Below are positions 1-64,000 of a stretch of 64,000 nt of DNA, piece by piece. This DNA comes from Marchantia polymorpha subsp. ruderalis (lineage: Eukaryota > Streptophyta > Marchantiopsida > Marchantiales > Marchantiaceae). How positions within the stretch are numbered: position 1 is the first letter of the stretch; each line of letters starts with the position of its first letter. Made by a program: the position numbers and the translations under genes. The stretch spans positions 14,082,001 through 14,146,000 of the forward strand of contig AP031358.1 in NCBI GenBank assembly GCA_037833965.1, given 5' to 3'. The notes below the pieces were generated by a model. The model did not search any database. It was not told where the DNA came from and saw only the letters and a program-made list of their open reading frames with translations.

Positions 1-3000
1 CCCTTCCCCCTTCCTCCAACCCCCGGCCCTAGCCCCACTGCTGCTGGTGCTGCTGCATGTCCGAGGGGAATTTCGCCCTCGGACGGCAAAGCGCAGAAAA
101 ACATTAATCGGATTATTCTCGCCGCGCCTGCCTTGCTCCCAATCCCCTGGCCGCACAACAATGTTGGTGAGAGGGTTGCATGGAGGATGGGATCCAGGAG
201 GACGAGGACGAGGATGAGGACAAGGCAGAGGCGAGGCAGTGGGGGAGGGCGAGGGGGAGGTCCGAGCTGGCCAAAGGCTATGCATGTATTTATGAGCCCC
301 AATGCCAACGAGGGAAAGCGAGTTTTCTATTCTCGCTGACAGAATGCTCATCACCGCCGGGAGGCGCCATAAATCAATCAATCGCAACGCCCCGTGATCA
401 AGGCACATCTGCGCTCGCCGGTGACGCGATCGGACATCGCATCGGTGCTCGAATCGGGTGCGGGTGCGACTCGGGTTAGTCAGCCCCGAAGGTCTCCCTC
501 CACAATTCGATGGGAATCCCCAACCGCGACTCGGTTTCATTCGCGGCGGGCTCGATAGTCGTCGCTCGTCGTCGTCGTCGGCGCCGGCGAACGCTTTATC
601 GAGAACGCGGGGAGCATCGCATCGGAGTTTGTTCGGTCGATCGATCGATGGATCGATGGGGGAATCGATGCTGTTTCGTGCGAGAAATCTAAGACGAACA
701 TGGACACGGGGAATCGACATGCATTCGCAGATGCGCTCGTGATTTCCGTTAGCCGCAGAAGATGAACGGTTGACAGACACGGTGGAAGAGTAGAAAGGCG
801 AGAAGGCAGTCGAGGGCCATGGCCATGACATGACTGCAGCATAGGCGACCATATCCTGCGACCGGCTGCCCAACCAAACCCAACCCAAATCTTACGATGC
901 ACTCCTCCGGCTGGGCCTATGGCGTGGCCCTCCGAGCCACCCCCTTTGACTTGACCGGCACCCTGTGGTCCTCAGCGCCAACCGGGTCCGTGCCCTGGCC
1001 CTCCTCCTCATCCTCTCCGTCTCCGGTCTCTTGCCATGATTCTGCACCCCCCGGTCCTCCTTCCTTTTTTTAGATATTTTCTTTGCCCCCCTCGATCTTC
1101 TCTCCATTTATATCGCGTTTTTTTCCTCCCGATAAAGCGTCGTTTTCCAGCCCACTTTTCCTATCTGCACATCGGAAACCGATCATTCGAATTATTGGCG
1201 AATTATAATACGTTTCTATGGGTTACGGCCGTTCTCGAAGACACGTTTTCCGTCCTGCGCGAGGGGAATTTCACCGTGACCTGAGAAGACCAACTGTTTC
1301 TGCAATTTGATTATCTTCTCGAATTGTTTGAAGAATAATTTTCATATGGTTAGAATGGTATTTATACATACAGGAAATACTGTACAAAAAGAAAAACCTC
1401 ATCTGTTCAAACCTATACATAAAGATAAAGGACTTATTTAAACTGAAGTCCAGATGATGAATGAATTTAAACTATACATGCCAATAAACCAGAATAATTT
1501 CATCCAATTTTAGTAAACAAAAGTTAAATTTTGAATTGATATATTATAATAATTGTTTTAAAATAAATATTTTAAAAAGTTTTACATAACGTGGATAAAA
1601 TTATTGATGTTTCAATTTAATCTTGCACTCATCACTTGAATGACAAAAAAAAAATTAGATAATTGAGCGAGTATATTCAATTTATCACATAACACTTAGG
1701 TCATTCTGATTCAACTTTTTATGTGTAAATCTTGTGTCATTGAAATGATGTTCAATATTTTTATTTTGAAAACTCATCATTTACAATTTGATAAAATTTA
1801 AACTTACTACTTTCATATCATCTTATACATCTTCATACTTGATGAAGTATTATGATTATTTGAATAATATTGATTTTCAATTTATCAAAACAATCTACTG
1901 CCAACAATCTTATATAAATTTTTCATGATCGAACATCAATAAATAGGATAAAATTAAAAAATTTCTGTCACTTATTGACAACCTTTATGATATTTACAAT
2001 AGCACACCTTTATATTTAGCCTAAGAATTAATTATTTAATGGGAAAAAAAAGAAAATGATCGTCTGGTAATTCGACTAGAATAGAATCAGTAAAAAAATT
2101 TGAAAGTGCAAAAGATTAAAATTCCAAGTATAATCATGAGGCTTATAGATAGTGAATAATTGTATTTAAAGTTGTATTGCACGAAAATAGTTATCATCTG
2201 TAACTAGATATTTCCGGCCAATTTACGTATGTAAACAAAAAGTTTCGGATTTCGTTTTGAAACATATATTTATTAATTCTAGTTTATATCCTGAAATATT
2301 CAAATCATAATGAAAAGTAGGAGAAAAGTGAAAGAAAGCACAAATGCATGAAATCCCTCATCAAAAGTCTTATGAATTCTACTAACAGTCAAGAGCCTAT
2401 ATGTGTATGCGAAGGAAATAAATTTCAGTCTTGAGTAGAGAACACCACAATTAAAAATAGAAATTCTCCATTGCATAGTTATTAAGCTTGAGTAGAAAAG
2501 GAACAACCATCTTCCATCTTGGTACTAAATACTATATAGGGGTCCAGTAAACGAATCCTCCCTCATGTGTAGAACAGTTCATACTGTTGATATTTCGCAG
2601 TGGCAAAGCACTGGAAAAGCGTCTGGACATTCCTTAAAGAGAAAGGGAGAACGGAACAAGGAGAAAGATCAGAAGAAAAAGCGGCTGGACATGCCCAAGG
2701 GTTGGTTCCCTCCCATGGGCACAAAAGTCAAATACATTTGCACCGCAAGCAACCAGTCGGGGAAGAAACGAGGACACGAAGAAGAAGAAGAAGACGACGA
2801 CGACGCAGTGGAACGGAAGAAGAAGAAGAAGAACGTGGTCTGCAAATGGCAGAGAATGAAGTCAGTTTCCGTTTGAGTACAGCGCAGGGCCTACTACAGT
2901 GGTCCGAAGGGGGCAACCACAGTCCCCGCCACGTTACAGTCCAGCCATAAGTCGTCGACGCCGCCAGTGACCACTTGGCCGCAGCCCGGTCCACGCCACG

Positions 3001-6000
3001 TAGCCGAGAAAAAGCTGGGGGCAGAACGCGGGTCGGGTCGGGATGGGCAGGAAATTTCAAGCATCAACGCGCAATTGGAGCGGAGGGCCGCACCCATCAC
3101 GGGCCGGTGAGCGAGACCGGGTCCGAGCATCGATCCGATCGACAAAAGCGGGGGTGCCCACAAAAGGGGTGCCCTATCGCCAACGCCCGCAGGATCGTGA
3201 GCGGAGACGCGGAGCTGTTTGGCCATTGTACGCAACGGCGAGCGCCTGCCGCCGCCGGCATGATTCGCCGGCAGGAAAGGATGGTCGGATGCCGATGTAC
3301 GTACTCACAACCAACGGCAGGCATGGGTAGGTGTCATCGAATTTGGTAACACGAACCTCTGCATTGCACTCCTCAGCCAAAGAACGGTTAATTATTTTAT
3401 TTTATGCGTAAGATAACGTAAGATAACGGGTCCGGCCCGGTCCCGTCCAGTCCCCTCTCACCCCGATGTCACCGCGCCTCGGTAACCTGGAGAAATTACT
3501 GTTCTCCCGAATCTGCTTTTGCGTTCTCCTTTTCCCTCCCTCCTGCCGGCCTCAACCCGACCGCGAACTTTGCGCCCGAAAATACCCCAATCCCGAAAAA
3601 AGGGCGAAACCCCTTTCGGCCACTATAACCTAACACACACCCCTCCCCCCCCCCCCCCCCCCTTTAGCTTCGATTCTTGAGCGCTGAATTTCTTGTGAAA
3701 ATCCTGGGAATCCGCCGGGTACACAAACTCCATCATTATGAGAATATTAATGAGTTTGGCAAATAGAGTACAATATTCCGAGAACGTTATCTTGGAAAAA
3801 GTGCTCCTGGGAGAACCGATTTGAGGGCCGGGGGGAGAGCGGAGTGGAAGTACAGTGGTACTGCCGCTCGCTCCTTCTTAGGTACACAGGTACAAAGGAA
3901 GGAGAAAAGAGAGACGAGTACCGTCGACTTTCCCCGAGCGCTGCAGCGCCTCTCGGGAGGGAGGGAGCGGCCGGCCTCCCTCACGGAGGGATTTGACCCT
4001 CGCAAGGAGAAAGCACCCTCTGGAACCGACCCCGACCCTGACCCTGGACTCCGATTCATGCTTGCCTGGTCTTCCTCCTCGAGGTCATTCAATTCATTTT
4101 CTTGTCCCAGATTGCGCCCCCGGCCTCGAGTGATTAGCGGGGTTGTGTTTTACGAGTGCATGATTGGTGCACTTGCGTTCAGCGAGCTGCATGCGATGCG
4201 ATGTTATCTGGAGTAACGGGCGAACCGAAGTTATAGCGATAATCTGCGATCTGCGCCTGGCCTCGTGTATTTTGGTGAGGCTTGCATTTCTGCGTAAACA
4301 GAGGTGTGAGCGTTTAGTGTGAACAGAGAGAGCTGGATTGCAAATTCAGGGGCTGCACCTGGACAGTGATTCCGGAGGGCAGAAATTAACATGGATGGAC
4401 GAGGCTAGCTCTAAAACCGAAGATTAAATAAGGGGAAGGAGGGAGGGAAGAAACTGGGGATCCGACCGAGGGAGTTATTCAACCCATGATGATGTTGATG
4501 AAGAAACACTCGTTGGGGGCTTAGGTTCCTGTCGATCCACAGTTAAGGAAGGGGTGAAGGAGGCGGGTCCGTTCACCTTATCTAGATTTACACGAAGACT
4601 TTGGCACTTTGAAAGTTCGGAAAAGCGAAAGAGCACATTTCCAACACATTTATTGCTTTTTCTGTAAAGTGAGCTTTGGCGAAAAGTGGAGAGGGGAGTT
4701 TGTGAGGGTGTGTCATTGTGTGGCGAAAGTGTACGTGAAAAAGACAAAGCAGAGAGAATGAGTCCACTCTCTGCTCTCTTTCTCACTCATTCCTGTCATG
4801 AGCACGTAAGGATGGAGTGCAGACCAAGCAAAGATTTAGCGCCCATTATTTTATTAAACGATTCAATCTCTATTTTTCTATCAATAACGTGACATTGCCC
4901 AAAACCTGGGGAGATGTTGGGAACATGCAATTGAACACCTTAAATAGGCCTTGTCTGTTCTCCTGAAGATTCTAACTCCTACTCACGGAGGACAAGATCA
5001 TACATGTGCACGTGAAGTTCTTCAACATAACAGCAGCACAAAGTTCCACAAAATCTCTTTTGTCCCATTGTCCACCTCGTTTTCGGTAGAAGATTACAGC
5101 GCTACACTCGATCTCGGGCTTTGTCTCCGGCCTCTGTACTTGTGGACATCGTAGTCGATAAGTTGGATATTTTTCCTCTCTATAACCGCTTGTCGCCAAA
5201 TGTTGATCGCGGTTCATGCAATAGCAGTTGGGCATCCAGCTGTGAATTTCATATCTGCTCTTCTAGGCCTGCATCCGAGCGCTCAACTACAATCCAAATC
5301 CAAATGGGTCCGTCAAGGGGATGGGCTTGTGTGCGCGCGGTGGGATTGGTGCATGCTTTATATTCTTTGCCTCCTTGCATCTCATGTGCCAACAAAGTCG
5401 AGCAGGTGAGCATCATTTCATTCGACGATTTCCCCGATGCACAAGCTTCATGCAAACCCAAGCAGGAACATGTTCCTGTGCACAAAACTCCTACCAATGA
5501 GCCTTCCTATCCTACAACACCTAGTCATCTAGCAAAATGATGGGCACACCTCAAATCCTACTTCCCAGTGGTAGTAGGTTGGGTCTAGGCCACAATAGTA
5601 CGTATTGCATCCAATATATCAAAACTATTTTCATCTTCTTTTGTCGATGGTTGAATGTAAAAGGTATTAGAGGAAATTATGTCATGAGCATGATTGATGA
5701 TTAAAAAAAAATGAAGTATGGATGCAACTCTGATGTGTTTGTTACATTATCATTATATTATTTCAGCATCTTACACGATCGGAATGAAGCTGGATATCAT
5801 ATCATATCATATCGTTCAACCCATTTATATGGCACTTTTACTCAATCTTATTCTTTGAATCACTAAAATTTGTCAACTCTATACGTCTAACGAACCATCC
5901 GCAATAAGTACACTTAATATTGAAGTACAAGAAATTAAATCATGTTAACTTACTGACGTGATCACATGCTTAACGATATTAGGGTAAGTGGGAAAAGATC

Positions 6001-6926
6001 CTTGTTTATGTGCATTTTATGACCTTGTTTAAGACGTGCGAGAGGTTACAGAGGTACGGAGTCGAAGTTGTGTGGTCAAACGTAATGAATAATAAGAAGT
6101 AATGCACTTACCTATTTTTTTAACAGAACTCTACATGTCTCCGTACTTAATACATTGATGTCATCACAAATTAAACATGCGATAAATAACTTCAATATAT
6201 CTTCACTCACCCCAATGGACCATCCAGAAATTCGCGTTTCGATTTCTCAAATGGTGGTGACCTGAAAACTTTACCCGGAATGACGGTTTGGACACAATAG
6301 TTATAGTACTGTGAACCGTAAAAAATAATTGACAGTGTTGATCCTAAAGGGAGGACAGGGTAAAGTAAATGAGTTTGCATTGCTGAAAACCTCGTACAAG
6401 GTAAAAGTAACATTAAACAATTTCCATTCACGATTGTTCCTATATCACGTGCACCGGGAAATTTATATAATATTTCTTTAACGTTATTGTAAATAAAAAA
6501 AGTTCAAATTTTAAACATTGATATCAGTCTTGCACATATTCATTTACATTAGAATAAACACAATGATTGCGTAAAGGGGCCATGACTATTTCGAATACAA
6601 TTTCAATTTAAGTAAAATTAAAAAATTACGAGAATTAAAGCATAACATAATATATAAAATGATCTTTTGGAATCAAATCACACTAATATTTTCATGTATT
6701 ATATTTTCATTTTCATGTATAATTTTCTTTGCATTATTTGAAAGTATAACCAAATTCTAATAGATACGATGGATAATCAATTATTGAATCCCCTATCAAC
6801 AAAAAAATCTAAATCAGTACTTGAAACTATGTATCAATATTTTATAAGAATTTGTAGCTTAATTGACTTTTTGTCGATCTTTTCAAACAAAATAATTTCT
6901 AATAGCTTAAAAAACAAAAACTGATT
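1..6926. other. Gene-free stretch, left flank
   Basis: I recognise no protein or RNA gene here. A GC-rich block (about 1-1280) changes abruptly to very AT-rich DNA (about 1290-2540). A second GC-rich, low-complexity block follows (about 2600-4350), with Arg/Glu/Lys-rich shadow frames on both strands. From about 5550 to 6930 the DNA is AT-rich again. The GC-rich blocks could be promoters or untranslated leaders of genes lying outside the window, but no TATA, start codon and open frame line up convincingly. Confidence 0.5.
3645..3662. repeat. Poly-C tract
   Basis: This is an uninterrupted run of 18 C residues in GC-rich non-coding DNA. It is likely length-variable and prone to sequencing error. 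Confidence 0.9.
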
Positions 6927-6930
6927 TGTG

Positions 6931-7223
6931 TGTCATGTAGTTACGAGTCGACTCACGAAGTTCAGACACTTACTATATTTAGCCGTAAAGTTAGGGTTCC
7001 GGTCACGGGGGGTATACAGTCGGGGACGGCTCGAAGAACGTCAGTTCTTCGAGTCGAGCCTGGAAGCGTTGGGAGCGTAGAGTGACTTTCCCCTTTGCGT
7101 CGACCTGGATTCTCCGAGTGTGGAGTGGGTTGGGCTTGACTCATGTTTGTGACGGTGACGGTTTGTTGCCAGTAGGGTAATTGACCGACGGGAATTCCAG
7201 TGGGGAATCTCCCGTCTATTTCA
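6931..7223 (+). repeat. 5' terminal partial LTR (293 bp: end of U3, R, U5)
   Basis: It is the same as 17324-17616 with no length difference. It starts TGTCATG and ends CTATTTCA. Compared with the full LTR at 17206-17616, the first 118 bp are missing. A TATA-like TATACA (7013-7018) lies 30 bp upstream of a predicted RNA start at about 7043. A perfect 10-bp inverted repeat (7030-7039 and 7044-7053) spans that start. Core promoter and U5 are present, so this end could still drive transcription. Confidence 0.93.
7013..7018 (+). promoter_or_regulatory. Putative TATA box of the retrotransposon
   Basis: TATACA lies about 30 bp upstream of the AGTTCTTCGAGT sequence (7043-7054) that would begin the RNA under the self-priming model. 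The same motif recurs in the 3' LTR at 17406-17411. No start site has been measured. Confidence 0.5.
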
Positions 7224-7234
7224 CTCGAAGAACT
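7223..7234 (+). promoter_or_regulatory. Putative self-priming primer-binding site
   Basis: ACTCGAAGAACT at the LTR/leader junction is the exact reverse complement of 7043-7054 in the LTR, which is the predicted 5' end of the RNA. Known family behaviour: in Tf1/sushi-type Ty3 elements the first 11 or so nt of the mRNA fold back on a site next to the 5' LTR, are cleaved and prime minus-strand synthesis. No plant initiator-tRNA site (TGGTATCAGAGC type) follows the LTR. The role is inferred from position and complementarity. Confidence 0.55.
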
Positions 7235-10023
7235 CAACTATGGTGGTCGGGTAGTGCAAAATCCGATCTGCTGCTTTTGTGATTTGATTGGTGTATTGAA
7301 TTCGGAACCGAGTTGACGGGGAGGAATGTGCTCTCTTCGAAGTTGCGTGGGTTAAGCTTCGAGGCCGAGAGTAGCAGGAAGCGCCGGCTAGAAGGCCGTT
7401 AGACACCTCAGTCGTGATTTGCATTCATGGTCTGGTCTGTGGAAGTCGGGCGAGGTACGAGGGTCGGGATTCAAGTTTCAGAGGAGAAGAGGTACACAGT
7501 ATTTCATTGACATTTGCGCTCCTGTTTATCGATGTGTCAATGTGGAATCTGTGAAGAGATCTGAGCTCTCGCTGCTTCGGATTATTTCTATAGAGTCTTC
7601 TCTGTATGGGACTCGTCGAAAGCGCAGTGGGCGTTGCGCTGTACTTCTCACTTGTGCTCTGATTGAGATCGTTCGTGAAGAATTTGGCTGCACTGTTGTA
7701 CTTGAAAGAATTATGTGCGTACTGGAGTCAAGAAAGAAAGTGAGGTAGTTGGAGCGCACTGGTAGTGGCAATTCGACTTTCATTCAAGCGCTCTTTGGAT
7801 TGGTAAAGCCATCGTGAAAATGTATTCTTATTGGGGATGTAACGTTATCAACATGGATTCCTAATGTTATCGATTGGATTCCTTCACATTGGATTCCTAG
7901 GGTTATCAACTCAGACAGGGTTCCCGACCTTGATTCTAGTTATTTGGAGTAACACAGTTTGCCCGACAGATTCCTGTTGGATAAAAACTCTTTGTTCTCC
8001 AAATTATTGTACGAGTATATCGATTGAACTGGTGTAAACCACGAGTGATACCTGAGTTGAATTTCGTTTTGCTCAAATCAGAATTTATACAAATTTTGAT
8101 GAGGTTGACTCGGAGGAAGAGAAATCGATGGTAGAATAAGATTTTTATTTCTCTGAAATGGACTAATCGTGAGGATCGAAGTAAGAAATCAAAGGAGAAG
8201 TAAAATCTGTGAGGTTGGTGGTTGAGGTACAGAGTGGGCCGAGTGTCCACGGAGTGCGGGGTACTGCCGTGGATAGGCTTTGAACTCATATTCGCGAGGG
8301 AATTATGAAACCGCGAAGTTATACTCTAGATGGATAGAAGCAGTATGTGAACTCTGTGCAACGACGCGAAGCAGAATTGGGTTGAATTGATGTTTGTCAC
8401 AGAGAACATATGCACGATTTGATTTGACTAGATTTCACCGCGGTGGGCTTAGCTTTGTTCGAATCTTGAGAGAGCACGTTCTTCTCTCCAAATTTCATAT
8501 CTATATTCTGTCAAGTCAACATTGCTGCCGTCGGATTGGGTATTGCAAGGAAATGTTGGAAAAATCAAGCTATTCAGTAGCTCAAGGCCTTACCACTTAA
8601 GGACTGTCAGCTCTGCTACTGGTTATCAGCCATGTAATTTTCCATCATTCAGTAACGGGCTTTATGACTTAGTAGTAGAAGTAGTAGTTATACATGCATT
8701 CTAGTTATGCAGAAACTGCTCCATGAATCTTGTAACCAACCTAGTTGGATGGGTTGGACTGTGCTCAATCCAATGACTCAGGATTGATAGTGGGGTAACG
8801 AGTGACAGTTGTTTTAATCTCTTAGTGGATCTTCATAGAGCAGCTGACCGGCCTCAAAATCTTTCGGAATAGCCTCGTCACGACTGCAAGTTATTTAGTC
8901 GGCCAGTTATCTAGTCTTTTACAGACCGTGGGGTGAGTTATTTATCAATAGATATTCTAGTAGTAATCGGCTAGGAAGAAGAAAAGAAGAAAAAAAAAAG
9001 AAAAAAGAAAAGAAAATATATATATATATATATATATCTGAAAGGATTGAGAACTTGCACTCAATCCTACCTACATGAGTTTTCAAATGTAAATACATGT
9101 ACTCTTATACGTATGAGGTGATCAACATTATATTACATGTTTTAGTACTTAGTGTATGTGTTTGGTGAAGTAGCGGAAGCATATATTCTAGACGTGTCTC
9201 TTTGCTTATGATGAACGATTAGAGTAAGTAACGGTTTTAGATTCCTTGCCCTAGTGGAAGGGGAGGTGTGAGTTGCTGTATGAGACAGCTTGGCGAAGAT
9301 ATCTTCTTTATGACAAGACGAAGGAGATAGCGTTTGGGGGCGTGACAAAAGCAGACACGGAGCATGACAAGTGGGTGAACTTCCGCGCTACATGTGCATT
9401 TGCAGACGGAAGGTGATAGAGTGCGATGGAGATCGAATCGGGATCGCGAAGCGATGCGATGTCCCGTGTGTGTTGTCTTGTTTTGTGTTGTGTTTCCTTT
9501 AGACTGGAGAGTCGTTGCTAGCTGTTTGCTTGTGTTTGGATCCTCTCCAGTCTTGCTTCCTGGTGCGCGCCCGTGTAGGGGTGACGCTGATTTCCGGAGT
9601 AGTTTTACTCCTGTGTGCTGGCGATAGGGGGCTGGACTTGATCACCGGCCGGTCTATCTATGTTTCTCTCACGGTGAGACTGGAGTGATGACCAGTAGAC
9701 CGTGAGAGTCTTCTTGCTGTGATGACAGGTTAGGTTGCCCATACCCCTTAGCTAGTAGGGCTAGAGTAACTCAGTGCGGCACGACGTCAGGGGCGGATTG
9801 GGTTATTGGGTGGAGATCTGGCAGTGGTGCCAGTTGAGGTTTCGTCATCACGGAGCAGTCTAGTGGTCCTGTTGAGGACCGCGCTGGATTTACGCGGAGC
9901 GGGTTGAGGTATCGGCTACCTTCACCTATTTTGCCAGTTGTTGCGGAGCACGACCAGAGTGTTGCAGACACAGAGTCTTTGGTGGTGATATCGTCTAGTG
10001 TTCCCACCCCATTGATTTGGGAC
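7235..10023 (+). other. Long retrotransposon leader without a recognisable gene
   Basis: About 2.8 kb separates the LTR from the first in-frame gag ATG. It holds many upstream ATGs, a purine-rich stretch running into an (AT)n tract (about 8970-9037), and a short hairpin (CTGGCA-GTGG-TGCCAG, about 9818-9833). The gag frame is open back to 9838, after a TGA at 9835, but has no ATG before 10024. A spliced leader or internal ribosome entry would each explain how ribosomes reach gag; neither is shown by the sequence. Confidence 0.6.
9016..9037. repeat. (AT)n microsatellite
   Basis: An alternating TA run follows a purine-rich A/G tract in the retrotransposon leader. It is probably length-variable between copies. 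Confidence 0.85.
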
Positions 10024-13000
10024 ATGGACGGGATGTACGGGGCCGCGAAGGGCCCTCGACGTTACTCTGGTGCAGTGGGCACCATCGAGCTTGATGATTT
10101 TATTCAGGAGTTCGACACGTGGTGTGATATGCAGTTTCTGCGTAACCCCACGTTGTTTACACCCTTCTTTGCATGGAAGGGATTATTCCAGCATTTGGAG
10201 GGGCCTCCCATGGACGATTATCATGAGTTTGGGAGAGAGTATGCTGTAGAGATTGATGCATGGAGACGGCATTGGTCTCCGAACTACTCATCCATTACCC
10301 AGGGTGGTGTGGGTACCAGTGGAGCTGCGAGTATCGGCATCAGTGGAGGTGCGAGTAGTAGCATTAGCGAGGGTACTAGTGGAGCAGTTGGCGCAACTGG
10401 TACTAGTACCAGCAGCGGTACTGTTAGCATTGCCGGTGGCAGCACGAGGGGAGATGCTGGTGGCGTACCTTCGTTTAGCCCCATTCCTGAGTTCTTCCAG
10501 AGATTGAGGAAGAATTATCAAGGGGTGAAAACGGAGAAGTTGAGGAGCCTCCAGGAGTTTGAGCGGAAGACTGGTGAGAGTCTTCGTGAGGCATACACTC
10601 GTATGCGACGGCTCATCTCAGTTACTCACGGTGTGACTGAGGCACAGGCTGTCCAGTACTGGTATCGGATCCTTGACAGAGAGTTGCGGAGGAGAGTGCG
10701 TGATGCTACTCTCATGAGCGACTCATCACCCACATTAGCCCATGTGTTTGCTCTTTCTGAGAAGATTGAGCTTAACATGGTGGAGGAGAGGGTGGTGACG
10801 TCTACATTTGCGAGGGACACGACCACTACCTCGCGTATCCCACATAGCTCAGCACAGTCTCGCCCCATCAGTGGGAGTCGTGGAGGTCATACACGACATC
10901 CTTCAGGTCACAGAGAGCCTAGTGCGCGGCCACCACTGCCTTCATTTTCGGGTCAGCCTCAGGGACCGTCATGTTGGACATGCGGAGGTAGCCATATGAG
11001 GAAGGATTGTCCCCAGGAGCGAGAGGGACAAACTCCACATGCTAGGCCACAGCCGGCACAGGTGACCTGTGATCATTGTCATCGACCGGGTCACCCTCGA
11101 GAGCGTTGCTTTGACCTTCATCCTGAGTTGAGATCTGGAGGTAGAGGTCGTGGAGGTGATGCTCCGCGAGGCCGAGGTGGTCGAGGTGGTAGAGGTGGTA
11201 GAGGTACCGGGGCCATTGAGCGTACCGCAGCGAGTGCTACTTCTGCCACAGAGAGCGCTATGGCTGCTCGGATTGAGCAGTTGGAGCAGAGGCTTGCTGC
11301 TATGGCCGATCTGGGGGCGAGCACTTCCACATCTTACGAAGGAGAGGATTTCTCCTATTTGGCCAGTGCAGCACAGGTTGAGGCATCAGTTGCAGTAACC
11401 AGAGGTGGTGCTCGCACTTCAGAGCCACGTGGTGCGACTGTGGAGTTGGACCCTCAGAGGGGTGAGGGTGGACGTCAGTCTAGACTTCCCCAGTCCTTTT
11501 TGTTGTCAGAGGTGGGTAGCAGTTCATCTATGAGACCTGCACCGCCTACTGACACTAGAGTGAGAACTGAGGTTCTTACATCATCTGTTGTGGGCGCAGA
11601 CGTGCCATCTAGTGCAGTGATGCGGATGGCCACTTCAGTCTTGCGATCTCCATTGTTCTCAGCCACGGAGTTGATAGACTCTGGTATTGATTTGGCTCGA
11701 GTATTTCGGGTAGCAGCCACGTCGTGTGAGCGTGGGATAATCGCTGCTACTAGTGCCGAGATAAGTGAGGATACAGTTGAGGACCCATCCTCAACGTCTA
11801 CATTGTTCGAGGAGACGACTTGGCAGGCCGCAGCGGCGAGGATGGAGTCCTTACCAGCTCGCCCAGCCATTGATCGCGAGAGTATTGTCCCTGGTGTATG
11901 TATGGTGGACAATCGAAGTGGTCTATTTCGGTTAGTGAGTTCTACTAGACAGGTGTATGTCCCAGCCAGAGTTTTGTTGGATTCTGGTGCACAGCCCTTG
12001 ATGTTGGGCAAGGCTGCATGCATTAGTTTGGGCATTCGGAGGTCCGAGTTGGAACCTTGCCCATTCCAGATCCAGACATCCCTTGGTGGTGCCAGCAATA
12101 GGTCTTACTTTATGACCAGGGAGAGCATAGCGGTGCAGTTGAGGCATGATCACCCTCATGATAGCTCGCAGTTTGGAGTTCGTGCTGTGGTTACATCAGC
12201 AGAGTCATATGATGTGCTTGTTGGTGGAGTGGTGTTATACCCGATGGGCTTCCGGATGGACTATTGGACGGAGACTGCCGCATATCGTCCTGGTTGGCAG
12301 TCCGGAGATGGACGTTTGAGCGAGCTGCCAGTGAGATTTATTTCTCGGGATCGACCTCTTGAATCTTCGTCAGCGGTCTTGGCATCTGTAGCAGGTTTTA
12401 GCGGAGTGCTTACCTGGTCCGGTGAGTTGTTGGCGGGGAACATGTCTGCCGACGATACCTCACTCTACGAGGATGTGGAGGAGGTTGTGAGTTTCACAGC
12501 GGCGGTGACTTCATCCTTAGATGTTCCACTGTGGAGTTCGTGCCAGGCACTACAGTTGGAAGCTGATAGGTTGGTAAAAAAGGCTTGGAGTGAAGCCTCG
12601 TTACCAGCAGAGCCAGAGAGGGCTTCAGATGATCGGCTAGTTGGTGGTTCTAGCGCATTGTCTCCATTGGTTACTACACCTATTGCATGGGAGTATTCCT
12701 CAGAGGGCGTTTGTTTGCTGGATCTTTTTGGTGGGATCAGCACCGGTTTGGCTGCGGTGTTGCAGTCAGGTATTCCCGTACGGAGATACTTATATGTGGA
12801 GAAAGACGAGACTGCACGTCGAGTCTCTTCACGACATGTTGCACAGTTGATGCGGCGTTTTCCTTCATTGTTGCCGCGATCAGCTGTCCGAGGATTCCAG
12901 AAGGCGTTGCCTTCAGACATTTCGTTGCTGGGGGCGCCAGACCTTGACCGCGTTGGCCATATTGATATGGTGATTGCGGGCTGGCCATGTCAGGGACACA

Positions 13001-13905
13001 CACGCGCTGGACATGGGACAGGGTTGCATGATCCCAGATCTCGGATGTTTTGGGAGATGATGCGAGTGTTATGTCATCTCCAAGTGCAGCAGACACGTTC
13101 TCCAGCATACATTCTGGAGAACGTACCATTGTTGGGTGACACTCGGGCCCAGTTGATGGCGAGTGTCCATCAAGTCCGAGCATGGATTGGATCAGCAGTA
13201 CTGTTGGATGCTGCGAGGGTTGGATCACGAGCGCATCGTGCACGTTTGTGGTGGACCAACCTTTTGCCACGTGAGATATTGCGTCATGCCTATGATTCGG
13301 TGAAGCGTGATACTACACTCACCGTTGACAGTATCTTGGATGTTTCCCGGCACTCTCAAGTAGTGAGAGTTGCTGACAGGTCACCTATGGCATTGGTGAA
13401 CCGCGTAGGTCAGCCTCGGATGGCTTTACCTACATTTGTCAGTTATCCGGCATCACATGCATATCGTGATGGGGGACCTGGACTACTATGGGACAGTACC
13501 CTACATCAGTTGGTGGAGCCCAACGCTGATGAGAGAGAGCGTGCGATGGGGTTTCTTACTGGTGTGACCGCGGCTTCTTCAATTTCAGAGGCGTCGCGTC
13601 GTCAGGTTTTGGGTCAGGCTATGGACCTGAACTGCTTGACGTGGATTGTGAGCTTGGGTTTGGCCGAGCAACGCCGTTTGCGCGCAGATTTGGTGGTTGT
13701 AACACCACTTATTAGCTCATGGCCTACCGGGACGGTAGTAGCAATGGCTGGGGGCGACAGGCGAGATATTTGTCATCCTTGGAGTTTATGGGACGTGACG
13801 AAAGGACTTGCCAGAGTTGCAGCCCATGCAGTTGGAGAGGATTCTCACGTGGAGGTGGCTACGAAGAAGGGTACGGAGAACCCTTCTTTGCAGTGTGTAG
13901 CGTAG
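10024..13905 (+). CDS. Gag-protease-DNA methyltransferase polyprotein (1293 aa)
   Basis: This block encodes the particle protein, the maturation protease and a cytosine-5 DNA methyltransferase. The start is the first in-frame ATG; the frame is open upstream but lacks ATG. Residues 1-90 and about 155-265 look like Gag capsid, split by a Ser/Gly/Thr-rich linker (about 91-147). Two zinc knuckles follow, Cx2Cx3Hx4C (317-329) and Cx2Cx4Hx4C (349-362), then an RGG box (about 372-395) and a short coiled coil (about 414-428). The aspartic protease motif LLDSGA has its Asp at 653. The methyltransferase occupies about 893-1233 (see its own entry). The frame ends at UAG (13903-13905), and the next block continues in the same frame, implying readthrough. 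The methyltransferase is therefore made in Gag amounts unless the protease trims it. No break is visible. Confidence 0.93.
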   Translation: MDGMYGAAKGPRRYSGAVGTIELDDFIQEFDTWCDMQFLRNPTLFTPFFAWKGLFQHLEGPPMDDYHEFGREYAVEIDAWRRHWSPNYSSITQGGVGTSGAASIGISGGASSSISEGTSGAVGATGTSTSSGTVSIAGGSTRGDAGGVPSFSPIPEFFQRLRKNYQGVKTEKLRSLQEFERKTGESLREAYTRMRRLISVTHGVTEAQAVQYWYRILDRELRRRVRDATLMSDSSPTLAHVFALSEKIELNMVEERVVTSTFARDTTTTSRIPHSSAQSRPISGSRGGHTRHPSGHREPSARPPLPSFSGQPQGPSCWTCGGSHMRKDCPQEREGQTPHARPQPAQVTCDHCHRPGHPRERCFDLHPELRSGGRGRGGDAPRGRGGRGGRGGRGTGAIERTAASATSATESAMAARIEQLEQRLAAMADLGASTSTSYEGEDFSYLASAAQVEASVAVTRGGARTSEPRGATVELDPQRGEGGRQSRLPQSFLLSEVGSSSSMRPAPPTDTRVRTEVLTSSVVGADVPSSAVMRMATSVLRSPLFSATELIDSGIDLARVFRVAATSCERGIIAATSAEISEDTVEDPSSTSTLFEETTWQAAAARMESLPARPAIDRESIVPGVCMVDNRSGLFRLVSSTRQVYVPARVLLDSGAQPLMLGKAACISLGIRRSELEPCPFQIQTSLGGASNRSYFMTRESIAVQLRHDHPHDSSQFGVRAVVTSAESYDVLVGGVVLYPMGFRMDYWTETAAYRPGWQSGDGRLSELPVRFISRDRPLESSSAVLASVAGFSGVLTWSGELLAGNMSADDTSLYEDVEEVVSFTAAVTSSLDVPLWSSCQALQLEADRLVKKAWSEASLPAEPERASDDRLVGGSSALSPLVTTPIAWEYSSEGVCLLDLFGGISTGLAAVLQSGIPVRRYLYVEKDETARRVSSRHVAQLMRRFPSLLPRSAVRGFQKALPSDISLLGAPDLDRVGHIDMVIAGWPCQGHTRAGHGTGLHDPRSRMFWEMMRVLCHLQVQQTRSPAYILENVPLLGDTRAQLMASVHQVRAWIGSAVLLDAARVGSRAHRARLWWTNLLPREILRHAYDSVKRDTTLTVDSILDVSRHSQVVRVADRSPMALVNRVGQPRMALPTFVSYPASHAYRDGGPGLLWDSTLHQLVEPNADERERAMGFLTGVTAASSISEASRRQVLGQAMDLNCLTWIVSLGLAEQRRLRADLVVVTPLISSWPTGTVVAMAGGDRRDICHPWSLWDVTKGLARVAAHAVGEDSHVEVATKKGTENPSLQCVA
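12670..13735 (+). other. DNMT3-like cytosine-5 DNA methyltransferase domain within the Gag polyprotein
   Basis: All key motifs of a C5 methyltransferase appear in order. Motif I is LLDLFGGISTGL (SAM binding), followed by an acidic motif II (YVEKDE). Motif IV is GWPCQG with the catalytic Cys at residue 989 (codon 12988-12990). Motif VI is ENV (1032-1034). Motif VIII is AHRAR (Args 1072 and 1074). Motif IX/X is ERERAMGF followed by VLGQAMDLNCL. The AHRARxxW-x-NL block and the GIxTGLxxL...GIxVxRY spacing resemble animal/plant DNMT3 more than DNMT1/MET1 or chromomethylases. No PWWP, UBA or chromodomain adjoins it; the polyprotein supplies a protease before it and, by readthrough, RT after it. Retrotransposon-borne C5 methyltransferases are known from dinoflagellates and the charophyte Klebsormidium (from memory, de Mendoza and colleagues 2018). 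All catalytic residues are intact, so activity is plausible but untested. Confidence 0.92.
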
Positions 13906-13911
13906 CAACCA
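13903..13911 (+). promoter_or_regulatory. Type I stop-codon readthrough signal (UAG CAA CCA)
   Basis: The only stop between the two coding blocks is TAG, followed directly by CAA CCA in the same frame. This fits UAG-CAR-YYA, the motif that drives leaky termination in tobamoviruses (UAG CAA UUA in TMV). Readthrough, rather than frameshifting or a separate start, would fuse RT-RNase H-integrase-PHD to Gag-protease-DNMT. The first ATG of the downstream block is not until 13942, so reinitiation is the less likely alternative. Confidence 0.8.
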
Positions 13912-16900
13912 TTGACAGTGTCGCCTCCCTCTAGTGTGCCTATGGAGGAGGAGTGGGAGCCATTGATTGGTTCCCAGATCACAGGAGGAGAGAGGCGACG
14001 ATTGACACAATTCCTACGAGACTATAGGAGTTGTTTTGCTTTCAGTATGAAGGAGTTGGGTGCGTTGATTGGACCCGGTATACGGATAGAATTGGCTAGT
14101 GATACGCCAATCTTCCGTCGTCCTTATCGATACAGTGAGATGGAGAGAGATTTGATTCGGAGTAGGACGTTGGACCTACTGGAGGCTGGACTAGTGGAGT
14201 TATCGCATGGTGAGTATGCGTCAGCCACTGTCATGCCGGTGAAGAAGGATGTACATGGCAACTACACGGATAGGCGCATGTGTGGAGACTACCGTCCTAT
14301 CAATCGGCAGACGAAGTCCGATAAGTATGCCATGCCTACACCTGAGGAGATCTTCGATGTGGTGGGACATGCGAGGATTTTTAGTACTTTGAATCTTCGG
14401 GCAGGATACCATCAGTTGCCAATTCGGGAGGAGGACAAAACCAAGACAGCGTTTTGGGGCGTCAACTCCCACGGCAAGGATTGTTTGTATCAGTGGCGAT
14501 TCTTACCCTTTGGGTTGAAGAATGCACCTGCCGAGTTTCAGAGGGTTATGGACAGAATCCTGGCGGGGCTGGATTTTGTCAGATGTTACATTGATGATAT
14601 CTTGGTGTTTAGTGACACTGTGGAGCAACACCAGATACACTTGCAGATTGTGTTTGAGCGATTGAGGGCTCATGGTTTGAGGTTACATCCTGGGAAGTGT
14701 AAGTTCTTCCAGGAGAAGGTTGAGTACTTGGGTCATGTGATATACCCAGGTGGTTTAGGAGTTCAGCAAGCAAAGGTGGAGGCTATTGCACGCATCCCTC
14801 GTCCCACGGATGTGAGTAGAGTTCGTGCATTTATGGGTTTAGCGAACTACTATCGGAGGTATGTGAAGGGGTTCAGTGCTATAGCCAAGCCTTTGAACCA
14901 GTTGCTGAAGTCAGATCAGGAGTGGCAATGGGGAGATGAGCAGGAGAGAGCTTTTGTTGAGCTCAAGGCCAGGTTGGTGGCCGCTCCCATCTTGAGGAGA
15001 CCTATCAGAGGTCGTCCATACCAATTGCACACTGATTGGAGTATGTTGGGACTTGGAGCGGTGTTGACGCAGCGTGATGATGAGGGCAAGGAGTTTGTGG
15101 TTGCGTACGCTAGTCGTTCGAACAATGCAGCGGAGTCGCGGTATAGTTCGTACGAGGGAGAGTGCTTGGCAGCGGTGTGGGCTGTGGCGCACTTCAGGTG
15201 TTACTTGTTTGGTACGCAGTTCACCCTTGTTACTGATCATCAACCGCTCAAGTGGTTGATGGAGTCCGACAAGCTTACAGGGAAGCTTGCACGGTGGGCT
15301 CTCATCTTACAGGAGTACGACTTTCAGGTGGTGCATAGACCTGGAGTTGCGAACCTAGATGCCGATGGTTTGAGTCGAAACCCATGCACTAGCCAGGAGG
15401 ATGACACTGGAGCTAGATGGCATGGTGAGGTTGACGAGGAGATGGTGCCTGGTTGGCATGCATCTGCCTTCATGTGTTGGTTACGTGGGAACTCCAGCAC
15501 AGAGGATCATCTGACATCTTACTCTAGTCAGAGAGTAGATGGTCGATCTCCAGATCCTGAGGTTGAGGATGGTGGTGTGGATCAGCGTGATGTACACGAT
15601 GATGCATTGGTGTTGGAGTTCCTACGGACCAGCATGGTGCCAGGCACAGTGGGTGCCAAGGAGCAAGATCGTGTTCTCCAACGGGCCAAGAGGTACCGAT
15701 TGGAGGGATCACATGTTCTCCGAGTATGGGAGGACGGTAGGGTACGAGTAGTACCACATCCAGCCCAGAGAGCACGCATTGTGAGGCATGCTCATGAGGA
15801 GTTGGGACATTTTGGAGTGAAGCGTACATACAGCTTACTCCTTGGTCAGTATTGGTGGCGTGGTATGCATACTCAGGTACAGCAGTTGGTATCACGTTGC
15901 ATGGTTTGTGATCGAGTGAGGGCATCATTCAATGCCCCGACACCAGTGTTACATCCATTACCCATCATGGGGTTGGGTTACCGTTGGAGTTTGGACTTTG
16001 CTGGACCACTACCTTTGACTGTACGACATCATCGATATGTGTTGGTGATGGTGGAGCATTTCTCCAAGTGGATTGAGTTGGTGGCATTACCTGACAAGGC
16101 AAGTGAGGGAGTAGCGTATGCTTTTCTTGACAGAGTGCTTAGTCACTATGGTGCACCAGCTGAGGTGTTGACCGATCAGGGAACGGAGTTTCAGGGTGAG
16201 TTTCAGGTCTTGTGCGACAAGGCACTGATTGATCATCGGACCACGTCGCGAGATCATCCAGAGGCGGATGGTTTAGCTGAACGTGTTGTACAGACGGTGA
16301 AGAGGGCGTTGCGCAAGTATGGCCTGCAGAAAGGTCATCTTGGGGACTGGGATATCCAGTTACCGTGGTTGGCCATGGGATATCGGTTCAGTCGGCAGGC
16401 ATCCTTGGCTTCCTTCTCACCATATTTTCTATTGTACGGCCGAGATCCAGACTTGCCAACATCGATTCGTCGTGAGTCTAGCGAGGTGGTGAACCTTGAT
16501 GACCCGAATATGTGGGTGAGAGTATGTTCTCAACGTGCAGAGCTCTTTCGAAGAGTTATGCCTGCAGCGTTTGAGAATCTTGCGATTGCTCAACATAGAG
16601 ATACGTTGCGGTATGCAACCATTCGGGGAGGAGGTTATCGACCATCAATTCGTAGATTCCATGTGGGAGACTACGTCTATCTACAACAGACTGCACCGAC
16701 GACATTGGATGTGACGGCGGGACGCACCATCTTGCGGGTGCGGGAGGTGTTACCTTCTGGAGTTCTCCTGTTGGAGGGTCGTGACGGCGTTGTTTGGAAG
16801 GATCATGTGCGCAATTGTGCGCCATGCCACCTCCCAAACGTAGATGGCACTATGGACCCAAGCTTAGCAGTAGTACGTGCTGGCTTGAGGTGCATGCTGT

Positions 16901-17034
16901 GTGGGTCAGCTGGTAAGGCGGCCCGTATGTTGGTGTGTGATAGGTGTTCTAGGGGATGGCACATGTCGTGCCTAACTCCGCCTATCGATGTTATTCCGGC
17001 TGGACGATGGGTTTGTCCTCGATGTACTTCATAG
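13906..17034 (+). CDS. Pol block: reverse transcriptase-RNase H-integrase-PHD finger (readthrough product)
   Basis: This block copies element RNA into DNA and inserts it. It is in the same frame as gag and would be made by UAG readthrough. RT spans about 14080-14830 with YIDD intact (14587-14598), but motif A reads LNLRAGYHQ, placing Asn (codon 14392-14394) where the catalytic Asp is expected. RNase H spans about 15010-15395, with the expected acidic residues in HTDWS, YEGE, VTDH and NLDADGLS. The integrase has an HHCC zinc domain (about 15785-15915), catalytic Asp in SLDFAGPL, Asp in LTDQGTEF and Glu in GLAE (spacing 34), then an SH3-like region (about 16660-16850). Instead of a chromodomain it ends in a PHD finger (16885-17031). 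The stop is TAG at 17032. The order RT-RNase H-integrase is Ty3/Gypsy. Confidence 0.93.
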   Translation, partial: QPLTVSPPSSVPMEEEWEPLIGSQITGGERRRLTQFLRDYRSCFAFSMKELGALIGPGIRIELASDTPIFRRPYRYSEMERDLIRSRTLDLLEAGLVELSHGEYASATVMPVKKDVHGNYTDRRMCGDYRPINRQTKSDKYAMPTPEEIFDVVGHARIFSTLNLRAGYHQLPIREEDKTKTAFWGVNSHGKDCLYQWRFLPFGLKNAPAEFQRVMDRILAGLDFVRCYIDDILVFSDTVEQHQIHLQIVFERLRAHGLRLHPGKCKFFQEKVEYLGHVIYPGGLGVQQAKVEAIARIPRPTDVSRVRAFMGLANYYRRYVKGFSAIAKPLNQLLKSDQEWQWGDEQERAFVELKARLVAAPILRRPIRGRPYQLHTDWSMLGLGAVLTQRDDEGKEFVVAYASRSNNAAESRYSSYEGECLAAVWAVAHFRCYLFGTQFTLVTDHQPLKWLMESDKLTGKLARWALILQEYDFQVVHRPGVANLDADGLSRNPCTSQEDDTGARWHGEVDEEMVPGWHASAFMCWLRGNSSTEDHLTSYSSQRVDGRSPDPEVEDGGVDQRDVHDDALVLEFLRTSMVPGTVGAKEQDRVLQRAKRYRLEGSHVLRVWEDGRVRVVPHPAQRARIVRHAHEELGHFGVKRTYSLLLGQYWWRGMHTQVQQLVSRCMVCDRVRASFNAPTPVLHPLPIMGLGYRWSLDFAGPLPLTVRHHRYVLVMVEHFSKWIELVALPDKASEGVAYAFLDRVLSHYGAPAEVLTDQGTEFQGEFQVLCDKALIDHRTTSRDHPEADGLAERVVQTVKRALRKYGLQKGHLGDWDIQLPWLAMGYRFSRQASLASFSPYFLLYGRDPDLPTSIRRESSEVVNLDDPNMWVRVCSQRAELFRRVMPAAFENLAIAQHRDTLRYATIRGGGYRPSIRRFHVGDYVYLQQTAPTTLDVTAGRTILRVREVLPSGVLLLEGRDGVVWKDHVRNCAPCHLPNVDGTMDPSLAVVRAGLRCMLCGSAGKAARMLVCDRCSRGWHMSCLTPPIDVIPAGRWVCPRCTS
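16885..17031 (+). other. C-terminal PHD finger of the integrase
   Basis: The last 49 residues show the full C4-H-C3 zinc pattern: CMLC, CDRC, Hx2C and CPRC, with the conserved Trp before the last pair. The CDxCxxGxHxxCLxPP...PxGxWxCPxC layout resembles plant PHDs of the ATXR5/6 type, which bind the histone H3 tail unmodified at K4. A reader here would occupy the place taken by the chromodomain in chromoviruses and could steer integration. Ligand specificity is inference. Confidence 0.88.
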
Positions 17035-17193
17035 GGGTAGATGACTTGATCTTCACATGTTATGAATTGCAGATAGGCGACTAACGATGGGGCGACATAG
17101 CACCCGGCCTACTGGTTCGCGCACCCACGAAGGTGTATAGCATGTAGTTGTAGATGGGGCTACCTGGGAGTCAGAGGGACCTGACCGCCAGCT
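17035..17193 (+). other. Retrotransposon 3' untranslated segment
   Basis: A short spacer lies between the pol stop and the polypurine tract. No open frame or structure stands out. Confidence 0.6.
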
Positions 17194-17204
17194 AGGGGGG
17201 CGAG
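17194..17204 (+). promoter_or_regulatory. Polypurine tract
   Basis: AGGGGGGCGAG (one C interrupts the purines) lies 1 bp before TGTGACA at 17206. This is the expected place for the plus-strand primer and is the main reason for placing the true LTR start at 17206 rather than at 17324. Confidence 0.7.
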
Positions 17205-17205
17205 T

Positions 17206-17616
17206 TGTGACATTTGAGTGTGTACTCTCTCGCGCCTTATATGTGTGTATGTGTGTGCGTATGTGTATGTGAGTAGCATGTCAGCGATGTGGAGTGTATG
17301 GCGATATGTATTCGCACGACAGCTGTCATGTAGTTACGAGTCGACTCACGAAGTTCAGACACTTACTATATTTAGCCGTAAAGTTAGGGTTCCGGTCACG
17401 GGGGGTATACAGTCGGGGACGGCTCGAAGAACGTCAGTTCTTCGAGTCGAGCCTGGAAGCGTTGGGAGCGTAGAGTGACTTTCCCCTTTGCGTCGACCTG
17501 GATTCTCCGAGTGTGGAGTGGGTTGGGCTTGACTCATGTTTGTGACGGTGACGGTTTGTTGCCAGTAGGGTAATTGACCGACGGGAATTCCAGTGGGGAA
17601 TCTCCCGTCTATTTCA
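17206..17616 (+). repeat. Full 3' LTR (411 bp)
   Basis: The LTR begins TGTGACA right after the polypurine tract and ends CTATTTCA. Its first 116 bp (17206-17321) recur at 17619-17734 and its last 293 bp (17324-17616) recur at 6931-7223, both apparently without a mismatch. A TG-rich stretch (about 17240-17275) and the 10-bp palindrome GACAGCTGTC (17318-17327) lie in U3. The palindrome is exactly where the two partial copies are cut. Confidence 0.88.
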
Positions 17617-17734
17617 GTTGTGACATTTGAGTGTGTACTCTCTCGCGCCTTATATGTGTGTATGTGTGTGCGTATGTGTATGTGAGTAGCATGTCAGCGA
17701 TGTGGAGTGTATGGCGATATGTATTCGCACGACA
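17617..17734 (+). repeat. Partial LTR joined tail-to-head to the full LTR (GT spacer plus 116 bp)
   Basis: After the LTR end CTATTTCA come GT and then a fresh LTR start TGTGACA, running to GACA, where host DNA begins. The GT equals the two bases that precede the LTR next to the polypurine tract, so the joint looks like a two-LTR circle junction. Together with 6931-7223 it makes one complete LTR less the GC at the centre of the palindrome. Confidence 0.85.
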
Positions 17735-17738
17735 TGTG

Positions 17739-20700
17739 AAAGGCATGTACTTAAGTATTAAAATGTACACCAAAATGTTGTGAAACTATTTTATGTTTTG
17801 AATAAATATTTTCAAAATTTATTGAAGATTTATTGAAGAAACATTTATATGAATGATCAATTTGTATTAAATTAAAAAAATTAAGAATTTAAATTTAAAT
17901 TTCATAAGATATCTTTTCATATAAATATCTGTTACAGAAAGTTCATGGTTTAATGCAAATTATCTATTTAAAATACATTTCTTTATCATTGCCTTAAATA
18001 TATGATTTGAAAATTTAATTGTGACGATGCTGTATAATAACTCATTGTGTACATACAAATTTACTAGTTCTAATTAATATATAATTAAAGACATTAAAAA
18101 AACAACATGTCGCACATATTGTGCATATGTAAGCGACTTGGATTTTTCAAAGAGCATGGCAACGAAATGATGGATGAACATGAGACTAGGTTACAGTAAC
18201 CTGACAATGAGAAGATTGTAATGATGCAGTTAAGATTGTCCACTGAAAACATGAGAATTCTAATATGATAGACATAAACTAATATGATCTCTTATATAGA
18301 ATATTATTTACAATGTTCCATATAGAATATTCAAAACATGTTGTTTTCAATGGATTAGATTATGAATGATGCATTGCCGTATTTTTTCACACAAACGCAA
18401 AGTTAGCGTAAAATTTAGAATCAACCATTGTACGTACCCATATGGTTAGAGACTTGCCACCTCAACAACTGCCTATTTATGAAAATGAAAAATCTATGAA
18501 ACGGATAACCATCAATTCTGAACACATAATGAATGCTATTTCCATATGAGATGCTCATACCTTAACAAGCACGAAAACCCTAACCGCAAAGGCATCAAGG
18601 GTAAGGTAAATTCCGAATGAATGTGTCGATTACATAAGATGTGTAATTGTTACTTGGAGGTCACGTGTTTGTCTGGAAATGAAGATCCACACCCCAACCT
18701 TCAATCAGTGTTGATCCAAGTCAGAAAGTAAAGGTCCCTGCAACTTTAAGGCGCTTGAATATGGCGCTCAGATATGGTGTGTTACATAGGACTTGTTAAA
18801 GCTGAGCATCCACTTTCACATTAAGAAAGCTGGTCGTTCTAGACAAGGGGGCTCACTAATATCATTTGCTCATTGTGCAGCAGGCTTGGCTGAATGTCGT
18901 AATGCTACATGCCCATGCGGAGAGTGCTCACGGCACCAGATGAGAAACTAGTTGCAGCTTTGAGCTTTTGCCACTCTCTCTGCTCGTACCACACAGGCTA
19001 TGACATGTGTGGCTGGCTGGCTACGTCTGGCACCAGACTTAAAGATGCAAATTGCAGGTGATCGTCTCCCTACACTCCTGGAAACAATGTGTACATTGTA
19101 GTCTTTCATCAGTTTGCCACCAGCGATGCCAACGTACGACAAGTGGGTACATGTCGACAACCATGCCACTGTTGGTGAGGAAAGCGTCCCCCCTCCCCCT
19201 CTGCTGCAGGAGCTCCTCCGAGAGGAGACGAGCAGCAGCAGTTGACCCGAGGGAGCTCAACAACAAATCGATGAATTGGGCAAGAACGTTGGAACCGGAT
19301 ATGGACGACCCGGAAACCAGCATGCGCGTTCGTGGCATGGTAAAATATGGGTGGAAGACAACGGGCGCCAAGGAATCATCGGATAATGTCCGCTCAACAT
19401 TCCCCGTTGTTGACAAAAACACGATCTAGCGGCCTCATGGGCAGCCAACAAGTGGCACGGTCTTAAGGAGGAACCAAATCTTCCGAGGTCGCTAATGTTC
19501 TTACCATCTTTTGGATCTTGTCACTCGGAAACCATGACCCATCATCATCGAGTCGATGTCTCGTACGACGAAACAACAAGTGTCCCGAACGAAAAGATCT
19601 GACGATGAAGTTGCAACCTCGATCTGCCGCAGATGTCGTTGTCTCCTCATGGGTGCACAACCGGACCTGCAGAAGAAATACTCACGTTATGTTGGACATG
19701 GGAGTACACGAGTTTCCGCCCATTGGCCACATGTCAAATGTCGAGGTAAAGTGCAAATATCCTCCTCATTTGGTGTCCAATTCTGGCTAGTCTTCCACTC
19801 CGACGGAGTGATGAAGAGAGCTGCTGTTGCGGAGAACATTTGCATGAAAGGGTTACGGAAGTAGAGTGCCTCAACACTCCACCCCCATTAGTCCCCCAGT
19901 CGTCGAAACTCGGACACTACTGTTCTCATTCCGACTCGAGAGGGTCCTTCACGTTCTCGCAATCCCTTGGCCTCCTGGATTCGCCGACGTACTTTCCCCA
20001 ACCGAGGTGTCTCGAGAACATTGCACCGGCTGGCACCATCGAGTGGCATGCGTTCATGGGACCTCATTCTGCAAGTCTACAATCCCTAATAGTGCATCAT
20101 GAAGGCCCAGCCCAGTAGTAGGAGCTGCAGCAGGGATGGAAAGAATATGGACGGAGTTCTCGTCCAAAAGAAACAAGAGAGCAAACGAACATGTTCGCAG
20201 CATGCTGCGACCACGAGGATGCTAATTTAATCAGATTCTCCCACAAAGTCGTGTAATGCCGCGCGGCAGAGATACATACGTTCATGGCTCTTTTGGACAC
20301 TACTTGTTTTCATATCTTTGGTCGTCACGTCCTGCAAAGTGTTGATGTCCGAATGGTTTGTGATCGAACCATGGCAGCAGCAGTAGTAGTAACCTGGACT
20401 TCATGGCCCGGCGAAAAGATCAACCTCCGTCTCAGATTGTCATTACTGTCTACACTGGTGTGGTCACGGAGATCCATGTGTGGAATTGGAGGCGCTAGCA
20501 CTGGAGATGTGCATTTCTTGCACTCATGTTCATGGGTACACGCTACTGGGAAAAATATTCTCTCATTCACTTTCCCATTCAGAAAACATCGGTAATCACG
20601 GTCACTCTTTTACTCAGCATAGGAGAAAAAGGACCGGGAACCATCGAGGGACTGGTGTATAATGACAAGACATACGGAGCGGCCAACTGTTCTCGAGTGG

Positions 20701-23700
20701 AGAAGTACATTCACGTAGGCTGGTGGATCCACAAAGAATGTCGACGGACATTGAAGATTAATACCGGGCTCTGCATAAATAAATTGACACAATCACATTT
20801 TAGTATTGATTGTATCAATGTGAATGATTTGATTTGGTTGAATCGTGATGAACCAACTGACTTTTGCAGTTTCGTTTTGGCGCCAGATGCACCGGCGCGA
20901 CTTTCGTGCTGTTAGAAATCTCTGTTCCCAAATCTTCTATATGAGTGGAATCTGGGACCTTTTACTGTGTTTTATTTTACCTTCCGAGATAACCAGGAAC
21001 GAGTAGTCAAGTGTATTATTATTGGGTTGTAATTCCGCATCCAGTTTTACTTGTACACTTTGTCACTTTTTGTGGGGATTACGATCATGAATTATTACTA
21101 CTGCGATCGGCCACTGCACATTCAAGTGTGCCTCGACACATTCATGTACAAACCTGGTATTGCATCTAAAAAAAGGTCAGGGGTCACTACTCTAAATTCC
21201 CTCTCAATTTTCAGTGAGCTGGAAGATTTATGCCAAACTTCGTCGTCTCGTGCAGATAAAATTCAAGAGCCACAGCCGCTCCGATATATCACAACTCCTC
21301 TCTCGGTCCTTCGAGTTTGCCTCATCGAGCGATGGGGTTCCAAGACGTCAGAGACGTGAAATAGGAGAAAGTAATGGGAAACCTGAAACCAAAGAATAAA
21401 AGAAAGAAAAATTCTTGAAAGTTCGGTCGGTCGAGCACTCAACAGTGTGGCACACTATGCCTCTGACCCCCTGCGAGGGAAACTGTCTGCCCTTTCGAAA
21501 ACCCCTCGCGTGCTGCGAAAGAGATAAGCGGAACGAATTGAACCGACGATATATTCATATTATATGCCTTAGCCCGGCCTACTAATCTTCCCTTAGTCTT
21601 CCCAAAATTGGTTGCCCGCTTCGGTGTCTCTTCTCGACGGTCATTGTTCGAGTGCTGAATATGTTTCTTCTAATAGAATCTCGTCATATAAATCACATCG
21701 AGCCAAAAATTCCCAACCACGAGGAATAAAATCATGTTTCTTCTATGTCAAGTATCTTCTCCACCCATACAATAATATAGTTCGTCATTCAGTTATAAAA
21801 ATCACAACTTGAGCAAAGTCGGAATGTTCTTCCAACAGTACGTTGACAACTCTTTCATTGTAGAACATTTGACCGATCAAATCATTTCACTCCTCATCTC
21901 ACTGAACCTGTTTTGAAACGATGTGAGATGAAGGACACGGTAAAATTTCACAGGAAATAATAAATTATTAGCAGGATTATAAGTGTGATTATAACGAGGA
22001 TTGCTGTAAGCAGGGAGGGGACCACCAGCGAAACCGACCCGTCTCGACCAAACCAGGAAGAGGGTTTCTGGCTTTTGTTGGCTGTGCCAATGCAACACGC
22101 CTTGACTGGAAAGGCGATGGACGGCGACGGGTGAGAACTCCGGCCCGAGAAGAAAGAGAACGAGCCTTCTTCCGTTCGCAAGTCGTTTCTTCTTGTCGGA
22201 AACTATTTTCTGCTTCCGTACCCCGTCGATATATTTAGTAAAGTCCGAGGAAAGATGTACGGGCACGAAGCGTACGTCTTCTGGCCGGGCAGGCATCTAG
22301 ACCGACACCCGTTCAGACGCAGGCCTAAATTTAAATCTCCATCTCATCCCCTTCACCGCCGTTTGGCATTGTCTCCCTCAGGCTCGACCTTTCTTACGAG
22401 TTCATTGTGCTAGTCATCTAGGAATTTCGTCGACATGCGACTCTGGAACTAATCTCATGCACTTAAACTACGTGTGGTTGATATTCTGACATGTTTATCG
22501 AATCACATTCGCTATACATGTCAAGCTTATAGACATGTGAAATGAGTAGCATGCAAGGTGGGTTTTCTTCAGCCTATCCAATAAATGTGAAAATATAGAA
22601 TCTTGTAATTTCAAAAGACCACACTTTGAACTTCTTGAATCTTGGTTTTATATTTCATTGATCATTTTGAAAGAAGCGAAACTATTGTTTATGGATTTTC
22701 CACATTATTATCTTATTATGGAGGTTCTGGGGTGACAACCGATAAAGATGTTTACATCATGTTTAGAACTTTAAATTAAATATTGCGTCGTTATCTCGTC
22801 ACAAGACTCATGCGAGAGAATCTTTAATCATTTTCGATAAAGTGTTATTTTTACTTTAATTAGTAAAATCTCAATTCCTGATACTTAAATTAGAACTGCA
22901 TTTTTAAATGTTTAAATTTTCAAAAGATTCATCCGAAGCCTTGATATATTATAACGAATTTAAAGTATATCCATAGTCACCAATTCAGAATTCATTGCAA
23001 AAACTCCTCTTATGCAAAAGTAATTCTCAGCTGTATTTTGATTTTCTTTATGTTAACAATGATAAAATATTTTTAAAGGTCAACTATCTAGTTATTTAGC
23101 ATGTGTTGTGAGGGTGTTTCACGAGGACTCCAATCTCCTTGCTGTAGGATTTCCTTTCCCTGAAACTACTCACAATTGTGGAACAGAACAGTCGCAGAAT
23201 TGCAGAATTGATGTGTGCATTCACAAAAGATGGAATTGCACCCTTTAACAAATTTCCCCCTTTTGTTGGAGTTATTATCATGCTTATAAGTTCGGAAGAA
23301 AGCTATAGAATAAAGATAAATAAAAAAACAAAGTAGAATAGCAAAAAGGACCCGGCTTGAATGACCATGCCTTCAAGTCAGAACGGCCTTTTGCTCGTTG
23401 GTAAAGTTTCCATGAGTATCTTCCAATACTTGCCAAGGCCATGTGCATGATGGGTCTGGCTATGAGACAAAGGATTCTTCGCAGTTCATGGTCACATTGT
23501 AGACACACACCAACCCCCTCCTTCAAGTGATATGCATATACGTTGCTCTCTGGTCGTCAAGCTACCTCACTTTGCGTATCAGTCTATGAGTCCTAGCACG
23601 AACAAGTTGAGTTATACATCGTTCCGTGACAACTATGTAAAGCCATATAGCCACTCTTCTATGTGGAGGACATAGAAGAGTTCAAAGTGTGAAATGCAAA

Positions 23701-26700
23701 GAAGGTTTATTCCTACAATCAGTCAAACAGGATGATTATTGATCCTAATCTTGATATAAATTTGGACTGTTGTTAATCAATCTTCTTATGGAAGCCAAGA
23801 TTAATAAGTGTCGAAATATGGAGAGAGAGAGAGAGAGAGAGATATACTCCTTATTACTTTATCCTTGGAGTGATTTGAAGTTATGTATTCAAATTTCGAA
23901 ATGTTGGCGAAAGAGTGTGTCGGAAGTTACAAGATAACATGGCAGAGGATATCAATTTAATTAATACATTCACTGTGTGATTTATTTTTTTAAATTTGAA
24001 TTTTTTATCTCGACACAGAGTATTAGCTAGTGCTGTACAGTCAAATCTACTACTTGAGGCTTCTTCTTTTGGCTTTCCTTTCCACATTAAAACAACCCTA
24101 CAACCATGACAGGTGATGATTTCTAAAATGCACTATTTGTTTGTAGACCTGTAAACCTAGATGGTTGGATGCGTGGGATGTGAATGACATATTTTTCAAT
24201 TTGGCATTGGGGCTAGCCAAAGGTTACCCATTTGGTTTCATCTATATACTCCGTGACTGAGGCTTCACATCCTTTTTGCTTTATTAATTGGCCACATGAA
24301 AAAAAGTGTGAATGATTGAAAACCTCGGGTTTGGAAGTAATAATAATCAACCGGGAGAACTAGAGTCGTGAAAATAAGAGTCAGAGTTGAGGTTTCGTAT
24401 GCGTTCCTGCTGTGCATCTACTCTCGCGGGGGCGTAAAGAGGGTAGATGGGATTTCAATTCAGCTTTCTTATGAGCTGACAGTGCAAGGAAGGGAAGAAT
24501 CAAACCCAATAAAATATTCACGAAGAACCTCACGGGACTCAGAGATTGAATTTGTCATACTCTGTGGAAGCCGATCAGATCGCAGGTCTACCATACCCGG
24601 TTGTTGCTATGTGACAAGAACTTTGAGTGTCATTTCTTTGAATGTCAACCTGCCCTTATCATCATCTTCCTTTTGCAGTGCCTAGGCTCGCTAGATGAAA
24701 ATCATCAGAAGCATCATGAGCTGTTCTGCAGAGTTCATGTAACATGTAAACTTGCCAGGTCATCATATCAGATATGTACCTGCCTCCCAATGGATGTACA
24801 TACACTCCTCTCTCTTTGCATATTTTGTATCCGCTGAGACTCTCTCGCCTGGGTAAACGTACCGTATCCATCATATTTGATTGATACTTTGGCAATCGGC
24901 AATCACTGCTGAATCTACATCGTAGCTCGCAATGCTTGCCTGATGGAGGGCGGGCGAGCGAGCGAGCTTTGGAAGAATTTTGAGTGTGTCACATCGCTTC
25001 GGACTCTAGGATGGTAGAGATTGCGCGTACACACAAGTCACCCCGTGACTTGCATGTGGGACTTGGTGACTTGCCCATCAGTGGTCTACCTCGAAAACAG
25101 TTTCTAATATTAAATTGCTTAAACCTGCATTAGCAGCTAAACTAAACTAATCATGTGGGAAGCGCTGTTTTTTTACATATATACAGACTGTAATAATGTG
25201 TAATATTTTGAGAATATCTGCACATTGATTGTATAATGAGAATTTCAAAGCCTAAAGTTGGACTTAAGGATTGTGGTTGGTGGGTTCAGTCTCGAAGTTG
25301 CCATATAACCCCCACGGATATCTTGTTTCAGTATAATGATTGTCGCATAGTAGTTTAAACTCGGCCCATCAGCTGCGGCCAAGTGTATAGTTTCGGGCTT
25401 TTCCGCAATTCAGCGGATTTATTCGTGGCTCTTTACTCATCGGGGAAATGGAAAATAAAATGAAGTCCTTTATGGAATTCAATCCAAACTTTCTCGTGAG
25501 ATTACGTATCGTTCCAACTCCAAAACACTCCACCAGGAAAATATCCGAAAATATCAATTTCTTTTCCTCAAAATACTCGGACCCGATGTAAAGCCATATC
25601 TCCGGACGCCGGTGGAGAACAGAAAAGAGGTCGAAGTGTCAGACGCAAAGGAGGTCGAGAATCATGGATGTGGATCTGAACGGGCGTCCCTTCCTTCTCA
25701 AGAGAAACAAACCCCGAGACAAGACACTTTACTTTCTTACGAGCCCAATGCCATTCAAAGACTGCAAGGACTGCCATGCCATCACTACAAAGAATGCAAA
25801 ACCTCGCAGCAGCTTCTTAGTTTATTTTATGCAGCCATCTATGGTTATCGAGGGAGGGAACGGGGACGGGAATCCCGAGACCCGCAAATATTCAAGACGG
25901 GTGGAGAAAAGCTATGTCGGTCTTCTGCAGACAAAAAGTCGAGACGAGGGAAATACTGGTATTCAAAGCATAAGATATTTAGATGCTCAGCCCACACTTA
26001 CAAGGTCGACGTCTTGACCCTCGATGAATTGTTCCCAAGTTCCAAACCACTGTTGTCGCTGGAGAAATAAAATCCAACCTAAACCCCTCGGTGCAACTCA
26101 GTCAAATAAGTGGTTGAATTGCTCCAGAGGCTCCGTGTCCGAGTCTTTTCATGAGTATACAATTCGCGTACGATGCAGCTCAGCTCTCATACGGTGGCCA
26201 TAATCTCGACGAACCTATCAGGCTTCTACGTAGAGATGAGCCATATGGCATCATACGTCTTGTTCTACCTGATGGCTTGTAAACTATTCCATTGACCATC
26301 GCGCACTTTATCGAGCGAACGGCGTTTATTATAAGGTTAGGAGGACATAATAGAGGGCAGGGTGTGGAGTAAACTTACCGTTTGGCGTTGTCATGCATTA
26401 TCAGACACAAGTACGTGAGTCATGCCATGGTGTCAAACACTAGGACGTATCTAAGGTGACAAGCATTGGGCCTACTACAGGACCATACAAGCCAAAAAAA
26501 GGACGCCCCCTCTTTTCCCCCTTCGACATTAGGTTTGGATCTCAACAGTCATGCAAGTCTGGGTGTCGAGAAATCCACAAGGTGTGCTTCCCCGATCAAC
26601 AGCTGCGCGCTCAAGAGACAAGCATATTGCCATCTCATTTCAGCCAGGCCAGTTACAACTGCGCCAGACTGCTCTCGTGCAGTCTCACTGCGCTTTGCTT

Positions 26701-29700
26701 TCCGCACAAGCTAACGATTTGGTTGCCACACATCCTTCACCATGTGAACAGCGCTGCGCGAATTGATGGTGGAGAAACCCACAAACTCAAGCGCTACTAC
26801 TCGGTACTCACTGTTGAGTGGACTTTGGGATTGACATTAAATTCTGCTAGACCGGCAGCGAATCTTGGACAGTACCCATGTTTAAGAAAGATTCAAATTG
26901 CCGTCTCCTAGTCCCGGTCGAGTCTTCGCAGCCTTCATGCCCAACTTAACTCCGCCCAAGGAACGTCACCCTCTCGAAGACTCGTTCCGTTCCGAAGAAT
27001 TCCACCTTTTCCTCCCATCACCGTCACGTCATTTTCTTTTACCCCCTCCTCGTATGCGGCTTACTTATGCCTCACCTTATGCCAAATTCTTCTGATAATG
27101 CACGTCAGTTTTGTTGGACCAGAATCTGTACCGCCCAAGATATTATAATTAGATGAACTACCTTCATCTCCGGGGGAGGGTTTCAAACTTGTGTTACCAG
27201 AGTATCTGCAAACCCAACTTACGTGTATGATAGGGCGATTCGGACTAGGATACGAGGCATATTATACGGAACCATAGAAATCATATAATTCTTTTTTTAA
27301 GCACAGAGTCTCCTAAATATTCTCAAACAACTGAACATCTTCATTGATCTATTATATTGAAGATGAATCTTTGACCGAAGATAGATAAAACGTACGGCAG
27401 ACACATTTGTGTGTGGAAACGTATCTTTCCCTATGTGCTTAACACACTAATGTCCGTAAACAACTGTACTCCATTGGTTGAAACTTTTCAAAATTTTCAT
27501 CCAGAATTTATGAAAATTTATCATGGAACTGTCTACGCAATCTTACATGACTAAAACTCAACGGCTTTAATGTGCCACGAATCTAAATTGGCCTCGATTA
27601 CCGATGCAGTTCGAGATCCCAAACTGGATCAAGAGAACGTTATGCTTATAGGTCACGTTCGTGCAAACATAGTATCAGAGGTTTTACGACGACAAGCTTG
27701 GAAAACGGACCATCGATCCCAACATAGGGTCAGATTGTATTCAGGCCGCAAGGGCGGATCGAGACATTATTCGCTAGAATATACGTGTTACCTTAGTAGA
27801 TTCCTGAAGTAAGGGCACTCCATCACTCCAGGTTGGTATGGTGTGGTTTCTTCGCATCACACTTGCTAACATGTAATCACATCAAGGGAATAGTTTCGTC
27901 TCTACTTTATATTACACTAACTAACTTGAGGACAACCAGATTTTGATAGCTAGCAGCATATGCGACTTCCCCTCTTCTGCTGCTAAGACTGATAGACATG
28001 TTCCACTCACGAAGACAGTGATTGTGAATCTTATTGTATAATCTTTTCACTGAAAGGGGGGAGTAGAATGTTGTTCTGCCCCTGACTTTCAAAGTCTATC
28101 CGTTTGACATACCTTATCATCTTGATGTGCACGCGAAATCAAATCTGGCTCACGCTTTCAATGAGACTTGGTATTTTCGCAACCTTCTGAGTCAGTGTAG
28201 ATACATGTGATCTTCTTCTCTGACCTTTCATGCAGATCTGAATCTCTGAACTCAAAACTGTCATCTACCAGGCACAGACTAGCAGACAAAGAGACCAGCT
28301 TCCTTGCTTGAAGTGTGGAGTTGATATTGATGGAGATCGCAGCATTTATTTCGTCCACATTTGGCTTCATTCCACATGGATGTCTCACACAATCAACTCA
28401 ACTCGTTTCCTGTGGTCAAGGGGATCACGAGATCCCCTCGACCACATCCCATGTTCAGAGCGAGAACCGAGTAATTCGCAAAAAGGATGGGAGGGTTAGG
28501 GATAACATGGGATCGGAGCCCTCATCCCAAGTTTAGAGAAAAGTAGAACATGTCCACGTTCTCGTTGGTCTGATGCAAAAGCTTATCCAATAAAAAAAAA
28601 TAGAATCTCCTTTTGCTTTTGATCTCCATGAGATGTTGAGTAATTCGTTTCTCATCCAAGTGACCAAGTCTAGATCGGCAGAGTAATTTTCTGGCCATGC
28701 ATTTCACAGAAGATGCAGTTGTGGTGCCCACCTATACCTTCACAATCTGTCCCGTACAAATTTGATCATGAAGGTTCCTACCTGTAGGGTAGGCGGACAT
28801 GCCCACGTTCTTGGATCTAATTTGGTTGTCCAGATAATTCTCGGCAACCCAAGTAGTGCTCTCTACATCACAATCTCCCCTATCTCCAGATTAGATCCAC
28901 CGTCTCAAGACTTTTTAGCATGCTATCCGACAACTCTCATAATTCAAGCACCCCGAGATCAAAGCACATGTGTTCTCCATCATTTCATTTTAGTTTGATG
29001 TATTCGGAATGCGAGCAAATGCCTTGTGCCCTGACAAGTTTACTGCATATTGTAGTCTTAGAAACAGACCCGGTTAGACCTACCCTGAATAAAAAGTAAT
29101 TTAAAGTCTCGACTATAATACTATTCTATTCGATTAATACTATTCTAATCGAGCATATGGGATGGCAACACCCCATCGAGTCGTACAGGGGTGAAACCGA
29201 GGGTAGGCTTGAATTTCCCCACGTTTCAGTCGTTTGTAACAGCTACGGTGCTTCACTGTGTGAACTACGTCCCAACAGTCGAAAGGAAGACTTTTCCCTC
29301 TGCATCAAGTGCTCTGCCAAATCTTCCTCCAGCGACAGAGCTCAGATTTCAGTTTTGCGTTTTTTTACTAAGAGGGGGTCTCCAACTTGTGGCCTTTCAT
29401 CTGTAACGCCGTGCGAGGGTGGGGCACAAAGCTGGAGGTTGGGTGAGGTTGGAGCATACGCAAATGGTTAAAATAATTAAGCTGAGTGTGTTTTAGTGCC
29501 CTTTTCTGGCAAGATGCTTGCTTGCCTTCAGCTTAAGGCCATCGGTCATGCTAACAACAATCGTGGGCCTTTCTGGTTCAATCATTGTGCCTTCATTCTC
29601 TTGCTGGAGGGGATTCGACATAATTGTAAAAGCCCTTTAGTTTCCTCATGAGACCATCTTCGACGCACCATCTCATCCATTCCTCACAAAAGCCTTCACT

Positions 29701-31380
29701 TTCGACGGTCCAACTATCGCTAACTCGATTAGGTAGAGTTTCCCGTAAAACTTCACTTGGATATCGAAGTAGCATCAGAACTTTCTGCAAAATCAAACAC
29801 CAAAACTTTGATATTCTCCCTTGGTTCTAAATACGAAAATTTTTATTTCTGACTTGTATCTTATCAATAACAGACAGGCAAGGCATTGTCGAGAACACAA
29901 GATTGTCGTTGGTCTAAGATAATGGAGATCCACAAGTATGTCACTTAGTAGTAAGTGAGCTCATAATTAGTTGCAAAATATAAAATAAACTTAAAGGTTA
30001 TTTTCTTAAATTTTTGATTGATTATATTACAGTTTTTTGATAAGATATTCTTGAAAATCTTATCCTTGAATATTTTGTTGGAAATTTGTGAGCTAATAAC
30101 TTACATTTCTACCATGTCATCAATATTTCCAGTTTTTCAAAATAAAAACCTAAAAATACATACACCTTATCAAATGATTTGTATTCAATTTTCTAAAATT
30201 GCAAATTTTTATGAACAATTACAACTTTAGATTTTTGAGCTTGAAAATAAAGCTATATATATATCTTATGATCAAGAACAGCCCTTTAATGTTTTATTAT
30301 TTGGGAAGTTTCTCAATGTAATTATACTGAGAATTTAGATTTTGCTTAATTTGAAAATTTATAACATAAATTCCCATTATAATTTGATGCATTCTAAATT
30401 TTTCCATTGTTTCAGAGTTTGAAATTCAAGAACTTAAAAAACTTAAATTGTGTTTATTGATGTATGCTCACTGAATAGAGTCATTGTCATTAACAGGATA
30501 TATCAGTTGACCTTAGTATGATCTTATAATTTCATTTATGCTGATTAACATAGGAAAAAAATATTTTAGCATTTTCAGAACGTCTTGTCTCCATATTTTT
30601 TTTATTTTTTGAGGGTTTTTTTCCACATTACTCAATTTTGAAAATTTACTTTTCCTTTCAAATCAGACACTTGTGAGAACTGTGTCCAATTACATTCTCA
30701 GTGAGATAATCTTACGTTTGATATGTTGAAATATCAACATATAACCTGCCATTTTAAAATCTATTGTATCTTATTGTGACACACATTCGCAATCAGTGAA
30801 CATGTCACAACGTATATCTCTCTGCGGACAAAGGAGGGAAATGTGATCTCCCTCTAAACCTCGACACCTCCGTATATTAGCTATAACGAAAATCGTCGTA
30901 TCCTCACCAACTGAGCATTAATGACGTCAATTGCAATAGACTACTTCTTGAGATTTATAATCATCACTCATAAATATTGAAATAAATTTCTTCAAACGTA
31001 AGAAGTTTGACTCAGATTATGGTACACAAAATTGCATTGAACCATTCCACTTTCTACACTACACCCAGAATGATGTCCATATATGTCTTTCAAATGGACT
31101 CCAAGCAGTTGATTTGTCAAAAGCTCACCATGCCCCAATGCCATACTAAGAGAGCAGAGTAAATAGAGCGATTCAAATAAACGTCATAGATGAAAGTACC
31201 AGTCAACCATCGACTTGAGTTCTTACCACTCCAACGCAGTTGCAATCACTAAGTACTATCATGACCAAATTATTGTGCAAAATGGAATTAATTGATGTCT
31301 CAGTTGAGGAAACTGTACACGAGCTGACGTGACCTCGCTACCTTCAATAGTAGCTAGGCTCTAATGGAAGAGGGACTCTC
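17739..31380. other. Gene-free stretch between the retrotransposon and the F-box gene region
   Basis: I see no recognisable coding gene, tRNA or rRNA in these 13.6 kb. Short AT-rich and mixed-composition blocks alternate. The longest open frames (for example 25612-26070 + and 21877-22296 -) match no family I know and overlap frames on other strands. A (GA)n run lies at 23821-23842. Small-exon genes could be hidden here; I did not find a consistent chain of splice sites. Confidence 0.45.
23821..23842. repeat. (GA)n microsatellite
   Basis: Eleven GA units follow a GGA lead-in within AT-rich intergenic DNA. Confidence 0.9.
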
Positions 31381-31384
31381 ATAC

Positions 31385-32352
31385 CTGAAGGTGGAGGAGT
31401 ATCTGTGACATCACACTCAGAAGACTCGAGTGGACGAGGACCAGTTTTGACTTGAACAACAAACTTTCCTAAATGATAAACCGAGAGCGCAGAAGGAGAA
31501 CCGCCACACACACTGAACGGAAAATTTAGATTTCATACAATCCCAAAAACAGTAGTAAGCAAACGACTCCAAAGTGAATGGGCATTGGCTCTTGCCGTGA
31601 TGCAAATATAAACTGTATGACATCATAAAAATGATGCATCAATGCATGACATCGATGAAGGAAACGCTCACTCCTTGACAACCATATTCTCTTACATAAG
31701 CAGTTAAGCTTAAAAATGGACATCAATCTAATAATCTATAGCAAACTGCGTCGAAGAGCAACGTGATAATGGCTTCAGTCCTGGAAATTAAATGGTAAGC
31801 GGTTTGGGTAGCAAGAATATAGACGTTGCGTCTGTCAACCCGGTTGGTGAGGTCCAGGACTGGAGTGACTGCGGTCGCCATCATCGATCAAACAGAGCTG
31901 CGTTCATGGTAGTGGACCTCCAAGTGTCTTACTCGTCCACGTCTCAATGCAAATATGCACAAATTCAATCCAAATCGTCAACATCATATGAAAATTATTC
32001 AAATCACCAAAATCACTTCATTGATCTTAAAAAGACTCCGATGGCTTGAATTTCCGTCGCCAGCAAAGTTCATGTGAAGAGGGGAATCGATAAGAATTGA
32101 TGGAGGAGCATGAAAAGTACAAGGTTCGTTCATAACCTGACGAAGGAGGAGGAGGGTTCGAGCAACTCATAGATTCTGTCCGTTACCGCAGTCGGAGAAG
32201 TCCGGGCCACCATCACCACCACCAGCACCACCGGTCAAGGGGCGTCCTGCCGTCATGGAAAGAGGGACCTCAAGAGTCTCGGGAGCCATAATAATACCGA
32301 GGCGAATATATATGCAGAAGAAAAACCAGAACACGAAACGAGAGAGGGCCAT
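31385..32352 (-). CDS. Possible small secreted protein gene, partial model
   Basis: Exon 1 runs 32352 to 32187. ATG-GCC follows a CT-rich leader and encodes a strongly hydrophobic signal-like N terminus (SRFVFWFFFCIYI), then a Gly-rich stretch and one Cys. It ends at a GT donor in phase 1. A phase-compatible exon 2 (31468 to 31385) has an AG acceptor and GT donor and adds a segment with one Cys and a PPP run. A possible last exon begins near 31153 (acceptor CTCTTAG) and stops within about 45 bp, but it is weakly supported. The gene would be divergent to the F-box/MYND gene, sharing its upstream region. I do not recognise the family; cDNA would be needed to fix the end. Confidence 0.35.
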
Positions 32353-33058
32353 GATTTCTTGACGGACAAAAATTCAAAAACTCACACTTATGATCTTGAA
32401 CAACCAAAAATCCCATTACTGCCTTAACTTTGCCGGCGAGCGAGCGAGCTCCGGTGGAAGAAGGGAGAAGGGAGAAGGGAGAAAAGGCGCAACACTTTAA
32501 TAAAATAATGGAAGGGAAAGGTGAAGAGAGAGAGAGGGGGGAACTGCGGGCGCGGTTGCCATTGGTCATGGGAGGGGACGGGGAGGGGGAAGGTGGGAGC
32601 AGTCTTTTGACTCTTGACGTCGAGGTCCGCGGGGGGGAGAGAGATTTGTGAAGGGGGAAGAATGGCGAGAATCGGACTTGCCTCGGAGCCACGTTTCTTG
32701 GAGTGGATTTCCACTATACCTTGGAATCTACGGAACGTCTAGGCAGCAAGGGAGGTGTGACCAGTAAGAGAGGGGGGAGAAGGTGCGCGAGCAGGAGTCG
32801 CAGATGCTCACACTGCAGCGCCGCGGAGAGCAGAGCAGAGCAGAGCAGGCACAGAAAGCAGCAGCAGCATCACAGTCCAGTCCAGCCCAGCCCAGGCCCT
32901 CTCGGGGCACCACCACTACCACCACCCCCATCCCCTCCCCCACAGAGGAATTTGGTACAGGCACGCGGGAATGAAGCGCGAGCCTGAGTTTCTGCAAATC
33001 AGCTCCCCATCGCCATAGCGCCCCGGCCGATTTCAACTCCAGAGATTGAAGAAGAAGT

Positions 33059-33060
33059 GA

Positions 33061-33091
<31 letters not shown>

Positions 33092-33138
33092 GAATGGAAG
33101 TGGAACGCAGCGAGAGAGTGAGAGAGAGCGAGCGCTAG

Positions 33139-33180
<42 letters not shown>
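33059..33180. repeat. (GA)n-rich leader of the F-box/MYND gene
   Basis: Two long GA runs, the second about 38 bp pure, are separated by GC-rich DNA. GA/CT-rich tracts near start sites are common in plant leaders. The tracts create long false Ser/Leu-rich frames on the minus strand. Confidence 0.8.
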
Positions 33181-33184
<4 letters not shown>

Positions 33185-33971
33185 GCAAGGGAGGCAATGA
33201 GAACTTGGGCTGTGACGGCAAGAGAAGGCGGCGAGTCGAAGAGCGAGGGCGAGGGACTGGCCGTCTCGAAGGTGAGTGAGTTTATGAGTCGGTTCTGCTC
33301 GTCTCCGTGAGCCTGCGAAATTTCGCTCTGTGGCCGGGGATGGCTGATTGCGCAGGTCCAGCTTGCTCTGGGTCCGGCACGTAGAATAGGCAGCTTGCTC
33401 TGGTCCCATTGGCGCCTGGGCAAATAGATCCTCTCACTGCTGCAGAGTGAGTGCCCAGCACTGGCGCGACTTGCCTCGGGCGGCGACCGCCCGAGCTTCT
33501 CGTTCGGTTTGCCTTTTTTCAGCGGAGTCGACAAAGCGGTCGAGTGACAGTCGGCTGATGATCGCAGCTCGACAGGCAGCTCCGTGATCCTTGAGCGGGC
33601 CGCTCGCATTGCAGTCGGTGGGCTGTTGAGCCTCTGAGGCTCTCAGGGAATTTAAAAGAAATGGCTGCGCTGCGCTCCGCTCATTCGTGAGTGAGAGCGC
33701 CAGCGTCTGACTTTGCGTTTGCGACTCGGAGAATTGTGGACGCAGTGATGGAGTTTGTGCGGATTGTAATACTTTGGAATTGTTTGATGGTGATGAATTC
33801 CAGGGAGGACAGCGAGGACCGGACTCTGTTATGGGCCCATGGAGCGTAGACTCGGTGTTGTCGCCTCGACTGAGCTCTGTTTTGCTGCACCTGCTGCTCG
33901 TCGGCGTTCCCGTCTAATCGTCTAATCGTCGAACTACGGACCAGACATTCAGAGTTTTTCAGGAGTGAACA

Positions 33972-34079
33972 ATGGCATTCGTATCTCGCAAGTCCGCACG
34001 TATCAGGAAATCAGTTGTAGAGGACCTGTGCTCTTGCTGCGCGTATGGTGCATTTACGCATCCGGTTGTTGTCCAATAA
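33972..34079 (+). CDS. Upstream ORF in the F-box/MYND leader (35 aa)
   Basis: A 35-codon frame (MAFVSRKSAR start, TAA at 34077) has a favourable ATG context (AACAATGG) and ends about 95 bp before the main ATG at 34175. It follows a likely 3' splice site (TTTTTCAG, about 33953-33960), so it probably lies in the second leader exon. It could lower translation of the main frame. Expression is unproven. Confidence 0.35.
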   Translation: MAFVSRKSARIRKSVVEDLCSCCAYGAFTHPVVVQ

Positions 34080-34174
34080 GGTGCCTAGTGGTGTAGGTGC
34101 CAGAGTTGAGCTCGCGACCAGGAGCAATCAGGAGCTCCGAAATTCACCACAGATAATGACGAAATTTTTTTAAG

Positions 34175-37100
34175 ATGAACTCTACGTCTCGTTCCACCAT
34201 GCGCAACAGATTCGATTTCCTCTCTTCAAACGTTTCTGACGAAGTCTCCACTCACATTGATAGCGATTACAATCCGTTTCTGGTTCGGAAGAGGCGGATT
34301 TTTGAAACAGCGCTTGAGTCTCGGAAGTTGACTCGGCCCACGAGCTCACAAACATGTACAGGCAGTGGCTTTGACGTTTTACCGGAAGACTTGATCTTCT
34401 ATATATTCAAAGCTGTCATTTCCTCAGCTTCATCACCTGCGGATTTTGCCAGTACATTGCTGACGTAGGTTCCAGCATACACCTCATGACATTTTTTTAT
34501 AGGATTATTATGTGACTAGTGTGCAGACGTTTCCTCGCAGCGTGATTGACGACCTGAGCTCAGCTCGAGTGAGCTGAATCCGAGGCCGGAGGGGGCTGAA
34601 TTTGAGCGTGACTCTGTCAGGACCCTCACCGCCCTGGCGGATTGCTCAGTGCCAATCTCAGGTCGTCATTCGGGCTGCGAAGAAACGGAATCGCTGCGAA
34701 TTTCTGCGTAGCTCTTTGCTTAGGTGTTTCGTTGCCCAGGCTGTTTGAGTTGAGAAGAAGATCTGGAATGTGGGTTTGCAAGCATGTGCACGTCTGCTAG
34801 CTCTCCGCGTCAGACGAAAGCTGTAGCCGCCATCGAGCTGAAGTGTCGGTAAGATGAGAGATAGCAGAGAATGTTGAAGATAGCCGAGACTCAAGCATTG
34901 TTATTGACAAACTCAGGTGTAAAAGATTCAACGCAGCCGGCACGCATCACCAAGTTTTGGTCCACGCCTCGTCCGGTGCGTTAGCAGTGAAAGCTTCTAG
35001 TTGGTCTGATCATGCCTACAACTTCCTCAAGAGATGCGCGGACGCCGGAAATATAGAGGCCTGCTACACTCTCGGCATGGTTTGTTCCTTCTTCCACTCC
35101 CGGATACTCTTCTCCACATAGAGCGGGCAGTTTTGCATGTTGCATCACGTGTAGGACTTTTGGGCTTGACTACTGTGTTCTGGCTTGCGATGTACAACGC
35201 CCGGCGGATCGACTCGGTTTAGAATGTCAATCAGGTGCGACATGCCGTGTGTGCTCTCATTCAAGTTTTCTCCCAGCTGCCCAGTGACGTCATTCCGCAC
35301 CAAGTGAGGACTGTGTGGGTCGGTAGCCATGAGCATCAACGAGTGAATGTCAACTTTGAAGATCATGCGCATTACGACCGGAGAGAAATTCCAAAATTGC
35401 GATCAGTGTGATAATTAGCTTGCGCCCCAGTTATGTTGTCTTACCAACTATCTGGATGTGAAGTGAAAATCTGGACTCGACGATGAAGGTCTGTCGACTG
35501 TCTGGACTGGAGTTGAAAAATGAAGGGTTTTTGGCGCATTGGTAGTGGACTGGATTACCGGTTTTTAAGACGGAGAAAATACGTAGTGTAGTTTCCGGTC
35601 CCTTCGAAGCAGGGAAATGCGAGGATGCAGAGCCTGTTCAAGCATCCCCGCCGGTGCTCAATTTCTATACCTGATGGGCAAATTGGCGTCACCCGAGGAT
35701 ATGAGTGTAAAGAAAAGTAGCAAATGTGTTACTTCTTCTACTTCTCGTTCTGTCTGTTGTACTAGCCTCGTAGTCTCTAGGCGTCAAAGAATGCATGATA
35801 AGATGAATGGCACGGTGAAATGTTTGTTTTCTGGAAAATATTGTTTGGGCAAACCACACACTCCTCTCTCGTCTTCCCATTCTTCCTCATACACAGAAGA
35901 GGCACAAATTACTATTTGCGATTTTGTAGAAGATTTTGTGCAGGCACACCGAAACATAGGCAACCTGTCAATTTCTTCTATTTACTTTGCAATCTGTTTT
36001 AGCAGATTCAAAGTCGCAAGGCTTCAGTGAAATTCACGGTAAGACCAATTGCACCGTGAAATTTAAGATCTGTTACACAACCTTTTGCATACGTTGGCAC
36101 CCGGTCCAATTTAGATTCTGTCCATTTTTATTGACCAGATTGAACATCTCCATGTTCCAAGAGGACCCATAGTTCAGAAAAGTTGCACTGTCACTTCGTG
36201 ATTTGTACGAGATGGAGTGTACAGAGATCGAATTTACAGGTATACGACTCAGAAGAAGAGCCTCAACTTCTTATACGATTGACAGGTATACAACTCAGAA
36301 GAAGAGCCTCAACTTCTTATACGATTGACAGGTATACAACTCAGAAGAAGAGCCTCAACTTCTTATACGATTGACAGGTATACAATTCAGAAGAAGAGCC
36401 TCAACTTCTTATACAATTGACGCGTATGCGAAGTGACGCGCTTGCGAAATGAAATATGGTGTAAAAAGTAGACATGCGATGTTTAACATATGTCGAAACG
36501 TATGTTTCCGGTCTGGCTCTTACAGGTTTTACAGCTGACTCTGTAACAGCGCGAGGTCTTCGGGTTAAAATGCCCAAAGTTACAAAAGACAATGAGACAT
36601 CGAACCGATCCCTGTTATAGTCTTGCCTGGAGGTTTTTTTTTGCTGTCACGATTTCTTTACCTAGTACGACACCACCTCTTGTGGAACATACATCTTGTT
36701 CATAATTGGAAACTTTGATAGCGTATGTTCTTCTTTGAAAGCGTATGTTCGCTTCAAGTTGTAACTTGAAGCTAGAATCGCATCATGACTATATTTAACT
36801 AGTCATCGGTTGCCTCACCCACCTGGTCACCTCCCGCCTGCCTGACTAACAAGTGACTGAGTACTTTAGGCTGTGATTTCCAGATAAATAATTAGCTGCT
36901 AACATTTCCCTTCCAGTTTACCCAAGTGTTGTTTAGAAATTGCTTGAAGTTCGACACATGGATAGAAGAGCGCATCCAGCAATACAATCTAGGAAAGAAG
37001 GAGACTCGTGGCTGGGTGCTGCTTGCTGGGTGAAAGCAGGGAAAGATGCGAAAAGGATTAGGGAGGACCACACTGATTGCTTCGGATTGGTTGGGGCCGA

Positions 37101-40100
37101 AATCTGCTTTCTGATTGTAATGTCACTCATGTCTGATTGCCTGATAACTTAGGGAGGACCACAGTGAGTGCTTCGGATTGGTTGGAACCGAAATCTGCTT
37201 TCTGATTGTAATGTCACTCATGCCTGATAACTTGAGTTATCTCGTTTTGTGATCATTCGGTGTGTCGGATTGTTCATTGTAGAAAGTGGCAGTAGTAGTC
37301 GGTGTATCCGACATATGTATATATATCGCTTTATCGTTGAAGTTTGTGATTGAGTAGGCAGTTTAAGCAGATCAAATGAAAAACCAAATGGAGCTGTACC
37401 CGCTAGTGCACATCTTGTGAGCAGGAAATCGATTAGTCGCTGTAGTGATTACTTCAAAGAACCCTTATAGTGTAGGATTTGAATCCCTGCAGGCGGGTTT
37501 AAAAAAACCGAAATACCGCAGTGCTGCCACTTGCGAGCTGCGCCGGGTTTGCTGTGTTTACCATTTGCGTCGGCTAATTGCCCCGCTAAGGTATTCCTGC
37601 GTGATGAACTACTGTACTTACGGATGAAAATCGAAATGATGTGGAATGTTCTTTGGACCTCCGGTTGTGACTACATCTATCGATCTTCATGCTAGAGACA
37701 TCGACGTAGCTAAGACAGGTCTTTACCACTCGGGAATTTTGGGTTTTTTGCCCTTGAAAGGTTATTTTCTCTGTCCTGATCTCTGGCTTGGATGTCCTCT
37801 GGCTTTGGTTTGAGCGGTTATAGTGGGTCCGCGCCAGCGGTGTAAATAGTCCAGGTGTCGGCAATTGTTAATTTTTTTGTTGGTTTTGATTATTTCTTAA
37901 GATTGTCACAATCAAAACAAAGATAACAATCTAGACCTCTTTTACAGATAGGAGTCTGTCGTCTTCTATTTTCTCCACCTATGCGTGTTTTTCTTCTACG
38001 TGTGACACCTCGAGGACTGGTTTTTCCGGCTTGGCGACATCGCGTTCTTCGTGTAGCACTCTCACTTGTAGGTCTTTGTAACGCCCCAAGATTGTTTTTG
38101 TCGTCAAATGACTTAACTCGTTGACAGGACGACGTTTGAACCGTCATGCTTACGTGACTCTTTTGATGGAAAAAAAAAAGAAAATTAATCATATGGCTTG
38201 CAGTATGCTAGAACAATTTGCGATTATTTACTTGATTCCTTGTCATGTGTACACACGTTGGTTTCAGTTCGAATCGGATAAGAGTGGAGCCTTGGCGGGT
38301 AACGGTGGAGGTTAGGTGATAACGGTTCTAGTTTGAGATTATAGTCGGGGCGAACTCAAATAACTTTCAGTCCTTTGATTTGAGTTGGACTGGACTTGAT
38401 GTGAAGTTTCGTGTTTGCCAAAGGGGGAAACTCAAATAACTTTCAGTTTTTTGAGTTGAGTTGGACTTAATTCACTCGAAGAACTAATACAAATGATACA
38501 AATGTGTGTGTAGGGTGTATGACCAATAGTCTGTCCTACAGAAGCCAACTGGTCGAGAAATAGACAAAATTTGGTGATATGTTTCGCCATAGACTCGACT
38601 CTCTTCATTTTGAAAGTATGCAATGTATCTTTTAAGTGCATTTGCATCGGTATGTCATGGGATTCAAAAACTGTATTTAGTTCGTCCCAGTCCTCTGCTG
38701 CTGCTGTAGAATAGCGAGCAATCATTGGATGTTGATGATCCTCCATCGAGTTACTCAACATCGCCAAGGAAATGAGGTTTTTATCATCCCAATCTTTTTT
38801 ACTCCCTGCTCATGACGTAGTCCAACGAGTTATTCAACATTGCCAAGGAAATGAGGTTTTAATCATCCCAATCTTTCATACTCCCTGCTCATGACGTAGT
38901 CCAACGAGTTACTCAACATCGCCAAAGAAATGAGGTTTTTATCATCCCAATCTTTCATACTCCCTGCTCATGACGTAGATGGACGGGTTGTAGAATTAGG
39001 TGGAGTGGTTGGGCGGAGCTCTTTACCTTCCAATCTTCTTTGTTTATGCGACTATCAGTTTAGTAATGGCTCGGGTAGAAATGCTCAAATCTAACTTCCA
39101 TCTAAGAATGGTAACACTAATGTAGTTCCTGTTGCGCATCCTTAGGAATGTTGTTGACTTGGCAACCAAGGATTACGTTATCTAGTTCTCAAGGCAACAC
39201 TGTTAAAGGGTTTCCAGCAGGTATTCAAATTGGTAGAACCTTACTCTCTCAGACCAGGTGCGAAGTGTAAAACCTATTGCTAGTACCAGTGAAGCCCATG
39301 TAAGATAGACCCTTCTCATTGAATTTGGACATTGGAAGCGAAAGGGGGTCTGATAATAGGGCAGCTCTTACTAAAGACCGCTCGATGAGATTATCGTGAC
39401 ATCTATAGGAATTGGATGACTACTGTACTACATTTCGTTGGTGTGCAGTAGTCGACCAGTGAGTGTGTCGAACCTTCCATCGACACGAGGGACCATATTA
39501 CTCGCCATATAGCTTCCAAGTGAAAATATTTCGTCCGAAGGCAGTCGTATCCTTAAATACCTTGAATCATTTGCAACTCTTGTTCGTCCTTGTCTCCTAG
39601 TCCTAGCGAGTTGAAGATTTGTACCAAACCGTACATAACGTTTTGACATGAAAGTTGAGCCCAATCCCAGTTAGAACGCCTAATCGTCTGGTGTCATGTG
39701 GCCGGCTCTCATTGTCCGCTTCTGTTGTCGTACGTCCTCATAAGGATATTCCAACAAAGTGTTCCGACACTTCGTGTTAGAGGTGCTAATTTTAAGGCCG
39801 CCAATCTCGTGATTCGACTGTCGTTCCCGGTTATGATCACAGTACTTTTGCCTGCGTACGTGCGCATCTTCTCATGAGCCATCTCAAGGGCAGTTTGACG
39901 AGTAATGCATTTTGAGGAGATGAGAGTTACTGCTCCTTTCTGATTGGAGCTATTTTTGTGGAAGTCGTTCTGCCAGATCAGATGCCTATATGTGTTCATC
40001 CTCTCATGCAGTATACATTTTCTTCTGGGCATATTTTCATTATTCTGGTCATTGTCCGATCAATTGTCTGCGAATGGGTCATCAACGGTGGCGCAGATTG

Positions 40101-41203
40101 TATGAGATTAGTACAAGCGGGACTTTCCCAAGATCGTAGTGTGTGCGGGTAGTCCATCGTTGGGATGCGTTTTGTGTGAGATTAGTAGCGCTGCATTCTC
40201 GAAGAGTGAGCTTGGATTTATTCTTTGTCTAGTTGACGATCCAGTAATATTCAGGTGTCGCTTTTTTGTTGAACCGCATGTTCCGCCATGCAGGTTCTTT
40301 TACGAACAAGAATCTGACCAAGGCAGTTTATTTTCGCAGATGCGCTTCTATTGTCTAAATAACAGGGGAGGGGGTGCGTCACTTATGGCTAAAGCCGCGA
40401 TGCAGTCTCATGCTGCTGCTCTTCATTCACTGGCCGTGATCCAGTTCAATGGAAGCGGGGGTACGCGGAAAGACAAAGATTTGAAGGCCGGCGTTGCTCT
40501 TTGCGTAAGGGCAGCTACTCTTGGCCATGTGGACGCCATGAGAGAGCTTGGTCATTGCTTGCAAGACGGATATGGAGTGCTAAGAAATCCATACGAAGGA
40601 CGACGTCTTTTACTTGAGGCCAATGCTAGAGAAGCTGCAGCCGCCGTCGTAGCTAACGCCCCTAGGCTTATGGAAACCGCATTTCAGTTAAGTCCTTGTT
40701 CCACAGTATTGTGCCCTGAGGGCCACATGACAACATCAAGTTCGATGCATAACAGCTTCGTCGAACTTGGACAAAGAGCTGTGTTAGATCATGCACGGTC
40801 CCAGTTAAGGGAAGGTTTAGATCGTACACACGTCTACAAACTTCTGCAGGGAGGAGGTAGTTGCTCGCTGCTAAGTGATTTTGGTTGTACTGTTCCGCCA
40901 CCCAAGTTACATATTGCAAACAAGTTTCTCGTTGATTGGTTCGACATTAATCCTCCGGCATCTGGCCTACGCCTGTGCTCTCATGGAAATTGCGGACGTC
41001 CAGAAACAAGGAGACACGAGTTTAGACGCTGCTCTGCCTGCGGCTGCGTAAACTATTGTTCCCGGGCTTGCCAAGCGTTGGATTGGAAAATTCGGCACAA
41101 ATATGATTGTCAGCCTGTGGCAGATTGGGGAGATCGCGAGGATCCAGATCAAGGAGCAGAAGAGGATGAGCAAGTCGTATATGAAGATATGGATGATTCA
41201 TGA
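34175..41203 (+). CDS. F-box protein with Sel1-like repeats and C-terminal MYND zinc finger (438 aa, 3 exons)
   Basis: This is likely an SCF ubiquitin-ligase substrate adaptor of the plant family that includes Arabidopsis At1g67340. Exons are 34175-34464, 34917-35079 and 40340-41203; all borders are GT-AG, phases agree and the total is 439 codons with stop. The F-box is about residues 66-105 (FDVLPEDLIFYIF). Sel1/TPR-like helices containing AVIQFNGSGG and ELGHCLQDGYGV lie about 135-240. The MYND finger (about 363-408) keeps the Cys/His series, including RRCSACG, YCSRACQ and RHKYDC, and an acidic tail follows. A disordered N terminus and an insert around the Sel1/MYND linker are normal for the family. 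The leader is GA-rich and holds a 35-codon uORF. The oddity is intron 2 (35080-40339), 5.3 kb long and full of repeats, while intron 1 is 452 bp. Confidence 0.92.
36237..36420. repeat. 46-bp minisatellite, 4 copies
   Basis: Four head-to-tail units begin CAGGTATAC and end CGATTGA or CAATTGA, with only a few differences between them. They lie inside intron 2 of the F-box/MYND gene. Confidence 0.95.
37061..37230. repeat. Tandem duplication, about 91 bp, 2 copies
   Basis: GGGAGGACCAC starts at 37061 and again at 37152. The copies share a central stretch including TTCTGATTGTAATGTCACTC; the second lacks some bases near its end. Confidence 0.9.
38432..38767 (-). pseudogene. Ty1/Copia-type Gag relic
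   Basis: The minus-strand frame contains EDWDELNTVFES and a helix pair ending FLDQLASVGQ, typical of the Gag (UBN2) region of plant Copia elements. There is no zinc knuckle, protease, integrase or RT beside it and no LTR was found, so this is a fragment. The upstream part of the same gag is repeated three times (38748-38984). Confidence 0.6.
38748..38984. repeat. 79-bp tandem repeat, 3 copies, derived from Copia gag
   Basis: Units start at 38748, 38827 and 38906 (GAGTTACTCAAC or GAGTTATTCAAC) and differ at few positions. On the minus strand each carries the same gag-like LISLAMLSNS segment. Confidence 0.9.
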
Positions 41204-42515
41204 AGTGAAGAGTTTATAAAGAGGTTCGTTTGGATAGAACCGGATGGTAGACTAGATTGACCTTCCGAGGACTTAACAGAAGAGAGATTTTTCTTCCTGT
41301 ATGTGTCGCATGTGGAGAATCAGTCCTACTGCTCTCGAATTTCTGCCATAGATCGTCCTTCTCCTATTTTGTTGCACATCGTCATCTTTGTTCATCATCA
41401 CCGAAGATAGTCAACATCGAAGATCAATGGTGAGATCTTGTAAGTCCATTCAGTACGAGCCATCGAGTTGAGGAAGGGTTGTTGGGCTTTGCGGTGATTG
41501 GTTGATGCGTTTATGAGCATTGTTCCATGTTTTTGGGGACGTCGGAGGATGGAGGAGATGGACTTACATTTTTGCTAGTCCGCTGTATCACTGACTCGCA
41601 TTGGATTGCCGCCTTAGACAGGTTCGTAGAGCTGGGGCAGTGGTCACCGGGAAAGAAACATCGATGCAGCCATTATCTTAGTAAAATTCCATGTTGGGCC
41701 AAAAGCAGCTCTTGCGTTTTTTTCATCCTTATGGTGTTGTACCGTTAGAGAGCACTGGTTTTGGAGGCCTTAGTCATGTTTAGCATTTGGGGCTAGACAA
41801 GATATATGGCATACGCCGTGGAGCTTCTCTCCCTTTTGGGCAGGTAGTTTCCAATCCTTGCCAGCCTTGGACGTGTCTCCGAAGAGTGTCTCGGAGACAG
41901 CTTCAAATAAACAGAGAGGCCTTTCTATTTAGGTTAAGACGTTAGTATACTGATATTCATGTACTAACAACCTTTAGTCAAGCTGGCATACAATTGACGT
42001 ACGTGAATTATGTATGTTGAATATGCTTTGGATAAAATTGTATAGAGAAACACTAAAGTCGAATGTTCATTCAAAGTTTATTCAAAGTTATGTACTGTTT
42101 CCCGTTCTCACTTTTCTCAGGATACACTCTTGAGTCAGTTTTACTTCTTGATGAAAGTCAATGGATGCCCAAGTTATGCATCTGTTCCTTGTTCACAATT
42201 TTCTCCAAATTCTCTCACGGACCTTGATCATAGGACGAGTTTTTTCTCAAAATACTCGTCAGTGAGTTTTACCTCATGATGAGCATCATCCAGCGGATTA
42301 CGTAGCGCGAAAGAAACAATTTAGTAAGTTAGTTTGAGATGGCCTTCTTTAGCGCCATTTTGCATCCGGAACTCGTTGACAATACTAGCAACGTGAGCAA
42401 CTAGCAACGTTAGCAACGAAATTGAAAATCTCTTGATTATTCAAGAACCACAGGAAAGAAAAAGCACTTCGAAACCACTAGATTTAGAAGAGCAGGTCTG
42501 AAACGTGGGAGCGTC

Positions 42516-42806
42516 GTGTGCGCTGCTTTCACAGACTGTACCTCTAACAGAGACAGGCCTTAAACCTCAACACACGATATTGGGCTGATGTGTGCTCTGC
42601 TTTCAAAGACTGTACCCCTAACAGAGACAGGCGTTAACCTCAACACACGATATTGGGCTCCTCCTCGAACCTTCTCTGATTTCTAAATCAAACTGTAGCA
42701 TGTGTGCTCTGCTTTCACGGACTGTACCTCTAACAGAGACAGTCCTTAAACCTCAACACACGAGATTGGGCTCCTCCTCGAACCTTCTCTGATTTTTAAA
42801 TCAAAC
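42516..42806. repeat. Three imperfect tandem units (about 74, 112 and 105 bp)
   Basis: Units begin GTGTGCGCTGC or GTGTGCTCTGC at 42516, 42590 and 42702. Each carries ACAGAGACAG and the CAACACACGA-TTGGGCT block. The last two also share CTCCTCGAACCTTCTCTGAT. Confidence 0.85.
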
Positions 42807-42879
42807 GATATTTAATTCTTAGCATTCTACTCTGAGAACCATTACTCGTTGTCAATCTCACACTGCACCGTCATTCGTT

Positions 42880-43178
42880 GACGATGAATCTCACACTGCA
42901 CCGGTCGAGTCTAGTCTGTACAGATACTTGTTCCAGATTCTAAACCCAGAATATATTCCTTTATGCAATAATTCTTAATATTTTGATTGCATGTGGTTTG
43001 CATCCGGTTCTATCGTCTAGCGGTTATGACGATGAATCTCACACTGCACCGGTCGAGTCTAGTCTGTACAGAAACGTGTTCCAGATTTTAAACGCAGAAT
43101 TCATTCCTTTTTGTACTAGTTGTTATTATCTTGATTGCAAGTGGTGTGCATCCGGTTCCATGGTCTAGCGGTTATGAC
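42880..43178. repeat. 148-bp tandem duplication ending inside the tRNA gene
   Basis: Copy 1 (42880-43027) and copy 2 (43028-about 43178) both run from GACGATGAATCTC to the 5' part of tRNA-Gln. The copies are clearly diverged, so the event is not recent. Confidence 0.85.
43006..43030 (+). pseudogene. Truncated tRNA-Gln fragment
   Basis: GGTTCTATCGTCTAGCGGTT plus five bases matches the 5' arm and D-arm of the intact tRNA 148 bp downstream, with two differences. It then breaks into unrelated duplicated DNA, with no anticodon arm. Confidence 0.8.
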
Positions 43179-43225
43179 ACTGGACTCTGAATCCAGTAGC
43201 CCGAGTTCAATTCTCGGTGGAACCT
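43154..43225 (+). tRNA. tRNA-Gln (CUG)
   Basis: This 72-nt cloverleaf has acceptor stem GGTTCCA pairing with TGGAACC, a D-arm with TCTAGCGGTTATGA, and anticodon stem CTGGA/TCCAG around loop CTCTGAA, giving anticodon CUG. The T-arm CCGAG-TTCAATT-CTCGG is perfect. CCA is not encoded, as expected in eukaryotes, and a T-run for Pol III termination follows directly (43225-43231). It has no intron. Confidence 0.96.
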
Positions 43226-43231
43226 TTTTTT
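43226..43231 (+). terminator. RNA polymerase III T-run terminator of tRNA-Gln
   Basis: A run of T immediately follows the tRNA discriminator base, the standard Pol III stop signal. Confidence 0.85.
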
Positions 43232-43239
43232 CCTCTCAT

Positions 43240-46200
43240 TGACTGGATTCGGGGCGGAACCTGTTTTGCCTGTTTTGCCTCTCATTGACTGGATTCGTGG
43301 CGGAAACTGTTTTGACTGTTTTGCCTGTCATTGATTGGATTCGGGGCGAAAACGTGCTGATAATCCTTGATGTCTTTAGAAAAATTAAGCAGTTTGTTTT
43401 GGACTAAACCCGTTGGATTTGGACAAATTGCAGGTTACAAAATTGAAGAAAATACATTAAACGGGCTACAAAGCAATCTGGTCTAAACGATCTTCAACTT
43501 GGAAATATTAAAAGTACAACATTGCGCATCCTCTCGCTCATCAAATTAGAGCTACTGCGGTTCTCCCACGATTCGCGAACAGAGAGATGCCCACTCCAAT
43601 CAAGTAGTGATCGAGAGAAACCGGCAAGTTGAAGAAAAATTCATACCTGTATCTCTAGCCGAAGAGTATTGATTTGGCTATCTTCACCAATAATGGTCCA
43701 TCGCCTGACACAGGTTCTATTGAGCAAGCATGTATTCTCCGACCCCAGTAATCATCACGGATTACACTCCGTTCTCTCTGAGCGTGGTTGGCAAGAGACT
43801 GAAAGTCACGCACTCAACATTTCAGAAGACACAGAGGAATATGGTGGAGTTGTGGTGAATATATGAACACCATTCTGTAATCTCACCCACCAGATGTTCG
43901 ATCTTATATTTTGAAACTTCGAGAGGTTTTCCAGTAGCGGGGAAATCCGGATTGTACTGACATCGGACGAGGCATAAGACCCTCCTGGTCTGTAGATGAC
44001 GTCGACTCTGCCACCTTCCCGTTTCTCCATGCTCCCTGGCATTTCCACTCATACATCTATAAAAGACGGTATCTCATTTGATGTTCCTTTGCGTGACATT
44101 TGTGATGAGTCCCAACCATTGAACCCCTGTCCAGCCGAAGAGTATTTTCTCTATATGGAGATCGAGAGAAAATTTGAGAAGCAAGACACTTCAAAATTTA
44201 AAGCTTCGAATATCCCAGAATCTACAACTTCGCAAACTGGTTTGGTCCAAATCCAAGTGCTGAATTTTGGAAAGCCATCACTTCAACTTGCGAAGATTAT
44301 CAACCGTTTTCGCCCCAAACTAGCCAATGAGAAGCAAGACACTTCAAATAAATCAACTTTTTGAAGACTCCCAAACATTTGTTACGAGGCTCCCGCGTGA
44401 TTGTAAACTGCTTATCTGCTGATGTCACGCAAAAATGCTTCTCTCAAATGATCTGCGTTTTCGACAAACGGGAAATGACCTCCAACCGAGACATGAGTGA
44501 GAACGACGACTATTGCACTTCAGAGTTGGGTGGGCAGAAACTAGCCCAGACACCTCTCAAAATCACTGCTCTTTTGCGTCCACTTAAAATCAGAGCCTTC
44601 GCTTTATTGCCTGCGAAAACTTCAAGGTTGAAAGCCTCAACGAACGATCGTATACAATTTGGAATTCAGATTTGGATTGAATGTTCAAGCCGAGCTCCAA
44701 GCTGTTGCTGTGGTCTTCTCGGCTTGGCAAATTTCATGTGGTCTCTCTCATTCTCCGAGCAGTTCCCGAATGTCTTGCTGGGATTTGGATTTTCGTACTG
44801 CTTGACATGATTGAATGGACTTGAGAATATTGGGTACGTCGCCATCGACCATGACTCACGATTAGGCAGTACGAGCAGCCTCTAGATCCGTCTGACTCTG
44901 CGGTCAGATTTAGAGTCTCAAACTAGATACTTCACAGAACCTTATAACGTATAACAGCGTTTGGAGATGTGGGTGTCAATGATGGTTCAACTCATGTCAC
45001 GTGTCAATGACGAGGTTCAACTCAAAATCATTGAGCGTGATCTCTACGCGCAGGACTTTCAGTCTCTAACCAACGACGCTCAAATCCACCACGTTCACAG
45101 ACAACGGAGTGTAATCCGTGATGATTAATGGGGTCGGAGAATACATGCCTGCCCAATAGATCAATTAATAGAATGAGAAGGTTACGATTACTATAGCCAG
45201 GCGAGTTGCTGGTGACACAACAACGACCTGTTGTGCGTTCTTCTCAGATTATGTTTATTTGTAGCTCGAAGCTCATAGTTTGGTTGTTGATGAAGAATCT
45301 TCATTGCTGCAACCATCTGACACTTACTACATGCACCACGCGGTTTGACACTCACATCTCCAAACACTGTTACATTATATACGTCTATTATGATACTCTA
45401 AATTTGACCGCAGAGGCAAACGGATTTAGAGGCTGCTCGTACCGCCTGGTCGTGAGCCCTGGCCGATGGCGATGTACCCAGTATTCTCAGATCCATTCAA
45501 TCATGTCAAGCAGTACAAAAACTCAGATCTCAGGACATTTGGGAACTGCTAGGAGAAGGAGAGAGACCACATGGAGTTTGCCGAGGAACTGCCGAGGAAC
45601 GAGAGACCACAAGAACACCTTGGATCTCGGCTTGGACATTCGATCCAAATCCGAATCCCAAAGTCAATGGTGCTAACTGCCCACGATTGTTGAGTATTTC
45701 AAGCTTCAATAAAGCGTAGGCTCAGATTTCAGTCCGCGTAATTGGAGCGGTAAGAGCAGTGATTTGATGAGATGTTTTGGCTAGTTTCTGCCCACCCACC
45801 ACGCGTTTGACACCCACATCTTCAAACACTGCTACGTTATAACCTTCTGTGAAGTATCTAGTTCGAGACTCTAAATTTAACCGCAAAGGCAGACAAATCT
45901 AGAGGTTGCTCGTACCGGCTAATCGTGAGCCCTGGCCGATGGCGATATACCAAGTATTCTCAAGTTCATTCAATTCGTTCAAGCAGTACGAAAACTCAAA
46001 TTCCATGACATTTGGGAATTGTTGGGAGAAGGAGAGAGACCACATGGAGTTTGCCGAGCCCAGAAGATCACAACAACAGCTTGAATCTCGGTTTGAGCAT
46101 TTGATCCAAATATGAATCCCAACGTCAACGGTGCAAACTGCATACAATCGTTTGTTGAGGCTTTCAAGCTTGAAGTTTCCGCAGGCAATAAAGCGCAGGC

Positions 46201-46900
46201 TTTGGTTTCAGTCCGCGTAAGTGCAAGCGAAAGAGCACTGATTTGGTGAGGTGCATGGGCTAGTTTCTGCCCATCCAACTCTGAAGTGCAGTAGTCGTTG
46301 TTCTCACTCATGTCTTGGTTGGAGGTTGTTTCTCGTTTGTCGAACATGCAGATCATCTGAAAAAAGCAATTCTGCGTGACATCAACAGATGAGCAGTTTA
46401 CAAGCACGCATGAGACTAGTATCAAATGTTTGAGAGTCTTCAAAAATTTGATTCCTTTGAGTTGTCTTGCTTCTCATTGGTTGGTTTGGGGTTGAAAACT
46501 GCTGATAATACTCGCAAGTTGAAGTGATGGCTTTCCAAAATTCAACAGTTGGATTTGGACCAAATCCGTTGGCAAAGCTGTAGATTCTGGGATATTCGAA
46601 GTTTGAAATTTTTAAGTGTCTTGCTTCTCATTGGCCGGTTTGGGGCGGAAATCTATTGATAATACTCGCAAGTTGAAGTGATGACTTTCCAAAATTCAAC
46701 AGTTGGATTTGAACCAAACCCGTTGGTAAAGTGGTAGATTCTGGGATATTTGACGTTTGAAATTTTGAAGTGTCTTGCTTCTCATTGGTTGGTTTGGTGC
46801 GAAATCCTGTTGATAATCCTCGCAAGTTGAAGCGTTGGCATTTCAAAATTTTAACACTTGTATATAGAATAAACCAGTTTGCAAACGGGTTTAGGCCATG
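43240..46900. repeat. Complex inverted and direct repeat island
   Basis: 43716-43830 is the imperfect reverse complement of about 45049-45165. 44341-44880 is the imperfect reverse complement of about 45906-46450, and parts of it also of 45340-45760. The right side is thus two tandem diverged copies of one unit. The frames at 44361-44810 (+) and 45979-46443 (-) encode the same diverged peptide because they lie on opposite arms. No terminal repeats or transposase were found. Transcription would give hairpin RNA. Confidence 0.75.
46463..46900. repeat. About 154-bp tandem repeat, 3 copies
   Basis: TGTCTTGCTTCTCATTGG begins units at 46463, 46618 and 46771. Each continues through TTGAAGTGATGG or similar and a TTCAACAGTTGGATTTG-like stretch; the third is more diverged. 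Confidence 0.85.
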
Positions 46901-47037
46901 TGGTATGATACAGCTTGCTAAAAAAAAAAATCAGGACCACAATGTCACACCAATTCATTTTCAATCATTTTGCATTGTATGGATCAAAATTCCTATAACC
47001 AACAAAAAAATTTCAATTCACACACAAACAAACGTAA

Positions 47038-47289
47038 GAATTTGTTGACAAGGTTGAGCTCAAAAGCCTAGTCCCCGCAAACTACTCAATGAAGTTAGTT
47101 CGAGTATATATCAAAGATTAAAAATTTGTTGATGAGGTTCAACTCAAAAGCCTAGTCCTCGCAAACTCCTCAATGAATGTAGTTCAAGTATATATCCAAG
47201 ATTAAGAATTTGTTGATGAGGTTCAGCTCGAAAGCATAGTCGCCGAAAAATCCTCAATGAAGGTAGTTTGAGTATATATTCAAGATCAA
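47038..47289. repeat. 84-bp tandem repeat, 3 copies
   Basis: TTTGTTGA starts at 47041, 47125 and 47209, exactly 84 bp apart. 84 is 28 codons, and on the minus strand the third and part of the second copy read as a repeated Leu-rich peptide (for example ILELHSLRSLRGLGF). Stops interrupt the other copies, so any coding use is lost or never existed. Confidence 0.85.
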
Positions 47290-48296
47290 TGTCTTTGAAC
47301 TTGACTGTCATTACAAGATTTAAGTTCGGTGAGAAAATAAAACACAAAAAAAAATACACACAAAAACAATCACTCATGTTTCTCGAGCAAGAATAACACT
47401 TCATAACATATGATTCTCTCTCAATGTGTCTACTAATTCTCACTCTCAACCTTTCTTGAAATCCCCTCACTGTAATACATTCTTTAATCCTTTGATTGAC
47501 TTTATATCATACTTACTTATAACGGTTCCTTACAACGGTAAAATATCAGATCAAATTAAATCTGTCAATTCCTATATAGTCCATAGTATATTGACTCTTC
47601 AGCAAACTATTACTAAGCTATAAAAATGACAAAAATTCTAAAAGAAAAACTACATGTAACTGAAGCTTATATCTCACATGCATCAATAGTACAATGTGTC
47701 ACTGACTCATTCTCAGACAGTAATTCATTCATAGACATTATGTAGTTGTTTAAAATTCAAAGTGAAGATTCATGATTGAATCAATCCATTGATAGAAAGT
47801 CATGACAAAAATGTGACACAATTCATTATCAGACACCATTTCTTTCTCACCATCAAATATGAGGTTCAATTGAAGTATCATGATTGAATTACGACATTCA
47901 CTGAAGAAATGTGAGTTACTAGCTATCTATTCTACGGTGTTTATTGAAAAACTATTTGATAATTTTGGCAAATCTAGATGTGAAACTTGAGCAAAGAACC
48001 ATTTCTTATACAAGTATGTTTCTCACTTAGTCACAAAAACCTCATATCTAACATGAGGATTGTTTGCATGTAGAACTTGAGGTATTGTCAAGTCTGCTTA
48101 TAAGTCCTTGCTACATTCATTCCAGTTGAAGCTTTCGAATCAATGTTATTTGTATCTAGAGAAGTAAGTTCGGGGTACGACGCATGACATGAACGTACCA
48201 AAAAAACGTTAAAAGAATATATACTTTCTTGTACCCATGCATGTTATATATGTTCTTTCTTTTTGCAGGATCTGGATATCAATTTGTAGTTATTGA
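47290..48296. other. AT-rich spacer
   Basis: No gene, RNA or clear repeat was recognised. Confidence 0.5.
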
Positions 48297-48304
48297 CATT
48301 TATA

Positions 48305-49596
48305 CAGCCTCCTTAAAAGTGGTAATTTGAAATTTTTTTACCACTTTTAAGGCTTACTACTTTACCACTTTTAAGAAGTTACACAATGGAGTATCTCGAA
48401 GGTTGCGATCTTGTAGAACCTCTCCAAGGCATATGAGACAAAGAGCGGCATCCGCGTCATTATCAAAAAGTACGATCACACCACGTAGTTCTGTAAGATC
48501 GGTTATTGCATGTGTGAAATAAATCTAGAATTAGCCAAGGAGTTAATCATGGTTAGGATAGTTATGACTAAATCTAGCTAGTTATGACTAAGTCTAGCTA
48601 GTTTAGCTATAATGTCTATACATGGCGGAATAACTAGAGAAGTTTTAGAAAGATTTGAGTGAGCACTTCTATTTTGTCTTGTACAAAAGTCTAGATTCCA
48701 AGAGAAAATACTTTTTGACTTCATGTTTAGTTTTGATTGATTTGATTAAGTAAGGAGAACTCCATTGGCTAGACTAAATCTTATGTTGACTTAGTGGAAA
48801 GTGGAAGTTCTAGAAGTTGGAAAGGCACAAATAGCATGTCGCCACCTTAATCTAGAGATTAGTAAACATCTAGAAGGTTTAGGAGGCCAATGGCATGCTG
48901 CCACATACTGATAACTAGTCAACCTTACTATGATTTATCTTTATAAAAGTAAGTTAGATAGAAATTATCATTTGTTATATAGTTTCAGTAGTATATATAA
49001 AGAGGTAGGGAATAGCCTCTCAAGCAAGTTTGGAGAGTTCATATGTAGGGACTTATTTCATATATGAAAGAGTGACGAATTTTCAGTACCTTGGAGTATC
49101 GATGTGTGTGTGAGTTTGAGTGATAACTTGAGAGATTGTGTGAAAGGGTGCTTGTGCTATGAGTATGAAGAGAAATCCTAGTCTTCTAGAACCATGATGA
49201 GCTATCGAAAAGCCATCGGAGGTAATCCTGAGTGAGAGTCAGCCCGGAGGTTACAGTTCAACAACGCTTGGAACGACATAGATGGCGATCGATTTCATCA
49301 TCTACGTCACTTCTATGGCGGGCTTGCCAGTATGTTCGTTAACAGCATGTCAGTCGAGTCTCACTTCTCTGTACTCAAATGGGAACAGGACAAATTCTGC
49401 ACTAATTTGCAGGACTTGTCGCTAGAGTACATCTTCTAGAGCAAGTTGTGAGCAATTCGGCCATTTGACCATCGAATAGCTCAAGAAAGTCTCTTTATCA
49501 CTTTTAAGGGTCAAAACCACTTTTAAGATTGAGGTTGGTATCACTTTTAAGCTAAAAGTGCTAAAAGTCGTGCATTACCACCTTTAGTAAAGCCTG
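48305..49596. mobile_element. Non-autonomous hAT-type DNA transposon (1292 bp)
   Basis: The element is flanked by a perfect 8-bp duplication CATTTATA (48297-48304 and 49597-49604), the hAT hallmark. The termini are imperfect inverted repeats starting CAG: CAGCCTCCTTAAAAGTGGTA on the left and CAGGCTTTACTAAAGGTGGT on the reverse of the right. Several copies of ACTTTTAA(G) lie just inside both ends, in both orientations, as in hAT subterminal transposase-binding arrays. No transposase frame exists. The interior carries a TATATAAAG box (about 48993) and transcribed-looking sequence that may be captured. Confidence 0.85.
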
Positions 49597-49604
49597 CATT
49601 TATA

Positions 49605-52323
49605 ACATTGATCCAGAGTATGTTCAAAGACGTTAGCAACACTTAGTTGAACTTCATCGGATTATTTGATCTCTTTAAGGTTTTGTAGTTAAAACAACTT
49701 TTAGGCCGTGATGAAATAGGAAAATATGACTGTAAACATTTATTGAGAGATGTATCTGTATAAGGTCAAATGTGATGGAATGATATTTATACGCATATTT
49801 TGTTCCATCATGATCTTGAAGTTGTTTTGATACTAAGAGCTTGAAAGGAATTATAAATCAAGGCAATGTGAATTATCTAGATCTTGAAGTTGGCTTGAAC
49901 AAACTATATTTCAGAGTCAGATAACAAATAGATTTCTAAAATCAGCCAAAAAGAAGTATATGTGTGACAGATGGTTAGAAGAAAGTTTATACTCTTTCCA
50001 GTTTGCTTGCAACGTTCATGTCAATCTCCGAAATCTAATCTTACAAATTATTCTTCTTGATACAAATAACAACTATTCAAAAGCTTGACAATCAATTGAG
50101 TTCATGTTTTCAAGAGCACTAATCCATCTAGAATGAATGTAGCAAAGATTGATGTTTAAATTTTTACAATATCTCAAGTTCAAAATATGTGCAAACCTCA
50201 TGTTAGATATGAAATTCTTGCAAGAAGCATGAGTATAATAAGAACTGATATATAACTTCTCCATACTTTGCCCAAATGTCATTTTCAAAATTGCCAAAGC
50301 TATTAAACTATTGTCAATAAACATTGTAGCTCACATGTCTTCACTAAATGTTCTCCAAATGTAGTTACTGAATCATGACACTTTGATTAAACCTCATTCT
50401 TGGTGTAGAATATTTGAGAATGTATTGGTGCCACATCGTCATCTTGATTTCACATGTCATTTGTGCATTATATAGCTTTCTTTTTCTCCAAGGCTAAAGC
50501 GCCATCCCCTCTATTTGCGTTTAAGCTTGGCAACAAAGAAAACTATTTAGTGAACTTCATATTGGATATGAGAATCTTGTGATTTTGGTGAGAATGCAAT
50601 ATATTTTATCATGGTTTCACAAATTTGATTTAAGAGATAGGAGAAAATGATAATTCTGATATGCAAGATTATTTTTGTATAGATTGTAAAAATATACTCA
50701 TCACATTTGAACACTCAATTAGTCTAGATTGAATTATGGTTGAAAGAACTATTTTACAAATATCAAGAAGAAGATATCAAGTTTTGATTTAGAAATTTGA
50801 ATCTATATACTTTACAATTTGTTATTTGTCTGGTACTATCTTAGTAAGATGCATAGGACTTGTTGACCATGATAAAGTTGCAAAGTTTGTGGGTGCATGT
50901 TATACTCATAGATAAGAGATGCTTTTCGATATGAGTATGGATAAGCTTCTATTAGGCTATGTAGACCGTTCAACTCTAGACACTGACTTTCAAATTTAAG
51001 TACAAGAATGTCTAAGAGATTTTACTTTGCATATATTCGAATATATATAATGTAAGGCTGTTAAATATGACCTTTCGGTTCTCTATGAAAGTGCTAGTTG
51101 ATGCAATTTTTAAAATGATATCTAATATAATTTTTTTGTTTGTAGATGGTTTGGTTATCTTCTTTGATGTATGTAATAGATCCATTAGCGCCTAGTTTCA
51201 TGTTACAAGTTAGTGGGCGTAGCAGGTGATGATGTCTTCCTGTCCTTTAGTTAGTTTGTTTTGTTTACGTTACTATACTAACCTTAAAATGAATTTGGAA
51301 GACATTTATAATTTAGTAGCTCTGGAATCCACATCTTTTTCTGAATGTGGGTTCCATATCTAACAAAGTCAGTTTAGCTCTCAACTTTTTTAGTTAAGAC
51401 TAGATACTATATCTAAAATAGGGAGGAAAAAGGAGTTCTTTGTTCTTTTCTCCCTTCAATCATCATGATTCGCATTATAATAAGTTCACCTTGCCGATGT
51501 TTTCAGTGAAGCAGTCGTCAGAATTCTTCATTGACTCTTCATTCTAGCTGAAAATTTTTGAACTAATCTGTCGTTTATTTCTTCCTGCTTTTTCGCTTGA
51601 TTTCCATCTACTTGTCTGCTCTTCTATTCCTCTACTCTAATTTCCAGCATCCTATCACTTGGTTACTTCAATTGAATCAATTCAATATCAGGATTTTCAA
51701 GTTTTTAGATTCCGCTAAAAATATAAGCTTTTCTCTGAATTGATTTCAGTCCATAAAGTTTTAAGTCCAAATCTTAAGCATAAGTGCAAGAAAACCACCT
51801 TCAACATAGACAATTTTGACTTGTATCTTGATATGTGTTAACTAAACATGCACTTGTAAGTTTCCTACAGCACATAAGATAGTTAACTCATCTGGAACCA
51901 TGCCCAGAAAGGGACGCCCCCACGAACCAACGCCAGGCATTTTTAATGCAGATATACGCACCACTTTTGCGGTGAATTTTGCATGAACTATGTCCAAGTG
52001 CTATATTGCATAAAGTATCGCAAAGCCTATCAAAGCTCGAAAGAATGAAATGATCGATTCTTGGATCTGTCCAAAGGTAGATAAAAGGGTGTACGCAAAA
52101 CAATAAGAGATACATCTTGCAAGGGAGAAAGAAACTGCCATCTACACTGGGCGATCGTTCACAGAGTAAGACGTTAAGTGTTTAATCATGTCCGTTCTGG
52201 CTTTGAAACAGGCTTCAAGAATAAAATTAATACAGCCCACATTGGTGCACGAGTGTATAGTGGGAAACATGTTGATGCATGATCGGCCTTCGAGTCGCAT
52301 ATGCATCTCCAATTCAATCTGAC
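49605..52323. other. AT-rich spacer without a recognised gene
   Basis: The only sizeable open frames (such as 50073-50324 - and 51888-52115 -) match nothing known to me and are probably chance frames. Confidence 0.45.
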
Positions 52324-54987
52324 TCAAACTCCAAATAGGTGTGTCCGTGGTATCAAGGGTCGAGTGGTGCTAAGACCAACCTTTTCATCTCCTTTTGTAC
52401 CTTGGTATCCACCAGTGACCTCGTTTGGATAGCCAAATTCCGGAGGCGGGATGGGCGCCCTGAGGTCTTCTTGTTCGAGTATATACAAAATAGGAGGAAA
52501 AGGCTTTGGCGGCGGTATATCAACCTGTACGAATGACCATGTTAACTTTTTGTTGGAACATTGGAGCAATTTTAGTTTCGAAGCTATATCGGTGAGTACA
52601 TACATGGCCAGTCGGTGAGTACATACATGTCTGGCTAGTCACAATTATATGTGTCTGCTGTTCAGCAAGCCAAGCCTGGCAGCTATAGTAAATAAAATGG
52701 TTGCTTCTAAATTTTGATATAAGACGCAGCAAACTGTATTCATAGTGTTCTGGTGAAAATTCAAGCCGGTGCACTCCAGAAGATAATAACTTCGTTAGAT
52801 GATGGTTTTTCAAATGCTTGTGTAATATCTACAGTTAGATAGTTATGAATGTATTATATACAACATGAAATATCTCTGACGAGATACAACATGACACCTT
52901 GTGACTTGAGCCGACTCCATCTTACTCACAACCTTTTTACTATATTATTTTTACCTCTCAAGGTTTGTAAAGTAACAAAAATTAGAGAAAGTCCACTTGC
53001 AGCCTTCCTCAGTGTTATTTTCGTACATTTGACGTCCGGTGCTCTTGCCCATGTTTCATCTTATTTAAAGAACACGAGAAGGGCAAAGTTAATTTGTACC
53101 TTCAAGGGTCCTTTTTCCAAATCTTCAAGCTTCGGACAGTATAGTTCAAGAGTGACGAGCTGCTTGCAGTCCAAGATGTTCAAGTGACTCATTTCATCAC
53201 TCCAAACCATTAGAGTTTCAAGTACCGGGCAGGTTTTCAAGACGAGCTCTTTCAAAGTTTTCGTTTCCAACAACACTTTCTTCAGCATCATGGACCGTGA
53301 CAAGACCAGCTTTTCCAGCGAATGTGACTGCAATCACCTTATGCAGCGCGGAAACATAAGTGGCACATCAGAAAGTTGTTTCTATGGCTTCCTCGTCCAC
53401 TAGTTTCGCTTGAGCTTCTTCGAAATCCCATTCAATAGATTGTCTACTTGAAGCATTACTGCAGATAGAGAGAAGGCTAAAATTTGCATAGAATTCTAAA
53501 TAAACAAATCTCCTGATGCTTCTTGGGTTCAAAAGAGTTTGTTCAAATGAGGACGGGGAAGCTTGCCTGACGAATTTATACACACCTGAATCATCACAAA
53601 GCTCAAGTATTGACAACAAGAAATGTCGATATAGGTTATTGATAGAGCGACAGCCGGTGGGGACAGGACAAACTTGGTGAGCAACTTAGATCCTCGAATA
53701 TCCATGTGAACCTGCGAGGAACCTTTTCCCTAAACTTTTTAGCACAGGAAGGTGGCATCATGTACAATGCTGAAGGTTTATTTGTAGAATTGAATTAGGA
53801 AAACTAAGTTCTCGTTTAAAACCATCAACCACCATTAGTTCAAGGTACAAAAACAGCTCCGTGGGGTTAGACTGCCATCTTTAATTTCACACCATATCAG
53901 TTCAACTGACTGTAGTCGACCTTTTGTGGTGCGACATGTCCCTAAACCAATCAGTGATACACATATGGTCGAGTTCGAGATTGGGTTGCGCGTATTCGGA
54001 GCTCACCAAACGGGGCCGAGGAACTGCAAACAGCTCATCAATAAACTTGTCGCCCAAATTTTCACTCCATATGATTGTGAGCTGCAGTCCAGGTCACTAT
54101 CATATGCTTAGAATTCGTATGCTTAGAAATCGCGTGTAAATATGCATGAAGGGCAAGGATCTCAGCAAAGTCGTTGTTACCTTCACCAAAGCGGCGAACA
54201 TCTTCTCTCGAATTTCTCCCCAAGTAGGCCACCTTTCAATGGAAGGTAGGGATTCAAGCGGTCTCTCCCACTTCCCGTTCTCAATAGTCTACCAAACACC
54301 CAAGAAAACAGAGGAGTAATCTCAAATGAGCGTCTCACATCACAGTACCAGGTGTTTGTGATCTCTGGATTACTTTCAGTTTACATTGTTCTTTCTGATC
54401 CAATCTGAACCTTTTGAATTCAGCCAAAGTTTCATGGAGGCGACAGTTGGACACACTGTCACGGATCTTGTGGGCTCCTTAGTCAACACGTGTTCTATAA
54501 AAACTACCAATACAGTTTCGATGAAACCAAAATTTAAAAATACAGAGGAGTATTTGCGAATGAAAGTCTCACATCAGGGTGCCAGTATTTGCTACTGAGA
54601 GTCTTAAATCAGGGTGCCAGGTGTTTGTGATGTCTGGGTTTACATTCAGTTCAGATTATTCTTTCTGATCTACCCTTCTGACTTCAACCAAAGTTTTATG
54701 GCAGGACAGTTGGACACACAGTGGGCTCCGTGCTCACCACTGGTTCAAAACTTCAAAACTTAAGATTTGAGGTAGGATTGTGTTGGGAAAAGGAGTGTGT
54801 TTCAACCTACCTCTGCATCCCCCGACTGCACCAAAGAAGGTGCAAGACACTGATGCGAAGTAACAGTACTAGACAGTGCATGGAAATGTAGTATGAAGAT
54901 CACAGTTGTCACCTTTTTCCACCCTGAGTCATGTTTGGGCTCTTTCGGTTTCTTTTTCTTCTTCTTTCCCTTCTTTTTCGGGGGCAT
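52324..54987 (-). CDS. Leucine-rich-repeat protein with Lys-rich N terminus (270 aa, 6 exons)
   Basis: Exons in transcript order are 54987-54913, 54288-54181, 54081-54007, 53711-53586, 53327-53100 and 52524-52324. Every exon length is a multiple of three, all introns are GT-AG in phase 0, and the last exon ends in TGA. Residues 1-25 are MPPKKKGKKKKKKPKEPK... Residues 26-61 read like a WERPLESLPS...WPTWGEIRE linker. Residues 62-204 form irregular LRRs (for example LKELVLKTCPVLETL and LVTLELYCPKLEDL). The tail is Pro-rich (VDIPPPKPFPP). No F-box or kinase is seen. The MPPKK-type start and short LRR array recall ciliary/flagellar proteins, which would fit a plant with motile sperm, but that is a guess. 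No fragment had an obvious family match beyond LRR. Confidence 0.75.
54340..54740. repeat. Diverged duplication in intron 1 of the LRR gene
   Basis: Segments around 54366-54480 and 54633-54735 share CTTTCTGATC, CCAAAGTTT and GACAGTTGGACACAC in the same order. They lie inside the first intron and carry no frame. Confidence 0.65.
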
Positions 54988-57447
54988 TTTTTAAGACTTT
55001 CCCACGACTTCAGTTGCCAACCTTTGACATTGAGGGCGAAACCGGTCCTTGAAGGAGGCTACCACATTTTTCTCCTGGCAGTAAATATGTTCCAAGTTTT
55101 CCGCCAATCCTGCATCCTTTGAAAAGCAGGTATTAGTGAAAGAGCTGAATTCAGCACGTTCCCAGGATCAAGCAAGTTATAACGCAAGAGCTGAAAGTTT
55201 TTGCTAGTGAGAGCTACATGGCGGCTGTCCCGCACTTCAGATTCCTGTGACAACTTTTGAGTTCACGTTTTCTACTGGCATTTGACGTTGCGAATTCGTC
55301 GACATTCGTCTTATGAAGGACACGCTGAAAAGTTTGAAAGCAGAGAGTTATCATTTGCCCGGGGCTAGTGCTCTGTAAGGACTGCAGAGGGGCCTTGACA
55401 AGCCGGACAGTGCCCGTCCTCGAGACTCTCGACTGTCTGAGAGCACTGTAACCAAAAAAAATCCGAACGCTATGCATTCCGCGAGGATCACAGAACCTGC
55501 TGCGTCTGCACGTCTCTTCTAGAAAATGTCTACACATTCAAATGGACGGATGCTGTAGCCTGGAGGATAAACAGAGTTTTGTTGCGGTAACTAGCACTTG
55601 CTTCTATCCGACGCTTCTTTACGACTTCTTCAGGACTTTCTCGATGATCCGGGGGTCATGTTTCCAGAGCTGGCCTCTCCTCGTGTCAAGGAAGAAGCAT
55701 ATTTGTTGGCTGCAGCCGCCGTTCGCCCTCTGCTCTTTATAATGCAAGTCGCTGACATTGATTCGAGTTCTCAATCCGAACACAGCTTGTTTCCACTGTG
55801 GCCGAAGAACTGATCCCAGTAAACAGGAATTCCTTTCTGGACTCCTCTAGACCGTCACGGTAAGCCAGTACGACTCTGCCATAGCCACCACGCTGTGGGC
55901 ATTGCCAGGAGGTCGCCAAGGCAGAGCCTGTGTCTTAGTAAGAAACCTTAGATTTCCATATGGCCGAATGTCAGGAGAATACCAGAACGCAGCAGGGGAT
56001 GCGCTGCTCCACTCCGTGCAATTCCTAGATGCAGAGTAGGAGCGCAGAGTAAGAACAAATTTGACCACGATTTTAGAAGCAAATCCCTGCCAACAAGTGA
56101 CTACAAACAATGTGTCATTCTACCAGGGCATGCTAGCCCTGTTCGACTGAGAACCCTGCCCAGCGATACATCCCATCTCTAGCTTGAGCGCGCCAAGGAC
56201 TTCGCGTGAACCTTTCGACCAGCCTCCAACTTCCAATAATGCACGGCCCCTAATCCTCAGCATAAACCTCACAAACACACGTATCGGTCGCCCTAATGCC
56301 AAGTTTCTCAACATCCAGAGCCTAATAGAGCAACGCTCGTCGCTGCCTCGCGACCTACATCCACAACACATCCCTCGATCCTACTCCGAAGCAAAACTTC
56401 TGGGCGGCAATCTAAATTCCATCGTCATCCAGTTGATGCGAGCGAAGAACCGAATCACCGACGACAACAGAACAGGCCACTCGTCAAATTCCACTACACC
56501 CAAGCCTCATTCTCCTCTTCCTCCATTTATCGGCGACGCAGCGCCGGCGAGCTCTCATGGGCACAATCCCGCCCTGCTTGCCTCCCACGGCGCTCACTTC
56601 ACAAGGCCCCTGAGCCAAACCCCTCGCGCACCTGATTTCCAAACAGAGCGATGCCACCAACGAAATCGATCCCGGTTTGTGTGAAATCGAATCCACGGGC
56701 GAAAGCGAGGGGACGACGTCGAAAGCCAGACGATTGCAATGAGGATGCAGGAGGCCGATCGACGACGAGACAACCGACCCCGAAAGAGGTTCCGCTGCAG
56801 AGTCCGGTGCCCTCGTTCGCTCGCGACTCCTGCGACTCCTGGCCATCTCGACGCTGGCCGCGATGAGACTGTCGCGATCTTCGAGTGTCGCCGATTGCGC
56901 CGATTTCGCTCTTTCGATTCCTCCCTTTTCCACCGATCAGCAGCAGCACCACGAAGATCGTAGTAACGGAGAGAATATTCTCCCAGAGTTCAAAAGATTC
57001 CCGAAAATCATTACGAATCTCGCTTGCTCTGAGCATTCCGCTCGAGAGGACGCACGCCGGAACCAAGATCCGTCAAACGTCCGGGACACCGACTGACGCA
57101 AATGGTAGAGGTGCGTCCGGGGTTCAGAGACCGGTGCGTGGTGAGATCGATGGCCTGCGGCGGCCCAAGGGGGGCCTGCAGCTGGTGGCTGACGATTGCC
57201 CGGCTCAGGATAAGTCGGGCGGGCCCGCACAGAGCGACTGTCGATTGTATAAATTCCTCGATGCCTCGATCGCGTCGAGTTTCCGAACTCGGGGTTCAAT
57301 TCCAATTTGCCTTATCCGAAACTTCGGAGGCGAAGAAAGGGGACATGTCTGGCCAGCCTCGGCGCTAGCAGCAGTAGCGGATCTAGCTCTCGACGAGCAT
57401 CGGAAGCCGAATTGTTGGCTGCCGTCTGCGTGCGTGATCGAGCAGAG
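54988..57447. other. Intergenic region between the divergent LRR and PPD6-like genes
   Basis: This region holds the upstream sequences of both genes. The right half (about 56100-57447) is GC-rich, with many overlapping Arg/Ser-rich frames on both strands that look like GC artefacts. A coding-like stretch on the plus strand (about 55440-55800) is interrupted by a stop and is treated as undetermined. It probably includes a bidirectional promoter and the PPD6-like 5' leader. Confidence 0.45.
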
Positions 57448-58317
57448 ATGGAGCAAGCATTGCGCTCCAGGACCATGGCACCGGTGGGCTCGTTGGCCTC
57501 GTCTGCTGCGTGTGTAGCCTCGACGTCGACGGTGGCGAAATTGACCCCCGTGCTGCGCAGCCACAGGCAGGCGCAATGGCGCTCTCCCCTACGAGTGTGT
57601 GCTTCGGCCTCGATCTCCGAGGAGGGAGCGGGTTCGGTGGTGAACAGAAGGCAGGCGTGCTTGGAGATGGCGACCGTGCTGGCCTCGTCAGTCGCTGCGC
57701 TTGCTGTGAAGCCCGGCGATGCCATGGCGAGAGAGGTGGAAGTGGGTTCGTACCTGCCGCAGGCAGCCGAGGATCCGAGCTTCGTGCAATTCAAGGCTTC
57801 GACGAAAGACACTCCAGCCTTGAGGGCTGGCAATGTGATGCCGTATCAATTCATTCTGCCCCCGACATGGAAGCAAGAGCGGGTTGCCAATATCCTGTCA
57901 GGGAACTACTGTCAGCCCAAATGCGCCGAGCCATGGGTGGAAGTGAAGTTCGGCGACGACAAGCAGGGAGCGCTGCAGGTGGTGGCGGCGCCGATGGTGC
58001 GGCTCACAAACAAGCCCAATGCCACCATCGAGGAAATTGGCAATCCCGAGAAGATTCTGTCGTCGCTGGGTCAGTTCGTCACGGGCAACAGCTTCGACCC
58101 CGAGGAGGTGATCGAGACGAGCGTCGAGCGCCGGGGCGATCAAACCTTCTACACTTACCAGCTCGAGACTCCATTCGCCAAGACCGGACAGCACAATCTG
58201 GCCACTGCCACGGCCAAGGGAAGTGTGGTCATGCTCTTCGTGGTGAGTGCCACTGACAAGCAATGGCAGGCCTCCGAGAAGCTTTTACGGACCATTCTCG
58301 AGTCATTCGGCGTGTAG
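57448..58317 (+). CDS. PPD6: PsbP-domain protein 6-like thylakoid lumen protein (289 aa)
   Basis: This is a PsbP-family protein of the chloroplast thylakoid lumen, matching the PPD6 group (lumenal 20-kDa protein). The start ATG at 57448 is the first in frame after upstream stops; 57475 is an alternative giving 280 aa. The Ser/Arg-rich N terminus looks like a chloroplast transit peptide. It is followed by a twin-arginine lumen signal: NRRQA, a hydrophobic core, and the cleavage-like AMA before REVEVG. The PsbP fold covers the rest. The Cys pair in GNYCQPKCAEPW is the redox pair typical of PPD6. Blocks such as LTNKPNATIE and VTGNSFDPEE fit the family. There is no intron in the coding region. 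The precise role of PPD6 is unclear; the Cys pair suggests thiol control by lumenal oxidation. Confidence 0.9.
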   Translation: MEQALRSRTMAPVGSLASSAACVASTSTVAKLTPVLRSHRQAQWRSPLRVCASASISEEGAGSVVNRRQACLEMATVLASSVAALAVKPGDAMAREVEVGSYLPQAAEDPSFVQFKASTKDTPALRAGNVMPYQFILPPTWKQERVANILSGNYCQPKCAEPWVEVKFGDDKQGALQVVAAPMVRLTNKPNATIEEIGNPEKILSSLGQFVTGNSFDPEEVIETSVERRGDQTFYTYQLETPFAKTGQHNLATATAKGSVVMLFVVSATDKQWQASEKLLRTILESFGV

Positions 58318-58420
58318 TTTACGATGTATCATTTTTGAGGTAAATTCAGATCAGTCATCTGATCGGTAGTCCAAATCCTGTAGATGATGTACACTAAGGT
58401 CTTCCGCATCCATAGTTTTC

Positions 58421-58757
58421 AAGTGCTAAAAATGCTGCTTTCCGCCCTAAATCCCAGGGTTCTCCTTTGTAATCATGAAAGTTTAAGTCCCGAATTTCTG
58501 TGAACATAAATCTATTGCAACCGGTCTACAATTCTGTGCCATGAGAAATCTCTAGTATGGCTCTAGCTGTGTACTTTAGCCCTGTGCAAGTGCTAAAAAT
58601 GCTGCTCTCCGCCCTAAATTCCAGGGTTCTCCTTTGTAATCATGAAAGTCTAAGTCCCGAATTTCTGTGAACATAAATCTATTGCAACCGGTCTACAATT
58701 CTATGTTATGAGAAATCTCTAATATGGCTCTATTACTTCGATTTAGCCCTGTGCAAG
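58421..58757. repeat. 167-bp tandem duplication in the PPD6-like 3' region
   Basis: AAGTGCTAAAAATGCTGCT starts at 58421 and again at 58588. The copies are nearly identical across their length, begin about 100 bp after the stop codon and may both lie in the 3' UTR. Confidence 0.9.
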
Positions 58758-60117
58758 CAAAGGAGATCGCAGTGTCCAGATGTCAGTCATCTCATCATAA
58801 GCATTTCTAAGTACTAGTGTCATACCTCTGTTCAGGCTCCAGCGACAGAACTGAAGCTGGGCTTACAGATTTCTTTCCTTCCGAGGCAGGTGAGAGGAGG
58901 ATCTGAGTGAGTGGAGGGAAATGTCAGGCTTCCCTGTCATGTGATTCCTGCGCAGCTTGGTTGGATGGAATCCGGTTTTGAGTTGTGTTGGCGGTTTCAC
59001 CTACTTTGAATCCTGTAGTCGATTTTTCTGGGGTATGAAGTGTTGTTCGGAACCTCGATAGAATGGTCTTGCGTACTTATTACCTCCCATTTTAAGACGC
59101 TTAAGATCGGGCGGCCTTGAGCTGTTTCTGCCTCTGCCTTGCCGCTGATTTCTCATATGTCGACAGGCCGTGCTCTGCTCTGAAAAGCTTTTACCCTCCT
59201 GTGGATGTCCAGTCACAAACGTTTGTTCCACTGTCGTTGGGTCTTCTGCTGGAGGTTCTGGGTTAAGTAGGCTAGCGACCACAAGCTGATTGGCTGCTGA
59301 ACAGGTCTGAACAAGTCATACGCGTCCGGGCATCCAAGACAATCGGTGAACGTCCTGTCGAAACTTACATTATTTTATAATAATCTGAGCTTTCAAAACA
59401 GTTTGAAGTTCCTGCTGCGGTGCTCGTAATTTCCTGTTTCAAAAATCTGAGCCCCAATTGACGAAAACCGTAGGCTTTCAACTTGCTCACTCCCCTGGCA
59501 ATTGAAGCCTTCTCCACTACGATACAGAGTCTGCCTCACGAAGCCCTGGAAAAAGCCTTGGAACAATGTAAACCCTTCTCATGTTTCCCTTTCCGGTTTC
59601 GACTGGACGAGCTTCCTCCGTTCTCATGTCTCTCATGCTGATCTCATCTACCAGAGTTATTGATATCGCCCCAGCTGAAACGAAAATAAAATCGTCATTG
59701 CTCTAGAAAACTACTGTATTTGATCTTAACACCATTAATCAAATTTAAAATTAAATTCAAAGTCGAACTGTTCTCTGCCTCTTCTGGAAAGGTGAGGAGT
59801 AGCAGAGCACTTCAAATCTGATTGTAGGGAAAAGAATTTAGAGCAGGAGTAACAGGACGGGTATCAGTGCTTGATATTGGCTAATGGATTTTATGACCTT
59901 CAGGTGCGTGTAGGTCTACATCTTTCTGAATGTCGGGGGAAAGTGACGACATATTCCCTCCCTATTCCGACTTGTTGTTTCCCGACGTCACTGACCATGC
60001 GGACGACCTGGATTTCACGAAGGAATTTTTTTCGATGCTATCAGCAACTCCAATGACATCAATCATAGTGTTTGTACAACAAGTTACCTCTCACGGTCTC
60101 GTAATCGATTAAATCGG
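58758..60117. other. Spacer without a recognised gene
   Basis: The frames here (59001-59282 -, 59930-60112 +) match nothing known to me. Confidence 0.45.
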
Positions 60118-60119
60118 GG

Positions 60120-60233
60120 GTACAACATTTTTTTCACTAAAGCCAACCCGACTTACGTTATTTGACAAAATGTATTACATCATTTTCTCGTATAAAGTAG
60201 GTTTGGCTTTAGTGAAAAACGTAGTACTTGTAC
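60120..60233. mobile_element. Small foldback MITE-like element (about 114 bp)
   Basis: The left arm (GTACAACATT...TTTCACTAAAGCCAACC, 60120-60149) and right arm (AGGTTTGGCTTTAGTGAAAA...GTACTTGTAC, 60199-60233) are imperfect inverted repeats around a 50-bp AT-rich centre. A related right-arm-like piece (GTAGTACTTGTACTTTA) recurs at about 60566-60582. Target duplications could not be defined. Confidence 0.55.
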
Positions 60234-60442
60234 TATATTATATACATCAGGCGGGCTGGCTCAAGAGATTGAGAGGTATAAAAGAAAGAAGGAAACCGAT
60301 TGGCTAGATAGCGGTTCGGAGGGAGGTGATGGAGACGGGAGGAATGGAATTCCGGGCCCCGAGAGCAAGTAGCAGCTGCTGGGCAGAATGGCAGCTCGTA
60401 GAAGGGGTGGGTTTTTTTTTGGTACACTAGCAGCTGTCATAC

Positions 60443-60560
60443 ATATGGAAAGGAAAACACCTGCCGGGGCCCAAGTTTGTGGAACCGTTTCTGGGAGATG
60501 TATTTCGAATGGTCAAAGATCCGACAAAGTTCTGGGATGACCAGGCGAAGGCCGCCACTA
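60443..60560 (+). pseudogene. Cytochrome P450 (CYP710-like) N-terminal fragment
   Basis: The frame reads LPGPKFVEPFLGDVFRMVKD followed by PTKFWDDQAKAAT. This is the Pro-rich hinge and first helix of a P450, closest in pattern to CYP710 sterol C-22 desaturases (LPGP..V.P.iGn...v.DPT.FW..Q). No in-frame ATG precedes it; the ATG at 60445 is in another frame. The homology stops at 60560, where MITE-like sequence begins. No heme-binding or other P450 part follows. A TATAAAAG lies upstream at about 60277. It is a captured or truncated exon. Confidence 0.6.
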
Positions 60561-60871
60561 AAAATGTAGTACTTGTACTTTATTTTTCACTAAAGTCACT
60601 ACAAGCGTGTGACGGGCCGGGTTCATGGGAGCATCGATCGGGACGAAATGCTGTGTTAGCATGCTGGAGGAAGTATAATCTCGTAAATAAATCTGCACAT
60701 GCACGACTTTGGACTGTGATACATTTCAGAAATAAAAGCGAAAACTTTCTGGATCCTACCATCTCGTTGATATTACGGAAGGCTCTCATCACATAGATGG
60801 CCTCAAACATGGGACGCCGATAACAATTTCCTCTCGTTCAATAGTCCTATTTCTGTGAAGCCTCGTATTTT

Positions 60872-63800
60872 TTAAGACCAGAATTTGTTGGAGATTATTG
60901 CCGAGTCAGCTGCAACTTTTTCGCCGTCCTGATTTCGGTGCCAGGTGAAGAAGGCATGGGTGTGATTCTGTATATCGAGAATTCCGTGTCCAAAACTAGC
61001 TTCTCTGAACGCAGAGTAATCCGCTTGTGGCCGAGTGGACCTAGCATTCCCCAGAAACAATAAATTCAAAGTTTGTGGTTAAAACTTCCATTCGCCATAA
61101 TGCGGTAGTTTTCGTATCTCAACAAACCGTTATCGGGACTCTTTACCCTCGAGAGTGCGCATGGGTTTTCATCAGAATTCATCAGAATACTGTTTTTCTA
61201 CAGTATTCACGAAGGTTATGTAAGAAAGCATGTAGAAATTGAGTGGGAACGTCATTCTTCCCCTTCAAAGGGTAGGAATGACCTTTCCACTCATTTCCTG
61301 TCACAAATTGTTTTGATGGAAATGTATAGATGTCTAAAATCTCATAAAGCATTTGATTAATTGTAAGGAGAGTTAGAGTTCTTACTCAGCAGAGAGCCCC
61401 TCGATATTGCCACCATCTCCGATAACGATGTAAACAGGAGAACTCTCGGCGACTAGAGGATTGCACTGACCGTTCACTATATCATACTGCACATTCGAAA
61501 CTGGATGCTGAAGCAAGACAAATGGGCAAAGTCAGGAATTAAACATTGCTGCATAATTGAAATGAAAAGTTACGGATGAATGTTGCTGCAAACAAGGGGA
61601 TCGAGTGCTTACTGTTCTTTCGTAAGCGTGGACGTGCCCTGCGAAAACAACATCGACTTTGTATTCCACAAGGAATTGTTCGAAGATGACACGCATGGGC
61701 TCACCTTCGTAATAGTGATCTGAGTTGCTATTATACAAAGGTGTGTGCATGAGCACAATCAACCAAGGTGTCACATTTCTATCCACTCTTCTCAGTGCTG
61801 CCAGCAGCCATTTATATTGTGGAGTGTACTTACCTGCAGTATTTTCACATACACATCAAAAGTGCATATTTGGCTCTGCCATGCCACACTTCCAAACCTT
61901 TTGCCAATGAGTAGCAGAAAAACAAACTTATTGTATCGTCTCCCAAAGATGCAACCGATAGTTTCCATCCAAAATTACATAATAAAAAAGAGAAAGTATA
62001 CCAAAAGCAGAATATGACGACAGAACAATGATCGTGGCTGGCCCCCTCTTAATCGAATACCATAATGGAGATGTGCTGTTCGAAGACCTGAATGGTGTGT
62101 GGAAACGATGTGTATATGGCTTAAAAGGTATGGTCTCACCCTTCACAATCAACAAACATCAGTTGGGTAAAGAAAGCGAATTTTCTTAGATCTATTCCGT
62201 AGTAGAACTTTCAAACAGCACAATTATAAATGATATTATCATAAGAACCGATTTGAACTATTCAAGGTAGCCGAAAAAACTGTCATCATTTGTCCCACAG
62301 AGATCAAACCAAACGCACCAGTAACGATCACAGTTGCTTCCTTTCATTTGGTCAATCCCTGAAGAACTCTGAAGCTAAGATTTAAACCAGAGGTGCCAAG
62401 AGGATCTAATAAGACCTTTTCACACTAGCAAAAAGAGACAACATGCAAGTAGTGAGTAAGTGCTAAGCTACTTACAAATTCAGGGAGAAAGTCCAACTCG
62501 TGGTTTCCTGCGGTTAAGATCCATGGTTGGAATGCTGCACTTGGCTCGATAAGCCGGGACCAGGTATCCCAGCGGATATTATTGTGAAAGGGATAGGTAT
62601 CGGCATAAGACAAGTCACCCACAAACAACACTGACTGTCCACTGCTGTTCATGTAATGCTCCAACGTGGACAAGGAGTCGAAAGTTTGTCCAAGATCACC
62701 TGCGAGAAAACTCAGGGAGCCAGTAAAGAACATGTCAATGAAGAAGGAGATCAAAGGCGTATGCGTAAGTTTTGAAACAAATTTCGATTCCAGCTGGACA
62801 CACATTGGAAAGCAGAGATATCCTCACCAATAACACCGAAGGTGTACGAAGTATCCAGCTTGCTCTCCGGGGGAGTAATAAACCAAAATTCTCGAGATAC
62901 ATTTCCACTCCCAATTGCGTAGAAGTACCTAGTGTCGAACTGCAAAAATCGAGATCCCACAAGAATCTTCAATCCTTTTAGTACTGTCAAAAGCTTATGA
63001 CACAGGCATAACTTTCCGATACTGGAGACACTTCCACATTTTCTCAAGATCGTTTTCAGGACCAAGAACGCATGTTATGTTATGAATGGGTTCTACAAAT
63101 TGAACAGCAGAATACTTCTTTGAAATATCTAATTCTGTAGCTAAATAACGAATTTGGACGGAAGAAGTGCCAGAATGGACCTGAAGACCACTGATCACTG
63201 CGTGGTGGATAAAACCAGAGGTGTAATTGTAGAAGCTGTAGCTGTAAGCTTCACCGATTACAAAAGTGGTGTAATTGCCTTGGGCCTGACCGTACAAGAC
63301 TTTGCCGTCTCCAGGTTCATCTTGGGTTACCCAAGATACAATGACAGCAGTTCCCTCATAATCTCCTTGATGAATGTGAACCTGCATAATGATTCATTAT
63401 AACTCATTTGGATCCCATGACAGAAACTTTAGATTGTAAAATACATCTCACTACAACTAAAGTTGAAATCATACCGATTCATTGTAAGAGTCATATGGAA
63501 CACTGCAGGTCATCCTCAGAAACTGTCTTTGAAATCAGATAAACGTGGAGTGCTAGATTCTGCCAGCAGCAAACCACAACTCCACTCTCAACCTTATTAA
63601 ACTGAATATAATATTGTTTTGGCCTTGGCTTTTACAGCAATGTGGATTACTCAGGTGTTAAACAATTCGAGGAGATTTCAGGATCTGAGTACTGACATCA
63701 AAACTGATTTCTGAAAGAACAATAGAAACCTCGAAAGTCTAATGTGTCTACCTGCTGAGGAGCATTATACTCTTCGGGAGCTTTGACATGAGCATTGTCC

Positions 63801-63928
63801 TCGGGGAGGTCCTCACTTGCTGCAAGTTTACGCACATAACGGCTGGTGATGCCAGCAGAGTTCGGGCTAGCGCTAGACAACATCAGAATGGCGCAAAGAC
63901 ATACGATCGCTCGTGATGACGACCCCAT
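60872..63928 (-). CDS. PAP: Secreted purple acid phosphatase (454 aa, 8 exons)
   Basis: This is a binuclear metal phosphomonoesterase of the plant high-molecular-weight PAP group, which releases phosphate from organic esters in the wall or vacuole. Exons in transcript order are 63928-63752, 63381-63181, 62939-62828, 62699-62476, 62140-62002, 61833-61613, 61507-61386 and 61040-60872. All introns are GT-AG, phases agree and the total is 455 codons with stop. A signal peptide covers about residues 1-26. The N-terminal Fn3-like domain starts [13 protein letters not shown]. All five metal-ligand blocks are intact: GDLG, GDLSYAD, GNHE, VLMHTP and GHVHAYERT. The C terminus carries [12 protein letters not shown] and FTWHRNQDG. 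Several N-glycosylation sites are present. Length and exon pattern are normal. Which paralogue it is (PAP10/12/26-like) cannot be settled here. Confidence 0.95.
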
Positions 63929-64000
63929 CCTGTTACATCCAGCGACATAAATTCAGAGAGATGATTACCGCAAGGAGGAATTTGTCGCTCTACTAGAAGC

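Follow-up and report, generated by a model that had tools for sequence, protein, structure and literature searches.

A DNMT3-type methyltransferase domain in a Marchantia polymorpha Ty3/Gypsy-class retrotransposon family with split terminal repeats

Cytosine methylation is a main host mark that silences retrotransposons. A stretch of 64,000 nucleotides from Marchantia polymorpha subsp. ruderalis (contig AP031358.1, positions 14,082,001 to 14,146,000; here called the window) contains a retrotransposon that encodes a cytosine methyltransferase (MTase) itself. This raises the question of whether the enzyme belongs to the element, and what it may do there.

Coding regions and the methyltransferase domain

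The window element is a recently inserted Ty3/Gypsy-class retrotransposon with a DDE integrase. Class refers here to domain order (PR-RT-RH-INT), integrase type (rve) and target duplication, all of which were found, and not to an RT tree. The internal region comprises the following features:

7235–10023, + strand: leader, its 5' part almost wholly different from copy to copy
10024–13905, + strand: ORF1 (Gag, CCHC, aspartic protease, MTase), ending in UAG; frame open from 9904
11974–12348, + strand: aspartic protease region (weak RVP_2 match, E 0.22; recurs in relatives)
12670–13735, + strand: DNMT3-type C5-cytosine MTase domain, catalytic Cys codon at 12988–12990
13903–13911, + strand: UAG-CAA-CCA, a readthrough-like stop context, the same in 30/30 copies including the window copy
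13912–17034, + strand: ORF2 (RT, RNaseH, integrase with H2C2 and rve, PHD finger), from domain matches
16891–17025, + strand: PHD finger, C-terminus of Pol (PF00628, E 8e-11)

The first ATG of ORF1 lies at 10024 and its UAG at 13903–13905; ORF2 continues in the same frame past the UAG to 17034. Gag, protease and MTase are thus read first, followed by the conserved UAG and by Pol (RT-RNaseH-integrase-PHD). The rule for readthrough stop contexts is CAR-YYA, and Pol would be made through readthrough of the UAG.

The PHD finger, unmentioned in the earlier note on this DNA, matched CHD4, MLL3, KDM5 and DPF3 in the PDB. In chromoviruses, the integrase C-terminus bears a chromatin-reader module, a chromodomain, in place of which the window element has the PHD finger.

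A search with the leader (window 7246–9850; 40 of 393 candidates scored) gave at least 44 matches. Upstream of query base ~1730, the matches listed were the window copy, C7:15957346 over its full length, C5:26524133 starting at base 482, and 246 bases of C8:22992071. A captured host gene was rejected as the source of the leader: no separate host parent occurs among the matches listed, because each upstream match runs into or adjoins the portion of the leader that the elements share.

The MTase domain was matched by Pfam DNA_methylase (E 2.5e-9), and its top PDB match was DNMT3A (E 1.2e-9). Its motifs are DLFGGISTGL, EKDE, AGWPCQGH (with the catalytic Cys, residue 1029 counted from 9904 or 989 from the ATG at 10024), ILENVP, GSRAHRARLWWTN, ADERERAMGF and VLGQAMDL. 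The C5-MTase fold and motifs I, IV (PC), VI (ENV), VIII (RxR), IX and X are present in the classical, unpermuted order; a permuted order is the trait of DRM enzymes, and DRM identity was rejected in its absence. In the predicted structure (pLDDT 91), DNMT3A/B were the best matches, with a TM of 0.64/0.81 against DNMT3A. As DNMT3A/B ranked first by both profile and fold, the domain is assigned on these rankings to the DNMT3 class; the MTase tree contained a single outgroup on a long branch and was built without plant DNMT3. The earlier note had described a complete DNMT3-like MTase in one frame with Gag-protease before the UAG, and on this Pfam, PDB and motifs agree. A viral origin is not favoured, because the top matches in the viral fold library, phage and giant-virus C5-MTases, reached a TM of at best 0.58/0.55, lower than that of DNMT3A. 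Four stretches of IMG/VR fitted a search pattern for the MTase, and none of them encoded a relative.

Genomic copies, relatives and selection

Other genomic copies keep the domain: at least 95 were found in the same Marchantia genome, although the matched stretch holds stops in 38 of the 95 and is free of them in 57. The dN/dS of the MTase was 0.27, similar to that of RT-RNaseH and below the value near 1 that, according to the earlier note, would have spoken against the enzyme; the protease region gave 0.155. Catalytic motifs are exact in 26–30 of 30 window-family copies. Singleton variants appeared near neutral, and selection was visible among inherited variants; for RT, the contrast between shared and singleton variants was not significant (p 0.44). 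By these substitution patterns, the MTase is kept intact by selection. The stops and the near-neutral singletons would suit a neutral passenger, captured once in the window copy or its subfamily, but the inherited variants show selection, and other bryophytes, algae and metagenomes carry the same domain. Already refuted at the family level, a passenger is scarcely credible.

This wider distribution had been missed by the earlier note. The relatives bear names from liverworts, Sphagnum and two green algae, others coming from metagenomes; 15 of the 53 proteins in the first protein search were named Marchantia, and no Klebsormidium-named protein is among the relatives listed. The MTase lies either after the protease, as in the window, or within Pol between RNaseH and integrase. 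The latter position was found in 92/148 relatives, a share biased by the second of the two source searches, which started from an RNaseH-MTase-integrase protein. Because so many relatives carry the same enzyme in Pol, the suggestion that Gag-level dosage is the point of its position is not supported. The set used for co-inheritance consisted nearly entirely of RNaseH-MTase-integrase elements with three others besides, without which rho drops to 0.29 (RT) and 0.57 (integrase). In the favoured account, the MTase is a lasting part of the element family.

The domain might instead be kept for nucleic-acid binding in the particle rather than for catalysis, or might methylate RNA. Its production together with Gag would fit such a role, as would the replacement of the motif IV Pro by Glu in 55 of 140 relatives, of which 138 have the motif IV Cys and the remaining two a gap. 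However, PCQ, ENV and RxR are conserved in 26–29 of the 30 window-family copies, and 25 aligned sequences show no variation in Cys, EN or either Arg. We regard this alternative as improbable.

Among published elements, the nearest is KnitGypsy-Dnmt3 from Klebsormidium nitens, which is described as a Gypsy-type element with an unpermuted Dnmt3 under purifying selection (de Mendoza, 2018, PMC5890265); the window element resembles it in these traits and in its DIRS-like, split repeats. The MTase of KnitGypsy-Dnmt3 is placed in the Pol ORF, whereas that of the window element follows the protease and precedes the UAG. The words "PHD" and "Marchantia" do not occur in the main text of PMC5890265, which treats the Klebsormidium case as an independent acquisition. 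The width of the present family suggests an older, shared acquisition of the MTase, Klebsormidium being compared by its description.

The statement that an MTase is not a standard part of land-plant Ty3/Gypsy elements agrees with one survey that serves as a reference for LTR elements in plants (PMC6317226), whose text mentions neither "methyltransferase" nor "PHD" nor "Marchantia". Similarly, full-text searches of the open literature (outside subscription papers and preprints) and passages of PMC12344493, PMC6453930, PMC5784723, PMC9985172, PMC12477816, PMC10714607 and PMC6317226 showed no DNMT-bearing land-plant Gypsy element. PMC12344493, citing de Mendoza, places some DNMT3 members in "LTR Copia and DIRS" elements.

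Split terminal repeats and the putative route of insertion

The ends of the element comprise the following features:

6927–6930: 5' target-site duplication TGTG, the same four bases as at 17735–17738
6931–7223, + strand: 5' terminal repeat B, starting TGTC, 293/293 identical to 17324–17616
7043–7053, + strand: AGTTCTTCGAG, putative RNA 5' end and self-primer, complementary to 7224–7234
7224–7234, + strand: putative primer-binding site CTCGAAGAACT, immediately 3' of B
17194–17205, + strand: polypurine tract (PPT) AGGGGGGCGAGT, immediately 5' of A
17206–17321, + strand: repeat A, first copy, 116/116 identical to 17619–17734
17318–17327: palindromic A-B junction GACAGCTGTC, including both integration ends
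17324–17616, + strand: repeat B, 3' copy, identical to the 5' B
17619–17734, + strand: repeat A, second copy, identical to the first; GACA is the element end
17735–17738: 3' target-site duplication TGTG, pairing with 6927–6930

The 4-bp target duplications are exact in 17/17 scorable copies. The element does not end in two identical LTRs at the duplication; its ends are B and A, split direct repeats in the arrangement B-internal-A-B-A, which is common to two subfamilies with diverged B. The designation as an LTR retrotransposon was therefore right as to the LTR type (Ty3/Gypsy-like), and not as to the terminal repeats, which are split. TOC1/PAT-type elements have such split direct repeats as well; PAT uses a tyrosine recombinase, which the window element is without. 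Membership in DIRS/PAT was rejected, the split direct repeats being accompanied by an rve integrase and a 4-bp duplication. SymbioDIRS-Dnmt3 of dinoflagellates, a retroelement-borne Dnmt3 with A-coding-B-A-B repeats (PMC5890265), has a tyrosine recombinase, in contrast to the DDE integrase of the window element.

The 5' repeat B probably holds the promoter and the RNA start. A tRNA primer site would start with TGG, and CTCGAAGAACT is without this start. TCGAAGAACT stands right after B in 10/10 family-1 copies having both ends and TCGAAGAAC in 4/4 family-2 copies, and AGTTCTTCGAG lies within the part of B still alignable in the second subfamily. From these sequences, reverse transcription looks self-primed, as in the Ty3/Gypsy elements Tf1/Sushi and Tcn1, in which a 5' RNA segment is complementary to the primer site. 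The self-primer of Tf1 has 11 nt. Tf1/Sushi and Tcn1 have ordinary LTRs and, to our knowledge, no MTase. At the PPT, GGGGGGCGAGT was found in 10/10 family-1 copies listed and 4/4 family-2 copies.

Since the ends of reverse transcription (PPT, primer site) differ from the integration ends, the element is probably inserted by way of a circle or dimer. Among the 21 copies examined, no recent one combined A-B...A-B ends with target duplications. Two copies have the form B-internal-A, which recombination between both A repeats can also produce. An ordinary LTR element with rearranged termini and no circular step would account for the A-B unit adjoining PPT and primer site like a normal LTR. Against it, the odd ends bear exact target duplications with the same layout in two subfamilies despite diverged B, and the repeat structure reported for KnitGypsy-Dnmt3 is "the same as that of a DIRS retrotransposon" (PMC5890265); we consider rearranged termini very unlikely.

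Possible role of the methyltransferase

The account towards which we lean, as slightly more likely than not, is that of a Gypsy-class family with a resident MTase, UAG readthrough, self-priming, insertion through a circle or dimer, and methylation of its own DNA. The RNA would start at AGTTCTTCGAG and prime itself on the site after B, and RT would yield an A-B...A-B molecule. The integrase would open a circle or head-to-tail dimer at the A-B palindrome, leaving B-internal-A-B-A, and the PHD finger may link integration to chromatin. In the particle or the nucleus, the MTase would methylate the new DNA of the element before or just after integration, which might then not be handled as foreign unmethylated DNA, or be inserted already marked like the host. 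That the element's own cDNA is the substrate is our best guess. Against this account, the Klebsormidium Gypsy enzyme produced undetectable methylation in yeast, a result termed inconclusive by its authors (PMC5890265). Element copies show an excess of C-to-T/G-to-A in CG, CHG and CHH, which methylated DNA would be expected to show and which does not say who methylates. The more specific proposal, a green-lineage Gypsy family whose DDE integrase uses an internal palindrome to insert circular or head-to-tail cDNA and whose old, selected, relocated MTase premethylates that cDNA, is tentative and falls short of probable.

Alternatively, the MTase may act on the host side, altering host chromatin near targets, damping its own element (self-limitation) or countering silencing by the host. 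DNMT3-type enzymes methylate chromatin de novo, and the element also bears a PHD finger. Furthermore, a published list of M. polymorpha host MTases has five members (MET, two CMT, two DRM) and, as given there, no DNMT3 (Schmid, 2018, PMC5784723); the DNMT3 of the element may therefore be the only one in this species. On the other hand, an unrestrained enzyme made in Gag amounts would impose a heavy cost on its host. A host-side role is possible and in our view unlikely.

Element-borne DNMT3 has been described from dinoflagellates and Klebsormidium in the searchable literature (PMC5890265). The split ends with target duplications call into question the rule, as commonly given, that DDE integrases make no productive use of 2-LTR circles. 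A family that retains its own DNMT3-type enzyme under selection raises the question of what methylation does for the element. Here an element that is itself subject to silencing encodes the kind of enzyme used to silence it, and the reason could be tested in the model plant Marchantia, which is genetically tractable; as one published MTase list is without DNMT3 (PMC5784723), element-made methylation could be distinguished from host-made methylation.

Element layout and conservation of the methyltransferase

The DNMT3-type C5-cytosine methyltransferase (MTase) domain (window 12670-13735) belongs to an element with the following features:

6931-17734, + strand: element
9904 (open from here; first ATG 10024) to UAG at 13903-13905, + strand: ORF1
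after the UAG through 17034, + strand: ORF2, in the same frame as ORF1

Pfam searches identified DNA_methylase in ORF1 (E 2.5e-9), where Gag (0.022) and protease (0.22) were also weakly matched, under their cut-offs. In ORF2, RT, RNaseH (RH), and an integrase with H2C2 and rve domains are followed by a PHD finger (8e-11), which has structure matches to CHD4, MLL3, KDM5, and DPF3. Elsewhere in the window, a cluster of direct and inverted repeats (44313-46763; 150-274 nt, 84-88% alike) and a predicted tRNA-Gln (CUG) gene (43154-43225) were found.

The MTase, described in the earlier note as a complete enzyme of this element, is kept in the family: at least 95 copies exist in the genome (95 of 765 candidates were scored, and all 95 were matches), the matched stretch being stop-free in 57 and containing stops in 38. 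The window copy and the 29 best-scoring copies, not a random sample, were compared further. In these 30 best copies, the MTase core was without stop in 25 and its seven motifs were exact in 26-30. The UAG of ORF1 was followed by CAACCA in 30/30, which fits the tobamovirus-type readthrough rule, CAR-YYA. dN/dS of the MTase was 0.273 (0.163-0.461), below 1; values were 0.155 (0.073-0.341) for the protease, 0.384 (0.143-1.014) for the 207-nt tail, and 0.245 (0.152-0.407) for RT-RNaseH. MTase variants of more than one copy had a nonsynonymous:synonymous ratio of 15:22, compared to 48:19 plus five stops in singletons (p 0.003), a contrast by which inherited changes are filtered and post-insertion changes look nearly free. 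The protease gave 6:12 shared and 17:7 singleton (p 0.028), while no significant contrast was seen for RT (8:10 vs 47:38; p 0.44). Transitions at C or G (C-to-T, either strand) in element copies reached 0.16 (CG), 0.18 (CHG), and 0.10 (CHH) per site, compared to 0.026 at A/T; this excess is a deamination footprint of the kind expected for methylated DNA.

Split ends, integration and priming

The terminal repeat is split into parts A and B. The window element reads B-internal-A-B-A, where internal denotes everything between 5' B and 3' A; one B (293 nt) opens the element at its 5' end, and the other lies close to the 3' end with an A (116 nt) on either side. Among 20 further copies, 16 were scorable at both ends (17 with the window), and in four at least one end was not located in the stretch examined. 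An exact 4-bp target duplication adjoined TGTC...GACA in 17/17. B-internal-A-B-A describes the window element, ten copies of family 1, and four of family 2 (the two subfamilies), and B-internal-A two copies (L045/046, L067/068). Copy L035/036 carries one additional, partial A-B unit, its 3' end (L036) reading A-B(partial)-A-B-A as though the element had gained a further repeat unit, and L031/032 has a second A without its first 31 nt. In L043/044, one of the four unscored copies, A-B on L044 runs directly into a primer site, with another leader match there (leader: primer site to ORF1), so that a second element adjoins it head to tail.

The polypurine tract lies directly 5' of A and the primer site directly 3' of B, an order from which reverse transcription is expected to make A-B...A-B; unlike these expected ends, integration ends fall at the A|B junction GACAGCTGTC. 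Opening a two-LTR circle or a dimer at this junction would give exactly B-internal-A-B-A, and a one-LTR circle B-internal-A; alternatively, later recombination between A repeats gives B-internal-A as well. Both repeat pairs are identical or nearly so within each copy. Because those of the window are identical (293/293 and 116/116), its insertion is young.

B is followed by 11 nt (CTCGAAGAACT) whose complement, AGTTCTTCGAG, occurs within B itself, and in the predicted fold of the RNA of 7042-7236 these ends pair with each other (z -3.26). Ten-base versions of primer site and complement occur in the window and 8/10 family-1 copies (primer site only in the other two), nine-base versions in 4/4 family-2 copies. 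Complementarity and fold are consistent with self-priming, which is established for Tf1/Sushi and has been predicted for Tcn1; the window element resembles these in its putative self-primer.

The leaders (window 7235-8975 and those of the further copies L031-L069; 0.8-2.9 kb of each compared) are mostly unrelated in their 5' parts, 5/105 pairs from 15 copies sharing any stretch (blastn, + strand, E 1e-5), despite family-1 coding regions ~97% alike. They lie inside the insertion, because the target duplications flank the element outside them, and no separate host parent of the window leader was seen among the genome matches listed.

Relatives and history of the domain

Three protein searches yielded at least 268 different proteins. 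The first (53 matches) gave 15 labelled Marchantia polymorpha, one labelled Sphagnum fallax, and otherwise metagenomic or unnamed sequences; the second (113) added, by name, Monoraphidium neglectum and Cymbomonas tetramitiformis, and the third, among the 120 of 198 matches listed, Calypogeia fissa, Sphagnum troendelagicum, Riccia sorocarpa, and Marchantia paleacea. Such proteins also occur in two metagenome bins with a bacterial label (P0115, P0155), which are probably misbinned. The first and second searches together gave 148 proteins, of which 72 have the order RT-RH-MTase-integrase-PHD, 40 of them with a further C-terminal domain; RH-MTase-integrase occurs in 92, incomplete proteins included, and Gag-(CCHC)-protease-MTase in 26, while three have the MTase ahead of RT but neither Gag nor protease, the remainder being fragments or mixed. 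The further domain, frequent in relatives (P0031, P0042, P0051) and marked by DPW...TND...PP motifs, is perhaps a second, degenerate methyltransferase (one slice gave weak matches, at E 0.06 and 0.11).

In an MTase tree of 52 rows, with its unsettled bootstrap, long outgroup branch, and two long branches meeting in the third type, the RH-MTase-integrase type separated from the rest with support 92/74 (in 98% of 200 bootstrap trees), and the elements of bryophytes fell within the protease-MTase type. MTase distances track those of RT (rho 0.38) and integrase (rho 0.59) across 81 proteins, of which 78 are of RH-MTase-integrase type (alone: rho 0.29 and 0.57) and the window is the sole protease-MTase member. 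We read this as one old acquisition followed by a move within the polyprotein; it is also conceivable that related elements captured similar enzymes on two occasions.

The window element is 87% identical to Sphagnum fallax over 138 aa around RT and 83% over 135 aa of integrase (P0017 and P0172 being Sphagnum proteins); MTase identity to S. troendelagicum (74%, 269 aa) is as high as that to M. paleacea (75%, 207 aa). These values point to possible horizontal transfer among bryophytes.

Comparison with known elements and role of the domain

KnitGypsy-Dnmt3 of Klebsormidium nitens has been described with a Dnmt3 domain in Pol, a DIRS-like repeat arrangement, and purifying selection (de Mendoza 2018, PMC5890265). 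The Marchantia family shares the Dnmt3-type domain, split repeats, and purifying selection, whereas its MTase lies on the protease side. Because KnitGypsy-Dnmt3 is already of the same kind, the family is a variant rather than a new category. Within the literature searched, what appears new is that such a family exists in a land plant and has many intact copies, as well as the MTase on the protease side before a readthrough-like stop, the PHD finger, the target duplications at split ends, and the putative self-primer.

Sequence, conservation, and arrangement are established for the element; all action of the MTase is what we infer. An action on host chromatin, or self-limitation, ranks second and seems rather unlikely, and a non-catalytic role or one on RNA, ranked third, is more doubtful still. 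Ranked first, at roughly an even chance, is that the MTase would methylate the element's own DNA.
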